DNA of 64,000 bases from Planctomycetales bacterium 71-10 (GTDB lineage Bacteria; Planctomycetota; Planctomycetia; Isosphaerales; Isosphaeraceae), in contig MKTT01000036.1 of the NCBI GenBank assembly GCA_001898385.1, positions 67,870 to 131,869 of the forward strand. The letters run 5' to 3'. Shown piece after piece: positions 1 to 64,000 of the stretch (position 1 is its first letter; each line of letters starts with the position of its first letter). A model generated the notes under the pieces. That model saw nothing but the letters and a program-made list of their open reading frames with translations. It did no database searches and was not told the DNA's origin. The translations under genes and the position numbers were made by a program.

Positions 1-1169
1 GCAAGATGGACCAGTTCCGCACGGTGCTGGAGTCCCCCTTCACGCGGCTGCGCGACATGATGTCGCCGCGGCTGGCGAGGATGCTCCCCCTGCTCCGGCC
101 CTGGCTCTCGCTGGACGGCGAGCTGAGGCGCTACTTCCGCGACCCCCGCGTCCGGCTGGCGATGACCTTCCAGTCGAAGTACCTGGGGATGTCGCCGTTC
201 AACTGCCCGAGCCTGTTCTCGATCCTGTCGTTCATCGAGTACGAGTACGGCGTCTTCCACCCGATCGGCGGCTGCGGGGCGGTGTCGGAGGCGATGGCGA
301 GGGCGGCCGAGGACCTGGGGGCGACGTTCTCGCTGGACGACCCGGTCGAGGAGATCCTGTTCCGGGGCCGGAAGGCGGTGGGAGTGCGGTCGCGGTCCGG
401 GGTCCACGAGTGCGACGCCCTGGTCATCAACGCCGACTTCGCCCGCGCCATGACGCGGCTGGTCCCCGACGCCCTGCGGCCCCGCTGGTCGGACCGGAAG
501 ATCGCCCGCAAGCGGTTCTCGTGCTCGACGTACATGCTGTACCTGGGGCTGGAAGGCCGCTGCGACGACCTGGCCCACCACACCATCTACCTGTCGCGCG
601 ACTACCTGGGGAACCTGGACGACATCGAGCGCCGGCACGTCCTCTCGGCCGACCCGTCGTTCTACGTCCAGAACGCGTGCGTCACCGACCCCTCGCTCGC
701 CCCGCCGGGCCAGAGCGCCCTGTACGTCCTGCTGCCGGTGACGCATCAACATGAGAACGTCGACTGGTCCCGCGAGGCCCCGGCCTTCCGCGAGCGGGCG
801 CTCGACCAGCTCGCCAAGGTGGGGCTCGGCGACGTGCGGTCGCGGATCGTCACCGAGCGTCAGGTGACGCCGGCGAACTGGGACGTCGACCACGAGATCC
901 ACCTGGGGGCCACGTTCAACCTGGCCCACAACCTGTCGCAGATGCTCTACCTCCGCCCGCGGAACCGCTTCGAGGGGCTGGAGTCGGTCTACCTCGTGGG
1001 CGGGGGGACGCACCCCGGGAGCGGGCTGCCGGTGATCTTCGAATCGGCCCGGATCACCTCGAAGCTGGTGGGGGCCGACCTGGGGACGGCGGTCCCGGTG
1101 GGCGAGGACGACGGGCTGCTGGCGCCGTCGAGGATCGAGGCCGGGATCCCGGAAGGAGTCGACCTGTGA
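1..1169 (+). CDS. phytoene-desaturase-family FAD oxidoreductase, C-terminal part (5' end outside window)
   Basis: This is the C-terminal part of a CrtI/CrtN/CrtP-type carotenoid desaturase or oxidase. The visible frame is open from the window edge and has no N-terminal FAD GxGxxG motif, so roughly the first 110-130 residues are missing. The motif VYLVGGGTHPGSGLPVIF near the end is the family's C-terminal FAD/substrate signature, and YEYGVFHPIGGCGAVSEA is the usual mid-protein stretch (family knowledge). Its TGA stop overlaps the GTG start of the next gene as GTGA. It is followed by a second family member, an acyltransferase and a glycosyltransferase, so it probably acts on the same carotenoid. 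Whether it desaturates or oxidises a terminal methyl group cannot be decided from sequence alone. Confidence 0.85.
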   Translation, partial: KMDQFRTVLESPFTRLRDMMSPRLARMLPLLRPWLSLDGELRRYFRDPRVRLAMTFQSKYLGMSPFNCPSLFSILSFIEYEYGVFHPIGGCGAVSEAMARAAEDLGATFSLDDPVEEILFRGRKAVGVRSRSGVHECDALVINADFARAMTRLVPDALRPRWSDRKIARKRFSCSTYMLYLGLEGRCDDLAHHTIYLSRDYLGNLDDIERRHVLSADPSFYVQNACVTDPSLAPPGQSALYVLLPVTHQHENVDWSREAPAFRERALDQLAKVGLGDVRSRIVTERQVTPANWDVDHEIHLGATFNLAHNLSQMLYLRPRNRFEGLESVYLVGGGTHPGSGLPVIFESARITSKLVGADLGTAVPVGEDDGLLAPSRIEAGIPEGVDL

Positions 1170-2710
1170 AGAAGTCGGGACGCGTGGGGGTGGTCGGGGG
1201 CGGGCTGGCGGGTCTGGCGTCGGCCTGCGTGCTGGGGGCGCGGGGGTATGACGTCGTCCTGTTCGACAAGAACCCATGGCTGGGGGGGAAGGCGGCGATC
1301 CTGTCGGAGGGGGGATGGCGGTTCGACATGGGGCCGACCATCCTGCTGATGCCCTCGGTCCTGGCGCGGATCTTCGCCGAGGCCGGCCGCGACATCAAGG
1401 ACGAGCTGGACCTGATCCCGCTCGACCCGCAGTGGCGGTCGTTCTTCGACGACGGCACGGTGCTGGACCTGCACGCCGACCGCGCGAGGATGGCCGAGGC
1501 GCTGGACGCCTTCGCAGGGCCGGAGGCCGGCGGGCAGTACGGGAAGTTCCTGGACTACTCGGAGCGGCTCGACGACATCTCGAAGCGGTTCTACTTCTGG
1601 AAGTCCATCGGCTCGGTCAAGGATATGTTCGACCCCTCGGCGACGTTCAACGTCGCGATGCTGGGGGACCTGCTGGCGATGCGGCCGTGGAGCACGGTGG
1701 GAAGGACGGTGCGCCGCTTCGTGAAGGACGACCGCGTGGCGCAGATGCTGGACCACTTCACGCAGTACGTCGGCTCGTCGCCCGACCTGTCGCCGGCCAT
1801 CCTCTGCGGGATCGCCCACATGCAGACGGGCGAGGGGGTCTGGTATCCCCGCGGCGGCACCCGCGCCGTGGCCGAGGCCCTGGCGAAGCTTGCGACCGAG
1901 GTGGGCGTCGAGCTGGTCCCCGACGCCGAGGTGACGTCGATCCGGACCGACGCCGCCGGCGCGGCCTCGGGCGTGACGCTGGCCGACGGCCGCGAGTTCC
2001 CGCTCGCCGCGGTCGTCTCCAACTCCGATGCGGTCCGCACCCATCGCGAGCTGCTGGCCGGCCGCCCGGCCGCGAAGGCGTTCGAGGGCCGTCGCAAGTA
2101 CGAGGCGGCCTGCTCCGGAGTGGTCATGTACCTGGGTCTGGACCGCCGCTACGAGCAGTTGCAGCACCACGACTTCGTCTTCTCCCGCGACCCGCACGAG
2201 GAGTTCGACTTCATCTATAATCGGGGCGAGCCCGCCCCCGACCCCACCTGCTACCTCTGCGCCACGGCCGGCACCGAGCCCGAGACCGCCCCTCCCGGCG
2301 GCGAGGCCCTGTACATCCTGGTCCACACGCCCTACCTCCGGCCGCATCACGACTGGAAGGCCCTGTACCCGTCCTACCGGAAGGTGATCCTCGACAAGCT
2401 GGCCCGCACCGCGGGCATGACCGACCTGGAGGATCACATCAAGCTCGAACGATGGCTGACGCCGCAGGACATCCACGACCGTTACCGCGTCCTGGACGGC
2501 GCCATCTACGGGCTGGCGAGCCACGGCCGGCTGAACGGGGCGTTCAAGCCGAGCAACCGGAGCCCGGACGTCCCGGGCCTGTACCTCACCGGGGGGGCCG
2601 CCCACCCGGGGCCGGGGATGCCGATGGTCCTGATGTCGGGCTGGATCGCGGCCGACGCCCTGGACTCCGACGGGGTCGTCGAGCGGGCCGCGGCGGGCGT
2701 CCGGGGATGA
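1166..2710 (+). CDS. phytoene-desaturase-family FAD oxidoreductase (CrtN/CrtP-like)
   Basis: This is a full-length (514 aa) carotenoid desaturase/oxidase of the CrtI/CrtN superfamily. Residues 7-43 hold the FAD-binding Rossmann motif VGVVGGGLAGLASA and the following acidic strand end LFDKNPWLGGKA. The C-terminal signature LYLTGGAAHPGPGMPMVL is intact. The GTG start overlaps the upstream TGA, and its own stop overlaps the next ATG, so translation is probably coupled along the operon. A second family paralogue with an acyltransferase and a GT2 enzyme resembles the staphyloxanthin-type C30 logic: desaturase, terminal oxidase, glycosyltransferase, acyltransferase. The substrate (C30 or C40) is inferred, not shown. 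Confidence 0.87.
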   Translation: MKKSGRVGVVGGGLAGLASACVLGARGYDVVLFDKNPWLGGKAAILSEGGWRFDMGPTILLMPSVLARIFAEAGRDIKDELDLIPLDPQWRSFFDDGTVLDLHADRARMAEALDAFAGPEAGGQYGKFLDYSERLDDISKRFYFWKSIGSVKDMFDPSATFNVAMLGDLLAMRPWSTVGRTVRRFVKDDRVAQMLDHFTQYVGSSPDLSPAILCGIAHMQTGEGVWYPRGGTRAVAEALAKLATEVGVELVPDAEVTSIRTDAAGAASGVTLADGREFPLAAVVSNSDAVRTHRELLAGRPAAKAFEGRRKYEAACSGVVMYLGLDRRYEQLQHHDFVFSRDPHEEFDFIYNRGEPAPDPTCYLCATAGTEPETAPPGGEALYILVHTPYLRPHHDWKALYPSYRKVILDKLARTAGMTDLEDHIKLERWLTPQDIHDRYRVLDGAIYGLASHGRLNGAFKPSNRSPDVPGLYLTGGAAHPGPGMPMVLMSGWIAADALDSDGVVERAAAGVRG

Positions 2711-3480
2711 CGCTCCCTCGGCGATCGGAGTGGTTCTTCCGCGGCTTCCGCAAGTACGCCCGGCGGTACGTCGCGAAGCACTTCCACGCCCTGCGGATCG
2801 ACCGCGACGGCCCTCCCGTCGCGCCGGCGGGGCCGCTGGTCGTGGCCATGAACCACGCCTCCTGGTGGGACCCGATGACGGCCGTCGTCCTGAGCGAGTC
2901 GCTGGGTTCCGGCCGGGCCCACTACGCGCCGATGGATGAACAGGGCTTGAACCAGTATCGCGTCCTCGAATGGCTGGGGATCTTCGGCGTCGAGCTGGAG
3001 ACGGCCCGCGGCGGCATCGCGTTCCTGAGGAGGGCGTCGGCCGTGCTAGCCCGCCCGGAATCCGTCCTGTGGATCACGCCGCAGGGCCGGTTCGTCGACG
3101 TCCGCGAGCGGCCGACGCGGTTCAAGGAGGGGCTGGGCCGATTGCTACGACGATCGGCCGGCGTCTCGGTGGTCCCACTGGCGATCGAATACCCGTTCTG
3201 GAACGACCGCCGGCCCGAGCTGCTGGTCCGCTTCGGCGCGGCGATCGCCGTGGAGGACGGGGCCTCGCGATCGGCCGAGGACTGGACCGGTCGCATCGAG
3301 GCCGCGCTGGAGGCGACCCAGGACGCGCTGGCCGAATCCGGCCGTTCGCGGGACGCCTCGCGGTTCGAGGTCCTGGTCGACGGCTCGGCCGGGGTCGGCG
3401 GCGTGTACGACCTGGGGCGTCGGCTGCGATCGGCGGTGCGGGGCGAGGCGTTCTCGAAGGAGCATCGGATCCGCACATGA
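2707..3480 (+). CDS. PlsC-type lysophospholipid/carotenoid acyltransferase
   Basis: This 257-residue protein belongs to the 1-acyl-glycerol-3-phosphate acyltransferase (PlsC) superfamily. The catalytic HX4D block is visible as NHASWWD near residue 44, and a second conserved block reads WITPQGRF about 75 residues later. The start was set at the ATG that overlaps the upstream stop (ATGA); the frame is open further upstream but lies wholly inside the desaturase gene. In this operon it most plausibly esterifies a glycosylated carotenoid, the role CrtO plays for staphyloxanthin, although it is a PlsC-type enzyme and may be a general glycerolipid acyltransferase. It overlaps the next gene by ATGA. 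Confidence 0.85.
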   Translation: MTLPRRSEWFFRGFRKYARRYVAKHFHALRIDRDGPPVAPAGPLVVAMNHASWWDPMTAVVLSESLGSGRAHYAPMDEQGLNQYRVLEWLGIFGVELETARGGIAFLRRASAVLARPESVLWITPQGRFVDVRERPTRFKEGLGRLLRRSAGVSVVPLAIEYPFWNDRRPELLVRFGAAIAVEDGASRSAEDWTGRIEAALEATQDALAESGRSRDASRFEVLVDGSAGVGGVYDLGRRLRSAVRGEAFSKEHRIRT

Positions 3481-4601
3481 CGACCCTCCTGATCGCCGTC
3501 CTGGCCCTGTCGCTCGCGCCGGCGATCCTGACCGCGATCAACCTCCGCGCCTACCGGCGGCTCCCGCCGGCGGGGGACGCCCCCGCGCTGCCGATTTCGG
3601 TCCTGATCCCGGCGCGGAACGAGGAGGCGGGCGTCGGCGAGGCGATTGCCTCGGTGCTGGCGAACCCCGGCATGCTGGAGGTGGTGGTGCTGGACGACGA
3701 TTCCGAGGACGGGACGGCCGAGGTCGTCCGGGCGATCGCCGCGGTGGACGACCGGGTGCGGCTGGTCTCCGGGGGGGGCGTGCCGTCGGGGTGGAACGGC
3801 AAGCAGCACGCCTGCTGGCGGCTGGCGAACGAGGCCCGCCACGACCTGTTCGTCTTCCTGGACGCCGACGTGCGTCTCGCCCCCGACGCCCTGCCGCGCA
3901 TGGCCCGGTTCCTGGAGGAGTCGCGGGCCGACCTGGCGAGCGGCATCCCGCGCCAGGAGACGGTCGTCCTGATGGAGCGGCTCCTGATCCCGCTGATCCA
4001 TTTCGTGCTGCTGGGGTTCATGCCGATCCCGAGCATGCGGCGGACGACGATCCCGTCGCTGTCGGCGGGGTGCGGGCAGTTGTTCGTCGCCCGCCGCGAG
4101 GGCTACTTCCGGGCGGGGGGCCACGCGGCGATCCGGGCGTCGCGGCACGACGGGATCAAGCTCCCGCGCGCCTTCCGCGCGGCCGGCCTCCGGGTCGACC
4201 TGTTCGACCCGACCGACGCGGCGACCTGTAGGATGTACCGCTCGGCCGGCGAGGTCTGGTCGGGCCTGTCCAAGAACGCGGGCGAGGCCCTGGCCGCGCC
4301 GGGGCTGATCGTCCCGATGTCGGCGATCCTCCTGGGCGGACAGGTCGCGCCGTTCCTCCTGGCGGTCGCGGCGATCCTCGGCCGGCCCCGGCCGTGGTCG
4401 ACGGCCGAGGCGGCGACGGTCGCGGTCGCGGTCCTCGCGGCCTGGCTCCCCCGGTTCGTGTCGGCCCTTCGGTTCCGACAGTCGTGGGCCGGGGCCCTGC
4501 TGCATCCGGCCGGCGTGGCCCTCCTGGTCGCCATACAGTGGTACGCCCTCGCCCGCAACGCCCTGGGCCGGCCGGGCCCCTGGAAAGGCCGAGCCGGGTG
4601 A
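3477..4601 (+). CDS. family 2 glycosyltransferase, membrane-bound (CrtQ-like)
   Basis: This 374-residue protein has an N-terminal membrane segment (residues 1-20), a GT-A catalytic domain and a C-terminal hydrophobic region of three or so segments. ISVLIPARNEE (around residue 40), VVVLDDDSEDGT and FVFLDADV provide the nucleotide-sugar and metal-binding acidic motifs of GT2 enzymes. The ATG start overlaps the preceding stop. Placed with two carotenoid desaturase paralogues and an acyltransferase, it is the likely enzyme that adds a sugar to a carotenoid carboxylate or hydroxyl, as CrtQ does. It ends the operon; the next gene is convergent, 39 bp away. Confidence 0.85.
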   Translation: MTTLLIAVLALSLAPAILTAINLRAYRRLPPAGDAPALPISVLIPARNEEAGVGEAIASVLANPGMLEVVVLDDDSEDGTAEVVRAIAAVDDRVRLVSGGGVPSGWNGKQHACWRLANEARHDLFVFLDADVRLAPDALPRMARFLEESRADLASGIPRQETVVLMERLLIPLIHFVLLGFMPIPSMRRTTIPSLSAGCGQLFVARREGYFRAGGHAAIRASRHDGIKLPRAFRAAGLRVDLFDPTDAATCRMYRSAGEVWSGLSKNAGEALAAPGLIVPMSAILLGGQVAPFLLAVAAILGRPRPWSTAEAATVAVAVLAAWLPRFVSALRFRQSWAGALLHPAGVALLVAIQWYALARNALGRPGPWKGRAG

Positions 4602-4640
4602 CGGGGCCCTCGACCCGCATCGCGCCCGACCCCGATCCGA

Positions 4641-6851
4641 TCACCGCGAGGGCGGGCGGAAGTCGGGCGTGACGTAGCTGTAGGCCGCGTACCGGATCTC
4701 GCTCCAGGCGAGTTCCGGGATGGGTCGGCCGGGGGAGAGGGGGCGTGGGACCGGGGCGAACGTCACGCGGACCCGGACGGCTTTGCGACCTTCGGTGAGG
4801 TCGCGCGGGATCAGGAATTCGTCGTCGCGGAACCGGCGGTTCGAGGTCTGCTCGATGTGCTGCGCCTCGCCCAATTCGGGGCCGGGGTTGGAGTAGACGC
4901 AGGTGTTCGACCCGGCCAGCGACCAGATCCCGGCGCGGCGCCATCGCGGCTCGCCTTCGGTCGCGTCGGCGACGTCCACCTCGGCGCGCTGGCCCGGATA
5001 GGCGTAGTCGAGCGTCCGGCGCAGGAGGACGCCGAGGTTCGAAGGGTCGACCGCCAGGGTGAATTCCGAGGCCCCCGCCGTGGTCCGCCCGCGCTCGGCG
5101 TGCGCCGGGAAGACCTCGCGGCCGTCGAGATGGTCGACGCCCCACTCGTAGCGCGAGACGATCTCGACGGGCGGCGAGGCCGCGGGCGAGCGGTATCCGT
5201 GGGCCCGCTCGCTCGCCTCGTCGCCGACGTCCAAAACGTCGGTCGGGACGAGGGACGCGGCGGGGAGGCCGTACCAGTAGGCGACGGTCTCGTAGTGCTC
5301 GGTCGACTCATTCGACCCGCCGTGCTCCAGGGTGATCCGGGCGTTGCGGCCGAATGGCATCAGGTCGGCCAGGAGGAAGCGGTAGGCCGATTCGACCTTG
5401 TCCTCCGGCGACGCGGCCGAGCGGGCGTCCTTCGCGCCGGCGGGATGCCCGGCGAACGGCAGGGTCATGTTCCGCCCGCCCCAGTAGTCGCCGCCGCCGC
5501 CCCATTCTTCGGTGCCGGTCCCCTGGGCCTGGGGCGTCCTGGAGTCGTCGAAGTAGAACCGCGGATCCCCTTCGAGCGTCCCCAGCACCGCGTTATGCGA
5601 GAAGATGAACGACGTCCCCACGAACGACCCCGACCAGTCGCCGCCCCCTTCGGCCGAGCGCGTGTCGAGCAGCGTCAGGTCCTCGCCGGGCGTGGGGGAG
5701 GGATGGTCGACGTACGAGGCGTGGAAATAGCCGACGTGGTTCGCCGGCCCCCGGTAGGGCTCGTGGCGGATCGCCCAGCGGACGCCGTCCGGCGGCCCGT
5801 CTCCCTCGGGGACGAGTTCGAACTTCGCGGAGGAGAAGAACGGCATGGGGAAGTAGCAGGCCAGGTGGACGCGGTCGGCGTCGTAGCGGACGCTCACGGG
5901 GAAGGCCCGCACCAGGTACTCCTTGTCCTCTCGGTTGTACAACGTCCCCGCGCCGAAGAAGAGGGCGACCGGCGCGTCGATCGAGGGATGCTCGCGGTCG
6001 TCCCACGTCACGCGCAACCGCGCGCGGCCGAACGCCGAGGCCGACGCCCTGGGGACGGACAACTCCAGGGCGCGGACCACTCCCGGCCCGTCGAGCGTCG
6101 CCAGCGCGAGTGCCCCCGGATGGTCACCGTCGGGGCGGGCCTCGCCGCGGCGCTCGCGCATCTCCGGACCGCCGAGGGGGGCCAGGTCGGTCCCGGATCG
6201 GTCGATCAGCTTCAGGACGGCCGGGTCCGGCGGCGATACGCCGTCCCACGGGGCGAGGTCCCGCGAGAGCCGCAGCCCGCGCGGGTAGAGGTGGTAGATG
6301 TAATAGCCCGTCCCGTAATGCGTCCGCCCGTAAGCCATGCGGAACGAGCGGTCGAACGCGACCGGCACCCACGAGAGGTCGGCCCCCTTCGTTTCGGCCC
6401 AAGTCCAGGCGAGCGGCCTCGGGAAGGCCGATTCGGGGAGGAAGACCGAGCCCGGTTTGGGATGCTCCGGTTCGGCCGTGCTGGTCTCGCGGACGACGTG
6501 CGCCGCGCCGTCGACCTCGTAGGTCCAGGGGCTGCCGTGCCAGTGGTTATAGCGAGCGAAGTACAGGACGCCACGCCCCTCGACGTCGAGCGAGACGTTG
6601 AAGTCGTCGCGCTCCTGGTAGAGGAAATGGCTGGCGTCGGCCCCTTCGTTCCCCCCGCGCCGGTCGTAAGTGCTCCGCATGTACGCCCGCACGCCGATCC
6701 GCTGCCGGGGCCACTGGTCCCATCGCAGATAGGCGTCGGCCCCCACCGGGATTTCCGGCGGCTCTTCCGCCCCGGTGCCCCCGACCCCGAGCACCGCCAG
6801 CCCCAGCGTCAGGGCGACCGCCGACCGACCCATGCGAGCGAAGACGTCCAC
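4641..6851 (-). CDS. DUF2961 / glycoside hydrolase family 172-like secreted protein
   Basis: This 736-residue protein has an N-terminal signal peptide (hydrophobic core ALTLGLAVLGVG ending near GTGAEE) and a DUF2961 domain. The family's signature stretch appears as GTGTEEWGGGGDYW around residues 445-458, and SKYEL-like jelly-roll regions follow. Characterised GH172 members act on difructose dianhydride or arabinofuranoside linkages (family knowledge); the substrate here is unknown. The GTG start is preferred because GAGGG lies about 8 nt upstream; an in-frame ATG six codons later is the alternative. The protein probably works outside the cytoplasm. It is convergent with the carotenoid operon and lies just downstream of a small membrane protein gene on the same strand. 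Confidence 0.85.
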   Translation of the reverse strand: MDVFARMGRSAVALTLGLAVLGVGGTGAEEPPEIPVGADAYLRWDQWPRQRIGVRAYMRSTYDRRGGNEGADASHFLYQERDDFNVSLDVEGRGVLYFARYNHWHGSPWTYEVDGAAHVVRETSTAEPEHPKPGSVFLPESAFPRPLAWTWAETKGADLSWVPVAFDRSFRMAYGRTHYGTGYYIYHLYPRGLRLSRDLAPWDGVSPPDPAVLKLIDRSGTDLAPLGGPEMRERRGEARPDGDHPGALALATLDGPGVVRALELSVPRASASAFGRARLRVTWDDREHPSIDAPVALFFGAGTLYNREDKEYLVRAFPVSVRYDADRVHLACYFPMPFFSSAKFELVPEGDGPPDGVRWAIRHEPYRGPANHVGYFHASYVDHPSPTPGEDLTLLDTRSAEGGGDWSGSFVGTSFIFSHNAVLGTLEGDPRFYFDDSRTPQAQGTGTEEWGGGGDYWGGRNMTLPFAGHPAGAKDARSAASPEDKVESAYRFLLADLMPFGRNARITLEHGGSNESTEHYETVAYWYGLPAASLVPTDVLDVGDEASERAHGYRSPAASPPVEIVSRYEWGVDHLDGREVFPAHAERGRTTAGASEFTLAVDPSNLGVLLRRTLDYAYPGQRAEVDVADATEGEPRWRRAGIWSLAGSNTCVYSNPGPELGEAQHIEQTSNRRFRDDEFLIPRDLTEGRKAVRVRVTFAPVPRPLSPGRPIPELAWSEIRYAAYSYVTPDFRPPSR

Positions 6852-6971
6852 GATCAGACCCTCACGCGGAGAAGGACGGGGGCCCGCCTCGGAAATCCGG
6901 CGCGGACACTATACGACCCGCCACGGGCCCGCGACAGCCTCGTCCGGCCGAACGAACAATCCGCCCGCCCC

Positions 6972-7388
6972 TCAGCCCATGTGGTGCAGGATCGCGTACA
7001 GCACCCCCGCGACGACGGCGGCGAGCGTCCACGCCTTGATCTGGGTCCCCAGCGCGGGGGGGAGGAGGTGCGGCTCGGCGTCGATCCGGATGCGATGCAC
7101 GACCGGGGCGCAAGCGTGGCGGCGGGACCGCAGGGCGAAGTCGGTGTGGCCGCAGTCCAGGCAGTGGTACTGGATCAGCAGCGCGGAGACGACGGCCGCG
7201 AAGGCCGTGGCGAAGAACAGGTAGAGGTTGCGGACTTCGAGCGAATAGCGGAACAGCGCCCAGACGCCCAGCAGCGCGACGACCGCCAGCAGCGGGTTCG
7301 CGACCAGTCGCTGCTGCTCCGCGAGCGCCAGGCGCTCGACCGGGGTCGCGTACGTCGCCGTGTCCAGGTCGGGATCGAAGACCGCCAT
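6972..7388 (-). CDS. small membrane protein with CxxC zinc-ribbon-like motif, unknown function
   Basis: I do not recognise this 138-residue protein. It has two hydrophobic stretches between about residues 30 and 65, a cysteine cluster YHCLDCGHTDF followed by RRHAC that could bind a metal, and a last hydrophobic helix at the C-terminus. The start was placed at ATG 7388 because a run of six Gs precedes it; the frame is open further upstream but would run through the metH promoter. It is divergent from metH and its start lies 28 bp from that promoter's -35 box. Confidence 0.6.
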   Translation of the reverse strand: MAVFDPDLDTATYATPVERLALAEQQRLVANPLLAVVALLGVWALFRYSLEVRNLYLFFATAFAAVVSALLIQYHCLDCGHTDFALRSRRHACAPVVHRIRIDAEPHLLPPALGTQIKAWTLAAVVAGVLYAILHHMG

Positions 7389-7415
7389 CACGCCCCCCCG
7401 CCGCTTCAAGTCTCC

Positions 7416-7445
7416 TTGACACCCCCGCGAACCGGCCGGGATAAT
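7416..7445 (+). promoter_or_regulatory. housekeeping-type promoter of metH
   Basis: TTGACA (7416-7421) and GATAAT (7440-7445) are separated by 18 bp, a near-consensus vegetative promoter in an otherwise very GC-rich region. It points to metH, whose start is 120 bp downstream. Confidence 0.65.
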
Positions 7446-7446
7446 T

Positions 7447-7466
7447 CTTACTCGCCTGCGAGTAAG
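7447..7466. promoter_or_regulatory. 20-bp perfect palindrome at the predicted metH transcription start (candidate operator)
   Basis: The arms CTTACTCGC (7447-7455) and GCGAGTAAG (7458-7466) are perfect inverted repeats around a CT centre. The palindrome begins one base after the -10 box, so it covers the expected start site, a position typical of repressor operators. A 5' mRNA hairpin is the other reading. Confidence 0.5.
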
Positions 7467-7564
7467 ATCGTCCGCCCCCGCCTTAGGGCACGCCCTCTCC
7501 GGGACCCTGCCGCACCCGCGACGTCTCCCCAAGGCCGCCCACTTCCGATCGGATCCCAATCATC

Positions 7565-11278
<3,714 letters not shown>

Positions 11279-11422
11279 GGCGAGTCGAGGCCGACGCGGC
11301 GGAATTCCGCGGATCACGCGCCCGCCGCGGCGGCCGATCGCCTAGAATTCATGATGCGAGCCCGGCGCGGGAGGCGCTCGGCGGATCCCCCGGGCTCGCC
11401 GATCCGCAAGGGCCCGACTCCG

Positions 11423-11953
11423 ATGACATCTTCACCTCTGCGCGCGGCGGCGCTGTCCGCCGCGGCCTTCGCGGCGCTCGCGGGGCTCTCGCGACTGGCC
11501 GTCTCCCAGGACGGGGCCGCTCCGGCCCCCGCGCCGCCCGGGGTCGGCCTCCTCGACCTGGCCGACGCCTCGACGATGTCGGGGATGCCGTATCCGGAGC
11601 ACGTCAAGCCGCAGGCCCACTACCCGCAGCAGCGGCGGAGCGTGGTCCACCACTACCCGTATCCGTACCCCGGCTACTACCACGGCGAGCGCGACGCCGG
11701 GTTCCGCGACCCCGAGGGCCGGGGCCGCTACGCCGAGTTCTACACGCCCGAGGACACGTCGACCCGGGGCCACGACCCGACGCAGGTCGCGAGCTTCGCC
11801 AAGTCAAACGGCGCGCCCGACCGCAACGAGCAGATCGCCGCGTACAACGCCGGGACGCAGCGGTACAACTCGATCCAGCGGAGCATCGACAGCTACGCCC
11901 GGCCGTACTGGGGCATGGGGTTCGGCGTCGGCGGCTTCGGCGGCTTCTGGTGA
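11423..11953 (+). CDS. secreted Tyr/Pro/Gly-rich protein, unknown function
   Basis: This 176-residue protein is not recognised. The chosen ATG gives a typical signal peptide with the core AAALSAAAFAALAGL. The mature part contains a YPYPYPGYYHGE stretch, is polar and aromatic-rich, and ends in the glycine-rich GMGFGVGGFGGFW. An in-frame ATG 72 bp upstream is possible but has no ribosome-binding site and would bury the signal peptide. It follows metH by about 140 bp and ends 8 bp from the convergent YHS-domain gene. The composition suggests an envelope or extracellular protein. Confidence 0.55.
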   Translation: MTSSPLRAAALSAAAFAALAGLSRLAVSQDGAAPAPAPPGVGLLDLADASTMSGMPYPEHVKPQAHYPQQRRSVVHHYPYPYPGYYHGERDAGFRDPEGRGRYAEFYTPEDTSTRGHDPTQVASFAKSNGAPDRNEQIAAYNAGTQRYNSIQRSIDSYARPYWGMGFGVGGFGGFW

Positions 11954-11961
11954 GCCAGCCG

Positions 11962-12774
11962 TCAGGGCTTCGCCCTCGGCTCGTCCACGTCCCCGGAGAA
12001 GGCATCGTCGTCCCCGCGCGGGCGCTTGGCCGGCGCGGACTTCTTCTTCTCGCCGGACTTCGGGGCGTCGGCCGTCGCGGCGGCGAGCTTCTTGAGGTAC
12101 TTGTCCGGCGACTCCAGGAACTCGTCCCGGCAGCCCGAGCAGCAGATCGGGTACGACTTGCCCTGATATGAGAGCGACATCGCCGCCGCGCCGCCGGTCA
12201 CGACGCACTTCGGCTTCTCGGCCCGGTTCGAGCCGGCGGCGAAGGTCTCGCCCTCCTTCGTCAGCCCGGTCTCCAGCACCTTCTTGAACGCCCCGGCGCG
12301 CGACGCCCGGCGCTCGGCGGTCAGGGTGTAACGGACGTAGTTGGCGTTGGCCCGGATCGCGATCCGCTCGGCGGGCTTCCCCTCGGGGACGTCCTTGCGG
12401 TCGAGCGTCAGCAGCTTGCCGGACCGGTCGAGCGTCCCCTCGTAGACGATCTCCCCCTTCCCCTCGGCGGGCTCGGCCGTGAGGACGTAGACCTTGCGGG
12501 CCTCGTCATAGGCGAGCCTGGCGGACTTCAGCGTCCTCGACTTCTCCATCGCGACCGACATCCCGGCCGGCTTGCCGTCGTCGAACGTCCAGGCCCAGGC
12601 GTGGGTCTCGGTCCACCCGCGCACGCGCTGGGCGGGGTCGTCCAGCGGCACCCCCTGCCCCTTCCAGCTCCCCACCAGGTATTCCAGCGGGGCGAACGGC
12701 GCGGGGATCTCGCGATCGTCGGCCAGGGCCGGGGCCGCAAGCAGGGCCAGGGCGAGCGTGAGGAGGGGTCGCAT
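11962..12774 (-). CDS. secreted protein with C-terminal YHS-type metal-binding domain
   Basis: The start at ATG 12774 gives a clear signal peptide with core LLTLALALLAAPALADD; the open frame upstream runs into palindromic repeats. Residues 25-190 resemble a small lipocalin-like or DUF1579-like fold (EYLVGSWKGQG), assigned weakly. Residues 205-245 form a YHS-like domain with cysteines in KCVVTGG and ICCSGCRDEF, a pattern seen in TRASH/YHS metal-binding proteins. A Lys-rich, then acidic tail ends the 270-residue protein. Metal sensing or delivery in the periplasm is plausible but not shown. Confidence 0.65.
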   Translation of the reverse strand: MRPLLTLALALLAAPALADDREIPAPFAPLEYLVGSWKGQGVPLDDPAQRVRGWTETHAWAWTFDDGKPAGMSVAMEKSRTLKSARLAYDEARKVYVLTAEPAEGKGEIVYEGTLDRSGKLLTLDRKDVPEGKPAERIAIRANANYVRYTLTAERRASRAGAFKKVLETGLTKEGETFAAGSNRAEKPKCVVTGGAAAMSLSYQGKSYPICCSGCRDEFLESPDKYLKKLAAATADAPKSGEKKKSAPAKRPRGDDDAFSGDVDEPRAKP

Positions 12775-12816
12775 CGGCGGTTCGGCTCCGGTCTGGGGGT
12801 CTGGAATCGGCCATCC

Positions 12817-12865
12817 GTCCCCTCTCCCGCCGGGAGAGGGTAGCCGCGCAGCGGCGGGCGAGGGT
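12817..12865 (+). repeat. REP-like repeat A1 (CCCTCTCCC variant)
   Basis: Two adjacent hairpins: CCTCTCCCG/CGGGAGAGG, then CCGCGCAGCGG-type, ending in GGCGAGGGT. It is the outer left member of the nested block; its inverted partner is at 13246-13291. Confidence 0.75.
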
Positions 12866-12924
12866 CGCGGGGGCGCGGAGGGCATGACGGTCGCGTTGCA
12901 TCCTCGCCGACTTATGCCAAGCAG

Positions 12925-12955
12925 CCTTCTCCCTCAAGGGTGCTCCGTCGAAAAC
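12925..12955 (+). repeat. repeat C, forward copy
   Basis: About 30 bp ending in CGTCGAAAAC and preceded by CCCTCAAGGGTGCTC. The same motif occurs inverted at 13182-13212 and forward at 46306-46332, so it is a separate small dispersed family found next to repeat A. Confidence 0.6.
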
Positions 12956-12979
12956 ATGCCGGTGCGGGTCGAAGGCGGT

Positions 12980-13156
12980 CTTCCCCCCTCGCGGGGGAAG
13001 ACAGACCGCGAAGCGGTCAGATGAGGGGGACGCGAACCACGGGTGCCGTCGGGAGCCCAGGAGGCCCGTCTGACCGGCTCGGGATTCCGACGCCTTTCTC
13101 GCTCGTCGTCCCCCTCATCCGGCCCTTCGGGCCACCTTCCCCCGCGAGGGGGGAAG
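12980..13156 (+). repeat. composite repeat, 177 bp: A forward - centre - A reverse (copy 1)
   Basis: Repeat A2 (12980-13032) has the hairpins CTTCCCCC/GGGGGAAG and GACCGC/GCGGTC, then GATGAGGGGGACG. Repeat A3 (13107-13156) is an inverted variant with CCGGCCCTTCGGGCC as its inner hairpin. The 74-bp centre is homologous to the centres at 15438-15509 (inverted) and 43791-43869, so the whole 177-bp unit, not just its ends, has been copied around the genome. Confidence 0.75.
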
Positions 13157-13181
13157 GCCGTTCATCGCTCTCATCCCGAGT

Positions 13182-13212
13182 GTTTTCGACGCAGCACCTC
13201 AAGGGGAAAAGG
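13182..13212 (-). repeat. repeat C, inverted copy
   Basis: It begins GTTTTCGACG and continues AGCACCTCAAGGGG, the reverse complement of the family at 12925-12955. Together the two C copies bracket the composite A unit symmetrically at 25 bp on each side. Confidence 0.6.
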
Positions 13213-13245
13213 GGTCGATCGCCCCGGCCCTTCCGAGATCCGACG

Positions 13246-13291
13246 ACCCTCGCCCGGCCCTTCGGGCCACCCTCTCCCGGCGGGAGAGGGG
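13246..13291 (-). repeat. REP-like repeat A4 (CCCTCTCCC variant, inverted)
   Basis: It contains CCGGCCCTTCGGGCC followed by the CCTCTCCCG/CGGGAGAGG hairpin. It is the inverted partner of A1 and closes the nested block. Confidence 0.7.
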
Positions 13292-13338
13292 ACTTCGAAC
13301 GGCTCGCCCGACCGCCCTCCCGACGCCCCGAACATCCG

Positions 13339-15309
13339 TCACTTCGCCGCAGGCTTCCCCCCATCATTCGTCCGCGCCCCCCGCCGGAGCAAGGCCTGGA
13401 CGACGCCGCCGGCGCTGACGGGGGGGCGTCGGGACTTCATCAGGTCGGCGCGGGTGAAGGAGTCGCCGACGGGGAGGTCGACGTCGATGTAGCCGATCAT
13501 CATCTCCTCGAAGGTCTGGTCGCCCCAGCGGACGGTCTTCGTCGGGTCGGGGTTGGAGGGGTTGGCGGCCGAGTTGTCGTAGTGGGCCGTGCAGTCGATG
13601 ACGGTGCCGGCGGGGAGGGTCATCGGCTCCTTCAACGTGTAATAGCTCTGCCAGCCGAAGTCATACGCCGGCACGGAGAGGAGCGTCTCGGGCTCGCCGC
13701 CGGGCTTCGTCACGACGTACTTGAAGTCCTTGCCGCGGACGTGCATGTGGGGCATGAAGCTGAGGAGCCGGACCTCCTTCGGGAGCGTCATCGCGGCCGT
13801 CACCGGGACGTTCGGCTCGCCGGGGGGGATGATGAAGCCCCCCTCGGCGATCGGCAGCGTGAACGCCTCGCGCGTGACGGGGCCCTTGGCGAAGATCAGG
13901 CCCAGCTTCGAAAGATCCTGGTGCGGCCGGCCGTCGGGCGTGTAGTGCAGCTCGAAGATGAAGTCGGAGCCCGCCGGGACCTTCTTGGCCGTCCCCTCGG
14001 CGTAGCTCGAAGGCATGTCGCCCGGGGCGTAGCCGCACAGGTGCGAGCCCCCCAGGCCCAGCCGTCGCTGCTTGGTATGGTCGTCGACGTAGACGATGAT
14101 GTGGTGGACGATCGAGCGATCCCCCGGCATCGCCTCCGCGGCGCGGACCCAGACGTCCTCCTTGAAGTTCGAGGGGACCCGGACGCGGACGTAGTCCATC
14201 ACCCCCTGCGCGGGGATCGACTGGACCTCGGGGATCTCGAACACGACGTCGGGCTCGCCGATCGACCAGCCCTCGGGGAAGGTCTTCGCGGCCGGGAGGT
14301 CTTTCGGGTCGCCGAGTGGACTCCCCTGGTCGATCCAGGCGAGGAGCTTCGCGCGTTCCTCGGCGGAGAGGCTGCGGTCGTTGGCGAAGGCGCCGTGGCG
14401 GGGGTCGGCGTGCCAGGGGGGCATGCGGCGGTCGTCCACGACCTCGCGGATCATGGCCGAGTGCTTGCGCACCTCGTCGTAGCTCGTCAGCGAGAACGGC
14501 GCGACCTGGCCGGGCCGGTGGCACGACTGGCACTTCTCCTGGACGATCTTCGCGGCGGCCGACGCGAACGTCACCGGACCGACGTCCTCGGGCTTCGGCC
14601 CGTCGGCGTCGCGGAGGGCGCGGATCTCGTCGGAGGGGGTGCGGACGCGGGAGGCGGCGGGCTTCGCGGCCGGCTTCGGCGCGGCGCGCTCGATCAGGCA
14701 GCCGGCGACCTCCGTGGCCGGGACCTCGACCGCGCGGCGGGCGAGGACCGCGTCGATGGCCTCGCGGAGATGATGCCGCGACGGCTCCGGCTTGCGGGCG
14801 CCGACGGCGTACTGGTCGTCGATCGCGCCCCGGTAGCGGATCCTCGCCGCGCCGTCGAGGAGGACGACCTCGGGGGTCCGTTCGGCCATGAGCGCGTCGG
14901 CGACCACGTTGCCGGGGTCCTTCAGGACCGGGAAATCGAGGCCGAACTCCTTCGCCTTGGCTGCGAGTTCCTCGTCGGAGTCGCCTGAATTCGCGTCGAC
15001 GGCGAGGAAGACGATCCCCTTCGGGCCGTACTCGCGGCTCAGCTCGACCAGGCGGGGATAGTACAGGTCGCCCACGGGGCACTGAGTCCCTACGAAGACG
15101 ATCGCCGCCCCGGCCTTGCCGGCGAAGCCGTAGAGCCGGACGTCGGCCTTCGACGTCACGTCCTTTAGCGCGAAGTCCCGGACGCGCGAGCCGACCAGGC
15201 GGTCGACGGCCGGGGGGTTCGCGTCCTCGGCGGCCGAGACCCGGGGCGTCGCGAGGGCGGCGGCGATCGCGAGGAGGGCGGCCGTCCGGATCCGTGCGAG
15301 ACGAAGCAT
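13339..15309 (-). CDS. redoxin - cytochrome c - copper type II monooxygenase-like fusion, secreted
   Basis: This 656-residue exported protein has a signal peptide (residues 1-27, ending VSAAED). Residues 40-190 form a peroxiredoxin/thioredoxin-like domain with FVGTQCPVGD, a single cysteine. A one-haem cytochrome c-type site CQSCH lies near residue 261. The region after about 360 resembles the copper type II, ascorbate-dependent monooxygenase fold, with HHIIVYVDD near 401 and MPHMHVRGKDF near 521 as copper-ligand histidines. Such fusions are recurrent in planctomycetes (family knowledge); the substrate is unknown. The start at ATG 15309 is supported by GGAG 7-10 nt upstream. An alternative start 24 codons earlier lies near a repeat and is unlikely. 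Confidence 0.8.
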   Translation of the reverse strand: MLRLARIRTAALLAIAAALATPRVSAAEDANPPAVDRLVGSRVRDFALKDVTSKADVRLYGFAGKAGAAIVFVGTQCPVGDLYYPRLVELSREYGPKGIVFLAVDANSGDSDEELAAKAKEFGLDFPVLKDPGNVVADALMAERTPEVVLLDGAARIRYRGAIDDQYAVGARKPEPSRHHLREAIDAVLARRAVEVPATEVAGCLIERAAPKPAAKPAASRVRTPSDEIRALRDADGPKPEDVGPVTFASAAAKIVQEKCQSCHRPGQVAPFSLTSYDEVRKHSAMIREVVDDRRMPPWHADPRHGAFANDRSLSAEERAKLLAWIDQGSPLGDPKDLPAAKTFPEGWSIGEPDVVFEIPEVQSIPAQGVMDYVRVRVPSNFKEDVWVRAAEAMPGDRSIVHHIIVYVDDHTKQRRLGLGGSHLCGYAPGDMPSSYAEGTAKKVPAGSDFIFELHYTPDGRPHQDLSKLGLIFAKGPVTREAFTLPIAEGGFIIPPGEPNVPVTAAMTLPKEVRLLSFMPHMHVRGKDFKYVVTKPGGEPETLLSVPAYDFGWQSYYTLKEPMTLPAGTVIDCTAHYDNSAANPSNPDPTKTVRWGDQTFEEMMIGYIDVDLPVGDSFTRADLMKSRRPPVSAGGVVQALLRRGARTNDGGKPAAK

Positions 15310-15387
15310 CGACTTCTCCGTGATGGTGTTGCGGGGCGGGCCAGGATGATCGGAGGGCGTCGCTTCGAGGATCAGCATCATGACGTC

Positions 15388-15563
15388 CTTCCCCCCTCGC
15401 GGGGGAAGGTGGCCCGAAGGGCCGGATGAGGGGGACGACGAGCGCGAAAGCCGTCGGGATCCCGAGCCGGTCGGACGTGCCGTCGGATCCCGACGGCGCC
15501 CGCGCTCCGCGTCCCCCTCATCTGACGCCTTCGGCGTCTGTCTTCCCCCGCGAGGGGGGAAGA
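15388..15563 (-). repeat. composite repeat, 176 bp: A - centre - A inverted (copy 2)
   Basis: Left end 15388-15437 carries CTTCCCCC/GGGGGAAG and GGCCCGAAGGGCC; right end 15510-15563 carries GACGCCTTCGGCGTC and GGGGGAAGAC. The centre, read on the minus strand, matches the 13033-13106 centre; both encode the chance peptide MRGTTS-K-VGIPSRSD in opposite directions, a convenient sign of homology. Confidence 0.7.
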
Positions 15564-15612
15564 CTTCGGCGCGATCCCCCGAAACTGGAAGCCAACCTAG
15601 CCGGAAGCGACC

Positions 15613-15640
15613 TTGTACGAAATCGGAATTCTTCTATACC
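15613..15640 (+). promoter_or_regulatory. possible promoter of the ArnT-like operon
   Basis: TTGTAC (15613-15618) and TATACC (15635-15640) are 16 bp apart in an AT-richer patch, 75 bp before the gene start. The match is only moderate. Confidence 0.3.
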
Positions 15641-15715
15641 TGCGACGCGGTGCGCCCGGGTCATGGAACCTCCGGGCCGCGATTTCGGACCGCGAACCGA
15701 CGAGCCGGAGCCGGA

Positions 15716-17398
15716 ATGGAACCGGAGACCACCCATCGCCCCGCCGCCCCGGCCCGCGACCCGGTCGCGCCCCGACGCCTGCGCCGGCTCGCCGTCGCGC
15801 CCGAGGGGTTCGGGTCGACGACGGTCGCGCGCTGCGTCGCGGCGATGACGGCGCTCGGGCTGCTCGCGCGGCTGGCGCGCTACGCTCAGGGATTACCCTT
15901 CTGGTCGGACGAATGTTTCCTGGCTTCGAATTTCCTCGGACGGGGGTTCCTCGGCCTGGCGAAGCCGCTGGACAACGGCCAGGTGGCACCGCTCGCGTTC
16001 CTGTGGGTCGAGCGGGCCGCGGTGCTGGCGCTGGGGTTCTCGGAGTGGTCGCTGAGGCTGTTCCCGCTGCTGTGCGGCCTGGCGTCGGTGGTCCTGTTCG
16101 CGTTCGTGGCCCGGCGGGCGCTCTCGGGCCCGGCGACCGCGGCGGCCGTGGCGATCTTCGCGGTCTCGGTCCACCCGATCCGGCACGCGGCGGAGGTGAA
16201 GCCTTACGCCTCCGACGCCTTCGCGGCACTGGTGCTGCTCGCCCCGGCGCTGGCCTGGCTGGAGCGTCGCGACGGCTCGTGGCGGCTCTGGCTGCTGCTG
16301 GGGCTGCTGCCGCCGTGCCTCGCCTTTTCGAACCCCGCGGTGTTCGCGGCGGGGGGGATCCTGGTCGGCCTGGCGGTCCCCGTCTGGCGGACGGGGCGGG
16401 CGAAGGAGCGCGGGGCCCTGGTGTGCTGCGGGCTGATGCTCGCCGGGCTGACCCTGGCGTTCCATATGGGCTTCGGGGCGTCGCAGAGCGCCGCGGCCAT
16501 CGAGGGCCTGCGGCGCTACTGGTCGCCCGGCTTCCCGCCGCTGGACGAGCCCGCGAAGGTCCCCGGCTGGCTGCTGGGCGCGCTGACGGGGAGCGTCTTC
16601 GCTTATCCCGGCGGCGGCGCGAAGGGGGCCAGCGCCGCGACTTCCCTGGCCTGCCTGGTCGGCGCGATCGCCCTGGCCCGTCGCGGACGGGGGGCGATGG
16701 TCGTCGCCCTGTCGGCCCCGCTGGGCCTGAACCTGATCGCCGCCGGGCTGCAACGCTACCCGTTCGGCCCCGAGGCCCGGCTGGCCCAGTATGCGGCCCC
16801 GACGATCGGCATCCTGGCCGGCGCGGGGGTGGGGACGCTGCTGGAGTCGATCCGGCGGCCGAGGTTGCGGCGCGCGGTCGCGATCGCGGGGCTGGCGGGG
16901 ATGGTCGCGTGCGCGATCGTCCCGCAGGTCCATAGCTGGCGGCACCCGTACCGGATGCCGCACGACCGCGAGGCCCGCGAGTTCGCCCGGACGTTCTGGC
17001 CGGAGTTGTCGCGCGACGCCGTCGTCGCCTGCGCGCACCTGGACTTCGGCCTCGAACGGCCGGGGACGTGGCAGGGCCAGCGGGCGTGGTACCTCTGCAA
17101 CCAGGCCGTCTGGTCCCCCTCGCGGCGGGCGGGCGGGCCGAGGCTCGACGAGGTCTCGGACGATCGCCCCCTGCGCTGCGTGCTGTTCAACGAGGACCCC
17201 TCACGGCCCGAGATCGCCGCGTGGCTCGCCCGGATGCGGTCCGACTACCGCCTGCGATCGACCCGCGAGATCCCCGTCCGCTCCACGTTCGGCGACCAGG
17301 GCCGGATTGTGGTGGAGACCTGGCGGGTGTACGAATTCACGCCGCTCCCCTCGAAGGCCGCATCGGTCCCGACCAACCCCGGAGAGATCCCAGGATGA
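15716..17398 (+). CDS. ArnT/GT39-like multi-pass membrane glycosyltransferase, paralogue 1
   Basis: This 560-residue protein has about ten hydrophobic segments followed by a soluble C-terminal domain. The first extracytoplasmic loop has WSDECFLASNFLGRG, the Asp-Glu pair typical of the GT39/ArnT/PMT_2 superfamily, in which a lipid-linked sugar is transferred. The ATG was chosen because GGAG lies 5-6 nt upstream; open frame before it runs through repeats. It is followed by a paralogue with an ATGA overlap, so the two are co-translated and may act as a pair. The acceptor (lipid, protein or polysaccharide) is unknown. Confidence 0.75.
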   Translation: MEPETTHRPAAPARDPVAPRRLRRLAVAPEGFGSTTVARCVAAMTALGLLARLARYAQGLPFWSDECFLASNFLGRGFLGLAKPLDNGQVAPLAFLWVERAAVLALGFSEWSLRLFPLLCGLASVVLFAFVARRALSGPATAAAVAIFAVSVHPIRHAAEVKPYASDAFAALVLLAPALAWLERRDGSWRLWLLLGLLPPCLAFSNPAVFAAGGILVGLAVPVWRTGRAKERGALVCCGLMLAGLTLAFHMGFGASQSAAAIEGLRRYWSPGFPPLDEPAKVPGWLLGALTGSVFAYPGGGAKGASAATSLACLVGAIALARRGRGAMVVALSAPLGLNLIAAGLQRYPFGPEARLAQYAAPTIGILAGAGVGTLLESIRRPRLRRAVAIAGLAGMVACAIVPQVHSWRHPYRMPHDREAREFARTFWPELSRDAVVACAHLDFGLERPGTWQGQRAWYLCNQAVWSPSRRAGGPRLDEVSDDRPLRCVLFNEDPSRPEIAAWLARMRSDYRLRSTREIPVRSTFGDQGRIVVETWRVYEFTPLPSKAASVPTNPGEIPG

Positions 17399-19080
17399 GC
17401 ACGGACGCTCACGCCGCCGAAGTCGCCGCGCCGCTGGTCCCGCTGGGGGTCGGAGCCGCCTCGGAAGCCGACGACCGCTGGTTTGAACGGGCGAGCTGGA
17501 TGCTCGTCGGGCTGGGGGTCCTGGTCCGGCTGGTCCGGTTCCTGGTCGACTACCCGATCTGGCACGACGAGGCGTTCCTGGCCGCGAGCCTGTGGGACCG
17601 GGGCCCTGCCGAGCTGGCGAAACCGCTGGAGTACGGCCAGGTCGCGCCCTGGATGTTCCTGCTCGTCGAGCGGCTGTTCGTGACGACGCTCGGCTACAAC
17701 GAGATGACGCTCCGGCTGTTCCCGACGCTGTGCAGCATGGCGAGCGTGGTCGTCTTCCGGCACATGGCCGCGCGCGTGCTGCGGGGCTGGGCCCTGGTGC
17801 TGGCGACGGCGATCCTGGCCGTCGCGTTCTACCCGATCCGCCACGGCAACGAGATCAAGCCGTACGCAACCGACCTCCTCGCCGCCATCGTCCTCCTGAC
17901 GATCGCCGTCGAGTACCTCCGCCGGCCCGATCGGTCGCGATGGTGGTGGATCGGCGCCGCCGCGATGCCGGCGCTGCTGGGGATGTCGTATCCGGCGGTG
18001 TTCGTCGCCGGCGGCGTGGCCGCGGCGCTCGCGCCGGGGATCCTGCTGAAGGGGAGCAACCGGGTCCGCGCGGGGTTCGTGGCCTACGGGCTGGCGATGG
18101 TCGCGACGTTCGCCGTGATCTACCTCGCGGCGACGGTCTCGCAGCAGAAGGCGATGGGCGACCATTACCGCTTCGGCTACTGGCGCGAGTCGTTCCCGCC
18201 GATGGACGCCCCGCTCTGGATCCCGCTCTGGCTGGTCGACGCCCACGCCGGCAACCTGATGGCGTATCCCGTCGGCGAGCGTCGCGGCGGCAGCTCCGCG
18301 ACCCTGATCTGCGCGGCGGTCGGCCTCGTCGCCCTGTGGCGGTCCGGGCGGCGGACGACGGCCGCGGTTTTCCTGGCACCGTTCGGCCTGGGGCTGGTCG
18401 CGGCCTTCCTGGGCAAGTACCCGTATGGCGGCGAGGCCCGCATCGTGCAATACCTGGCCCCCTCGGCCTGCCTGGCGGCCGGCCTGGGGATGGCCGCGCT
18501 GGCCTCGAAGATCCGCCGGCCCGAGGCCGCGGCGCGCGTGCCGCGGATCCTGCTCGGGGCGATGGTCGCGCTGGGGCTCGGGCTGATCGGGAAGGACCTG
18601 GTCATGCCCTACCGCGTCTATAAAGACGTGAAGACCCGCGAGTTCGCCCGCTCGTTCTGGACGGAGCAAGCCCGCGACGCCGACCTCGTCTGCGCCAGGG
18701 CCGACCTGGGGGTGGAGATCGACCCGCACACCTGGGAGGCGGGGATGTCGGCCGTTTATTTATTCCACCAGCGGCTCTATTCGCCCCGGCACCGGGCGAA
18801 GGAGCCGTTCCGGGCGAAGCCGGGGTCGTGGTCGGCCGACCACCCCCTGCGGCTGGTCCTGTTCCGCGACTACGCGGAGGACGACCCGAACATGCAAGCG
18901 TGGCTGATCGCCATGGGCCGCACTTACGAGCTGCGCCAGGCCCGCGAGTTCGTGGTCGACCCGGGGCCGTCGAAAGAGTCTTGGCTGCGGGACACTTACG
19001 GCGTGTTCGACTTCGTCCCGAGGAACGAGCCGCGGGAGGCGGTCGCGCCCGGCCCGGTTGGGGGGGCGCGACGGTTCTAA
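17395..19080 (+). CDS. ArnT/GT39-like multi-pass membrane glycosyltransferase, paralogue 2
   Basis: This 561-residue protein is clearly a duplicate of the preceding one. Shared stretches include IWHDEAFLAASLWDRG with the loop acidic pair, LRLFP(T/L)LC, YPIRH-EIKPYA and a C-terminal Y-FHQ/Y-CNQ region. The loop reads HDE where paralogue 1 has SDE. The ATG overlaps the upstream TGA. Divergence between the two is considerable, so the duplication is old and both copies are likely functional. No polysaccharide or lipid A-type genes adjoin to reveal the acceptor. Confidence 0.75.
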   Translation: MSTDAHAAEVAAPLVPLGVGAASEADDRWFERASWMLVGLGVLVRLVRFLVDYPIWHDEAFLAASLWDRGPAELAKPLEYGQVAPWMFLLVERLFVTTLGYNEMTLRLFPTLCSMASVVVFRHMAARVLRGWALVLATAILAVAFYPIRHGNEIKPYATDLLAAIVLLTIAVEYLRRPDRSRWWWIGAAAMPALLGMSYPAVFVAGGVAAALAPGILLKGSNRVRAGFVAYGLAMVATFAVIYLAATVSQQKAMGDHYRFGYWRESFPPMDAPLWIPLWLVDAHAGNLMAYPVGERRGGSSATLICAAVGLVALWRSGRRTTAAVFLAPFGLGLVAAFLGKYPYGGEARIVQYLAPSACLAAGLGMAALASKIRRPEAAARVPRILLGAMVALGLGLIGKDLVMPYRVYKDVKTREFARSFWTEQARDADLVCARADLGVEIDPHTWEAGMSAVYLFHQRLYSPRHRAKEPFRAKPGSWSADHPLRLVLFRDYAEDDPNMQAWLIAMGRTYELRQAREFVVDPGPSKESWLRDTYGVFDFVPRNEPREAVAPGPVGGARRF

Positions 19081-19219
19081 AACCCTCGGATGGCTCTGGC
19101 CAACGCGACCGCGCAGGGATAAGCTGGGAGATGAAGTGGGCGTGAAGCCGGCCCCGCCGAGGGGGCGGCTCCGCGTCCCGAGGTTGACGATGTCACGATT
19201 CGTCGCGACGGGGCCTGTC

Positions 19220-19507
19220 ATGCGCCTGGAGGCCATAATCCTTCCGGAGCTTGGGGCGGATCCCGCCACGCCGATCGTCGTCAGCCACTGGTACGTCGGG
19301 CGAGGCGGGCACGTTTGGGAAGGGGAGCAGCTGGTCGAGATTTCGGCCGGCCCCCTGACCTTCGACGTCTCCGCGCCCGCGACCGGACGCCTCGTCGAGA
19401 TCCGAGGGCGCGAGGACGACCCCGTGAAGCCGGGGGAGATCCTCGGGTACGTCGCGCCGGCCGAGGGGGGCGTCGCTGGTCGCGGCGACGTCACGCGCCG
19501 ACGCTAG
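19220..19507 (+). CDS. lipoyl/biotinyl-like domain protein lacking the modified lysine
   Basis: This 95-residue protein matches the N-terminal lipoyl domain of 2-oxo acid dehydrogenase E2 subunits: ILPELG at the start, WYVGRGGHVWEGEQLVEI, TFDVSAPATGRL and PGEILGYV. At the hairpin where functional domains have Asp-Lys, this one reads Gly-Pro (residues 44-45), so it probably cannot carry lipoate or biotin. An upstream in-frame ATG at 19190 would add ten residues. No E1, E2 or E3 gene is nearby. It may be a fossil domain or a protein-binding module. Confidence 0.6.
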   Translation: MRLEAIILPELGADPATPIVVSHWYVGRGGHVWEGEQLVEISAGPLTFDVSAPATGRLVEIRGREDDPVKPGEILGYVAPAEGGVAGRGDVTRRR

Positions 19508-19528
19508 CTTGTCAGGTCGCCGTCGGTC

Positions 19529-20014
19529 ATGACCACGTTTCACGAACGATCCGCTGGCGTCATCCCCTACCATCGCGGCGAGGGCCGGGCGTACACCTAC
19601 CTGGTCCTGCACTCCGCGACGGTGCGGAACCCGCGCGCCAAGTGGGAATTCCCCAAGGGGGGCGTCGAGGCCGGCGAGACCCCGCGCCAGGCCGCCGGCC
19701 GCGAGTTCCAGGAGGAGACCGGCCTCCCCGGCTGGGACTTCCGCGACGGCTTCGAACGCACGCTCTCGTACACCTACATCCGCCGCGGACGCAAGGTCGT
19801 CAAGACCGTCACCTACTACCTGGTCGACGTCCGCTCGCCGATCCTGCCGACCCGCTCCGAGGAGCACGTCGAGGACCCCCACGGCCACTGGTATCACTGG
19901 GGGACCTTCGAGGAGATCAACCGCCTCCTCTACCACACCAAGATCCGCCAGGTCTTCGCCGAAGCCCAGGCGTGGATCCTGCGCTCCGACGATGGAGCGC
20001 CCCCGGCGGGGTGA
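19529..20014 (+). CDS. Nudix hydrolase (Ap4A-hydrolase-like)
   Basis: This 161-residue cytoplasmic enzyme has an intact Nudix box at residues 44-66: G, five residues, E50, seven residues, R58-E59, E62-E63 and G65. FPKGG before the box and a short family length suggest the bis(5'-nucleosyl)-tetraphosphatase group, which cleaves dinucleoside polyphosphates, but substrate cannot be fixed from sequence. It lies 21 bp after the lipoyl-like gene and may be co-transcribed with it. A repeat A hairpin follows its stop. Confidence 0.85.
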   Translation: MTTFHERSAGVIPYHRGEGRAYTYLVLHSATVRNPRAKWEFPKGGVEAGETPRQAAGREFQEETGLPGWDFRDGFERTLSYTYIRRGRKVVKTVTYYLVDVRSPILPTRSEEHVEDPHGHWYHWGTFEEINRLLYHTKIRQVFAEAQAWILRSDDGAPPAG

Positions 20015-20044
20015 GGCGATCAGCCGATGGTGTTCGTCCGAACC

Positions 20045-20073
20045 CGTCCCCTCTCCCGCCGGGAGAGAGGACG
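20045..20073. repeat. solo repeat A hairpin between convergent genes
   Basis: CCTCTCCCG/CGGGAGAG arms form one strong hairpin. Lying between the ends of the Nudix gene and the convergent adaptor gene, it could also terminate transcription from both sides. Confidence 0.55.
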
Positions 20074-20114
20074 GGCCCGGAAGCGAGGCTCCGCGTGCAG
20101 GGCCGACGCCCGCC

Positions 20115-21998
20115 TCAATCCGCCGAGGAGGCGGCCACCTGCGGGGCGGTCGGCGCGAGCGTGGGGACGTCCAGGGACGACGGGTCGGCGATGATCCGGT
20201 CGCCGGCGTCGAGGCCGGAGACGACCTCGATGTAGTCGGCGTCGCTCAGCCCGAGGTCGACCTTCTGCCAGCGGTAGGGGGGCCTGTCCTGCTCCGCGTC
20301 GGCGGGGGTGGGCTCGGGGATGGCCACGAACGACTCGCCGCCGAGGCGGCGGACCGAGGCCAGCGGGATGCGCTCGACATCCGACCGGCGGTCGTTCAGG
20401 AACGTGACCTCGGCGCTGAGGCCGGGGCGGAGGTCGGCGAAGGCGTCGTCCATCGAGATCAGGGCGAAGTAGACCCGCACGTCCGAGAACGGCCCGTTGA
20501 CCGGGCTGGAGATCGCCGTGACGTCCAGCACCTTCCCCTGCAGCGGGCGTTCGGGGTAGGCGTCGACCCGGACCTGGCACGACTGGCCCGTCCGCAGGGC
20601 CGCCACCTTGGTCTCGTTGATGCGGGCCTTGATGCGCATCCGCTTCGGGTCGGGGAGCTGGAAGATGGGCTGGTCCTGGCGGACCGTCGTCCCCTCCTGG
20701 ATGTACGACTCGACGCGGCCCCAGCCGTTGGTCTGGTTGACGTAGACGACCACGCCGTCGCTGGGGGCCCGCAGGGTGCAGGCGGCGATGTTCTTCTCCA
20801 GCCGCTTCAGCCGCTCGTCCTCCAGGGCGAAGCTGGCGTCCTGGGCGAGCTTGTCGGTGCGGATCGAGGCCAGCTTGGCCTCCAGCGACTTGAGGATCTT
20901 CGGGCCGGTGTACTTCTCCAGCCGCTCCAGCATCCCCTTCGCCTCGCTCAGGACGAAATCGGCCTGCTGGACCGCCAGCTCGTCGGCGCGGACCTGGGAG
21001 CTGGCCCGCAGGCCCTTCGCCTGGACCCCCTGCGACCATTCCAGGTTCTTCGCGGCGCGGTCGCGGTCGATCTCGCAGGTCTGGATGTACTGGCGGACCT
21101 GGTGCAGGTCCTGGGGCAGGATGCCGTCGCGATACTCGCGCAGGGTGATCTCGTTGACGGCCAGCGTGGCCGCGGCCTGCTCGACGTAGGACTTGGCCTG
21201 GAGCCACCGGATCTGCTGGGCCTTCAACTCGTCGCGGAACGCGGCCGAGTCCAGCTCGCAGACGACGTCGCCCTTCTTCACCGCCGTCCCCTCGGCCAGG
21301 ATCGAGATGATCCGGGTCGAGCCCGGCTTCTCCTCGAATCCTCCGCCGCCCCCCCGGCCGCCCCCGCCGCCGCTCCGGCCGCCGGAGCCATTCGTCCCGG
21401 TCTTGGACGTCGCGGTCGTCCGCTTGAGCGGCGAGTATTTCGTGACGGTGTAGCTGAAGCTGCGGATCGTCGGCTTGCCGCTCGCGGACGAGGACGTCGA
21501 CGCGGACGTGGTCGACGTCGCAGAAGATCCGGAGGTCGACGACGTCCCGGATTTCGCGGCCGTGCCGGTCGAACTCTTGGACGTGGAGGACGTCGCGCTC
21601 TTCGTCACAGCCGCCGGGGCCGGGGTCGCGGCCTGCGTCGAGGTCTGCCCGGCCGTCCCCCCCGACCCGCTCTTGCTGGTCCCGCTCGAGTTCGTCCCGC
21701 CCACCAGGCCGACCAGCGCCTCGACTTGGCACTTCACCACGGCGTCGGAGGCGCTCTCGACCGTGCCGAATTCGACGACGTACTGGGTGATGTCGCCGCG
21801 ATCGACCTCCACCAGTTCGAACCGCGCCTTTTCGTCCCCCCTCAGCCACGCCGGCCGATAGCCGCGCCCCCAGGCCCACGCGCCGCCCCCGACCGCCGCC
21901 CCCATGAGGGCGACGGACGCCAGCTTCCGCGCGAGCGAGGGGCGACGGGCCGGACGTTCCAGCTCGATCCGCGCGACGGGAATCATTTGGTCTTGCAT
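20115..21998 (-). CDS. HlyD-family efflux adaptor with large Ser/Thr/Gly-rich insertion
   Basis: This 627-residue membrane-fusion protein has one N-terminal membrane anchor (about residues 27-45), a split barrel-sandwich (lipoyl-like) domain, a coiled-coil hairpin (about 250-390) and beta-barrel domains with ARINETKVAAL-type sequence. Compared with the paralogue at 32619-34556, residues 94-226 are extra: the paralogue runs QVEG-STTILTILPEG, whereas here QVEA is followed by 133 low-complexity residues before STRIISILAEG. No ATPase, permease or TolC gene adjoins it, so its partners lie elsewhere. A promoter lies about 120 bp upstream. Confidence 0.85.
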   Translation of the reverse strand: MQDQMIPVARIELERPARRPSLARKLASVALMGAAVGGGAWAWGRGYRPAWLRGDEKARFELVEVDRGDITQYVVEFGTVESASDAVVKCQVEALVGLVGGTNSSGTSKSGSGGTAGQTSTQAATPAPAAVTKSATSSTSKSSTGTAAKSGTSSTSGSSATSTTSASTSSSASGKPTIRSFSYTVTKYSPLKRTTATSKTGTNGSGGRSGGGGGRGGGGGFEEKPGSTRIISILAEGTAVKKGDVVCELDSAAFRDELKAQQIRWLQAKSYVEQAAATLAVNEITLREYRDGILPQDLHQVRQYIQTCEIDRDRAAKNLEWSQGVQAKGLRASSQVRADELAVQQADFVLSEAKGMLERLEKYTGPKILKSLEAKLASIRTDKLAQDASFALEDERLKRLEKNIAACTLRAPSDGVVVYVNQTNGWGRVESYIQEGTTVRQDQPIFQLPDPKRMRIKARINETKVAALRTGQSCQVRVDAYPERPLQGKVLDVTAISSPVNGPFSDVRVYFALISMDDAFADLRPGLSAEVTFLNDRRSDVERIPLASVRRLGGESFVAIPEPTPADAEQDRPPYRWQKVDLGLSDADYIEVVSGLDAGDRIIADPSSLDVPTLAPTAPQVAASSAD

Positions 21999-22120
21999 GG
22001 GTGGTCCGAAGGGGAGGAGCGACCGACTCGGCGGGCGACGCGCGGGGGCCGGTCGCCATCCCGGCCCGCCGGGTGGACAAGGGCTTCCGACGGGCCGGGC
22101 CGAGAATCCTCGATACTTCG

Positions 22121-22148
22121 ATTATCGGGAGTCGAGACCCCGCGTCAA
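22121..22148 (-). promoter_or_regulatory. promoter of the orphan efflux adaptor gene
   Basis: On the minus strand TTGACG (22148-22143) and GATAAT (22126-22121) are 16 bp apart. The adaptor gene starts 122 bp downstream. Confidence 0.5.
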
Positions 22149-22226
22149 CGCCCGCCGCGGCGCGATCTCCTCTTCAATCGGCGTCAAAACCCCGCCGCCC
22201 GGACCGTCCGATCTCCGGACCCCGGC

Positions 22227-24248
22227 TCAGGAAAAGCCCGGCAGCTTCTCCCCCGGCTCCAGCATAAGCAGGCCGTCGTTGGCATCATAAAGCCCATAGA
22301 TCCGGCGGGCATGATGGAACGCCTCGCTCATCTCGGCCGGCGACACGACCTTCCCGTCCGTGCCGAGGCCCCCCACGACGGCCAGGACGCGCGGGGCGAC
22401 GAGGCTGGCGATCCGGCCGAAATCGCCCAGCGTCAAGATGTTGGGGACGACCAGTCCCATCCTCATCGGTCCCCAGGCGGCCGGCTCGGGCCCGACGAGG
22501 CGGACGACCGCGTTCTCTGCGACGGCCGTGCCGATCCGGGGCGACAGCCCCGCCGCGAGGATCGCCGCGGTCCCCGCCGCGCCCCGGCCGTGGACGGCGA
22601 TCGGGAGGCCGGGCGGGAGCCTGGGCGGGCCGTCGGCCAGGTCGGCGAGGGCGTCGACCCACGCCAGCAGGTCCGAGACCCACCGGCCGAGGAGCGGGCG
22701 GCCGGTCCAGACGCCCCATTCGGCCTCGTCGTGGTCGACGACCCCGGCGATCGCGTTCGTGGCGGGCTTGAGCCGCCCGAGGGCCCGAAGTTCCACCACG
22801 CACGTCGCATAGCCGGCGCGAGCCCAGGGCTCGGCCCAGGCGGGCGGAGGGCCGGCGGCGACCTCGTCCTCGCTCGCCAGGATCGCCAGCCCCTTCGGCC
22901 CGGCCGGGGCCGGGGGCCGGCGATAGACGGCCCGGAGCGAAAGCCCGGCCTCGGGCTCCATCGCGATCGTCCAGGAGCCGCTCGCGCCGTCGAAGCTCGT
23001 CCGCACGCGCGGGTTCGTCGGGCCGACGCCCCCCAAGATGCGGGCGAGGTCGGCCCGGAGCGAGACCGCGGCGGCTTCCCACGCCTCGCGGTGGTCGGGT
23101 GCCGCCGGCAGCGCGGCGAGCCGCGCCCGCGCCTCGGCGTGGACGAACGCCGGGATCGCGACGACCGTCGCCGGCCGCGACGCGGCGTCCGGGTAGCATC
23201 GCAGCAGCGCGGGGTCCTCGGGCTGCGACTCGGGCTCGGCGACGGGCGAGCCGTCCCCCCGGTCGCGAAGCCAGCGGTCGAGCCAGCCGTACATCGCCTC
23301 GCGCATGGGGCGGTTGTAGTCGTGGCCGGAGTCGATCACGGTTTGGCGGACCCTGTCCCCCGCGCCGAGGGCTTCGAACCGGCCCCGGGCGTAGTCCAGG
23401 CTCCGCGCGGCCTCCCCCGCGCTGAACTGGGGGGCGTCCCGGCTGGCGCTGACGACCAGCAGGGCCCGCGGCGCGATCATGGCCAGCAGGTCGCCGGTGC
23501 AGGCGTAGGTCATCCCCGCGGGGTTGACCTCGCAGACGCAGCAGGCCGCACTCAGGTACGCCTCGTAAGTCCCGACGCCGCAGACGGGGACGACGGCCTT
23601 GAGGCGGTCGTCCAGCGCCCCGGCGTAGAGGGTCTGGTTGCCGCCGCCGGACGCGCCGGTGATCGCCAGGCGGGCGGGGTCGACCTCGGGGCGGCTCGTC
23701 AGGTAGTCGACCGCGCGACGGTTGTCGAAGACCTGGAGGCCGATCAGCGGCACGCCCGCCGCCCAGGTCGAGGCCCCCATCGGCCCCCCGTGGTAGGTCC
23801 CGGGCCCCGGCTCGACCGCGCGCTCGCCGGCACCGAAGGCGTCCACGCAGAGGCAGACGTAGCCCAGCCTCGCCAGGCCGATGCAGCGGGCCTGCACGCC
23901 GGGGTCGATCCGGGCCCATTTCCAGTGGCCGTGGACGCAGAGGACCCCCGGCGCGGGGGCGTCGAGCCGACGGGGCCGGTAGAGGTTCGCCGTGACCCGG
24001 ACCCCGGGACGGCTCTGGAAGGTCAGCCGCTCGATCAGGATGTCGTCGCGTTCCAGGGCCCCCAGGACTTCCGGCTCCAGCTCGGCCGGGCCGGGCGTCA
24101 GCGCCAGGCCGAACGAGGCGCGCAAGCCCTCGGCGACGGCGCGCAGGCGTTCGTCCCAGCCGCCGGGGCCGGCCGCCGGCGTCCGGAAGGAGCGGCGCAG
24201 GGCCTCGCCGTATTCGGCCTTCGGGTCGCTCTCCTGGCTCCGCCGCAT
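22227..24248 (-). CDS. alpha/beta hydrolase, acetyl-xylan-esterase-like
   Basis: This 673-residue protein contains an alpha/beta hydrolase domain in its N-terminal half and a second, degenerate hydrolase-like half. GASGGGNQT near residue 199 is the nucleophile elbow with the catalytic serine; SGHDYNR near residue 309 probably holds the catalytic histidine. VLCVHGHWKW and VDAFGAGER are oxyanion and strand motifs of this esterase group. The start at ATG 24248 is preferred because GGGGAGG lies about 8 nt upstream; a TTG six codons earlier has no such site. No signal peptide is visible. The substrate is unknown. Confidence 0.75.
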   Translation of the reverse strand: MRRSQESDPKAEYGEALRRSFRTPAAGPGGWDERLRAVAEGLRASFGLALTPGPAELEPEVLGALERDDILIERLTFQSRPGVRVTANLYRPRRLDAPAPGVLCVHGHWKWARIDPGVQARCIGLARLGYVCLCVDAFGAGERAVEPGPGTYHGGPMGASTWAAGVPLIGLQVFDNRRAVDYLTSRPEVDPARLAITGASGGGNQTLYAGALDDRLKAVVPVCGVGTYEAYLSAACCVCEVNPAGMTYACTGDLLAMIAPRALLVVSASRDAPQFSAGEAARSLDYARGRFEALGAGDRVRQTVIDSGHDYNRPMREAMYGWLDRWLRDRGDGSPVAEPESQPEDPALLRCYPDAASRPATVVAIPAFVHAEARARLAALPAAPDHREAWEAAAVSLRADLARILGGVGPTNPRVRTSFDGASGSWTIAMEPEAGLSLRAVYRRPPAPAGPKGLAILASEDEVAAGPPPAWAEPWARAGYATCVVELRALGRLKPATNAIAGVVDHDEAEWGVWTGRPLLGRWVSDLLAWVDALADLADGPPRLPPGLPIAVHGRGAAGTAAILAAGLSPRIGTAVAENAVVRLVGPEPAAWGPMRMGLVVPNILTLGDFGRIASLVAPRVLAVVGGLGTDGKVVSPAEMSEAFHHARRIYGLYDANDGLLMLEPGEKLPGFS

Positions 24249-24881
24249 CCGCCCCCCCCTCCCCAATCTGTTCTTCGCCTGGGCCTCGCCACCGTATCGG
24301 GCGCGACGGGCCTTCGCAAGCCTCCGGGGAGTGGCCTTGGAGACCGGCGCGGGCGCATCCCATGGATCGCTGCATGCGACGCCGACGTCAGTCTCGACGG
24401 AATCCTCAATCCCGGCGGAATCCGCGCCGTCGGAACGGATCGTCCGTGTTGTGCGGCCGACACGCGATGTTTCTTGAGGAAAACCCTGGAATCGCGACCT
24501 AGGTTTCAGGTATCGGAGGTATCTCCGAAATATTCGGCGGCTTCGCGACGCACATCAAATTGATGCATGTCGTCTTAGTCGGCATGAACGGTCGTCGGTT
24601 CCTCTCGACGATTCGGTGGACCTCCGAGGGAAGCGTGCGGCGGTGCCGCGCGACGTCGGCGACGGCGGGCTTCGACAGGGACTGGGGGTCGGACTCAGGG
24701 AGGGTGGACCAGGGCGGGAGAGGCGCGAGCGACCGGGCGGACGAATGCGGGGCGGCTTCCGGCCGCCGCGGGGAGGGGTCTCGGGCCGACGGCCCGCGAC
24801 GGCCGCCCCCGGCGGGAGGATGGCTCGTTCCCTGCGCCGAGGCCGGCCGACCGCCGCGCCGCACGACCAGCGGGGTGCAGC
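24249..24881. other. 633-bp intergenic region, AT-richer core, no gene recognised
   Basis: This stretch separates two divergent genes. Its core (about 24440-24600) is distinctly AT-richer than the surroundings and contains TCGGAG-GTAT-CTCCGA (24513-24528), a 6-bp inverted repeat. No convincing promoter pair was found. The weak reading frames on both strands lack ribosome-binding sites and recognisable domains. Confidence 0.6.
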
Positions 24882-26618
24882 ATGTTGGGGCTTCCCAAGG
24901 TCCGGCTCGGAGAGCGGACCTGGATGGGGTGCAAGGAAGTGGGCCGGCGGATCGGGATCGGGATCGAGGCCGCCCGGGCGCGAGGACGGGCGGCGCGGCG
25001 ACGGCTGAGGCCGTCGCTGTCGGAGATCCTGGAGGATCGCCAGCTGCTCGCCACGGCGGGGGTCGACTACGTCCTGTCGGGATACAAGTGGTCGAACCCC
25101 TCCCGCATCACATACAGCATCGCCCCCGACGGCGTGACCTGGATCAGCGGCAAGAACACGATCGACGCGGCCTTCGACGCCAAGTTCGGCGCCGGGAACT
25201 GGGAGCGCGAGATCGCCCGGGCCCTGGCCACCTGGCAGGCCGCGGCCGACATCAACATCGTCCCGGTCGCGGACGCCCATTACGACGAGAACGCCCTGGG
25301 CGCCTCGCAGGGGGATTCCCGGTTCGGCGACATCCGCATCGGCGGCGTGGCGATGGGCGAGCAGAAGATCCTGGCCCAGACGTACTATCCGCCGCCGCAG
25401 GGGACCACCGCGGGGGGCGACGTCGAGATCAACCTGAGCATGAATTACGGGATCGGCAGGGACTTCGACCTCTTCAGCGTCCTCCTGCACGAGACCGGCC
25501 ATTCCCTCGGCCTGGGCCATCCCAGCAGCTCGTCCGAGGTGATGCGGGCCGTCTACGGCGGCGTGGTCGACGGCCTCGACGACGGCGACCTGTACGGCAT
25601 CCGCGCCATCTACGGGGCCCGCGGGGTCGACGCCTACGAGGCCCAGGGATACGGGAAGACCTCGTCCAGGCCGATCGACATGACGGCACCCCTGACGACT
25701 TCGAACACCTTCACGTCCCAGGCGGCCTCGCTCGACGTGATCGGCGAGACGCAGTGGTTCAGCTTCGTCGCGCCGTCGTACGCCGGCGGCTCCTGGTCGG
25801 TGACGGCCTCGGCGTCGAACGTCAGCATGCTCAGCCCCAAGGTCACGGTCTACGACGACGCGGGGAACGTGCTGGGCTCGGCCTCCGACCCGAGCAAGTG
25901 GAGCGACGACGCGACCGCGCGGATGTCCTCCCTCGTCCCGGGCCGGCGCTACTACGCGGCCGTGACCGGGGCCACGAGCGACGTGTTCGCCGTGGGCGCC
26001 TACAACCTGACCGTGTCCGTGTCGGGCTCCCCCGCCGTCGCGAGGCCGACGACCCCGATCGTCTCCGCTCCGACCGCCCCGACCGCGCCGGCCCCGAGCG
26101 TGCCGACGACGCCCGCGCCCACGCCCACCGGCCCCATCTACCCGACGACCGTCGTCGTGGCGCCCGACCGCTTCGAGCTGAACAATTCCTCGAAGACGGC
26201 CACGCGGCTGGGACGGGTCACGCAGGCGACCTACGCCGGCCTCACCCTCCCGGCGGCCGACGTCGACTTCTTCGCGTTCCAGGCCGGCGCGGCGGGCGTC
26301 TACCAGGTCTCGGCCTCCGGGGCCGTGGTGCAGATCCTCAACGCCCGCGGCAAGGTGGTCGCCCAGGGGAACGGCTCGGCGGCGGTCTCGGCGACGAGGA
26401 ATGCGTCGTTCACGGTCCGGGTCCAGGCCCCGGGGACCGACAGCGTCTCCAGCTACAGCCTGAACATCGCCGCGACCCCGGCGGCCCAACGGCGCTCGGT
26501 CGCCGCGCGGTTCGCGCTCGCCCGCCAGGGCCTCGCGCGGCAGGGCCTCGCGCGGCAGGAGGCCCCGGCCCTGGCCTCGGCCGCCTGGGCGTCCGCCCTG
26601 CGGAACGCCTCGGCCTGA
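24882..26618 (+). CDS. secreted matrixin-like zinc metalloprotease with planctomycete sorting motif
   Basis: This 578-residue protein carries LEDRQLLA near residues 49-56, the N-terminal motif of many planctomycete exported proteins. The zinc site HETGHSLGLGH lies near residue 205 and matches the metzincin HExxHxxGxxH pattern, with a later Met-turn candidate SSEVMRAVYGG. Residues 270-380 and 430-530 look like beta-rich pre-peptidase C-terminal (PPC) domains (RFELNNSSKTATRLG). A Pro/Thr linker joins them, and the tail has a tandem LARQG repeat. It probably acts at the cell surface or outside, on unknown proteins. Confidence 0.82.
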   Translation: MLGLPKVRLGERTWMGCKEVGRRIGIGIEAARARGRAARRRLRPSLSEILEDRQLLATAGVDYVLSGYKWSNPSRITYSIAPDGVTWISGKNTIDAAFDAKFGAGNWEREIARALATWQAAADINIVPVADAHYDENALGASQGDSRFGDIRIGGVAMGEQKILAQTYYPPPQGTTAGGDVEINLSMNYGIGRDFDLFSVLLHETGHSLGLGHPSSSSEVMRAVYGGVVDGLDDGDLYGIRAIYGARGVDAYEAQGYGKTSSRPIDMTAPLTTSNTFTSQAASLDVIGETQWFSFVAPSYAGGSWSVTASASNVSMLSPKVTVYDDAGNVLGSASDPSKWSDDATARMSSLVPGRRYYAAVTGATSDVFAVGAYNLTVSVSGSPAVARPTTPIVSAPTAPTAPAPSVPTTPAPTPTGPIYPTTVVVAPDRFELNNSSKTATRLGRVTQATYAGLTLPAADVDFFAFQAGAAGVYQVSASGAVVQILNARGKVVAQGNGSAAVSATRNASFTVRVQAPGTDSVSSYSLNIAATPAAQRRSVAARFALARQGLARQGLARQEAPALASAAWASALRNASA

Positions 26619-26652
26619 CGGCCGACGCCGGCGCGGGACTTGCCTCCCCCGT

Positions 26653-26681
26653 TTGAGCGTCGGTCCGCCGTGTGGTAGCCT
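26653..26681 (+). promoter_or_regulatory. weak candidate promoter for superoxide dismutase
   Basis: TTGAGC (26653-26658) and TAGCCT (26676-26681) are 17 bp apart, 119 bp before the start codon. The -10 is poor, so this is tentative. Confidence 0.3.
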
Positions 26682-26723
26682 GTGCGGGACGTCGAATCGA
26701 CCCGCATCCGGGACGTCGCGAAG

Positions 26724-26750
26724 CGCCCCAGGTCTCCCCGACCTGGGGCG
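26724..26750. other. perfect 11-bp hairpin in the leader of the superoxide dismutase gene
   Basis: Arms CGCCCCAGGTC and GACCTGGGGCG flank the loop TCCCC. It ends 50 nt before the start codon. No T-run follows, so it is either a leader structure of the dismutase mRNA or a Rho-type end for the protease gene. Confidence 0.5.
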
Positions 26751-26800
26751 ATCGGCTTGACGGCCCGGCGACGGACCCAGGGAACAAGGAGCGACCGAGA

Positions 26801-27421
<621 letters not shown>

Positions 27422-27437
27422 GCCCCCGCCGCTCGGC

Positions 27438-27465
27438 TTGACCGGGCCCCCCGGTTCGCTATCAT
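27438..27465 (+). promoter_or_regulatory. promoter of the lipoprotein / pseudouridine synthase operon
   Basis: TTGACC (27438-27443) and TATCAT (27460-27465) are 16 bp apart and lie 66 bp before the lipoprotein start, immediately after the dismutase gene. Confidence 0.5.
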
Positions 27466-27531
27466 CCGGACGCACGGGCCGCCGCGCCCGTCGCGTCCGG
27501 TCGCGTTTCCAGCAGGAGAGGGAGCCCGTCG

Positions 27532-27996
27532 ATGGAACGACCCAACGTCCTCCGCCCGCGTCTCGCCCCGCTCGGGGCGATGCTGGCGCTCGCCGTCGCG
27601 GCGTCGTCCGGATGCCGCAGCACCAAGAGCGAGGTCCCGCCTGGCCGCCCATACGCCCGCACCGGCGAGCCGCCGGTCGTCGGCTTCAGCTCGGACCCGC
27701 ACCCGGCGCCCGGCAACGCCGCCGGCGGCATCGACTACAACGTCGGCCCCGGCGCCTCGGGCGACGACAAGGTCGCGCGGGCCAAGGCGGCCTCGACGTT
27801 CGGCACCCCGACCGCGGGCGAGAAGGTCGCGCGGCCGACCACGAACGCCTACGGCCCGCCGGGGACCTCGGGCGTCGACCCCACCGCCGGCGCCACGCCC
27901 GCCGACCTCGCCAACGAGCTGATGAACTCCCAGGAATCGACCGCCAAGTCCCTGACCCGGGACCTCGAGGTGAATCCCCCCTCGGAACAGCCGTGA
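27532..27996 (+). CDS. putative lipoprotein, unknown function
   Basis: This 154-residue protein starts with a basic N-terminus, a hydrophobic core (MLALAVAASSG) and Cys28, which fits a loose lipobox. The mature part is Pro/Gly/Ala-rich and polar, with no domain I recognise. A GGGAG site lies about 9 nt upstream. Its stop overlaps the next start as GTGA, so it is co-translated with the pseudouridine synthase although no functional link is obvious. Confidence 0.6.
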   Translation: MERPNVLRPRLAPLGAMLALAVAASSGCRSTKSEVPPGRPYARTGEPPVVGFSSDPHPAPGNAAGGIDYNVGPGASGDDKVARAKAASTFGTPTAGEKVARPTTNAYGPPGTSGVDPTAGATPADLANELMNSQESTAKSLTRDLEVNPPSEQP

Positions 27997-28733
27997 GCGA
28001 GACGCCGCCCCGGATCCTCTTCGAAGACGAGCACTGCCTGGCCCTGCTCAAGCCGGCGGGCCAGCCCGTCCAGGGGACCTGGGCCCCGCCCGGCGAGACG
28101 ACCCTCGAACAGGACGTGCGGCGGCATCTCTCCCCGGCCTCGCCCGACGCCGCCTATCTGGGGATCGTCCACCGCCTCGACCGGCCCGTCTCGGGCGTCT
28201 TGATCTGGGCGAAGACCCCCAAGGCCGCGCGGAGGCTCGCCGGCCAGTTCGAGAAGCGGGCGGCGGTCAAGGAATATTGGGCCGTCGTCGAGGCCGACGC
28301 CCTCCCCCGCGCCGAGGGCCCCGTCCTGCCCGCCCCGGTCGACGCCTGGGAGGACCGGCTGACGGCCCGCACCGACGATCAGGGCATGATCCGCGTCGTC
28401 CCCGAGGGGACGCCCGGCGCGAGGCCGGCGCGGACGCGCGTGGTGGTCGACGCCTGCGCGACGCTCCCCGACGGCCTCCGCTGGCTCCGGCTCTGGCCCG
28501 AGACCGGCCGGACCCACCAGCTGCGCGTCCAGGCCGCGGCGCGCGGGACGCCCATCGTCGGCGACGCGACCTACGGGGCGACCCGGACGTTCGCGCCCGG
28601 CATCGCCCTCCACGCCCGATCGTTGCAGGTGCGGCACCCGACCACGTCGGCACCGCTGACGTTCATCGCCCCGACGCCATCGTCGTGGGCCGCCTGGGGG
28701 CTCGAACGCGCGTCCGGCCCCCGGCCCGGCTAG
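27993..28733 (+). CDS. RluA-family RNA pseudouridine synthase
   Basis: This 246-residue enzyme isomerises uridines in RNA. VHRLDRPVSGV near residues 59-69 contains the catalytic aspartate, and TGRTHQLRVQ is the second family block. There is no N-terminal S4 RNA-binding domain, as in RluA rather than RluC or RluD. The GTG start overlaps the lipoprotein stop. The RNA position modified cannot be predicted. It is convergent with greA, 17 bp away. Confidence 0.88.
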   Translation: MSETPPRILFEDEHCLALLKPAGQPVQGTWAPPGETTLEQDVRRHLSPASPDAAYLGIVHRLDRPVSGVLIWAKTPKAARRLAGQFEKRAAVKEYWAVVEADALPRAEGPVLPAPVDAWEDRLTARTDDQGMIRVVPEGTPGARPARTRVVVDACATLPDGLRWLRLWPETGRTHQLRVQAAARGTPIVGDATYGATRTFAPGIALHARSLQVRHPTTSAPLTFIAPTPSSWAAWGLERASGPRPG

Positions 28734-28750
28734 TCGATGGCGGCCCCGGC

Positions 28751-29230
28751 TCACTCGACGCCGATCTCGACGATCTTCAACTTGAGCGTCCCGCGCGGGA
28801 TGGGGACCTCGACCTCGTCGCCCACCTTCTTGTTCAGGAGGGCCTGGCCGATGGGGCTGGTCAGGAGGATGCGGTTGTTGTCGTAGTCCTCCTCGCCGGG
28901 GCCGACCAGGACGAAGTCTTCTTCATCGGCCAAGTCGACGTCGAGGACCTTGACCTTGGAGCCGAAGACCACGCGGTCGGTGGGCATGTTCGTCTTGTCG
29001 ACGATGAACGCGCGGCTGAGCTTGTCCTGGAGGTCGTTGATCCGGGCCTGGAGCATGCCCTGGGCCTCGACGGCCGCGTCGAACTCGGCGTTCTCCGAGA
29101 GGTCGCCGTACCCCCGGGCCTGCGCGATCTGCTCGGCGATCCGGGACATGTCCTCGTTTTTCATCTTGTCGAGCTGGGCCTTGAGCTTCTCGTAGCCTTC
29201 CTTCGACATCGGAATGCGGTCGCTGGACAT
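28751..29230 (-). CDS. greA: transcription elongation factor GreA
   Basis: This 159-residue factor rescues backtracked RNA polymerase by stimulating transcript cleavage. The N-terminal coiled-coil hairpin (residues 8-78) carries the tip motif GDLSENAEFDAA, with the acidic residues that enter the secondary channel. The C-terminal FKBP-like domain has SPIGQALLNKKVGD. Length is normal. A GGGAG site lies about 10 nt before the start. The gene stands alone on its strand. Confidence 0.95.
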   Translation of the reverse strand: MSSDRIPMSKEGYEKLKAQLDKMKNEDMSRIAEQIAQARGYGDLSENAEFDAAVEAQGMLQARINDLQDKLSRAFIVDKTNMPTDRVVFGSKVKVLDVDLADEEDFVLVGPGEEDYDNNRILLTSPIGQALLNKKVGDEVEVPIPRGTLKLKIVEIGVE

Positions 29231-29544
29231 GCCGAACTGCTCCCATCTACAGACGTCACGGGTGGTGCGCGTGTCGAAACGGCGGTGCGCCGCGGGGCGT
29301 CGCCGTTCATCGATCGGCCTGGGCGTCGTCCTCGTCCTGGGGACGGGTTCGAGGGGCGACGAAATCGGGTCCCAAATCTCCGGGGTTCGCCCGGGCGAGG
29401 CGCCGGGGCAAAAAAAATGAGACGCCCCGGATGCGTAGGCCGCATCCGGTTTCGTCCATCAGCCATCAAGCCTAGTAATCCCTGTACAGCGACGCAAGCC
29501 CAACCCCCCCGGGCCGCCGGCACCCGAGGATGGGTTGGGCGGCC
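29231..29544. other. 314-bp intergenic region with two overlapping hairpins
   Basis: It separates greA from the upstream Uma2-family gene on the same strand. Apart from the hairpin pair at 29403-29449 I see nothing, and no clear greA promoter. Confidence 0.6.
29403..29449 (-). terminator. candidate intrinsic terminator downstream of the Uma2-family gene
   Basis: Read on the minus strand, a perfect 9-bp stem (CCGGATGCG / CGCATCCGG, 5-nt loop) is followed within 10 nt by eight Ts (29417-29410). A second stem, CCGGGGC/GCCCCGG, encloses the T-run, so an alternative fold could hide it. Confidence 0.5.
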
Positions 29545-30402
29545 TCAGCCCGGATCCAGGCCCAACTCGCGGAGCATGGCCGCCAGCCGCTCGGCCCGCA
29601 GCCGCTCGGCCTCGGCCCGCTCGCGTTCGACCTCGGCGCGAAGGCGTTGGGCCTCGGCCTTCTCTCGCTCCGCCTCGGCCCACTCCTCGGCCTTCTCGGC
29701 GCGGCGGTGGGCGGCGTTGGCGAGGCGGTGCTCGGCGCGGGCGCGGCGCTCGGCCTCGTCGGCGCGGATCTTCTCCTCGTCGCGCTGGCGGATGGCCTGC
29801 GCGGCGGTGCCGAAGGGGGTGCCGTCGGGCCGGCGGATGACCAGGGCGTCCTCCTCGGGCGGGGCTTCGAAGGTGACGCCCAGCCGCGGGCTGCGCCGGC
29901 CGTCGACCTCCGGGATCGGCCGCATCCGGCCCCCCTCGCGGAGCCAGCCCTTGAGGGAGCCGGTGCGCGGGTCGTATTCGTAATACTCCTCCACGCCCAG
30001 CCGGTCGTAGAGGGCCTGCTTGCGGGCCATCTCGGCGGGGGTGTTTGTGTGCGAATAGACTTCGAACACGACCTGGGGGGCGAGCCCTCCTTCCAGCCAC
30101 TGCCGGTAGGAATAGCGCCGGCCCTTGGGGCGGCCGAAGACGACCATCGCGTCGGGCGCGACGTGGTCCCTCGCCACCTTCTCGGTGTAGTACCAGAGGA
30201 GGTCGCCGGCGACGAAGACGTCGGGCCGGTCGTCGAAGAGGGCCTCCAGGCCCTCCTTGATGGTCACGATCCAGTCGAACTGCTGGGTGCTGTCGGCCAT
30301 CGGGTTGCCGTCGGAGTCGGGATACGTCGGGTCGTGGACGTCGACGTACAACCCCGTCGGCGCGATCCCCGGGGCCGAAGGCGGCGAGTCGGCGGTGCTC
30401 AC
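29545..30402 (-). CDS. Uma2-family (DUF820) putative endonuclease-fold protein with C-terminal coiled coil
   Basis: The first 190 residues match the Uma2/DUF820 restriction-endonuclease-like fold: DVFVAGDLLWYY, APDAMVVFGRPKG with the metal-binding aspartate, VVFEVYSHTN with the catalytic glutamate, and KQALYDRLGVEEYYEYDP. Residues 205-280 are a long Ala/Glu/Arg-rich coiled coil. These proteins are highly expanded in cyanobacteria and planctomycetes, and their role is not established. The total is 285 residues. A possible terminator follows. Confidence 0.85.
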   Translation of the reverse strand: MSTADSPPSAPGIAPTGLYVDVHDPTYPDSDGNPMADSTQQFDWIVTIKEGLEALFDDRPDVFVAGDLLWYYTEKVARDHVAPDAMVVFGRPKGRRYSYRQWLEGGLAPQVVFEVYSHTNTPAEMARKQALYDRLGVEEYYEYDPRTGSLKGWLREGGRMRPIPEVDGRRSPRLGVTFEAPPEEDALVIRRPDGTPFGTAAQAIRQRDEEKIRADEAERRARAEHRLANAAHRRAEKAEEWAEAEREKAEAQRLRAEVERERAEAERLRAERLAAMLRELGLDPG

Positions 30403-30478
30403 GGCGCGTCCTCCCGGGCTTCGCTTCGGTTCATCCGTATACCGGGGAGTCTAGCCCACGCCGGGCCGCGACGCCACA

Positions 30479-31756
30479 TCATTCGTGGCGCAGGGCCTCG
30501 ATCGGGTCCATCATGGCGGCGCGACGGGCCGGGTAGAGGCCGAACAGGATGCCGACGGCCACCGAGATCCCGAACGACAGCAGGACCGACAGCCCGGTGA
30601 CGAACGCCTTCTGGTCGGGGATGAAGTAGACGATGATCCTCGGGATCGCGATCCCGATGCAGACGCCCAGGATCCCGCCGACGCCCGAGAGCACGACCGT
30701 CTCGATGAGGAACTGCTGGGTGATGTCCTTCCGCTTCGCCCCCAGGGCGCGGCGGATGCCGATCTCGCGGGTGCGCTCGGTGACGGTCGCCAGCATGATG
30801 TTCATGATGCCGATGCCGCCGACCAGCAGCGAGATCGCCGCGATCGTCCCCAGGATGATGCTGAACTGGCGGGCCGCGCGCTGGGCCTCCAGCAGCAGGT
30901 CGTAGGGGACGGTCATCTCGACGTCCTTCTTGGGGTGGTACTTCTCGTAGGCCGCCTTGATGATCGGCACCGTCGGCTGGACCTGGTCGATGTTGGCGAC
31001 CTGGAGGGTGATCTGGGAGAGTTGGGTCTCCTCCGCCTCCATGGAGCCGGAGCGGTTGTTGATGATCCGCTCGCCGAACCGCACCTTGCAGGTGTTCAGC
31101 GGGATGTAGACGTCCTTGTTGAAGTCCTGCGCCGCGAGGCTGCCGCCCACGCCCGCGGAACTCTCGCGCTCCCGGGTGACGCCGACCACGGTGTAGTAGT
31201 CGGTCCCCAGGCGCACGGTCTGGCCGACGGGGTCCTCGTAGGGGAAGAGGGTCTTGGCGGTGGTGGAGGCGAGGACGGCGTAGTTCTGGTACTTCTCGTT
31301 GTCGGCCGCGGTGAGGAACCGCCCGCGCTCCATCTGGAGCATGTTGAACTCGGCGTAGTCCTGGGTGGTCCCCACGACGCGGCCGTCCAGGGTGTACTGG
31401 AGGCGGCGGATCCCCTTGCGGATCTCGCGGATGGGCAAGACCTTGCGGATCGTGGGGACGGTGGCCAGGATCCGGTCGTAGTCGTCGTACTTGATGCCGT
31501 AGTTGAGGATGCGCGAGGGCCGGCCGCCGGTGGCCTGGGCCTCGTCGCTGGGCTTGACCGAGCGGACGATGATGTTGGTGGCGCCGAGGGCCCGGATGCG
31601 CTCCTGGGCGTCGCGGCTGGACCCCTCGGCGATCGCCAGCATCGAGATGACGGCGGCCACGCCGAAGACGATGCCGAGCACCGTCAGCCCCGACCGCAGC
31701 TTGTGCAGCAGCAGGCTCTTCATGCCGAGTTTCAGGCCGCGCCAGATGCGTCGCAT
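30479..31756 (-). CDS. MacB-type ABC transporter permease
   Basis: This 425-residue inner-membrane protein has an N-terminal helix (SGLTVLGIVFGVAAVISML), a large periplasmic MacB_PCD domain (about 45-270) and three C-terminal helices of the FtsX domain, including ERTREIGIRRALGAKRKDI. It lacks its own ATPase, which is the separate gene upstream. It is the last gene of the tolC-adaptor-ATPase-permease operon. The start at ATG 31756 is backed by AGGAA about 9 nt upstream. By family it is a mechanotransmission efflux permease for toxins, peptides or lipoproteins; the substrate is unknown. Confidence 0.9.
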   Translation of the reverse strand: MRRIWRGLKLGMKSLLLHKLRSGLTVLGIVFGVAAVISMLAIAEGSSRDAQERIRALGATNIIVRSVKPSDEAQATGGRPSRILNYGIKYDDYDRILATVPTIRKVLPIREIRKGIRRLQYTLDGRVVGTTQDYAEFNMLQMERGRFLTAADNEKYQNYAVLASTTAKTLFPYEDPVGQTVRLGTDYYTVVGVTRERESSAGVGGSLAAQDFNKDVYIPLNTCKVRFGERIINNRSGSMEAEETQLSQITLQVANIDQVQPTVPIIKAAYEKYHPKKDVEMTVPYDLLLEAQRAARQFSIILGTIAAISLLVGGIGIMNIMLATVTERTREIGIRRALGAKRKDITQQFLIETVVLSGVGGILGVCIGIAIPRIIVYFIPDQKAFVTGLSVLLSFGISVAVGILFGLYPARRAAMMDPIEALRHE

Positions 31757-31791
31757 GGTCTCGATTCCTGCGGGGAGGGCGGGGGCGGTTC

Positions 31792-32616
31792 TCAAGCCTC
31801 GACGGCGGCGGCCGATTCCTCGGCGGCCGCGGCGGCGGCGAGCATGCGGGGGCTGGGGCCGTCCTCGATGATCTGGCCGTCGCGCATGCGGATGATCCGC
31901 TTGGCGTGCTCGGCGATGTCGTCCTCGTGCGTGACCATGATGATGGTCTTGCCCGAGTCGTTCAGCCGCTGGAGCATGTCCATGATCTCGTGGCTGGTCT
32001 TGGTGTCGAGGTTGCCGGTCGCCTCGTCGGCGAGGATGATGTACGGGTCGTTGATGAGCGACCGCGCGATGGCCACGCGCTGCTGCTGGCCGCCGGAGAG
32101 CTGCGTGGGGCGGTGGTCGAGGCGCTCGGCCAGGCCGACCATCTTGGCCAGTTCGACCGAGCGCTCGACGGCCTCGGGGCTCAGCTCTCCCCCCCCCTGG
32201 TACGTCAGCGGGAGCTGGATGTTCTCCAGCACGGTGTACTGCTGGATGAGGTTGTACGACTGGAAGATGAAGCCGAGGTAGCGGGAGCGGACCTCGGACA
32301 GCTCGTCGTCGTCGAGCCGGGAGACGTCGCGGTCGCCCAGGAAGTACTGGCCGGACGACGGGCGGTCGAGGCAGCCGAGCAGGTTGAGCATGGTGCTCTT
32401 GCCCGAGCCCGACGCGCCCATGATGGCGACGTACTCGCCGGGGTGGAAGTCGACCGACACCCCCCGGAGGGCGTGCACGGTGACGGTCTGGCTGGGCCCC
32501 CGGCGGCGGAAGAGTCCGCCGCCGGAGGGGGCGTGGCCCATGACGTACGTCTTGCGGACGTCGACGATCGAGACCAGGGGCTTGCCGCCCTGGGAGGGGG
32601 TGGGTCGGAAATCCAC
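31792..32616 (-). CDS. MacB/LolD-type ABC transporter ATPase
   Basis: This 274-residue ATPase has Walker A GASGSGKST (67-75), the Q-loop in FQSYNLI, signature LSGGQQQR (173-180), Walker B IILADE (193-198) and the H-loop in VTHEDD. The start is GTG 32616, two bases after the adaptor's stop and preceded by a G-run. Earlier in-frame codons lie inside the adaptor's Gly/Pro-rich tail. An insertion GHAPSGGGLFRRRGPSQ follows the first strand. It powers the adjacent permease. Confidence 0.93.
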   Translation of the reverse strand: MDFRPTPSQGGKPLVSIVDVRKTYVMGHAPSGGGLFRRRGPSQTVTVHALRGVSVDFHPGEYVAIMGASGSGKSTMLNLLGCLDRPSSGQYFLGDRDVSRLDDDELSEVRSRYLGFIFQSYNLIQQYTVLENIQLPLTYQGGGELSPEAVERSVELAKMVGLAERLDHRPTQLSGGQQQRVAIARSLINDPYIILADEATGNLDTKTSHEIMDMLQRLNDSGKTIIMVTHEDDIAEHAKRIIRMRDGQIIEDGPSPRMLAAAAAAEESAAAVEA

Positions 32617-32618
32617 GA

Positions 32619-34556
32619 TCAGTTGCCCCCCCCGGGCCCGCCCGGCCCGCCGCCGCCCGGCCCGCCCGGCCCCCGCCCGCCGAATCCGCCGCCCGGCCCG
32701 CCGCCGCCCGGCCCGCCGCCGTTCTGTCGCATCTGCTTCATCTGCTCGATCATCTCGGGGGTGACGCCGGCCTTCTTGAGGATCTCGGCCTTCTCCTCCT
32801 CGGTGCCGGACCGCATCTTGGCGCGGTCCTCCTCGCTGAGGTTCTGGAACATCGCGCCGAAAGCCCCGGCACCGCGACGGCCGCCCTTCCCCTTGGCCTT
32901 GGCGGCGTCGGGCCCGCCCGCGCCGGGGGCTCCGGGGCCTCCTCCGCCGGGGCCGCCCGCGCCGGGGGCGCCGGGGCCGCCCGCGCCGGGCCCTTCGGCC
33001 TTGCCGTCGGCCTTGGCCCATTCCTGCTTGCCGGCGGCCCCGCCGCCGCGACCGACGGAGAACAGCTCGCGCTTCTCCTCGTCGGAGAGGAGGGCGACCG
33101 GGTTCAGGGCGACGACCTGGCCGGCCTCGGCACCGCCGACGACCTCGATGTACTTGTCGTTGGTCGCCCCGAGCGTGATCTCCTTGCGGGTGTAGCCGTT
33201 GGGGCCCTTGACGGCGACGTGGTCCTTCCCCTTGAACTCCAGCACCGCCTGCACGGGGACGGTCAGGACGTCCTCCTTGCGGTCGACGAGGATGACGACC
33301 TCGGCGTTCATGCCGGGGCGGAGGCCGGGGAGCGGGTTGTCGATCTTGATGTGCGAGGTGTAGACCTTGATGTCCGAGCTGAAGAAGCTCGACGGATCCG
33401 GCAGCGGGGCGACGTCGGAGACGGTCCCGTCCAGCTCCTGGTCGGCGAAGGCGTCGACGCGGATCTTGGCCTTGAGCTTCCCGACGCCCATCCGCGAGGC
33501 GATCTTGTCGAGCTGCGACTCGTGGATCTTGGCGTTCACCTGCATGTTGGTGATGTCGGGGAGGCTGAAGATCGGCTGCCGCTCGCGGACGGAGGCGCCC
33601 TCCTCGACCTGGGGCGTGTTGCTGCCGAAGTTGCGGCCCGGGTCGTTGGCGTAGACGATCAGGCCGTCGCCGGGGGCGAAGAGCTTGCAGTTGGCGATCT
33701 GCCGCTCGTACTTCGCCTCCTTCTGCTTCTCCAGGTCGTAGGTCTGCTCCTTGGCCTTCTCGTCGGAGAGCGCCTTCTCGACGTCGCTGCGCAACTCCTT
33801 GATGGTCTTGGCCTTGGTGAACTGAACCAGGACCTTCAGCTTGCTGTTGGCCTGCTCCAGGGCGAACTGGGCCTTCTGGAGGTTCAGCTCCTCGGTCTTC
33901 TTCTGGGCGAGCGAGACGTAGCCCTTGTCGTACATCCGGTTGGCCCACTCGACGCGGTCGGCGGCGCGGGCGAGGTCGGACTCGGCGAGCTTGATCTCGC
34001 CGTTGATGGTAGCCAGCTCCTGGCCGAAGATGCCGTCCTCGTACTCCTTGACGGCGATCTCGGCGACCTCGCGGGTCAGCTTGGCCTGCTCATACGCGGC
34101 CTTGGCGCCCTCGGTGGAGATCCGCTGGTTGGTGAGCGACTCGCGGAGCGTGGCCGAGTCCAGCTCGCAGACCAGGTCCCCCTTCTTGACCTTCGTCCCC
34201 TCGGGGAGGATCGTCAGGATGGTGGTCGACCCTTCCACCTGGTTGTAGACGACCTCGTTCTTGGCGCTCTCCAGCGAGCCCTTCTCGGTCACGGTGATCG
34301 GCAGGGGGCCGCGGCGGATCTCGAACGGGATGACGTCGATGGCGGCGGGGGCGAAGAAGCCGCGGATCGGCTTGCTCATGCCCGGGACGCTGACCAGGGC
34401 CACGCCCCCCACCGCCAGGAGGGAGACGAGCCCCAGGGCCAACATCTTGCCGAGCGAGGCCTTACGGCGCCTCGGTCGCTGCAGCGGCGGCAGGTCGCGC
34501 GTCGCCTGTGCCGGGGCCGAGGCTGGGGCCTCGGTATTCTGCAGGGAAAAGTTCAC
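32619..34556 (-). CDS. MacA-type periplasmic adaptor (HlyD family) with Gly/Pro-rich tail
   Basis: This 645-residue adaptor has one N-terminal transmembrane segment (about 38-58), a barrel-sandwich domain (TILPEGTKVKKGDLVCELDSA), a long coiled-coil hairpin (about 135-300) and beta-barrel plus membrane-proximal domains (to about 500). Its unusual tail has GPGG/GAPGAGG repeats around a helical patch, NLSEEDRAKMRSG to EMIEQMKQMR, resembling a metal-resistance or Spy-type helix. The GTG start has GGGAGG 9 nt upstream. It overlaps the upstream tolC gene by 95 bp in another frame. Confidence 0.9.
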   Translation of the reverse strand: MNFSLQNTEAPASAPAQATRDLPPLQRPRRRKASLGKMLALGLVSLLAVGGVALVSVPGMSKPIRGFFAPAAIDVIPFEIRRGPLPITVTEKGSLESAKNEVVYNQVEGSTTILTILPEGTKVKKGDLVCELDSATLRESLTNQRISTEGAKAAYEQAKLTREVAEIAVKEYEDGIFGQELATINGEIKLAESDLARAADRVEWANRMYDKGYVSLAQKKTEELNLQKAQFALEQANSKLKVLVQFTKAKTIKELRSDVEKALSDEKAKEQTYDLEKQKEAKYERQIANCKLFAPGDGLIVYANDPGRNFGSNTPQVEEGASVRERQPIFSLPDITNMQVNAKIHESQLDKIASRMGVGKLKAKIRVDAFADQELDGTVSDVAPLPDPSSFFSSDIKVYTSHIKIDNPLPGLRPGMNAEVVILVDRKEDVLTVPVQAVLEFKGKDHVAVKGPNGYTRKEITLGATNDKYIEVVGGAEAGQVVALNPVALLSDEEKRELFSVGRGGGAAGKQEWAKADGKAEGPGAGGPGAPGAGGPGGGGPGAPGAGGPDAAKAKGKGGRRGAGAFGAMFQNLSEEDRAKMRSGTEEEKAEILKKAGVTPEMIEQMKQMRQNGGGPGGGGPGGGFGGRGPGGPGGGGPGGPGGGN

Positions 34557-37131
34557 TGAACGCCTCCCATTCGTCGTAAGGCAGGGTGCCGATGTCGCGG
34601 TAGAGGGTCAAGCGGGCGGTCTGGAAGCTCTGCCAGTTCGCGAGGATCGTCCCCTGGAAGCCGATCAGGCTGGACTGGGCGCCGAGGAGGTTCTGGGTCT
34701 GGGTCGCCGCGTTGGCCGTCGCCGCCAGGTTGTTCCCCGAGGTCGCCGCCGGGGGCGCCACCAGCTGCTCGAACGCCTGATCCTTCAGCCTCGCCTGGAG
34801 TTCCAGCTGCTGCTTGGAGATCGCGTAGTTGAAGTAGGCGATTTGCATCTGGCGGATGTCTTGACGAAGGTTCAATTTCAGGGCGTCTTCCTGGGATTGC
34901 AGGCTGCGACGCTGGCGTTGATAGTCGATGATCGCCTGGCGGAAGCTGTTCCGCTCGGAGAGCCGGATCAAGGGCAGCTCCGCGTTCAGCACCAGGCTCA
35001 ACTGGGTGGACCTGGAATCGAACCCGAACGGATTGGTGGTCGTGGGGGGGGTCAGGACCTGATTCGTCAGGCCGACGTTGAGTATACCCTTGAGGGCGTT
35101 CGCCCGGAAACGGATTTGCCGCCAGGCGTCGTAGAGCTGGGCCCGGTTGTTCATCATGTCCAGCCGGTATTCGAGCGCCGTCCGCACGGCCGCCTGGAGG
35201 ATGTCCTCCAGCCCGCTCTCGTCCGCCTCGCCCTTCGAATCCTTGTAGGGCCCCAGGACCGACCGGCCGTCGATCACCACGTCTTCCAGGTCCGGCACCT
35301 TGCCGACGATGGCGGGCAGCTCCTTCAGGTCCCGCCTGGGGTTCCGCTGCCAGCGGTCCAGCTCCATGTAGACGTCCTTGAACGGCTGGTACAGGCTCAG
35401 GTCGACCGTCAGCGGCGTGTCGGTCGGCAGGCCCATCTGCATCTTGAACGAGTCCAGGTTGTTCCTGTACGTCAGGATGTCCTGGGCCAGCGTCCGGCGG
35501 CCGTTGATGAGCGAGTTCTGGGCCTGGTCGACCTGGAGCTGCGTCAGGCCCGACGCCTCGCCGTCGATGAGCTGCTTGTACAGGTTGACGATCTGCTCCA
35601 GGGTGGCGACGTTCCGCTTGTCGATCTCGATCTGGGCGGCGTCGAGCACCACCGGGATGAACCCGACGGTCGGGTCGGTGTTGCCGGCGCTGGAGAAGCC
35701 GGCCAGGGCGAAGGTGGACCCCAGGTTCTGCACCGTGCCGGCGATCAGCACCGACACGATGAATTCCTGCCGGAACTTAGCGAACGCCCGGACCTGATAG
35801 AGCAGCGACCGCTCGGCCAGCGTCAGGGCCTCCAGGGTCACGGCCCGGCCGCCGCCCCGCAGCAGCGGCTGGACGAAGGTCAGGGGCAGCGACGACTGGA
35901 CGAGCGACGGCTGGAAGGGCTTGTTCCCCACCAGGTTGAACACGACCTGGTTGGCGAAGCCGACCAGGATCCGGCCGCCCGAGTTGAGCAGCTTGCCCAT
36001 CCCGGCGACCTCGCTCATCTGGAGCGACGAGACCTGGCCGCCGGGCGAGTAGCGCGTCTGATAGTTGAAGACGTTCGGCGGGTTCAGCGCCGGGAAGCCC
36101 GCCCCGAGCGGGGACGTGCTGGGGCTCATGCCGGCGTAGAACTGGGGCTGGAACGCGAACCGCTGGAGCGTCACGGCCAGGGCCGAGGAGTAGAGCGATT
36201 CGAGCTGCGTCTGGTAGTAGCGGCTGTTGATGAGGGCCAGGGTGAACGCCTGCTGCATGTTCACCTTGTAGAACTTGCCCCCCGGCGGCAGGCCGGCCGC
36301 GGCGGCCTCGTCCAGCTCGGGGATCGAGGGGACGAGGATGCCGGACAGCTCGGCGGCCTGCTCCTGGGTGAAGGCGCCGTCGCCGCGCTCGGGGACCATG
36401 CGGTCCGGCCTGGGGACGTTGGGGTCGGCCAGGTCGCGGCCCTCGGGGTTGGGGTCGAGGGGGGCGGCCGGGGCCGGCGACAGGGGCCGGTCCGGGTCGA
36501 CGACGGCCGGATCCTGGAAGCCGGCCGGCTTCAGGGCCAGGTCGCGGCGCGGCGGCGGGATCTTGGGCCGGGCGTCGGCCAGGAGGACGGGGGCGGCCTT
36601 GGGGTCGCGGGCCTTGTCGAGCTTCAGGGCGGCGGCGCCGTTCGGGGCCGCGGCGCCGGGCGGGGTGAACGGCGAGGGGGAGGCCGGCGGGCCCGGGGGC
36701 GAGGCCGGGGCCTGGCCCGGGTCGCGGGGGGGGGCGAGGTCGGCCTGGGCCTGACGCTCGGCGTCCCAGCGCTCCAGCATCTCCATATAGCCGTTCCCCT
36801 CGACCGGCACGATCAGCCGGTTGTCGGGCCACTGCGGCACCGGCGAGAGGGCCTCGGCCGCGGGGTCGTCGGGCGGGGCCGGCGGGAAGTCCTGGTCGTA
36901 GGGGTCGGCGAACCGCGACAGGGCCGGCGGCTCCGGCGAATAGGTGTCGAGCCGCCAGCGCGGGTCGCGACTCTTCTCGAAGATCGCCTCCGAGACGTCC
37001 TGGTTGGCCCATTCCCGGAAGAATTCTCGGGTGCAGCCCGGCTGGGTCCCCAGCACGGCCGCCAGCAAGGCCGACATCGTGCCGAACCTCGCGGACGGTC
37101 GGCCGGCATGGGTTAGCGATTTCTCGGCCAT
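34462..37131 (-). CDS. TolC-like outer-membrane efflux protein
   Basis: This 889-residue protein has an N-terminal hydrophobic core (SALLAAVLG) and Cys33 that may be a weak lipobox. Residues 75-240 are a Pro/Ala-rich low-complexity linker absent from classical TolC. Two TolC repeats with coiled-coil and beta segments follow (about 290-850), including TFVQPLLRGGGR and LRLSERNSFRQA-like motifs. It is first in the operon and its 3' end overlaps the adaptor by 95 bp. With the downstream genes it would form a tripartite efflux pump spanning both membranes. Confidence 0.88.
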   Translation of the reverse strand: MAEKSLTHAGRPSARFGTMSALLAAVLGTQPGCTREFFREWANQDVSEAIFEKSRDPRWRLDTYSPEPPALSRFADPYDQDFPPAPPDDPAAEALSPVPQWPDNRLIVPVEGNGYMEMLERWDAERQAQADLAPPRDPGQAPASPPGPPASPSPFTPPGAAAPNGAAALKLDKARDPKAAPVLLADARPKIPPPRRDLALKPAGFQDPAVVDPDRPLSPAPAAPLDPNPEGRDLADPNVPRPDRMVPERGDGAFTQEQAAELSGILVPSIPELDEAAAAGLPPGGKFYKVNMQQAFTLALINSRYYQTQLESLYSSALAVTLQRFAFQPQFYAGMSPSTSPLGAGFPALNPPNVFNYQTRYSPGGQVSSLQMSEVAGMGKLLNSGGRILVGFANQVVFNLVGNKPFQPSLVQSSLPLTFVQPLLRGGGRAVTLEALTLAERSLLYQVRAFAKFRQEFIVSVLIAGTVQNLGSTFALAGFSSAGNTDPTVGFIPVVLDAAQIEIDKRNVATLEQIVNLYKQLIDGEASGLTQLQVDQAQNSLINGRRTLAQDILTYRNNLDSFKMQMGLPTDTPLTVDLSLYQPFKDVYMELDRWQRNPRRDLKELPAIVGKVPDLEDVVIDGRSVLGPYKDSKGEADESGLEDILQAAVRTALEYRLDMMNNRAQLYDAWRQIRFRANALKGILNVGLTNQVLTPPTTTNPFGFDSRSTQLSLVLNAELPLIRLSERNSFRQAIIDYQRQRRSLQSQEDALKLNLRQDIRQMQIAYFNYAISKQQLELQARLKDQAFEQLVAPPAATSGNNLAATANAATQTQNLLGAQSSLIGFQGTILANWQSFQTARLTLYRDIGTLPYDEWEAFSELFPAEYRGPSLGPGTGDARPAAAAATEAP

Positions 37132-37550
37132 TCTTCTCGCCTCGACTGGCATCCCTGGAGGATCGCCGCCCCACCGGGGCGCACCGCGGCGCCGCGGCCG
37201 ACTTGGCCGGCGCCCCCCGGGGGGATGCGCCGTCCTCCGCCGCGACCGGCCGCCGCGTCACGGGTTGTATCGGGATTGCGGGTCGTGCGAGTTGAGCCGA
37301 AGGTGCGGCGGGGTCGCGACGTCCGGGCGGCCGTGGGCGGCAATTGGTGTGCAGCCGGGGGCGCGTCAAGGCCGAAATTGCAGAGGTCAATCGGGCCCCT
37401 TGGCGCCGGATACGCGCCGAGCCCGTCCGGGACGACGGCCGAAGCCGTCCCCCCCGGCGAGTCTCACGAGGGACGCCCGCCGCGAGGCGCCGTGGCGAGT
37501 CGCCTCGCGTGCGGAACGCGGAACGAAGCCTGGGAGAAGGGAGTCTCCAG
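37132..37550. other. 419-bp divergent intergenic region
   Basis: It must carry promoters for the efflux operon (minus strand) and the FG-GAP protein (plus strand), but I could not pick convincing -35/-10 pairs. A GGGAG site lies just before the FG-GAP start. No gene is seen. Confidence 0.5.
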
Positions 37551-40187
37551 ATGCTGTACGGCAAGCGCGGTCCTCGTCTCGGCGCGCGGCGGAAGCGCGT
37601 CCGATGCGTCCCCAAGGGCGAGGCCCTGGAAACCAAGGTGCTGCTGTCGCTCGACCTGGGCGGCACCTCGCCGCCGGCCCTGCCGAACATCGCCAACGGC
37701 AACGTGGGCGTGGCGATGGTCGGCACGACCACGGCGCTCCAGGGGGCGGGCTACAGCGTCGCGAACCTGGGGAGCGTCAACAACAGCGGGTACGACAGCT
37801 TCCTGATCGGGGCCCCGGCGATCAACCAGACCGGGACGAACACGACGTCGGCCGCCTACCTCGTCTTCGGCTCGCAGGCCGCGGCGAGCGGCGGGGCGAC
37901 GACGGCCGACTGGCTGAACAACGTCCCCAACGGCCGGGTGGGCGACGTCTCGCAGCTCGGCAGCCTGAACCAGGCCAACCCGATCTCCGGGACGACCACC
38001 AACGCCTACAACTTCAACGGCGTCACCTTCATCACCAGCCAGCAGCCGAACTCGCAGCTGGGCGCCTCGGTGGCCGACGCGGGGGTGATCCGCGGCACGC
38101 GGGCGTTCCTGATCGGCGCCCCGGGGGGGACGTCCGCCGGCTCGTTCACCAGCGGCGTGGGCACCGGCCGCGTCTACCTCGTCTACGGGGCGAGCAACCT
38201 GGGCACGCTGGCCGAGAAGACGATCGACCTGGACGACCCGGCGGCGGCGGCGGCGGCCGGCGTGACGGTCGTCACCTTCGTCAGCTCCGCCGTGGGCGCG
38301 CAGCTCGGGTCGTCGGTGGCGGGGATCGGCAACTTCCTCAACGACGGCGCCAACGCGATCGCGATGGGGGCCCCGACGGCGTCCATCAGCGGCTCGACGA
38401 CCTCGGGCGCCGTGTACGTGATGTCGGGCAACAACCTGCCGGCCGCGGCCACGACGATCGACGTGACCCAGATCGGCCAGGGGGCCGTCACCGGGCTGGT
38501 GATCGCCGGGCCGAGCGGCGGCAGCCAGGCCGGCTTCTCCGTCGGCGGCTCGGGCGGCGACGTGAACGGCGACGGCATCTCCGACGTCGTCATCGGCGCC
38601 CCGGCCGTCGGCGGCAACTCGGGCGCGGCCTACCTCGTCTACGGCGGCAACCTGATCGGCCAGACGGTCGTCACCAACAGCTACCGCTCGCTGTCGCTGG
38701 CCCGCGTCGGCGCCGCCAGCGGCTCCACCCCGGCGCCCGTCGCCGGCGCCGCCGTCACCGGCACGACCGGCGAGCAGTTCGGCTACGCCGTCGCCGGGGC
38801 CGGCGACTTCAACAACGACGCCTACGGCGACGTGATCATCGGCGGCCCGGGCTACTTGTCCAGCACCGGCCGCGCCGTCCTGCTCTACGGCGGGGCGAAC
38901 AACGTCGTCAGCGGGGTCTTCACGGCCGACGCGATCCCCACCGGGATCAGCTCGTTCATCGTCACCGGCACGGCGGCCGGGGACGAGGCCGGCTACGCCG
39001 TGTCGCTGGCCGCGGCCGTCAAGAGCGGCCAGCCCAACGGCATCCTGGTCGGGGCGCCCGGCTACCTGTCCAGCCGCGGCGCCGCCTACTATCTGCCCGG
39101 CCACGGCGGCCTCTTCACCGGCACCTTCTCGCTGACCCAGGCCGAGAACGCCTCCACCCTGGCCGGCCTCCAGCTCACCGGCACGACGCCGGGCTTCGCC
39201 GTGGCGACCTACCCGCCGCGGTTCGGCTCCGCGGTCTCCGGCCGCCTGATCGCCTCGGGCCAGACCCGCACGGCCGACGGCGACCTCCTGGGCGACTTCA
39301 TCGTCGGCGCCCCGGGCTTCACCGTCATCAACTCGGGCAACCTCGCCGGCGCCGGCCTGATCGTCCAGGGCGCGGCGGTGTCCGACCTGGTCGGCATCCC
39401 GCCGGCCTCCAACGTCATCACCACGCAGATCGTCCAGATCGACAGCGCGACCACCGTCCCCTTCAGAATCAGCGCGACCACGCCGGACCAGGTGCGGATC
39501 TACGTCACCAGCGCCACCACCCCCTCGGGCGGGACGTTCAACCCCGTGACGGACATCGACCCGACGACCATCGTGGTCAACGGCGTCGCCTTCCCGGACG
39601 CGACGGTGGCCGCCGACCCGGCGAACGCCAACCAGGCGATCATCACGATCTCGCCCCGGTCGTCGCTCAACCTCCCCAGCGGGAACTCCACCTTCACGGT
39701 GACCGGCTTCACGACGGCCACCGCGTCGTCCCCGAACCAGCAGTTCACGGCGACGACCACGGTGACCGTCGGCGGCGGCGGCGGGGGCGGCGGCGGGACC
39801 GGCGGCCTCGCGGCGGCGATCCCGCCCGGCGTGTTCGTCCCGGCGACCTACAACTCGCAGTTCGGCGGCTCCCTGGTGCCGACGATCTCCGCGCTGTCGC
39901 AGTACAACTACGCCCCGATCCCGCTGAGCGTCGCCATGAGCCAGTACCTCCCCCAGGGCGGGTTCCGGCAGCGGCTCCAGGCCTACCACGGCCAGAAGAT
40001 CCAGGGCCGGCAGACGAACAGCGGCCGGAGCAACGCCGGCAAGGGCGTCTGGACCCTGGGGAGCAGCGTCTTCAACCGCGGCCGGTTCAGCACCAAGTCG
40101 ACCAACACCTGGACCCACCCGGGCCGCGTGGTCCCGATCCAGAGCAAGGTCCAGGTCTACAACAACCGCAACCGGACCAGGATCTGA
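37551..40187 (+). CDS. large secreted FG-GAP (integrin alpha-like) repeat protein
   Basis: This 878-residue protein begins with a basic leader and LETKVLLS (residues 26-33), a variant of the planctomycete export motif. Residues 40-620 contain at least six FG-GAP-type repeats, each with a GAP or GGP motif (FLIGAPA, AFLIGAPG, AIAMGAPT, VVIGAPA, VIIGGPG, ILVGAPG, FIVGAPG) and calcium-loop-like DxNxDG sequences such as DVNGDGISD. A beta-rich domain and a Gly9 linker lead to a basic C-terminal region. It is likely a surface adhesin or scaffold. Confidence 0.82.
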   Translation: MLYGKRGPRLGARRKRVRCVPKGEALETKVLLSLDLGGTSPPALPNIANGNVGVAMVGTTTALQGAGYSVANLGSVNNSGYDSFLIGAPAINQTGTNTTSAAYLVFGSQAAASGGATTADWLNNVPNGRVGDVSQLGSLNQANPISGTTTNAYNFNGVTFITSQQPNSQLGASVADAGVIRGTRAFLIGAPGGTSAGSFTSGVGTGRVYLVYGASNLGTLAEKTIDLDDPAAAAAAGVTVVTFVSSAVGAQLGSSVAGIGNFLNDGANAIAMGAPTASISGSTTSGAVYVMSGNNLPAAATTIDVTQIGQGAVTGLVIAGPSGGSQAGFSVGGSGGDVNGDGISDVVIGAPAVGGNSGAAYLVYGGNLIGQTVVTNSYRSLSLARVGAASGSTPAPVAGAAVTGTTGEQFGYAVAGAGDFNNDAYGDVIIGGPGYLSSTGRAVLLYGGANNVVSGVFTADAIPTGISSFIVTGTAAGDEAGYAVSLAAAVKSGQPNGILVGAPGYLSSRGAAYYLPGHGGLFTGTFSLTQAENASTLAGLQLTGTTPGFAVATYPPRFGSAVSGRLIASGQTRTADGDLLGDFIVGAPGFTVINSGNLAGAGLIVQGAAVSDLVGIPPASNVITTQIVQIDSATTVPFRISATTPDQVRIYVTSATTPSGGTFNPVTDIDPTTIVVNGVAFPDATVAADPANANQAIITISPRSSLNLPSGNSTFTVTGFTTATASSPNQQFTATTTVTVGGGGGGGGGTGGLAAAIPPGVFVPATYNSQFGGSLVPTISALSQYNYAPIPLSVAMSQYLPQGGFRQRLQAYHGQKIQGRQTNSGRSNAGKGVWTLGSSVFNRGRFSTKSTNTWTHPGRVVPIQSKVQVYNNRNRTRI

Positions 40188-40218
40188 CCGGCCCCCGCGG
40201 CCGAGTCGGGATCGTCGC

Positions 40219-40244
40219 GGGCCGGCCCCCCCGGGGGCCGGCCC
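40219..40244. terminator. bidirectional terminator-like 12-bp inverted repeat
   Basis: GGGCCGGCCCCC (40219-40230) and GGGGGCCGGCCC (40233-40244) are perfect arms between two convergent genes. A short CTTT follows on the plus strand; there is no long T-run. Confidence 0.55.
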
Positions 40245-40263
40245 GTCGGCTTTCGAACGGCCT

Positions 40264-41940
40264 TCAGCGGTCGTCGCCCTTCTTCCGCACCATCTCCCCC
40301 ATCCGGGTCGCCAGCCGCTCCAGGGCCGGGCTGTGGTCCATCTTGTCCAGGTGGACGTTCAGCAGGCTGAAGCCCGACGTGTTCTCCCACGCCCGCGCCA
40401 GGGCGTCGTCCAGCTCGGCGACCGTCCGGACCTCGAACCCCCGGCCCGCCCCCAGGACCTCCGGGATCCGGTGATATTCCCAGTTGTAGACGTCGTTGAA
40501 CGAGCCTTCGAGCATGAACCGCTCGGTCGTGTAGCCGTGGTTGTTCAGGATCACGACGATCGGGTTGAAGCCGTGGCGCGCGATCGTGGACAGCTCCATC
40601 CCGGTCATCTGGAACGCGCCGTCGCCCACGATCACCACCACCCGGGACGCCGGGTTGGCCAAGTTCGCCCCCACCGCCGCCGGCACCCCGAAGCCCATCG
40701 ACGTGTAATAGGCCGGGCTGAGGAACTCCGTGCGCCGCTCCATCTCCAGGTCGGCCGCCCCGAACAGCGAGTCCCCCACGTCGGCGATCACCGTCGTCCC
40801 GGTCGTCTCGACGAGCAGGCGGTTGATCCGCGAGAAGACCTTGGACGACGTCGCGGCCGAGTCCCCCGGCCCCATCTCCACCTCCGCGAACGGGCTCGCC
40901 CGCGGCGGGACCGGCGCCTTCGCCACGACGAGCCGGCGCTCGATCAGGCCCCGGATGAAGTCGTCGAGGCGGACGTCGCGGTAGTGGTGGCGGCGGATCC
41001 GCAGGTCCTCGCTGGTCGCGTCGATGCAGCGCGAGGGGTCGAGCTTGGCGGTGAAGATCCCGAGGTTGATGTCCGTGAGGAAGCATCCCAGCATCAGCAG
41101 GCAGTCGGACGACTCGACGAGCTTCGTGACCTCGGGGCGGCCCATGGCGCCCTCGTACACCCCCGCGAACAGCGGGTGGGCCTCGGACACGACGCTCTTG
41201 CCCAGGATCGTGGTGGCGATCGGCATCCCCGTCGACTCGGCCAGCTCGATCAGGTCGTCCTGGAGGTGGAAGCGGTGGATCTCCACGTCGGCCAGGATCA
41301 TCGGCCGCTTCGCCGAGGTCAGCATCGCCTCGGCCTCGTCGAGCGCCTCCCGCAGCGCGTCGGGGTCGCTGGCCTGGACCGTCTCGCGGCGCCGGTGGGG
41401 CGCGCCGGGGACGGCGTGGACGAGGTCGCGCGGCAGCTCCAGGTAGACCGGCCGCTTGTACCGCAGCGCGGCGTCGAGCACGCGGTCGATCTCGGCGAAC
41501 GCCGTCTCGGGCCGGTCCAGGACGGCCGAGGCCGCGGTGATGTGCTGGAAGACGTCGAACTGGGTCTCGAACGTCTTGACCTTGTGGTGCAGCAGAGGGT
41601 TCCGCGCCCGCTCGCCGATCCCGGGCGACCCGCTCAGGACGATGACCGGCGACTTCTCCGCGAACGCCCCGGCGACGCTGTTGGCGCACGACAGCCCGCC
41701 GACGCAGTACGTCACGCAGACGCAGCCCAGGCCGCGGACGCGGGCGTAGGCGTCGGCCGCGTAGCCGGCGTTGTCCTCGCGGGTGGTCCCCACCAGCTTG
41801 ATCGGGCTCTCCTCCAGGAGCTTGTACAGGCCCAGGACGTAGTCGCCCGGGATCCCGAAGACGTGCTCGACGCCCAGGCCGCCGATCCGGTCGACGAGGT
41901 AGCGGCCGATGGACGTGGTCTCGTGGGTCGGCTGGGACAT
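40264..41940 (-). CDS. ThDP-dependent alpha-keto acid decarboxylase (pyruvate/indolepyruvate decarboxylase type)
   Basis: This 558-residue enzyme has the three ThDP-family domains. E55 in TREDNAGYAAD is the cofactor-activating glutamate, H118-H119 in LLHHKV are the paired histidines characteristic of pyruvate and indolepyruvate decarboxylases, and GDGAFQMTGMEL to ILNNHGYTTE (about 437-470) is the ThDP/Mg motif. It would convert a 2-keto acid to an aldehyde and CO2. Whether pyruvate, phenylpyruvate or indolepyruvate is used is open. It lies 25 bp after holB on the same strand and is probably co-transcribed, although functionally unrelated. Confidence 0.9.
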   Translation of the reverse strand: MSQPTHETTSIGRYLVDRIGGLGVEHVFGIPGDYVLGLYKLLEESPIKLVGTTREDNAGYAADAYARVRGLGCVCVTYCVGGLSCANSVAGAFAEKSPVIVLSGSPGIGERARNPLLHHKVKTFETQFDVFQHITAASAVLDRPETAFAEIDRVLDAALRYKRPVYLELPRDLVHAVPGAPHRRRETVQASDPDALREALDEAEAMLTSAKRPMILADVEIHRFHLQDDLIELAESTGMPIATTILGKSVVSEAHPLFAGVYEGAMGRPEVTKLVESSDCLLMLGCFLTDINLGIFTAKLDPSRCIDATSEDLRIRRHHYRDVRLDDFIRGLIERRLVVAKAPVPPRASPFAEVEMGPGDSAATSSKVFSRINRLLVETTGTTVIADVGDSLFGAADLEMERRTEFLSPAYYTSMGFGVPAAVGANLANPASRVVVIVGDGAFQMTGMELSTIARHGFNPIVVILNNHGYTTERFMLEGSFNDVYNWEYHRIPEVLGAGRGFEVRTVAELDDALARAWENTSGFSLLNVHLDKMDHSPALERLATRMGEMVRKKGDDR

Positions 41941-41965
41941 GGCGGCCTCCCGTGCCCCTCCGGCG

Positions 41966-43003
41966 TCAGGGCCGGCCCGGGCGGTTGACGACCTTCGCCA
42001 GGTCGTGGAACAGCGATTCGAGCAGCATGGTCAGGTTCAGGTTGCGCTGGACGTGGAAGTCCGCGTCCATGGCCCGCTCGGCCAGGATGAAGACGTCCTC
42101 CGGCTCCAGCCGCTCGGCGAGCCGGGCGATGGCCCGGCGGTCGTCGGGGTCGGGCGAGGGGGGCTCCAGGCCGGCGGTCTGCCAGAGGACGCCGCGGAAC
42201 AGCCGCGCCAGCTCCCAGAGCATCAGCCGGACCCGCCGCCGCTGCGCCGCCGACTCCTTGCCCGCCTGCTTGGCGAAGGCGTCCAGCCGCTTGACCTGCT
42301 CGGCCGGGTCGATCCCCCCCTCGGACGCCAGGCCGTCGATCAGGTCGCGGCGGTAGCGGCCCAGCTCGGGGTCGGCCAGGCCGACCGCCCGGCCGACGCT
42401 GCCGTCGGCGAGCGTCGCCAGTTTCATCGCCTCGGCCGGCTCCGCGGCCACGCCCCGCTCCAGGAGCGTCGCGGCCAGTTCGTCGGCCGGCAGGGGCTCG
42501 AACCGGACGACCTGGCAGCGCGAGACCACCGTCTCCAACTGCCGCTCGGCCGACGTCCCCAGCAGGATCAAGACCGCGCCCGGCGGGGGCTCCTCCAGCG
42601 TCTTGAGGAAGGCGTTGGCGGCCTCCTCGTTCATGGAGTCGACGTCGTCGACGATCGCCACCTTGCGGCCCCCGCGCGCCGGCTTGAGGCCGAACTCGTC
42701 GCAGAGGTCGCGGATCACCTTGATCGGCAATTCCTGCTTGTCTTCCGGGCGGCCGGCGGCCAGGAGGTCGGGATGCGTGCCCCCCTCCACCTGCACGCAA
42801 CCGGCGCACGCGCCGCAGGGGTCGAGGTCGGCCTCGGGCCGCTCCTCGCACAGGAGCGCCTGCGCGAGCTTCCGCGCGAACGTCCGCTTGCCGACCCCCT
42901 CCGGGCCGACGAACAGGAGCGCGTGCGGGAACCGGCCCGAGCGGGCGGCCGTCCGCAGCTCGTCGACCACGCGATCATGGCCGCGGATCGAGTGCCAGGG
43001 CAC
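41966..43003 (-). CDS. holB: DNA polymerase III delta' subunit
   Basis: This 345-residue clamp-loader subunit has an AAA+ domain with Walker A-like GPEGVGKRT (33-41), four zinc cysteines (C52, C63, C66, C69), the DDVDSMNEEAANAFLKTLEEPP Walker B/sensor region and SRCQ. The C-terminal collar domain follows. Its start overlaps the 3' end of tmk by 29 bp, the common tmk-holB arrangement. It helps load the sliding clamp during replication. Confidence 0.92.
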   Translation of the reverse strand: MPWHSIRGHDRVVDELRTAARSGRFPHALLFVGPEGVGKRTFARKLAQALLCEERPEADLDPCGACAGCVQVEGGTHPDLLAAGRPEDKQELPIKVIRDLCDEFGLKPARGGRKVAIVDDVDSMNEEAANAFLKTLEEPPPGAVLILLGTSAERQLETVVSRCQVVRFEPLPADELAATLLERGVAAEPAEAMKLATLADGSVGRAVGLADPELGRYRRDLIDGLASEGGIDPAEQVKRLDAFAKQAGKESAAQRRRVRLMLWELARLFRGVLWQTAGLEPPSPDPDDRRAIARLAERLEPEDVFILAERAMDADFHVQRNLNLTMLLESLFHDLAKVVNRPGRP

Positions 43004-43637
43004 GCCCCACCTCCTGTTGGATCCGCGCGAAGACCTCGTCCGGGCCGGCCCCGGCGTCGAGCGTGACGACGGGGCCGCCGTAGATCCCCGCCGCGTTCAG
43101 GAACCCGGCGCGGACCTTCGCCTGATATTCCGCCGGCCGCCGCTCGATCCGGTCCCGCGCCGGCCCGGTCCGCTCGCGCGCGACGTCCGGGGCGACGTCC
43201 AGGACCAGCGTCAGGTCCGGCAGCAATCCGTCGGTCGCCGCCGCGCCGACGGCCGCGATCGCGGCCGCGTCGAGCCCGCCGGCCACCCCCTGGTACACGA
43301 TGTTCGAGAGCAGGAACCGGTCCGTCACCACGATCCGCCCCGCCGCCAGCGCCGGGCGGACCACCTCGTCGACGAGCTGGGCCCGGCTGGCCATGTACAG
43401 CAGCATCTCGGCCCGCATCGACGGATGGACCGACTCGTCGGAGAGGATCACCGCGCGGAGGCGTTCGCCCAGCGCGGTGCCGCCGGGGTCGCGGCAGGCG
43501 ACCACGTCGAACCCCAGCCCGCGCAGCCACTCCACCGCCCGCGCCGCCTGCGTCGACTTGCCGCCGCCGTCCGGCCCTTCGAAGGCGAGGAAGAACCCCG
43601 AGTGCGGCCGGGGCGGGTTCGTGGCATGCGTCGTCAC
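42975..43637 (-). CDS. tmk: thymidylate kinase
   Basis: This 220-residue enzyme phosphorylates dTMP to dTDP. The P-loop GPDGGGKST spans residues 21-29, RDPGGTALGE is the dTMP-binding DR-motif block, VVTDRFLLSNIVYQG carries the DRF/Y motif and RTGPARDRIERR lies in the lid region. Length is normal. It leads the tmk-holB-decarboxylase operon and overlaps holB by 29 bp. Confidence 0.94.
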   Translation of the reverse strand: MTTHATNPPRPHSGFFLAFEGPDGGGKSTQAARAVEWLRGLGFDVVACRDPGGTALGERLRAVILSDESVHPSMRAEMLLYMASRAQLVDEVVRPALAAGRIVVTDRFLLSNIVYQGVAGGLDAAAIAAVGAAATDGLLPDLTLVLDVAPDVARERTGPARDRIERRPAEYQAKVRAGFLNAAGIYGGPVVTLDAGAGPDEVFARIQQEVGRALALDPRP

Positions 43638-43977
43638 GGCGCGATCCTCCTACCTTCATCCTATCCCCGAAACGCCCCGGAGGCGAGCGACGACCGTCGC
43701 CAGGGGGCCTCCGGAATTTGGGGGCGGTGCTCGACGTCTTCCCCCCTCGCGGGGGAAGACAGACCGCGAAGCGGTCAGATGAGGGGGACGCGAAGCACCG
43801 GCACCGTCGGAAGTTCGCAGGCCCGTCCGTCCGGGCCGACGCGAAATCCGACGGCCGCCTCGCTCTCTTCCCCCTCATCCGGCCCTCCGGGCCACCTTCC
43901 CCCGCCAGGGGGGAAGGCCGTTATGATGCCTCTTCGACTCCGACGCGATTCGTCAAGACCCAAAGGCCCACCCGCCG
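43638..43977. other. 340-bp intergenic region holding the third composite repeat
   Basis: No gene is seen. More than half of the stretch is the 179-bp A-centre-A unit at 43738-43916. Confidence 0.75.
43738..43916 (+). repeat. composite repeat, 179 bp: A forward - centre - A reverse (copy 3)
   Basis: The left end (43738-43790) is identical over most of its length to 12980-13032. The centre shares CGAA-CAC-GG, ACCGTCGG, AGGCCCGTC and CCGACG-CCTCGCTC with the 13033-13106 centre. The right end (43870-43916) is the inverted CCGGCCCTCCGGGCC form. Confidence 0.7.
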
Positions 43978-44880
43978 TCACCGCGCCGCGGCGAGCATCT
44001 CCCCGACGGTCCGCTCCAGGAGCGCCGTCCCGCCGAAGGTCATGCCGAGGGCGCGGATGCGGTCGGTGACGATCTCGTTCTTCGGCCGGCCGGCCTCGCC
44101 CTCGATCGCGCCGGCGGCCCCGGAGAGGCGGCGGGCGATGTGGGCGACCTCGAAGTCGGAGACGTAGCGGTCGCAGCCGTTGAACATCCGGCCCGACACC
44201 GCGTCGGCGTCGGCGCGCAGCAGGATCGCGACGCCCCGCGCGACGTCCTCGGCGTGGACGACCTTCGCCCCCTTGCGACACTCGACGGGACGGCCGGCGG
44301 CGACGTCGCGCACGAGGTCGGACCACTTGCTGTCCGCCGCCCGACGGGCCAGGCCGTAGACGCCGCACGGCCGCAGCGCGCAGGCGGCGAGCCGGCCCGA
44401 GAGCCCGTAATCGGCGACGAACGCCTCCACGGCCGCCTTGCCCGCGCCGTAGTGGCTGCGGCTCCAGGTCGGGTGGGCCTCGTCGAGCGGGCGGTCGGGC
44501 AGGATCTCGTCGTGGACCGCGCCCGAGGAGAGGAAGACGAACCGCCGGACGCCCGCCTCGCGGGCCCGTTCCATCAGCCGGATCGTCCCCAGGACGTTGC
44601 GGTCGACGAACTCCAGCACGTCCCCCTCGCCGCCGACGAACCCCTTGCCGGGGCGGTCGACGGCCGCGTGGACGACGGCGTCGGCGTCGCGGACCAGCTC
44701 GCGGGCCGAGCGGTCGTCGCCCAGGCCGCCGTCGATCCATTCGAGCGCGGCGCCCTCGGGGAAGCCGGAGGCATCGCTCGTCGGGCGTCGCCAGGCGACG
44801 ATCCGGTGTCCGGCCGCGAGCAGATTTGCGACGATATAGCGGCCGACGAACCCCGTCGCGCCGGTCACGGCGATCCTCAA
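43978..44880 (-). CDS. NAD(P)-dependent epimerase/dehydratase (extended SDR)
   Basis: This 300-residue enzyme starts with the Rossmann motif VTGATGFVGRY (residues 5-15) and has the catalytic serine in FLSSGAVHDE and the YxxxK pair in SHYGAGKAA. The C-terminal half would bind a nucleotide-sugar or other substrate. No sugar-biosynthesis genes adjoin it, so its substrate is unknown. Its start is 45 bp from the divergent SGNH-family gene. Confidence 0.88.
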   Translation of the reverse strand: MRIAVTGATGFVGRYIVANLLAAGHRIVAWRRPTSDASGFPEGAALEWIDGGLGDDRSARELVRDADAVVHAAVDRPGKGFVGGEGDVLEFVDRNVLGTIRLMERAREAGVRRFVFLSSGAVHDEILPDRPLDEAHPTWSRSHYGAGKAAVEAFVADYGLSGRLAACALRPCGVYGLARRAADSKWSDLVRDVAAGRPVECRKGAKVVHAEDVARGVAILLRADADAVSGRMFNGCDRYVSDFEVAHIARRLSGAAGAIEGEAGRPKNEIVTDRIRALGMTFGGTALLERTVGEMLAAAR

Positions 44881-44925
44881 TGCCCCCTCCCGGCCGGTCG
44901 ACCCAGCCCCCTCGGAGACGACGAC

Positions 44926-46227
44926 GTGGAGCCCACGCCAGCCCCCGCCCCCCCCTCACGGCCCGCCTCGGCCCGCGTCCGCTGGTTCAAGCGGCTCATC
45001 ATACTCGCCACGCTCGCGGCCGTCGCGGGCGTCGTCGCCTCGTTCCCGATCGGCCGACACTATGCCGTCGAGGGCTACACCGCGGCGAAACGATTCGCGA
45101 TCTACCGGCTCACCGGCCTGGGCCCCGACCGCTCCGAGATCGAGGCCGACTGGGCGCGCCGGCGCGCCCTGGGCGTCGCGCGGACGACCGAGGTCCTCAC
45201 GAAGTTCTACGACGGGGCCGGCGAGCCCATGAAGCGGCTGTTCGACGTCGCCGGCATGGACCCGACGCACGGGCTGGTGCGCTACGGCCGCGGCGACCAG
45301 TCGTTCCTCCTCTCGTCGCAGGTCTTCGAGCGCGACGACGCGGGGCGGTCGTACCGCTTCCGGCCGGACCTGAGATCGGTCTGGCTGCGGCAGGTCACGC
45401 TGCACAACGGCCCGTTCGGGCTGTTCCTGGTCCCCGATACTCCGGCCCACCGCGAGGCCGCCGCCGCGGCCGGCGCGATCGTCGACGAGGTCTCGGCCAC
45501 CACGACGAACTCGTGGGGCCTGCGCGGGCCCGAGCCCGACCCCACCGCCCCGCTCCGGGGCGTCATCCTGGGGGACTCGTTCATGCAGGGGATGTTCAAC
45601 CCCGACGATCAGACGCCGCCGGTCCACCTGGCGAGGCGGCTCGCCGAGCTGGAGGGGACGCCGGTCTCGGTCGCGAACACGGGGCACATCGGCTACTCGC
45701 CGGAGCAGTATTATTACTCGCTCCTGGAATACGGCCCGCGCATGAATCCGCACTTCGTGGTGGTCAGCGTCTGCCCCAACGACTTCGGCAGCGAGTTCGA
45801 CATCCTCGCCGGCCGGCCGGACTGGATGGACGAGGCCGCGTACTGGATCGACCGGATCTACGGCTGGTGCCGGGCGAAGGGCGCGACCTTCCTGCTGGTG
45901 CCGGTCCCCAGCTACCCCCAGGTGGAGAGCCGTCGCAAGGACGGCTTCTATCCCGGCCTGGTCAACAACATCTTCCCGGGGCCGCCGCCCGGCTACCTCG
46001 ACCCCCTGGAGCGGTTCCTGGACGAGAACCTGCGCCTGAAGCTGGAGGCGCAGAAGGCCGGCGAGGGCTACGCCCGATGCAAGCTCTACAACCGCCAGAT
46101 CGACGACGACCACTTCTCGCCGAAGGGCGCCGAGGTCTGGGCCGACGCCGTCGCCCGCCGCCTCTCGCTCCTCATGGCGACGACCTCGGGCGGCCCGGCC
46201 AGGACCGCCCCGGCGGCGAGCCGATAG
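44926..46227 (+). CDS. membrane-anchored SGNH-hydrolase-like protein
   Basis: The start is GTG 44926, supported by GGAG 8 nt upstream. The 433-residue protein has a Pro-rich N-terminus, one transmembrane helix (about residues 25-45) and an extracytoplasmic SGNH-type domain. GVILGDSFMQG (block I serine), ANTGHIGYSPEQY, VVSVCPNDF (block III asparagine) and DDDHFSPKG (block V Asp-x-x-His) are all visible. It probably removes or transfers an acyl group on an envelope polymer; O-acetylation partners are not seen nearby. Confidence 0.78.
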   Translation: MEPTPAPAPPSRPASARVRWFKRLIILATLAAVAGVVASFPIGRHYAVEGYTAAKRFAIYRLTGLGPDRSEIEADWARRRALGVARTTEVLTKFYDGAGEPMKRLFDVAGMDPTHGLVRYGRGDQSFLLSSQVFERDDAGRSYRFRPDLRSVWLRQVTLHNGPFGLFLVPDTPAHREAAAAAGAIVDEVSATTTNSWGLRGPEPDPTAPLRGVILGDSFMQGMFNPDDQTPPVHLARRLAELEGTPVSVANTGHIGYSPEQYYYSLLEYGPRMNPHFVVVSVCPNDFGSEFDILAGRPDWMDEAAYWIDRIYGWCRAKGATFLLVPVPSYPQVESRRKDGFYPGLVNNIFPGPPPGYLDPLERFLDENLRLKLEAQKAGEGYARCKLYNRQIDDDHFSPKGAEVWADAVARRLSLLMATTSGGPARTAPAASR

Positions 46228-46305
46228 GAGGGCCCGAGGCGGACGAGAGTCGTCGGAGTTGAGGGCCTACCCGGCGAGCGAGCCGAACAAGCCGACGACG
46301 CGCAT

Positions 46306-46332
46306 CCTTCCCTTGAAGTGCCCCGTCGAAAA
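46306..46332 (+). repeat. repeat C, third copy
   Basis: CCTTCCCTTGAAGTGCCCCG followed by TCGAAAAC matches the 12925 and 13182 copies. Confidence 0.55.
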
Positions 46333-46360
46333 CGCCCCAAACATGGTGATGCAGATCATC

Positions 46361-46587
46361 CTTCTCCCCTTGAGGGAGAAGGTGGCCGCAGGCCGGATGA
46401 AGGGTCGACCGCCGTCGCATGTCGGGCCGGCCCTCCCGGTAGGCTGGGTCTCGACCCAGCCCGGAGGAGGCGTCGCGTATCCCGGGCTGGTTCGAGACCC
46501 AGCCTACGAGGCTTGAAGTCCGGGGCATCGGGTCGCGCCCCCCCTCATCCGCCCCTCCGGGGCACCTTCTCCCACGAGGGGAGAAGG
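46361..46587 (+). repeat. composite repeat, 227 bp: A - spacer - B - spacer - A inverted (copy 1)
   Basis: A (46361-46403) has CTTCTCCCC/GGGAGAAG-like arms and GGCCGCAGGCC; the right A (46541-46587) is inverted. Between them lies palindrome B. Both spacers are recognisably homologous to those at 54432-54463 and 54533-54560 (for example GCGACCGCC/TCGACCGCC then GGCCGGCCCTCCC, and GGTCGCGCCCCC), so the whole unit is one repeat. Confidence 0.72.
46439..46508. repeat. repeat B, 70-bp nested palindrome, copy 1
   Basis: Ends GTAGGCTGGGTCTCGACCCA and its inverse form a long inverted repeat, and each arm itself contains the palindrome CTGGGTCTCGACCCAG or a variant. The right arm here has one TTCGAGACC-type change. 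Confidence 0.7.
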
Positions 46588-46663
46588 GGGGATTCGAGCC
46601 GTTCACCGGAGCCTCGACGGCGGGGCCGCCCCGTCGGTGAGGGGTCGGGCGGCCCCGGCTGCG

Positions 46664-47662
46664 TCACTTCTTCATCAGCTCGCGGGCCCCGTCGATCACG
46701 GCGTCCCACTGGAAGGCCGGGCCGGGGTCGGTCTTGTTGGTCTGGACGTGCCAGTGGCCCAGGATGCCCTGGTAGGCGTCGAACTCGGGGCGCGAGAGGG
46801 TGTCCAGGCGGAGCTTCCCCTCGGCGTCGCGGGGATAGTCGCACTTGAGCTTGGGGAACACGGTGCAGAGCGCGGCCGACAGCTTCGTCAGGGCGTCGTA
46901 CTGGGCCTGCGTGAGGTCGTACTGCTCCAGGGTGTGGCCCCGGATCTGGCCGGTGATCGGCTCGTTGCGGGCGGGGGCCAGCAGGGCGTCCGGGTTGCGG
47001 ATCAGGTCGTCCTGCGGGGTGCCGGGGAGCTTGATCTTCACCTTGCCGTCCGGGCCCTTCTCGTACCACTTGTCGCGCGCGGACGACCTGCCCGGGGTGT
47101 AGGCCCCCATGTTGGCGATCTCGATCCCGACCGAGCGGCCGTTGGCGATCGTGGCGTGCCAGGCGGCCTCCTTGAGGTCGAGCGTCTGGTAGATGGTGCC
47201 GTCCAGGTCCAGCATGAAGTGGACGCTCAGCCCGCGGTCGTCCTGGAGGACGTGGAAGCAGCGCTTGCTGGTGCCGGCGACGTCGTAGTGGACGACGAAC
47301 TGGTCGACCACGTTCTGGAGCGTCGGCAGGTCCCACCCCTTGAGCTGGACGCGGGCGAGGTCGGCCTCGGTCATGTTGTGCTTGCGCTGGCCGAACCGGA
47401 CCTTGGGCAGCTCGGGCCGGGCCTTGTCGGCCGGGATGAAGCGGGGCTCGACGCGGTAGGCGTCGTAGCCGCCCGGGTCGGTCCAGAGGACGACGGGCGT
47501 CCCCGTGTGGAAGAGCTGGCCGCAGACGACGATCTCATCCCCCCGGCGTTCCAGCCGCTCGCCCGGCTTCGGGGCGTCGGCCGCATGGGCGAGGGCGGCG
47601 AGGGCGAAGGTTCCGAAGGCCGCGGCGAGGCGGGCGGCGTGACGAGGCAGGGACGGGCGCAA
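46664..47662 (-). CDS. exported N-acetylmuramoyl-L-alanine amidase (Amidase_2 type)
   Basis: A TTG start at 47662 is preferred: a perfect AAGGAG lies six nt upstream and the result is a clean signal peptide (core AARLAAAFGTFALAALAHA). ATGs at 47680 and 47686 have no ribosome-binding site. The 332-residue protein contains an Amidase_2 zinc domain with ligand candidates in VVHYDVAG, RSVGIEIANMG (catalytic-glutamate region) and GHWHVQTNKTDPG. It would cut the bond between muramic acid and the stem peptide in the periplasm, for remodelling or recycling. Confidence 0.82.
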   Translation of the reverse strand: MRPSLPRHAARLAAAFGTFALAALAHAADAPKPGERLERRGDEIVVCGQLFHTGTPVVLWTDPGGYDAYRVEPRFIPADKARPELPKVRFGQRKHNMTEADLARVQLKGWDLPTLQNVVDQFVVHYDVAGTSKRCFHVLQDDRGLSVHFMLDLDGTIYQTLDLKEAAWHATIANGRSVGIEIANMGAYTPGRSSARDKWYEKGPDGKVKIKLPGTPQDDLIRNPDALLAPARNEPITGQIRGHTLEQYDLTQAQYDALTKLSAALCTVFPKLKCDYPRDAEGKLRLDTLSRPEFDAYQGILGHWHVQTNKTDPGPAFQWDAVIDGARELMKK

Positions 47663-47668
47663 GGCGAT

Positions 47669-47674
47669 CTCCTT
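47669..47674 (-). promoter_or_regulatory. start-deciding ribosome-binding site for the amidase TTG start
   Basis: AAGGAG on the minus strand, six nt before TTG 47662. It lies inside the frame that an upstream ATG would translate, which argues for the TTG. Confidence 0.55.
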
Positions 47675-47826
47675 CCACATCGGCATAGGGGCGGGAACGG
47701 GCGAGGAGAGGGCATGGGGCTGGACTCGCGAGCGGGCGCGGCCCACAATGGATTCTCAGCCAGGGCGGACGACGAACACAAGCGGAATCGCCCACCATGC
47801 CCGAATCGACGGTTAAACACATCGAC

Positions 47827-48768
47827 ATGAAACACCGAATTTCGCGGGCCCTCGTCCGGATCGCGGCCCTGGCCGCGCCGGCCCTGCTCCCGCTCGTCGC
47901 CTCCGCCGAGGACGCGACGCCCCCGCCCGCCCCCGCCGAGCTGGCCGCCAAGCTCGACGAGCTGGCGAAGGCCCACAAGGGGAAGGTCGCGATCGCCCTG
48001 AAGAACCTGAAGACGGGCGAGTCCTACGCGCTCAACGCCGAGACGCCGATGCCCACGGCCAGCCTCATCAAGTTCCCGGTGATGATCGAGGCGTATCGCC
48101 AGGCCGCCGAGGGGAAGGTCGACCTGAACGCCCCGATCACGCTCCGCAAGAAGGACATGGTCCCCGGCTCGGGCGTGCTGACGTACCACTTCTCCGACGG
48201 CGCCACCTTCCCGCTCGTCGACGCCGTCCACCTGATGATCACCTACTCGGACAACACGGCCACGAACCTCGTGCTGGACGCGATCGGGATCGGCTCCACG
48301 GCCGCGACGATGGAGAAGATGGGGTATCCGAACACCAAGATCCACTCCAAGGTCTATCGCCGCGACACCTCCGTCTTCCCCGAGCGCAGCAAGGTCTACG
48401 GCCTGGGGAGCACCACCGCCGCCGACATGGTCAAGCTGATGGACGACCTCCACGCCAAGAAGCTCGTCGACGAGAAGGCGAGCGAGGCCATGTACAAGCA
48501 CCTGCTCACCTGCGACGACAAGGACAAGTTCCCGCGCCTCCTGCCGCCGGGCGCGAAGGTCGCCTTCAAGACCGGCAGCGTCGACGAGAGCCGCACCTGC
48601 GCCGGGGTCATCGAGACCAAGGGGGGCCCGGTCGCCCTCTGCGTCCTGACCACCGACAACGAGGACCAGAGCTGGGGACCCGAGAACGCCGGCAACGTCC
48701 TGTGCGCGAAGGCGGCCAAGGAAGTCTACGACACCTTCAGCGCCCGGCCCGACGGCCCGGCGAAGTGA
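47827..48768 (+). CDS. class A beta-lactamase-fold serine hydrolase, exported
   Basis: The start at ATG 47827 gives a signal peptide ending ASAED; ATG 47797 would add ten polar residues and neither has a good ribosome-binding site. The 313-residue protein has SLIK (79-82), SDN (141-143) and KTG (248-250), the three active-site motifs of class A enzymes. I see no ExxLN omega-loop motif between SDN and KTG, so the deacylating glutamate is probably missing. It may be a DD-peptidase-like or other serine hydrolase rather than a true beta-lactamase. It is divergent from the amidase, which also points to peptidoglycan. Confidence 0.8.
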   Translation: MKHRISRALVRIAALAAPALLPLVASAEDATPPPAPAELAAKLDELAKAHKGKVAIALKNLKTGESYALNAETPMPTASLIKFPVMIEAYRQAAEGKVDLNAPITLRKKDMVPGSGVLTYHFSDGATFPLVDAVHLMITYSDNTATNLVLDAIGIGSTAATMEKMGYPNTKIHSKVYRRDTSVFPERSKVYGLGSTTAADMVKLMDDLHAKKLVDEKASEAMYKHLLTCDDKDKFPRLLPPGAKVAFKTGSVDESRTCAGVIETKGGPVALCVLTTDNEDQSWGPENAGNVLCAKAAKEVYDTFSARPDGPAK

Positions 48769-48824
48769 CCGCGACGGCCGGCCGGATCCCCCGGCCGGCC
48801 CCCTCCCACCGGCGAGGCGTCATC

Positions 48825-49319
48825 ATGGGATTCCTCAGCGCGCTCCGGAACCTCCTGGCCGACAGGTCCCACGCCGGGGCCTCCGAGGAGTCGCTCCGCA
48901 AGTTCCGCGACGCCTGGGAGCTGGACGCGGACGACGTCTCGGCCCCGCCCGGATCGTCCACCGCCCCCGGCCCCGACGCCCGATCCGCGTCCGACTACGA
49001 CCGCAACCAGTGGCGGAAGAAGCTCCGCCACATCTTCGAGAAGGATCCGGCCGGGAGCCCCGAATGGGCCCCCCTGCTCCAGGAGGCGAAGGGCCTGGAC
49101 CTCGACGACGCCTGGGTCTCCGAGGCGCTGAGGGAGGAGTTCACCATGCTGATCCGCTCCCTCATCGCCGACCGCCGCCTCAGCGAGGACGAGCAGGCCC
49201 AACTCGACGCCGTCCGCCGCCGCATCGGCTGGACCGAGGAGGAAGCCGCCGCGATCGTCGAGTCCGTCGTCGCCGACGCCCGCCGCTTCTTCGGCGCGGA
49301 CGTCGTCATCGAGCATTGA
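48825..49319 (+). CDS. TerB-like helical protein, unknown function
   Basis: This 164-residue cytoplasmic protein has no signal peptide. Residues 100-160 are helical, with LIRSLIADRRLSEDEQAQLD and GWTEEEAAAIVESVVADARR, a pattern like one half of a TerB/tellurite-resistance domain; the assignment is weak. The middle (30-60) is polar and Pro/Ser-rich. GAGG lies about 9 nt before ATG 48825. It follows the serine hydrolase by 56 bp and may be in the same transcript. Confidence 0.6.
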   Translation: MGFLSALRNLLADRSHAGASEESLRKFRDAWELDADDVSAPPGSSTAPGPDARSASDYDRNQWRKKLRHIFEKDPAGSPEWAPLLQEAKGLDLDDAWVSEALREEFTMLIRSLIADRRLSEDEQAQLDAVRRRIGWTEEEAAAIVESVVADARRFFGADVVIEH

Positions 49320-49340
49320 GCGAAAGCGAGGCGGCCGACC

Positions 49341-49727
49341 TCAGCGCAGCAGTTCCGGCAGCGCCTGGGGCTTCCCCTCGCGGTCGACGCAGGCGAGGGT
49401 GGTGCGGCCTTCGGTGAGGAGCACGCCGTCGCGGAACAGCTTGTACTCGTGGACGATCTTGACGTGCGTCACCCGCGCGACGGTCGTCCGCAGGGTCAGC
49501 AGGTCGTCGTAGCGGGCGGGCTGACGGAACTTGCATTCCAGGTCGACGATGACCAGGAAGAAGCCCGCGTCCTCGACCTCGCGGTACGAATGGCCGCGGG
49601 AGCGGAGGAGTTCGGTGCGGCCCATCTCGAAGTAGACGGCGTAGTTCGCGTGGTGCAGCAGCCCCATGCGGTCGGTCTCGGCGTAGCGCACGCGGACCTG
49701 GATCTCGTGGCTGTCGGGCTGGCTCAT
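49341..49727 (-). CDS. YbgC/4-hydroxybenzoyl-CoA thioesterase-family protein
   Basis: This 128-residue hotdog-fold protein contains [21 protein letters not shown], whose conserved Asp and His pattern is that of acyl-CoA thioesterases of the YbgC/4HBT group. [10 protein letters not shown]-type and ECKFRQPA segments follow. The ATG overlaps the stop of the upstream phosphatase gene (ATGA), and the frame upstream is only that gene's shadow. It is last in a three-gene operon. There are no tol-pal genes beside it, so the classical YbgC context is absent. Confidence 0.88.
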
Positions 49728-50455
49728 CGCGTCGCCTTTCCGGTCTCCGGGTTCGCGGCCGTCGCCTCGGCCGGCGGCGGCGTGACGACGATCAAGGGGT
49801 ACGGGTCGTAGGGCCAGTCCTCGCGGCTGGGCTTCTGCGGGCGATAGCCGGATCCCGCCCAGCGACGGAAGTTCGCGGGCGAGTGCGTCGCCTTCTCGGC
49901 CGCCAGCCACGCCTCGTACTGGTCGATCGCCTCGGCCATGATCCGGCCGTCGCCGACCGGAACGAAGAGATAGCGCACCGAGAACTGCGCGCGGGCGTCC
50001 TCCAGGGTGGAGCCCTCGCGGAGCAGCTCGGCGATCGCCGAGACCAGGCCCGTCCGCTCCGAGCCCCAGGCGCAATGGATCAGGACGGGGTACTCCATCT
50101 CGTCGAGCGCCTTGACGAGCGTGCGGAGCTGCACGCGGGACATCCAGATGCAGGAGGACATCGAGACGTCCACCTGGGTCGCGCCGGCGGCGACGGTGGC
50201 GTCGCGCTCGGCCCGATACCACGCCTCGTCGGGGTTCGCACCCCGGAGGTTCAGGACCGTCCGGACGCCGTGCTCACGAAGGGTCGCGGACAACCTGCCC
50301 GACGACATCTGGGCCGCGCGGAGGACCCGACCCGGCTGCACCACCCCCAGGTTGTCGTTCGCCAGGTCCCAGGCGATCCACGCCGACGGCCCCAGGAGCA
50401 GCAAGGCGGTCGCCGCCAGGATCCTGCGAGCGAGCTTCCTGCGCGTGCTTGCCAC
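49724..50455 (-). CDS. membrane-anchored dual-specificity/tyrosine phosphatase, paralogue 2
   Basis: This 243-residue protein has an N-terminal membrane helix (about 11-30) and a Cys-dependent phosphatase domain. [10 protein letters not shown] at 127-136 is the CX5R active site with Cys128 and Arg134, and VLNLRGAN is the preceding conserved strand. The GTG start has GGGAGG six nt upstream, inside the previous gene. It is second in the operon and overlaps the thioesterase by ATGA. Extracytoplasmic phosphatase activity towards proteins or phospho-lipids/inositols is possible; the substrate is unknown. Confidence 0.8.
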
Positions 50456-51059
50456 TTCCGACCTCCCAGTAGCCGTCCCCGGGCTTGGGCGAGAGCGTCG
50501 CCTGGACCCGGGCGAATTCCTCGATCAGGAACCGGTCGTTCCGGTCCACCGGGGCGTCGGGGCGGGCCCAGGAATAGGCCGAGACCGTCTCCCACGCCCG
50601 TTCCGCCGTGTAGCCCTCGTGGCGGATCAGGTAGGCGGCGTGCGCCAGGCTGGTGCGATGATGGCCGGCGACGCAGTGGAAGAAGACGGGCTGCCGCGAC
50701 GGGTCGGCCAGCAGGTCGGCGGCGATCGCCATCTGCTCGACCGTGGCGCGGGAGCCGCGCATGGGGATGACCACCCAGTCCAGCCCCTCGTCGCGCACGA
50801 CGCCGCTCTGGCCGATGAACTTCTCGTCGGTCCGGTTGATCGCGGTGAGGGTGACGATGGTCCGGATCCCCTCGCGGGCGACGATCCGGCGCAGCGGCGC
50901 GGGCTGCTGCCAGGCGCCCCGCACGAGGCGGCGGGGGTGGATCACCTGGACCCGCTTCTCCATCCAGTGGTCGCGCGCCCAGGCCAGGCCGGCCGCGACG
51001 ACGACGGCCGAGAGCGCGGCCGCGCCGAGGATCCAGGGCAACGAAGGGCGACGGACCAC
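50274..51059 (-). CDS. membrane-anchored dual-specificity/tyrosine phosphatase, paralogue 1
   Basis: The GTG start has AAGGAG seven nt upstream. The protein has an N-terminal membrane helix (about 8-28) and a phosphatase domain with HCVAGHHRTS at 128-137 (Cys129, Arg135). Conserved sequence ends near residue 200 (LSPKPGDGYWEVG). The last 60 or so residues, rich in Gly/Pro/Arg, are simply the next gene read in another frame, giving a 182-bp overlap. A lost stop codon, or a frameshift close to 50460, may have extended this 261-residue frame. Confidence 0.75.
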   Translation of the reverse strand: MVRRPSLPWILGAAALSAVVVAAGLAWARDHWMEKRVQVIHPRRLVRGAWQQPAPLRRIVAREGIRTIVTLTAINRTDEKFIGQSGVVRDEGLDWVVIPMRGSRATVEQMAIAADLLADPSRQPVFFHCVAGHHRTSLAHAAYLIRHEGYTAERAWETVSAYSWARPDAPVDRNDRFLIEEFARVQATLSPKPGDGYWEVGSGKHAQEARSQDPGGDRLAAPGAVGVDRLGPGERQPGGGAAGSGPPRGPDVVGQVVRDPS

Positions 51060-51260
51060 GCTGGCTCCTTCCGGCGGTGGCGACGTGCTTGAGCGGGCGC
51101 GAGCGGCCCCCTCGCGGCGGGCCCGGCCCGAATCGTCGGCATTGTAGCCGGGGACTCCGCCCCGGCAAGGTCAACCCCGACGGCGATGCGCCGCCGGGGT
51201 CTCGGGGCGGGGAGGAGCGGCCCCCGCGAAGGCGGGGGCGCGACCGGCCCGCTCCCGGGC

Positions 51261-51785
51261 TCACTCGGCCGCCGCGGCCGGCGTCGAAGGGGCCTGCGAC
51301 CGGGGCGGCTTGGAACGGCCGCGGATCGGCTCCGCGTCCAGGGCCGCCATGTAGTGCGACGCCTGGCTCTGCACCGGCGGCGGGATGATCGGCAGCAGCC
51401 GGAACGACTCCTCCACGATCCTCGCGATCCCGTCGGCCATCGGCGAGGCCAGCAGGAGCCGGAACTTCTCCATCAGCTCCTCGCCCCGATCGTTGGAGAA
51501 CGACCGCTCCATGCCGTGCGAGCCCGACGCGTGGCCCGCCGCCGCCGAGGCGGCCTCCTCCCCCTCGCCCTGGTCGCCCAGCAACGGCGTCGAGTCGAGC
51601 AGCACTTCCAGCGGCACGCCCAGCGCCCGCGAGATCCGTCGCAACGTCCCCGCCTGCGGCTTGCTGGTGTTCCCCCGTTCAATCTGATAAAGGGCCGTCC
51701 GGGAGATCTTCGCCCGGCTGGCGAGCTCGTCGGGGCCCCACCCCTTGGCGTAGCGCAGGTCCCGAATCCGTTTGGCTAGGTTCAT
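51261..51785 (-). CDS. XRE-family transcriptional regulator
   Basis: This 174-residue regulator has an N-terminal HTH_3 domain (residues 2-63: RIRDLRYAKGWGPDELASRA, KISRTALYQIERG). The C-terminal 110 residues have no recognised sensor domain and end in a Pro/Ala tail. ATG 51785 was chosen because the HTH starts right after it. Upstream on the minus strand lies an A/T-rich tract (eight Ts after TTGA at 51905-51915) with the near-palindrome GGGATGTACCATTCCC, which could be its own operator. Targets are unknown. Confidence 0.82.
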   Translation of the reverse strand: MNLAKRIRDLRYAKGWGPDELASRAKISRTALYQIERGNTSKPQAGTLRRISRALGVPLEVLLDSTPLLGDQGEGEEAASAAAGHASGSHGMERSFSNDRGEELMEKFRLLLASPMADGIARIVEESFRLLPIIPPPVQSQASHYMAALDAEPIRGRSKPPRSQAPSTPAAAAE

Positions 51786-52520
51786 GGAACGTCTCGTGGT
51801 AGTGGGCGGATGCAAGGGATGGATCGGGCTGATCCGGAGGGGGGTCGGACGCAAGGGAGAAGTTTTCAGACCCCCCTGTTTAAGGGAATGGTACATCCCC
51901 TCCAAAAAAAATCAATTGCGAAACGGCCCAAATCGCCTAGAAAGGAAGCCCCCGCTTGATCCAACCCATTCATCGGCCTCAAACCGCACGCGCCGGGGGC
52001 CCTTCGGCCCCTTGTCAGCGGGCCGGATGCGCCGGCCGCGCGAAGCCGGGCGGCGACACGTCGGCCCGCCGCCGGCCCCCGATACGGCCGCAAGTCCGGA
52101 CTCCGGCATGAAGACAGGCCCCGCGCCCGCCGCATCGCCGAATTTCTTCGTTCTCGCTCGCCCGCCTGGGTTTACGCCCGACGGGGCGTCTCGCCATCCT
52201 TCGCACGGATTCAAGGAACCTTGGATGTCAGCAGACGCGACGCCGAACTTTCATGACGACTCCCGGCGGATCGGTTCGACATCAATCGCATCGCATCTTG
52301 TCGATATCGCACGCGGCCCGACGCCTCTCGCGGGGCCGGCGCGGGAAATCCCGGGGCGGGCTGTAAGGAGCGGGGGGAGCATGCGTTAGTAGATGAGGAC
52401 GCCGCCATTGGAGTCGCCAGCGGGTCGGCGGCCGTCCCGGCCGGGGGCGCGGACGCTTCCCGGGCGTCCTCCCCGCCATGACGGCGGGGCCGGGCGCGTG
52501 CGGTGGAAGACAGGGTCTTT
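51786..52520. other. 735-bp intergenic region, one doubtful small ORF and a hairpin
   Basis: It separates divergent genes. The first 140 bp are AT-richer and probably hold the XRE promoter. A 54-codon frame at 52225-52389 starts with ATG behind AAGGA at a good distance but has no homology I recognise, so it is not called. CCCCGCC-ATGAC-GGCGGGG (52471-52489) is a 7-bp hairpin just before the next gene. Confidence 0.5.
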
Positions 52521-53156
52521 ATGAGAGTCGAGGCCGAGATGAACCCTCGCAACCGCCTGACCACGGCGTTCTTCCGGACTCGCGACGCGTCGACGGCCGA
52601 GGAGCCCCGCGTGCCCTCGTATCGCGTCGGCGAGCCCTTCGTGGGGGGCCGACGCCGCTGGCCGGAAGGGGCCCAGTACCTCTACGGCCGGATGGGCCAC
52701 GAGCTGACGCTCTTCGTCTCCTCGCCGGCGCCCGAGCTGGTCGAGGGCGTCCGTCGCGGGGAGGCCCGGTTCGCCCTGGGCGTGGCGGGCCCGATTTTCT
52801 ACCTGGCGTATCGCTTCGAGGGGTCGCGCGGCTGGTCGGACGTGCCGTATTCGTGGCACCTCCAGCATCGCGCCGCCCGCGCGACGCCCCCCGGCGGGGC
52901 GGACGCCTCGCCCGATCGCCGGGCGCTCCTGTGGATCTCCCTGGTCGGGGCCGACGACGGCCTGATCCACGCCCAGCGCGGCGTGACGCTGAGCCCCGAA
53001 TTCACCCGCGAGCTTCACCGGGCGATCCGGGCCCAGGCGGAGGCCCCGTTCGACCCGCTCGAATGCGCCCAGGCGATCGCCGAGGCGAGCCGCGAGCGTC
53101 CCGACGCCGACCGCCGGCTGGACGTCGCCTACGCCTGGTCCGTCGGCAACGCCTGA
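52521..53156 (+). CDS. hypothetical protein
   Basis: I do not recognise this 211-residue cytoplasmic protein. It has no signal peptide or membrane helix. Conserved-looking stretches are GPIFYLAYRFEG and PYSWHLQHRA, and the middle is rich in aromatic residues. Start choice is uncertain: ATG 52521 has AGGG five nt upstream, ATG 52539 has GAGG five nt upstream, and GTG 52503 would add six residues. Its 3' end overlaps the convergent glycosyltransferase gene by 28 bp. Confidence 0.6.
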   Translation: MRVEAEMNPRNRLTTAFFRTRDASTAEEPRVPSYRVGEPFVGGRRRWPEGAQYLYGRMGHELTLFVSSPAPELVEGVRRGEARFALGVAGPIFYLAYRFEGSRGWSDVPYSWHLQHRAARATPPGGADASPDRRALLWISLVGADDGLIHAQRGVTLSPEFTRELHRAIRAQAEAPFDPLECAQAIAEASRERPDADRRLDVAYAWSVGNA

Positions 53157-54325
53157 CGCCCTTCGTCGAGCCCGAGCACGTCGGCCCAGAGCGACTCGTA
53201 GCGCCCGACCATCCGGGCCGTCGAGAACTCGGCCCTGGCGCGGCCCCTCCCCGCCCGCCCCATCCGGCCGGCGGCGTCACGGTCGGCCGCGGCCTCGCGG
53301 ATCGCGAGCGCCAGCGCGTCGGGGTCGCGCGCCGGGACGACCCAGCCCGTCTCGCCCGGGACGACCAATTCGTCGACCCCCTCGACGGCCGTCGCGACGA
53401 CCGGGAGGCCGGCGGCCATCGCCTCCAGCACGACGTTCGGCATGCCTTCCCAGTGCGCGGCGTGGACGAGCAGGTCGGCCGCCCGCATCAGGGCCGGGAC
53501 GTCGTCGCGACGCCCCAGCAGCCGGACGCGGCCCGCCAGCCCCGGCCTCGCCGCAACCTCCGCCTCCAGCCAGCCGCGCAGGGGGCCGTCGCCGGCCACC
53601 GCCAGCCGCAGCGCCGGCGCGTCGGCCGCCGCCCGCTCGACGGCGTCCAGCAGGTCGGGAAGCCCCTTCTGCACGTCGAGCCGGCCGACGGCCAGGGCGA
53701 GGAAGGCGTCTTCCGGGACGCCCAGGGACGCCCGATCGGCCGGCGGCACGTCGAACCGCGACGGGTCGACGCCGTTGGGGATCGCCGTCAGCCGGGCCGG
53801 GTCGAGGCCGCCCCGCTCGACGCTGAATCGCAGGACGTCCCCGGACACGCAGACCGACCCGCAGGCCATCCGGCCCGTCATCCGGTCGAGCGTCAGGTGC
53901 CACCCCTTCTGACGCTCGGCCACCCGGAGCCCGCCCAGCACCCAGGGCGACCCCGCCGCCGGCGCCGCCAGCCTCGTCAGGAGGTTGGCGTGGAACAGGA
54001 AGCTCTGAACCAGGGCCGGGCGATGGCGACGGAGCGCGCCGGCCAGCCCGGCGACGCCGCGCAAGAGGCTGCGTCGGCCCAGCCCCAGGCTCTCGACGGG
54101 GATGCCGGCCTCCCGGATCGCGCCCGCCAGCGCGCCCTCGGCGCTGAGGTTCACGACGAGCGGCGACCACCGGCGGCGGTCCAGACCCAGGGCCAGGCTC
54201 GTCATCGCCCGTTCGGCCCCGCCGACGTCCAGGTCGGTGATCGTCAGCGCGATCGGGACCGGCCGGTCCGGCCACGGTCGGCGGGCCCGGCCCGCGATCT
54301 CCAGGCGTCGCTTGAGGCTCTGCAC
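53129..54325 (-). CDS. family 4 glycosyltransferase (GT-B fold)
   Basis: This 398-residue enzyme shows the GT4 pattern: TDLDVGGAERAM near the N-terminus (acceptor side), AIPNGVDPSRF, LAVGRLDVQKGLPDLLDA, and HWEGMPNVVLEAMAAGLPVVAT (the EX7E nucleotide-sugar site). The start is set at GTG 54325, whose upstream GGTGA is only a weak ribosome-binding site; a shorter start cannot be excluded. There are no polysaccharide genes beside it, so the product is unknown. It overlaps the convergent hypothetical gene by 28 bp at the 3' end. Confidence 0.85.
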   Translation of the reverse strand: MQSLKRRLEIAGRARRPWPDRPVPIALTITDLDVGGAERAMTSLALGLDRRRWSPLVVNLSAEGALAGAIREAGIPVESLGLGRRSLLRGVAGLAGALRRHRPALVQSFLFHANLLTRLAAPAAGSPWVLGGLRVAERQKGWHLTLDRMTGRMACGSVCVSGDVLRFSVERGGLDPARLTAIPNGVDPSRFDVPPADRASLGVPEDAFLALAVGRLDVQKGLPDLLDAVERAAADAPALRLAVAGDGPLRGWLEAEVAARPGLAGRVRLLGRRDDVPALMRAADLLVHAAHWEGMPNVVLEAMAAGLPVVATAVEGVDELVVPGETGWVVPARDPDALALAIREAAADRDAAGRMGRAGRGRARAEFSTARMVGRYESLWADVLGLDEGRQALPTDQA

Positions 54326-54383
54326 GATATAATCACCCGAAAGGCAGGCCGACCCGGGACCGGGGGAGGCCGACGACACGCAT

Positions 54384-54612
54384 CCTTCTCCCCTCGTGGG
54401 AGAAGGTGGCCGCAGGCCGGATGAGGGGGCGACCGCCTCCGCATCCCACGGCCGGCCCTCCCCGTAGGCTGGGTCGAGACCCAGCCCGGATGAGGCGTCG
54501 CGTTTCCCGGGCTGGGTCTCGACCCAGCCTACAAGGATTCGAATCCCCCGGCCGCCGGTCGCGCCCCCTTCATCCGGCCCTCCGGGCCACCTTCTCCCAC
54601 GAGGGGAGAAGG
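54384..54612 (+). repeat. composite repeat, 229 bp: A - spacer - B - spacer - A inverted (copy 2)
   Basis: It has the same order and almost the same spacing as 46361-46587. The left A is CTTCTCCCCTCGTGGGAGAA followed by GGTGGCCGCAGGCCGGATGA; the right A ends ACGAGGGGAGAAGG. Confidence 0.72.
54464..54532. repeat. repeat B, 69-bp nested palindrome, copy 2
   Basis: Arms GTAGGCTGGGTCGAGACCCA and TGGGTCTCGACCCAGCCTAC flank a short GATGAGGCGTCGCGTTT centre that is shared with copy 1. Confidence 0.72.
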
Positions 54613-54673
54613 ATGATCGGCGCGCCGCCTCATATATACCATCGCCCCGCCCAGCCCCAGAGCCCGACGCCCC

Positions 54674-55717
54674 GTGTTGACCTCGGAATACGACTTCGAC
54701 CTCCCGGACGAACTGATCGCCCAGCACCCGGTCGAGCCCCGTGACGCCTCGCGGCTGATGGTGGTCGACCGCGCGGCGGGGACGATCGAGCATCGCGCGT
54801 TCGCCGACCTGCCGGAGATCCTCGGCCCGCTCGACGTGCTGGTGCGGAACGACTCGCGCGTGATCCCGGCGCGGCTGATCGGCCGTCGGCTGGCGACGGG
54901 GGGGAGGTGGGAGGGGCTGTTCCTCGACGACCGCGGCGACGGGACGTGGGAGATCCTCGCCCAGACTCGGGGCCGGCCGGCGATCGGCGAGGTCGTGGCG
55001 GTGGGCGGGGAGCCCGGCCTGCCGCTGGCCCTGGAAGGCCGCGGCGCGGGGGGATCGTGGATCGTCCGGCCGCGGCCCGACGCCCCGGCGACGACGCTCG
55101 AACTCCTGGCCCGCTTCGGCCTCACCCCCCTGCCCCCGTACATCCGGCGCGGGCGGGCCGGCGAGGGAGACCTGGAACGCTACCAGACCGTCTACGCCCG
55201 GCGGCCGGGCTCCGTCGCCGCGCCCACGGCCGGGCTCCACTTCACCGACGACGTCTTCGCCCGCCTGGCGGCGCGGGGTGTCGCGACGGCCGACGTCACG
55301 CTCCACGTCGGCGTGGGGACCTTCCGGCCGATCGAGGCCGAGACGATCGAGGCCCACCGCATGCACGCCGAATGGGCCGAGGTCTCCGTCGAGACGGCCG
55401 CCCGGCTGAACGACGCGAAGGCGCGAGGCGGCCGGGTCGCGGCCGTCGGGACCACCTCGACGCGTACGCTGGAGACGGCCGCGGCCTCGGGCCGGGTGGA
55501 GGCGTACCGGGGCCGCACCGACCTGTTCATCCGCCCGGGCCACGCCTTCCGCGCCGTCGACGCCCTGGTGACGAACTTCCACCTGCCGCGCAGCAGCCTG
55601 CTGGTGCTGGTCTCCGCGCTGGCGGGCCCGGAACTGATCCGGGCCGCCTACGCCGAGGCCGTCGGCCGCCGCTACCGCTTCTTCAGCTACGGCGACGCGA
55701 TGCTGATCCTGGGCTGA
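54674..55717 (+). CDS. queA: S-adenosylmethionine:tRNA ribosyltransferase-isomerase
   Basis: This 347-residue enzyme transfers and isomerises the ribose of SAM onto preQ1 in tRNA, forming epoxyqueuosine. YDFDLPDELIAQHPVEPRDASRL at the start is split here: YDFDLPDELIAQ and PRDASRLMVVD are both family blocks. RNDSRVIPARL, YQTVYARRPGSVAAPTAGLHF and NFHLPRSSLL follow in normal order and spacing. The GTG start opens directly on the conserved N-terminus. No other queuosine gene is nearby. Confidence 0.95.
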   Translation: MLTSEYDFDLPDELIAQHPVEPRDASRLMVVDRAAGTIEHRAFADLPEILGPLDVLVRNDSRVIPARLIGRRLATGGRWEGLFLDDRGDGTWEILAQTRGRPAIGEVVAVGGEPGLPLALEGRGAGGSWIVRPRPDAPATTLELLARFGLTPLPPYIRRGRAGEGDLERYQTVYARRPGSVAAPTAGLHFTDDVFARLAARGVATADVTLHVGVGTFRPIEAETIEAHRMHAEWAEVSVETAARLNDAKARGGRVAAVGTTSTRTLETAAASGRVEAYRGRTDLFIRPGHAFRAVDALVTNFHLPRSSLLVLVSALAGPELIRAAYAEAVGRRYRFFSYGDAMLILG

Positions 55718-55733
55718 GCCGGCGCGGCGCGAT

Positions 55734-56582
55734 TCAGGCCCGCGCCACGCCGTCGGCGTCGTGCATGAGCTTGCGGAGGGCCTGGCTTTCGAGCTGGCGG
55801 ACGCGCTCGCGGGTCAGGCCGAGCTGCTCGCCGACCTCGCGCAGGGTCATCGGGTCGAACGGCTCCAGGCCGAACCGCATGCGGACGACGGCGGCCTCGC
55901 GGTCGTCCAGCGCGTCCAGGCAGAAGAGGACCCGCTCCAGGTCGTCCGACTCCATCATCACGTCTTCGGGCGCCTTGCCGCGCTCGTCGGTCAGGACGTC
56001 GTCCAGGGGCTGGCCGTCGTCGTCGACGTGCTCGGGCTGGTGGGTCAGGCTGTTGACCCGGATCGCCTTGGCGACGATCCCCACCTTCTTCTTGGAGAGC
56101 TTCAGCGCCTTGCCGATCTCCTCGTGGGTCGGCTGCCGGCCCAGCCGCTCGGCCAGGATGTTGGAGGCCCGCTTCCACTTCGCCAGCAGCGTCACCATGT
56201 AGGCCGGCAGGCGGATCGGCTTGCCGTTGTTCATCACGGCGCGGCGGATCGACTGCTTGATCCAGTAGCTGGCGTAGGTGCTGAAGCGCGTGTCCATCAT
56301 GCCGTCGTAGCCCTCGACGGCGCGCATCAGGCCGAGGTTCCCCTCCTCGATCAGGTCTTCGAGGTTCAGGCCCTTGCCCAGGTAGCCGCGGGCGATGTTC
56401 ACGACCAGGCGGAGGTTCGCCTTCACCATGTGCTCGCGGGCGAACGGGTCGCCGCCGGCGACGCGCTCGGCCAGGGCTCGCTCCTCCTCGGCGGTGAGCA
56501 GCGGGGTGTCGTTGATGTCCTGGAGGTAGATCTGGAGCGGGGATCCGCCCGCTTCGCGACGGCCGGCGTTCCTGGATGGCAT
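55734..56582 (-). CDS. RpoD-family (group 2) RNA polymerase sigma factor
   Basis: This 282-residue sigma factor has regions 1.2 (SPLQIYLQDINDTPLLT), 2 (NLRLVVNIARGYLGKGLNLEDLIEEGN, with YASYWIKQSIRRA as region 2.3-2.4), 3 (HEEIGKALKLSKKKV) and 4 (TLREVGEQLGLTRERVRQLE). It lacks the long region 1.1 and non-conserved insert of a primary sigma factor, so it is probably an alternative, RpoD-like one. It should recognise -10/-35 promoters. A putative promoter is about 100 bp upstream, and queA converges on it at 16 bp. Confidence 0.93.
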   Translation of the reverse strand: MPSRNAGRREAGGSPLQIYLQDINDTPLLTAEEERALAERVAGGDPFAREHMVKANLRLVVNIARGYLGKGLNLEDLIEEGNLGLMRAVEGYDGMMDTRFSTYASYWIKQSIRRAVMNNGKPIRLPAYMVTLLAKWKRASNILAERLGRQPTHEEIGKALKLSKKKVGIVAKAIRVNSLTHQPEHVDDDGQPLDDVLTDERGKAPEDVMMESDDLERVLFCLDALDDREAAVVRMRFGLEPFDPMTLREVGEQLGLTRERVRQLESQALRKLMHDADGVARA

Positions 56583-56678
56583 GGCGAGGATTCTCCTGGA
56601 GGCCGGGCCCGCGGCCCCGCCGACTCTCGATGACGCCCGACGGCCCCGGATCCTCCGTGACGGTCCCGTCCCATCGAT

Positions 56679-56706
56679 AACCTAAGACGTCCGCCCCGCG
56701 GGTCAA
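56679..56706 (-). promoter_or_regulatory. candidate promoter of the sigma-factor gene
   Basis: On the minus strand TTGACC (56706-56701) and TAGGTT (56684-56679) are 16 bp apart, 97 bp before the start codon. Confidence 0.4.
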
Positions 56707-56859
56707 CTCGGCGCGAGAAAGTCGACGACCGGGCCCCGGGGGGCTGGGGGGGAGGGGCGATTCGGCTCATCGTCGGGGGCGGGGACGGCCGATGATTCCT
56801 CTCGGACCGTTCAGGACGACGGGCCGGGTTCGAGACGGATTCAGGAGAAGGGATTCGCC

Positions 56860-57177
56860 ATGTTCAGGCTCCGAGACGCGGTCGCGGCCGTCGCCCTGGC
56901 GACGTCCGGCGTCGGCTGCGCGACGTTCTGCGACGAGTGCCACGAGTTCCCGGTCCCCGGCCGCTTCGCCGCCATCCCCGGCTCGTACACCGGGCCGCCG
57001 CTGGACGGCGACTCGCGGCGCGGCGACGCGGCCTACGCCCCCCCCTCGCCCACCGCCACCCGCGAGTCGGGCGCGACGGTCGCCCCCAGCGCCCCCCAGA
57101 GCGACGACGGCGCCGGCGTCGCCCCGCCCCCGCCGGCCCCGGCCTCCGCCGCCCCGTTCACGCCCCCGGCCCCCTGA
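56860..57177 (+). CDS. small secreted or lipoprotein with cysteine cluster, Pro/Ala-rich tail
   Basis: This 105-residue protein has a short hydrophobic leader ending at Cys20 (SGVGC), a degenerate lipobox. Cysteines C20, C24 and C27 form CATFCDEC. The rest (about 50-105) is Pro/Ala/Ser-rich and probably disordered. No domain is recognised. It is followed 19 bp later by a second small lipoprotein, with which it probably forms an operon. Confidence 0.55.
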   Translation: MFRLRDAVAAVALATSGVGCATFCDECHEFPVPGRFAAIPGSYTGPPLDGDSRRGDAAYAPPSPTATRESGATVAPSAPQSDDGAGVAPPPPAPASAAPFTPPAP

Positions 57178-57196
57178 CCACGGAAGGACCCCGACC

Positions 57197-57352
57197 ATGG
57201 CCAGGAGAGCCCTCCTCGCGCTGTCGTGCCTCGCGATCGCCCTGGCGACCGGCCTCGCCGGCTGCACCTGGACCGAGACCCGCGACGACTACCCGCCGTC
57301 GCTCCGCGAGACGTCGGGACACGACCACGGGCACGTCCACGGCGGCCGTTGA
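57197..57352 (+). CDS. 51-residue lipoprotein with His-rich C-terminus
   Basis: This very short gene encodes a basic N-terminus, a hydrophobic core (LLALSCLAIALATG) and a perfect lipobox LAGC with Cys23 as the lipidated residue. The 28-residue mature peptide is polar and ends HDHGHVHGGR, a possible metal-binding tail. AAGGA lies 9-10 nt before the ATG. Position and lipobox make it a convincing small gene, function unknown. Confidence 0.65.
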   Translation: MARRALLALSCLAIALATGLAGCTWTETRDDYPPSLRETSGHDHGHVHGGR

Positions 57353-57384
57353 GCCGCCGTCGCCCGCATTCCGACGCCCCCCGG

Positions 57385-57414
57385 TTGACGCCGGGGGCGG
57401 GCCTGCTCGAAAAT
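57385..57414 (+). promoter_or_regulatory. candidate promoter of the P-II gene
   Basis: TTGACG (57385-57390) and GAAAAT (57409-57414) are 18 bp apart, 55 bp before the P-II start. Confidence 0.35.
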
Positions 57415-57469
57415 CGACGCAACGGGCGCGGGCTCCGCGCCCGGACCCATGCGCGACCGGGCCGGCCCC

Positions 57470-57817
57470 ATGAAGCTCATCATCGCCATCATCCAGCCGA
57501 CGAAGCTCGAGGCCGTCAAGGAGGCCCTCTCCCGGGTCGAGGTCTTCCGGCTGACGATCATGGACGTCCAGGGCTTCGGCCGCCAGAAGGGATACACGGA
57601 GGTCTACCGCGGCCACGAGGTCACGGTGAACCTCCTGCGCAAGATCGAATTGCAGATCGCCGTCAACGAGGACTTCGTCGAGCCGACCGTCCAGGCCATC
57701 CTGGAAGCCGGCCGCAGCGGCCCCGACGGCAAGATCGGCGACGGCAAGATCTTCATCCTCCCGCTCGACGACTGCATCCGCATCCGCACCGGCGAGCGCG
57801 GCCCGGAGGCCATCTGA
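57470..57817 (+). CDS. P-II family nitrogen regulatory protein (GlnB/GlnK)
   Basis: This 115-residue trimeric signal protein senses 2-oxoglutarate, ATP and ADP. MKLIIAIIQP, GFGRQKGYTEVYRG (T-loop, with Tyr46 at the uridylylation site) and GKIGDGKIFILP plus RIRTGERG (C-terminal ATP-binding blocks) are all present. It deviates from the usual YRGAEY by reading YRGHEV, and from IIKP by IIQP. No amtB or glnA adjoins. ATG 57470 is chosen because P-II proteins start at this residue; an in-frame ATG 21 bp upstream is less likely. Confidence 0.92.
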   Translation: MKLIIAIIQPTKLEAVKEALSRVEVFRLTIMDVQGFGRQKGYTEVYRGHEVTVNLLRKIELQIAVNEDFVEPTVQAILEAGRSGPDGKIGDGKIFILPLDDCIRIRTGERGPEAI

Positions 57818-57851
57818 CGCCCCGCCGCAGCACCGATTTCGGATCCCCTTC

Positions 57852-57919
57852 GTAGGCTGGGTCGAGACCCAGCCCAAGCGGGCCTCGGCTCCTCGGGGCT
57901 GGGTCTCGACCCAGCCTAC
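57852..57919. repeat. repeat B, 68-bp nested palindrome, solo copy 3
   Basis: GTAGGCTGGGTCGAGACCCA and TGGGTCTCGACCCAGCCTAC flank a different 28-bp centre. Here it stands without A repeats, between the P-II and HAD genes, and could act as a transcription end. Confidence 0.7.
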
Positions 57920-58013
57920 GGGAACACGCCGAGAGCCCGGCGCGACGAAACCCCAGCCTTCCGCGACCGACCGACCCCGACGCCCTCCTTTGCAGCCCCG
58001 GTGACGAAGCCCC

Positions 58014-58715
58014 ATGATTTCCGCCGTGATCTTCGACTTCAATGGCGTCCTCGTCGATGACGAGTCGGTCCACTTCGACCTGTTCCGCGAGGTGCTGGAG
58101 CAGGAGGGCGTGGTCATCACCTACCAGGACTACCACGACCGCTACCTCGGCTACGACGACGCCGGCTGCTTCGAACACGTCCTGGCCGACCACGGCCAGT
58201 CGTACGACGACGCCCGCATCGCCGACATGATCGCCCGCAAGGGCCGGCGCTACTTCGAGGTGGCCGAGAAGGGCCTGAAGTACTTCCCCGACGCCGCCGC
58301 CGTCATCCGCCGCATGTCCGACCGCTACCCCGTGGCGATCAACTCCGGCGCCCTGCGGGCGGAGATCGTCTTCACGCTGGAGAAGCTGGGCCTGGGCGAC
58401 CGCATCTCGGCGATCATCGCCGCCGAGGACGCCCTGCGCTGCAAGCCCGACCCGGCCGGCTACGTCCAGGCCCTCGACGCCCTCCGGCTGGCCCACCCCT
58501 CGCTCGGCCTGCAACCGGCCGATTGCCTGGTGGTCGAGGACAGCCTGGCGGGGATCCAGTCGGCCAAGGGCGCCGGCATGAAGGCCGTCGGCATCACCCA
58601 GACCTACCCCGCCGCCGACCTGACCGGCGCCGGCGCCGACGCCACCATCGACGGCCTGGCCGAGCTGACCCCCGCCTGGATCGAGGCCACCTTCGCCGAC
58701 GCCCCGGCCCGCTGA
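58014..58715 (+). CDS. HAD-superfamily hydrolase (beta-phosphoglucomutase-like subfamily)
   Basis: This 233-residue protein has motif I FDFNGVLVDDE (nucleophile Asp8), motif II VAINSGALRAE, motif III KPDPAGYV and motif IV VVEDSLAGIQSAK, with an alpha-helical cap (20-95) as in beta-phosphoglucomutase-like enzymes. The second acid of motif I is Asn rather than Asp, which is unusual for a phosphatase. Phosphosugar phosphatase or mutase activity is the general expectation. It follows a repeat B palindrome. Confidence 0.87.
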   Translation: MISAVIFDFNGVLVDDESVHFDLFREVLEQEGVVITYQDYHDRYLGYDDAGCFEHVLADHGQSYDDARIADMIARKGRRYFEVAEKGLKYFPDAAAVIRRMSDRYPVAINSGALRAEIVFTLEKLGLGDRISAIIAAEDALRCKPDPAGYVQALDALRLAHPSLGLQPADCLVVEDSLAGIQSAKGAGMKAVGITQTYPAADLTGAGADATIDGLAELTPAWIEATFADAPAR

Positions 58716-58771
58716 AGTCCCCCGGCCGAGGCGGGTCGCGCCGCGGGATTCTTGAACAGGGAGATGCCGAA

Positions 58772-59191
58772 ATGCCGGATCGGGTGGAATTCGCGGCGTT
58801 GGCCGACGACCTGATCCGGCAGGTCGACGGCGGCCTTGACGACCCCGAGTGGGTCAAGAAACGCTACATGAAGAAGATGAGGGACGCGGACAGGACCGTT
58901 TATGAGGTCCCGTTCCTGACCCTCCAGAAAGGGCCCGTCCGCCTCTGCCTCGACCCGACCGGGTATGACGTCCCCGGGGCCGAGGCGGCCGTCGACCTCT
59001 ACCTGATGCCGACGTACGATCCCCTGGCCACCTTCTACAGCGAAGGCGGCCGTTGGTTCATCCATTCCGACTTCTTGCCGGGGCCGAAGGATGAGGGCTC
59101 CGCCGAAGAGGGTCGGCGGGCCCCCCTCGCGCACGACACGCTCAACCAGGTCATGGAAGCGATCGCCGAGCATGCCGTACCGTCGCTCTGA
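58772..59191 (+). CDS. unknown protein, partner of a HEPN-like gene
   Basis: I do not recognise this 139-residue cytoplasmic protein. It has a Lys/Arg-rich helix (WVKKRYMKKMRDADRTVYEV), a beta-rich middle (PVRLCLDPTGYDVPG, VDLYLMPTYD) and a helical end. GGGAG lies 8-9 nt before the ATG. The last 20 bp overlap the start of the HEPN-like gene in another frame, which suggests translational coupling. In a toxin-antitoxin reading it would be the antitoxin candidate, but nothing in its own sequence shows that. Confidence 0.6.
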   Translation: MPDRVEFAALADDLIRQVDGGLDDPEWVKKRYMKKMRDADRTVYEVPFLTLQKGPVRLCLDPTGYDVPGAEAAVDLYLMPTYDPLATFYSEGGRWFIHSDFLPGPKDEGSAEEGRRAPLAHDTLNQVMEAIAEHAVPSL

Positions 59192-59642
59192 CTTCCACCA
59201 GCACGTCACCGAGGTCTGGGGCGAATACAAGGCGACCCGCGCCGCCGTCGATCGACTGCGGGCCGCCTTGCAAACCGCCCCGGATCTCGCGGCCCAGCTC
59301 GAAGGACCGGCCCGCGACAACCTCAAGAATGCGCACCTCAACCTCGAAGGGACGTACATCGTCCGCCTCTTCGCGGCGTTCGAGGCGGCCCTGCGGTCCT
59401 ACGACCGGTCCAGGCACGGCGACCCGGGCCGCAGGGCCGATGCATCGGCCATGATCGACGAGATCGGCGGCAAGCGGAACCGAGGGCTCCCGATGGCGGA
59501 CCGCAACAGGGCCCATGCGGTGCGACGGGTCCGCAACGACTGGGCGCACGAATCGGACGTCGATCCCGGCCCGATGTCGGTCGACGTGGCCCGCGCCTCG
59601 CTCCAGAAGTTCCTGAGCGAGTTGCCGGATTCCTGGCCCTGA
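59172..59642 (+). CDS. HEPN-domain-like protein (RX4H motif), putative RNase/toxin
   Basis: This 156-residue protein is mostly helical. VRLFAAFEAALRSY (64-77) and RNDWAHES (121-128) together match the core of HEPN domains: the second gives R121 and H126, the RX4H catalytic pair of HEPN ribonucleases. Sequence around it (RRVRNDWAHE) resembles the MAE_28990/RiboL-PSP HEPN group (family knowledge, by motif only). It overlaps the preceding unknown gene by 20 bp. ATG 59172 is preferred because the homologous-looking sequence begins there. Confidence 0.6.
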   Translation: MPYRRSDFHQHVTEVWGEYKATRAAVDRLRAALQTAPDLAAQLEGPARDNLKNAHLNLEGTYIVRLFAAFEAALRSYDRSRHGDPGRRADASAMIDEIGGKRNRGLPMADRNRAHAVRRVRNDWAHESDVDPGPMSVDVARASLQKFLSELPDSWP

Positions 59643-59722
59643 GCCTTCGCGACGTCGCACTTCGAAACGCCGAAGCCCCGGTCGAGCCACTTTCAGGGGC
59701 CACGTCCCCACGGAGCCGAGCC

Positions 59723-60106
59723 ATGGAAACCACCCCGTCGGGCCTGCTCCTCAGCCGCGACCTGATGTTCACGGTCAAGATCGTCAGCACGGCCCGCGAA
59801 CTGGGCCGGACGGTCCGGGCCGTGGGCCGGGTCGAGCAGGCCGAGGCGTTCCTCACCGAGCATCGGCCCCGCGCCGTGTTCGTCGACCTGGCCGCCGGCG
59901 ACCTCGTCGCCCCGGAGTCGCTGGCGAAGCTGATGGCGACGGCCCCGGACGTCCCGTTCCTCGCGTTCGGCCCCCACGTCGACGCCGACGCCCTGGAGGC
60001 CGCCCGCGCCGCCGGCTGCCGCGAGGTCATGCCCCGCAGCAAGTTCACCCTCAAGCTCCCCGACCTGATCCGGACCTACCTGGGCGACGCGCCGGCGGCC
60101 GGATAG
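59723..60106 (+). CDS. response-regulator receiver-like protein, possibly inactive
   Basis: This 127-residue protein has the alternating strand/helix pattern of a receiver (REC) domain, with VFVDL (Asp near 53) at the phospho-acceptor position and PFLAFGPH to GCREVMPRSKF following, where Lys is the conserved one of REC domains. The usual N-terminal acidic pair is missing, so phosphorylation is doubtful. No output domain or histidine kinase adjoins. A pseudo-receiver or protein-interaction role is plausible. Confidence 0.6.
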   Translation: METTPSGLLLSRDLMFTVKIVSTARELGRTVRAVGRVEQAEAFLTEHRPRAVFVDLAAGDLVAPESLAKLMATAPDVPFLAFGPHVDADALEAARAAGCREVMPRSKFTLKLPDLIRTYLGDAPAAG

Positions 60107-60197
60107 GCCCGGGGCTTGCGGCGGGCGGCCCGGCGGCCGATGATGGGGGGACCTTTCCAACGCGGCCCCGGCCGTCGTCCGTCGCGGGAGAGTCGTC

Positions 60198-61337
60198 TTG
60201 GATCGAGCGGCGAAGTATGCGGCGTCGTCCCAGGTCGTGCTGGCCGTCCTCGGGGTCGTCGCCGCGCTCTACCTGCTCAAGACGATCCTGGCGCCGATCG
60301 CGTTCGCCCTGGTCCTGGCGTGCATGTTCTCGCCCCTGGCGTCGTTCTTCCGGCGCAAGCTGTCGTACGGGCCGTTCGGGGTGCTGACGGTTTTCCTCCT
60401 GCTGGTCCTGGGGGGCGTCTACCTCGCCAGCATGACGGCCGAGAGCCTCATCCACGCCGCCAACACCCTGCCGTCCGACATCGAACGCCTGGCCGGGCGG
60501 CTCAGCGGCCGGATCACCGACCTGATCCGCGACCAGCCCTCGCTCCGCGTGATCCTCCCCGAGCCCGGGACCATCGACCGCCTCGGCGACACCAACCGCG
60601 CCCTCCTCATCGAGAAGCTGAGCCTCGGCCTGGGCGACCTCACCGCCTGGGCCGTGCAGGGGTTCATCATCATCGTCCTGGTGATCTTCCTGCTGATCGA
60701 GAGCGAGATGCTCACGACCAAGGTGCTGCGCTTCTTCGCCCGCACCCCCGAGTCCTCGCGCAACGCCCGCGCGATCCTCGACCAGGTGACGCGGAAAGTC
60801 CGCGCGTACCTGATCGCCCGGACGCTCATCAACCTGGGGGTCGGCCTGGTGGTGGCGGCCGGGCTCTGGTTCCTGGGCGTGAACTTCGCCCTGCCGCTGG
60901 GCCTGTTCGCAGCCGTCACCAATTACATCCCGTACATCGGCCAGCTCGCCGGCGGCGCCGCACCCACGCTGATCGCGCTGGGGCAGACGGGGTCGCTGGG
61001 CGACGCCCTGATCGTCGCGGCGATGTACCTGGCCGTGATGGGGATCGACGGCTACGTCGTCACGCCGCTGGTGATGGGGAAGTCGCTCGACCTCAACGGC
61101 ACCACCGTCCTGATCGCCTGCCTGTTCTGGGGGTACATCTGGGGCCTCTCCGGCCTGATCCTGGCCATGCCGATCACCGCCATGATCAAGATCGTCTGCC
61201 AGACCGTCCCCGAGCTGAACCGCTGGGCCGAGTTGATGAGCGTCGACTACCGCTCGCCCCCCTACGCCGACCCCGCCGCCGAGACGCCCGCCGCCCCGGC
61301 CGCCAAGCCCGAGGGCGTGGCGACGGGCGTGAACTGA
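60198..61337 (+). CDS. AI-2E family (PerM/TqsA-like) permease
   Basis: This 379-residue membrane protein has about eight helices. VVLAVLGVVAALYLLKTILAP opens the family pattern, and NYIPYIGQLAGGAAP and DGYVVTPLVMGKSLDL are strongly conserved blocks. The TTG start has GGGAGAG seven nt upstream. Members export AI-2 or act as Na+/H+ antiporters; which applies here is unknown. The last 30 residues are a Pro/Ala tail. Confidence 0.9.
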   Translation: MDRAAKYAASSQVVLAVLGVVAALYLLKTILAPIAFALVLACMFSPLASFFRRKLSYGPFGVLTVFLLLVLGGVYLASMTAESLIHAANTLPSDIERLAGRLSGRITDLIRDQPSLRVILPEPGTIDRLGDTNRALLIEKLSLGLGDLTAWAVQGFIIIVLVIFLLIESEMLTTKVLRFFARTPESSRNARAILDQVTRKVRAYLIARTLINLGVGLVVAAGLWFLGVNFALPLGLFAAVTNYIPYIGQLAGGAAPTLIALGQTGSLGDALIVAAMYLAVMGIDGYVVTPLVMGKSLDLNGTTVLIACLFWGYIWGLSGLILAMPITAMIKIVCQTVPELNRWAELMSVDYRSPPYADPAAETPAAPAAKPEGVATGVN

Positions 61338-61364
61338 GCCGCCGAGGATCGAGGAGGACCCGCC

Positions 61365-62729
61365 GTGAAGCCGGCCGCGTCGCGTCGCACGTTCCTGGAG
61401 GGGGTCGGCCTGGCCGGCGCGGGGGTCGCCCTGGCGTCCCGCGCCTCGGGGTCGGCCGAGGAGCCGGCGCGCCGGCCCAGGGTCGCCGCGCTGGCGTCGA
61501 CCTACTTCTACCTCTCCCACGCCTACCACATCGTCGGCCGCTTCCTCGACGGCTTCCCCGTCTACGACGGCGGACCCGGCCGGACGCCCGAGCAGAGCCT
61601 CCACCGGCCGCCGTTCGAAATCGCCAGCCTGTACATCGAGCAGGTGGCGGACGACACCGACCTCGGCCGCGCCAAGGCCGAGCGCCACGGCGTCCGGACC
61701 AGCCCGACGATCGCCGACGCCCTGACGCTGGGCACGGGCTCGCTGGCCGTCGACGCCGTGCTGCTGATCGCCGAGCATGGCGACTACCCGCTGAACGAGA
61801 AGCTCCAGAAGCTCTACCCGAGGTACAACTACTTCCGGCAGGTGCTCAAGGTCTTCGGCGAGTCCGGGAAGGTCGCGCCGGTGTTCGTGGACAAGCACCT
61901 CTCCTACAGCCGGGCCGAGGCCGCCGACATGGTCGACCAGGCCCGCGCCATGAAGATCCCGCTGATGGCCGGCTCCAGCCTGCCGGTCACCTGGCGGCTG
62001 CCGGAGCTGGAGATCCCGCCCGGCCGGCCCTTCAAGGACGTGCTGGTCGCCTCGCGCGGGAACCTGGAGATCTTCGGCTTCCACGCGCTGGAGACCCTCC
62101 AGTGCATGGCCGAGCGCCGCGACCTCCGCGGCAAGCCCCAGGGCGTGAAGGCCGTGACCTGCCTGGAAGGGGACGCCGTGTGGGAGGCCGGCGACAACGG
62201 CGTCTGGTCGTGGGAATTGCTGTCGCACGCGCTGGGCCGCAGCCACACCGTCAACCCGGGCGACGTCCGCCGGAACACCCGCGACTTCAAGCGCCCCGGC
62301 GTGCGCGATCGCGAGACGATCCCCGACGCGCCGGTCGCCTTCATCGTCGAATACGTCGACGGCCTGCGCGCCACGGCCCTGATCCTGAACGGCCACGTCG
62401 ACGACACCACGGTCGCCGTCCGCACGGTCGACGGGGCCGGCCGCGAGACGATCGCCTCGACGCTCACCTACCTCCCGGCCCCGCCCGGCGCCAGCTTCTT
62501 CAACCCGCTGGTCCTGCGCATCGAGGACTTCTTCCGCACGGCGAGCCCCCCCTACCCCGCCGAACGCACCCAGCTCACCGGCGGCGTCCTGGACGTCGCC
62601 CTGGAGAGCCGCCTCCGCGGCCACATCGCCCTGGCGACCCCCGACCTCGCCGCGATCGACTACAAGGCCCCCGCCGACTCCGGATTCATCCGCTCCCCCT
62701 TGACCGACCCGACGCCGAACCGGATCTGA
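61365..62729 (+). CDS. Tat-exported protein, unknown function
   Basis: This 454-residue protein starts with SRRTFLEGVGLAGAG, a twin-arginine signal, so it is exported folded, perhaps with a cofactor. Regions such as LASTYFYLSHAYHIVGRFLDG and LLIAEHGDYPLNEK, with conserved histidines, suggest a metal- or cofactor-dependent enzyme, but I do not recognise the family with confidence. GGAGG lies about 8 nt before the GTG start. It follows the permease by 27 bp and may be in its transcript. Confidence 0.65.
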   Translation: MKPAASRRTFLEGVGLAGAGVALASRASGSAEEPARRPRVAALASTYFYLSHAYHIVGRFLDGFPVYDGGPGRTPEQSLHRPPFEIASLYIEQVADDTDLGRAKAERHGVRTSPTIADALTLGTGSLAVDAVLLIAEHGDYPLNEKLQKLYPRYNYFRQVLKVFGESGKVAPVFVDKHLSYSRAEAADMVDQARAMKIPLMAGSSLPVTWRLPELEIPPGRPFKDVLVASRGNLEIFGFHALETLQCMAERRDLRGKPQGVKAVTCLEGDAVWEAGDNGVWSWELLSHALGRSHTVNPGDVRRNTRDFKRPGVRDRETIPDAPVAFIVEYVDGLRATALILNGHVDDTTVAVRTVDGAGRETIASTLTYLPAPPGASFFNPLVLRIEDFFRTASPPYPAERTQLTGGVLDVALESRLRGHIALATPDLAAIDYKAPADSGFIRSPLTDPTPNRI

Positions 62730-62741
62730 ACGGCCTCACTC

Positions 62742-62769
62742 TTGACCGTTTCCGACGAACCGCTATGGT
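62742..62769 (+). promoter_or_regulatory. promoter of the PEP-CTERM protein gene
   Basis: TTGACC (62742-62747) and TATGGT (62764-62769) are 16 bp apart, 58 bp before the start. Confidence 0.5.
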
Positions 62770-62827
62770 CCCAAAGGCTCGGGCCGACACGACCAAGCTT
62801 CAATAGACGCACGCAAGGATGCACAAG

Positions 62828-63484
62828 ATGCAACGACGACTCTTGAGAGGCTTGTTCGCAACGTCGTTACTGCTGCTCGGGATCTTCGGGCGCGTGCAGG
62901 CCGCGCCGATGAAGCTCTACATCTGGGGAAACGTCGACCAGGGCGACCCGGGTTCTTTCCAGGTCCCCAACCAGGAGATCGACGTCACCGACGGATTCCC
63001 CGGCTACGTCCAGGAATCGAGCGGTCACACCCAGTTCGGATGGCCGCCCGCCGGCTGGACGAAGGCGATCGACGGTTCCATCACGATCGGCGTCGCCTTG
63101 TATGACGAGGCTGGCCAAGGCCTGGCCTATGGATATCTCCGCGGGCGGATCGAGGGGGAGTTTACACACTATTTCGCCATGCCCAGCAACATCGGCGGCG
63201 GCGCGACCGGGGAAGCGAAGCTCGATCCCAACAGCCTGTCTTACTACACCCTCGACCGAGGGACCGGGCTGCCGATCCCGAGCACGATCGACCGGGTCCC
63301 TTCCTGGTTCTACGACCTCAAGGCGACGCTCGTCGGTCAGATGACGGGAGGCAGTCGGAATATTTACGAGACGACCCTGACGATCGCCGCCGTCGCGGCC
63401 GTCCCCGAGCCCGGCGCCGTCGTCGTCTTCCTCGCCGCAGCCGGCGGAGGGCTCCTCATGCTCAAGCGCCGAGCCGCCTCCTGA
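62828..63484 (+). CDS. exported PEP-CTERM-sorted protein
   Basis: This 218-residue protein has a signal peptide (LRGLFATSLLLLGIFGRVQA), a beta-rich exported domain and a C-terminal sorting signal VPEPGAVVVFLAAAGGG, a hydrophobic helix and LKRR. Such signals are processed by exosortases. ATG 62828 is preferred over ATG 62819 because AAGG lies nine nt before the former and touches the latter. Function of the domain is unknown; export to the surface or matrix is likely. Confidence 0.78.
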   Translation: MQRRLLRGLFATSLLLLGIFGRVQAAPMKLYIWGNVDQGDPGSFQVPNQEIDVTDGFPGYVQESSGHTQFGWPPAGWTKAIDGSITIGVALYDEAGQGLAYGYLRGRIEGEFTHYFAMPSNIGGGATGEAKLDPNSLSYYTLDRGTGLPIPSTIDRVPSWFYDLKATLVGQMTGGSRNIYETTLTIAAVAAVPEPGAVVVFLAAAGGGLLMLKRRAAS

Positions 63485-63533
63485 TCCACCCACCAACCCC
63501 ACTCCCGACCGGAGCCGAAACGGCGATCGAATC

Positions 63534-64000
63534 ATGAAATCCCCGACCCGCCCCGCCTCCGCCCTGCATCCCCTGGCGATCGCCCTGGTCGCCTGCACCG
63601 CCCTGACGGCCCTACCCGCCGGTACGACCGCCGCCGAGGACGCCCCGGACGTCGTCCGCGTCCTCAGCTTCAACCTCTGGCACGGGGGCGACGCCGGCAA
63701 GCAGCCGCTCGACCGCACGGTCGAGGTCATCAAGCAGTCGCGGGCCGACGTCGTGGGGCTCCAGGAGACGGGGGGCCTCGCGCCCAAGGACGAGCCGCGA
63801 CCCGACCGCGGCGCCGAGATCGCCGCTCGCCTGGGGTGGCATTACCTCGACCAGGGGGGCCGGACGGGCATCCTCAGCCGGTTCGAGATCGTCGGGGCCA
63901 CCCCGAAGAAGTGGGGCGCCAAACTGGCGCTCCCCTCGGGCCGGTTCATGTACGCCTTCAACGCCCACCTGGCCCACAGCCCCTATCAGCCGTATCAGCT
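63534..64000 (+). CDS. endonuclease/exonuclease/phosphatase-family protein, 5' part (3' end outside window)
   Basis: The frame is open from ATG 63534 to the window edge (155 codons). It begins with a signal peptide (LAIALVACTALTALPAGTTA) and continues with VLSFNLWHG, ADVVGLQET and GILSRF, the first metal-binding Asn and Glu blocks of the EEP fold. The expected catalytic histidines and the C-terminus lie outside. It may be a secreted nuclease or phospho-/sphingo-esterase. No good ribosome-binding site is visible; GGAG is too far upstream. Confidence 0.75.
   Translation, partial: MKSPTRPASALHPLAIALVACTALTALPAGTTAAEDAPDVVRVLSFNLWHGGDAGKQPLDRTVEVIKQSRADVVGLQETGGLAPKDEPRPDRGAEIAARLGWHYLDQGGRTGILSRFEIVGATPKKWGAKLALPSGRFMYAFNAHLAHSPYQPYQ

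Follow-up and report, generated by a model that had tools for sequence, protein, structure and literature searches.

Three similar hairpin-bearing units in a stretch of 64,000 nucleotides (the window, G000:C36:67870-131869) of Planctomycetales bacterium 71-10 raise the question of how a hairpin repeat for which no dedicated enzyme is known can spread, and our analysis offers one concrete answer. The host belongs to the genus Paludisphaera (Planctomycetota), and its genome, labelled G000, comprises 7.73 Mb in 158 contigs. A preliminary description of the window had proposed three copies of a 177-bp unit with an inverted repeat (repeat A) at both ends and a common centre. All three are present, at 175-179 bp, with end hairpins and centres that are homologous far beyond chance; the positions given for the two plus-strand units, 12980-13156 and 43738-43916, are exact, and the inverted unit that begins at 15388 ends at 15562 rather than 15563. 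Repeat A is a 21-bp end hairpin, CTTCCCCCCTCGCGGGGGAAG, found without change at five unit ends and with one mismatch at the sixth. Homology also extends through the centre, the 12980 unit matching the inverted 15388 unit over two arms, of 99 nt (94%) and 80 nt (89%). The proposed lack of coding capacity is consistent with core lengths (169-182 bp) that differ by non-multiples of three and with the palindromic nature of the copies, this being the ORF check made.

We read this core of 177-179 bp (the C unit) as a head-to-head REP dimer, that is, two inverted hairpin arms with a conserved self-complementary centre between them. The arm hairpin consists of CTTCCCCC, a 5-nt loop and GGGGGAAG, and inward of it lies a second hairpin (left GACCGCGAAGCGGTC, right GGCCCGNAGGGCC) followed by GATGAGGGGGA. 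In the 179-bp copy at 43738..43916 (+), delimited by homology search and fold, sequence reading places the left outer hairpin CTTCCCCC-CTCGC-GGGGGAAG at 43738..43758 (+) and its inverted copy, the right outer hairpin, at 43896..43916 (-); copy comparison places the left second hairpin, GACCGC-GAA-GCGGTC, at 43762..43776 (+) and the right one, GGCCC-TCC-GGGCC, at 43881..43893 (+). The arms are flanked by the tags ACGTC or ACGGC at the right end and ACGT or ACGGT at the left end, and GTGG stands before the second hairpin in the right arm only. Because the centre is self-complementary, the whole 179 bp is predicted to fold as a single long hairpin (-127 kcal/mol, z -9.9). No Rfam family reached its gathering threshold anywhere in the window.

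The core copies are intergenic and present in high number. In a blastn-type search of the same genome, the best 40 of 410 first-look candidates were full-length matches, 86-94% identical to the query (lowest E 1e-72), the query itself aside, and an inner-core pattern had 205 exact matches with both strands counted, against 0 in the reversed control; palindromic sites may match on both strands, so that these correspond to about 110-205 sites. In sampled stretches of the genome we read 80 distinct full copies with a mean pairwise identity of 0.85, a set biased by the many regions that were fetched because they bear copies, and the hairpin pairs sampled from families C and D were head-to-head in 29 cases out of 29. 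The genome total is at least 80 distinct full copies, and probably 100-200 or more. A further REP-dimer family in the window (CTTCTCCCCTCGTGGGAGAAG, tag CATC) is related to the C unit yet distinct from it, and its copies, of 226-227 bp, lie at 46361-46586 and 54385-54611 and have central GGCTGGGTCGAGACCCAGCC palindromes; GTAGGCTGGGTCGAGACCCAGCC palindromes occur outside this family as well, at 57851-57922.

The preliminary description took the 177-bp unit as the moving unit, and on this point it has to be corrected, the mobile form in 48 of the 80 copies read measuring about 273 bp and the unit having no target-site duplication (TSD) of its own. Direct repeats bordering the 177-bp unit were as frequent as in the null for k = 3-9. 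The flanks of the core are themselves repeated in many copies and carry the actual transposon ends: the terminal inverted repeat (TIR) GGGTGTGCCTTTGGAATTTGGCGG lies on both sides in 48 of the 80 copies read, and the 8-bp direct repeats immediately outside it are perfect in 21 of these 48 and match at 7 or more of the 8 positions in 38, against 0.5% and 6%, respectively, when the flanks of different copies are paired as a null. With TIRs on both flanks, 8-bp TSDs outside them and none at the 177-bp ends, the outer borders of most copies lie beyond the 177 bp, and the core is the interior of a MITE in those 48 copies. The length of this element is narrowly distributed (246-284 bp, median 273). 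A genome scan for GGGTGTGCCTTTGGAATTTGGCGG with up to 3 mismatches found 71 sites, against 0 in the reversed control, and among the inspectable TIR matches there was no MITE without the core, barring the insertion sequence (IS) described below, a remnant of an IS and a single collapsed copy. All testable features of a MITE were thus found, namely TIRs, TSDs, no coding capacity and an autonomous element whose ends match. A search that relies only on the conserved hairpins of a palindromic repeat can therefore overlook where the mobile unit truly ends.

Of the 80 copies read, 32 lack clear MITE ends on both sides, among them two of the three window copies. The 8-bp direct repeats around these 32 copies (15/32, against 36% in the null) are uninformative as a set, and single copies of an 'outer3' type show a convincing-looking direct repeat (CTTTTTCC). 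At locus L184 (about 9930-10090), a chimeric copy combines one GGGTGTGCC-type end with a second end similar to a different outer repeat and has only one, collapsed hairpin. In the window, the C unit at 12980..13156 (+, 177 bp) is by its nesting the innermost of three palindromes. Flank comparison delimits around it an 'outer2' palindrome at 12925..13212 (+), with CCTTCTCCCTCAAGGGTGCTCCGTCGAAAACA at both ends, and around this lies the outermost palindrome A (GGGAGAGGG...GGCGAGGGTC...) at 12817..13293 (+), which stands alone, without the inner elements, in the orthologous gap of the congener G005. Each of these palindromes was apparently inserted midway into the one before. Such nesting, and the occurrence of cores within several different outer palindromes, could be taken to mean that recombination among GC-rich hairpins made the pattern without any transposition. 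This is possible for copies such as that at 12980; for the MITE class it is contradicted by the mirrored placement of exact TSDs (21/48 against 0.5%), and the narrow range of element length also argues against it, so that as a general account we find it scarcely credible.

The copy at 43738 is the one in the window that lies within recognizable MITE ends. The element extends over about 43703..43973 (+), with the left end GGGGGCCTCCGGAATTTGG and the right end (reverse complement) GGGTGGGCCTTTGGGTCTTG at 7 and 5 mismatches, respectively, from the 22-nt TIR. Its TSD is imperfect: the left copy, CCGTCGCC, at 43694..43701 (+) matches 7 of 8 positions of the right copy, CCGTCACC, which was placed by TSD comparison at 43975..43982 (+). 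The right copy spans the stop codon of an epimerase gene (43978-44880, -), and the insertion thus left that gene intact. The second C unit (15388..15562, -, 175 bp) lies between divergent genes at 13339-15381 (-) and from 15613 onward (+), and its outer MITE ends are degraded or absent. It is at most a candidate for the MITE class: similarity to a MITE flank is weak and on one side only, where the score ranked high against the shuffled null, the other flank did not stand out, and no TSD was found; its flanks would at best be decayed MITE flanks. A promoter-like block (TTGTGCGAAATCGGAATTCCCTATACATGC in the relatives) upstream of the gene at 15613, at about 15590-15650, is conserved in each of the six Paludisphaera genomes, and the relatives carry it where the genome analysed here has the 15388 copy beside it.

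None of the five congeners has the unit at any of the three window sites, and absence from relatives, which the preliminary description had put forward as a check on mobility, is borne out between species; these relatives are distinct species with about 63-74% protein identity, and the comparison accordingly concerns presence or absence between species rather than strain polymorphism. Around the 12980 and 15388 sites, all five congeners retain the gene order, and the 43738 site is less clean, the neighbour on one side differing in the relatives. These observations bear on another reading, in which the repeat is a regulatory or structural hairpin of the host (a terminator, an mRNA 3'-end stabiliser or a nucleoid site) maintained by selection, with mobility secondary. 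The very stable fold would suit such a role, as would the compensatory changes that give the left second hairpin three versions, all fully paired (roughly 42, 21 and 14 copies), the conservation of the arms across five species whose centres differ, and several copies in G004 (P. soli JC670) that, as judged by eye, lie just after apparent stop codons. However, paired changes can also arise by hairpin-templated repair, so they leave an RNA function unproven, the sites are not common to the congeners, and the TSDs together with a matching IS indicate transposition. We therefore consider selection for a host hairpin a very unlikely primary explanation.

The matching IS is a 1.41-kb element at G000:C87:52402-53811, bracketed by MITE-type ends (19/24 and 21/24 matches) and by a perfect 8-bp TSD, CCGCGGCC. 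Its product matches the NCBIfam model ISKra4 (NF033572) with an E value of 1.8e-56 and 192 bits, relative to a curated cut-off of 205 and with the first ORF left out of the query. Where its two ORFs overlap there is a CCCAAAA -1 slippery run, a layout that suggests a -1 frameshift. It is the only full ISKra4 element in this genome, and 3-5 of the 24 positions of its TIR differ from the MITE consensus; the active transposase partner may have been lost, or may be a close relative. P. soli encodes an 84%-identical transposase in an IS with the TIR GGGTGTGCCTTCGGAAGTTGG and a perfect TSD, GGTCGGAA, and the TIR matches in that genome are the two ends of this IS only. By genome, TIR matches numbered 78 here, 3 in G005, 2 in G004 (both from the IS) and 0 in G001-G003, a distribution that points to a species-level MITE burst. 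At least one site in G005 has such a MITE end beside a core, and one MITE there surrounds a partly different interior.

We therefore propose, with considerable confidence, that a REP dimer was captured by ISKra4 ends and that the resulting MITE of about 273 bp was copied in trans by an ISKra4 transposase. The TIRs, the TSDs, the matching ISKra4 element and the window sites that are free of the unit in the congeners all point in this direction. Under this model, a REP dimer would have come to lie between the ends of an ISKra4-family IS in this species, the transposase would cut at the GGGTGTGCC ends and leave 8-bp target duplications, and the MITE would be copied around the genome in trans. An ISKra4 transposase probably did the moving, and the core was presumably captured by the IS ends and did not arise with the MITE. 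With a CGTC-like REP dimer inside a MITE, a named IS family, clean target duplications and an apparently intact partner, the mover becomes testable within one genus.

The preliminary description had suggested a non-autonomous mobile element of REPIN or MITE type and a search for a transposase whose flanks match repeat A. The MITE half of this suggestion is upheld for 48 of the 80 copies by the TIRs, TSDs and matching IS, and the REPIN half is not, if a REPIN is strictly one moved by a RAYT; similarly, the TSDs sought are absent at the 177-bp ends and present at the outer MITE ends (perfect in 21/48), and the transposase found is flanked by the outer repeat (ISKra4), not by repeat A. A classical REPIN would be moved as a unit of 177 bp, in the form of single-stranded DNA, by a RAYT (a Y1 tyrosine transposase). 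The head-to-head hairpin dimers, conserved centre, intergenic position and high copy number would accord with such a system; the genome analysed here contains RAYT-type genes (G000:C74, C11), and the GTGG that precedes a hairpin in the right arm has been reported as a tag variant of some GTAG REPs (PMC3733652). In six genomes searched with profiles, the 1.5 kb on either side of each fetched Y1_Tnp/REP-transposase locus nevertheless contained no REP from family A, C or D, and G002 (100% complete, 5 contigs) has no match to PF01797 or NF047646, yet carries many core copies. We accordingly rejected a RAYT as the evident mover; the 8-bp TSDs around the majority class are moreover of DDE type, and we regard the REPIN reading as very unlikely.

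Beyond this species, the core is carried by G001, G002, G004 and G005, with near-identical arms and species-specific centre lengths. Few of these copies lie in a longer inverted repeat (2/16 in G001, 1/16 in G002, 5/24 in G004 and 2/19 in G005) and their flanks are mostly unique, which suggests that the core disperses also by some route beyond the ISKra4 model; the core also appears to be older than the MITE. In G002, three C units (L106, L110 and L114) have their outer hairpin broken by a common foreign end of 40-50 nt (...AGTAGTTGCGAAAATACCTCCCCTTGTAAG), a pattern that an insertion sequence targeting the REP hairpin might leave. A broader and more speculative possibility is that REP dimers lacking a transposase of their own spread by capture between ordinary IS ends, a different one in each lineage, that the long palindromes around REP dimers elsewhere (CGTC-1 of H. 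neapolitanus, GTAG-15 of A. variabilis) are IS ends too, and that the core has a separate, non-RAYT dispersal in Paludisphaera.

Like REPINs (Bertels and Rainey 2011, PMC3116915), the C unit consists of two inverted REPs around a spacer that form a long hairpin, but it differs in having no RAYT association and, in the majority class, DDE-type TSDs. By structure it is closest to the dimers of CGTC-tagged REPs, which are widespread, head-to-head, and without a reported RAYT or dedicated transposase, some of them lying inside longer palindromes (PMC3733652, Di Nocera et al. 2013); no CGTC family is reported from Planctomycetes in the results of that study. The C unit shares with them the 8-bp stem and 5-nt loop (8-9 bp and 4-5 nt in CGTC REPs), conserved self-complementary spacers, high copy number and head-to-head predominance, and its outside tag, ACG(T/G)C, may correspond to theirs (PMC3733652). 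However, its stem starts with CT instead of the near-invariable AT and its tail is GTGG or ACAGA instead of CCA (PMC3733652), and because of these two sequence features we do not file it as a member; in addition, its arms each carry a second hairpin, and its outer palindrome proves to be an IS end with a TSD. The MITE shares its ends and 8-bp TSD with the ISKra4 family (NF033572), full elements of which occur in this genome and in P. soli, and unlike them it has no transposase; in a limited literature search, the passages that name ISKra4 described no ISKra4 MITE. It resembles IS-derived bacterial MITEs in being short and non-coding, with TIRs of about 24 bp, 8-bp TSDs, high copy number and an autonomous IS with matching ends. 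In contrast to those elements, its interior is not a deleted IS but a REP dimer, which other species carry independently of the MITE.
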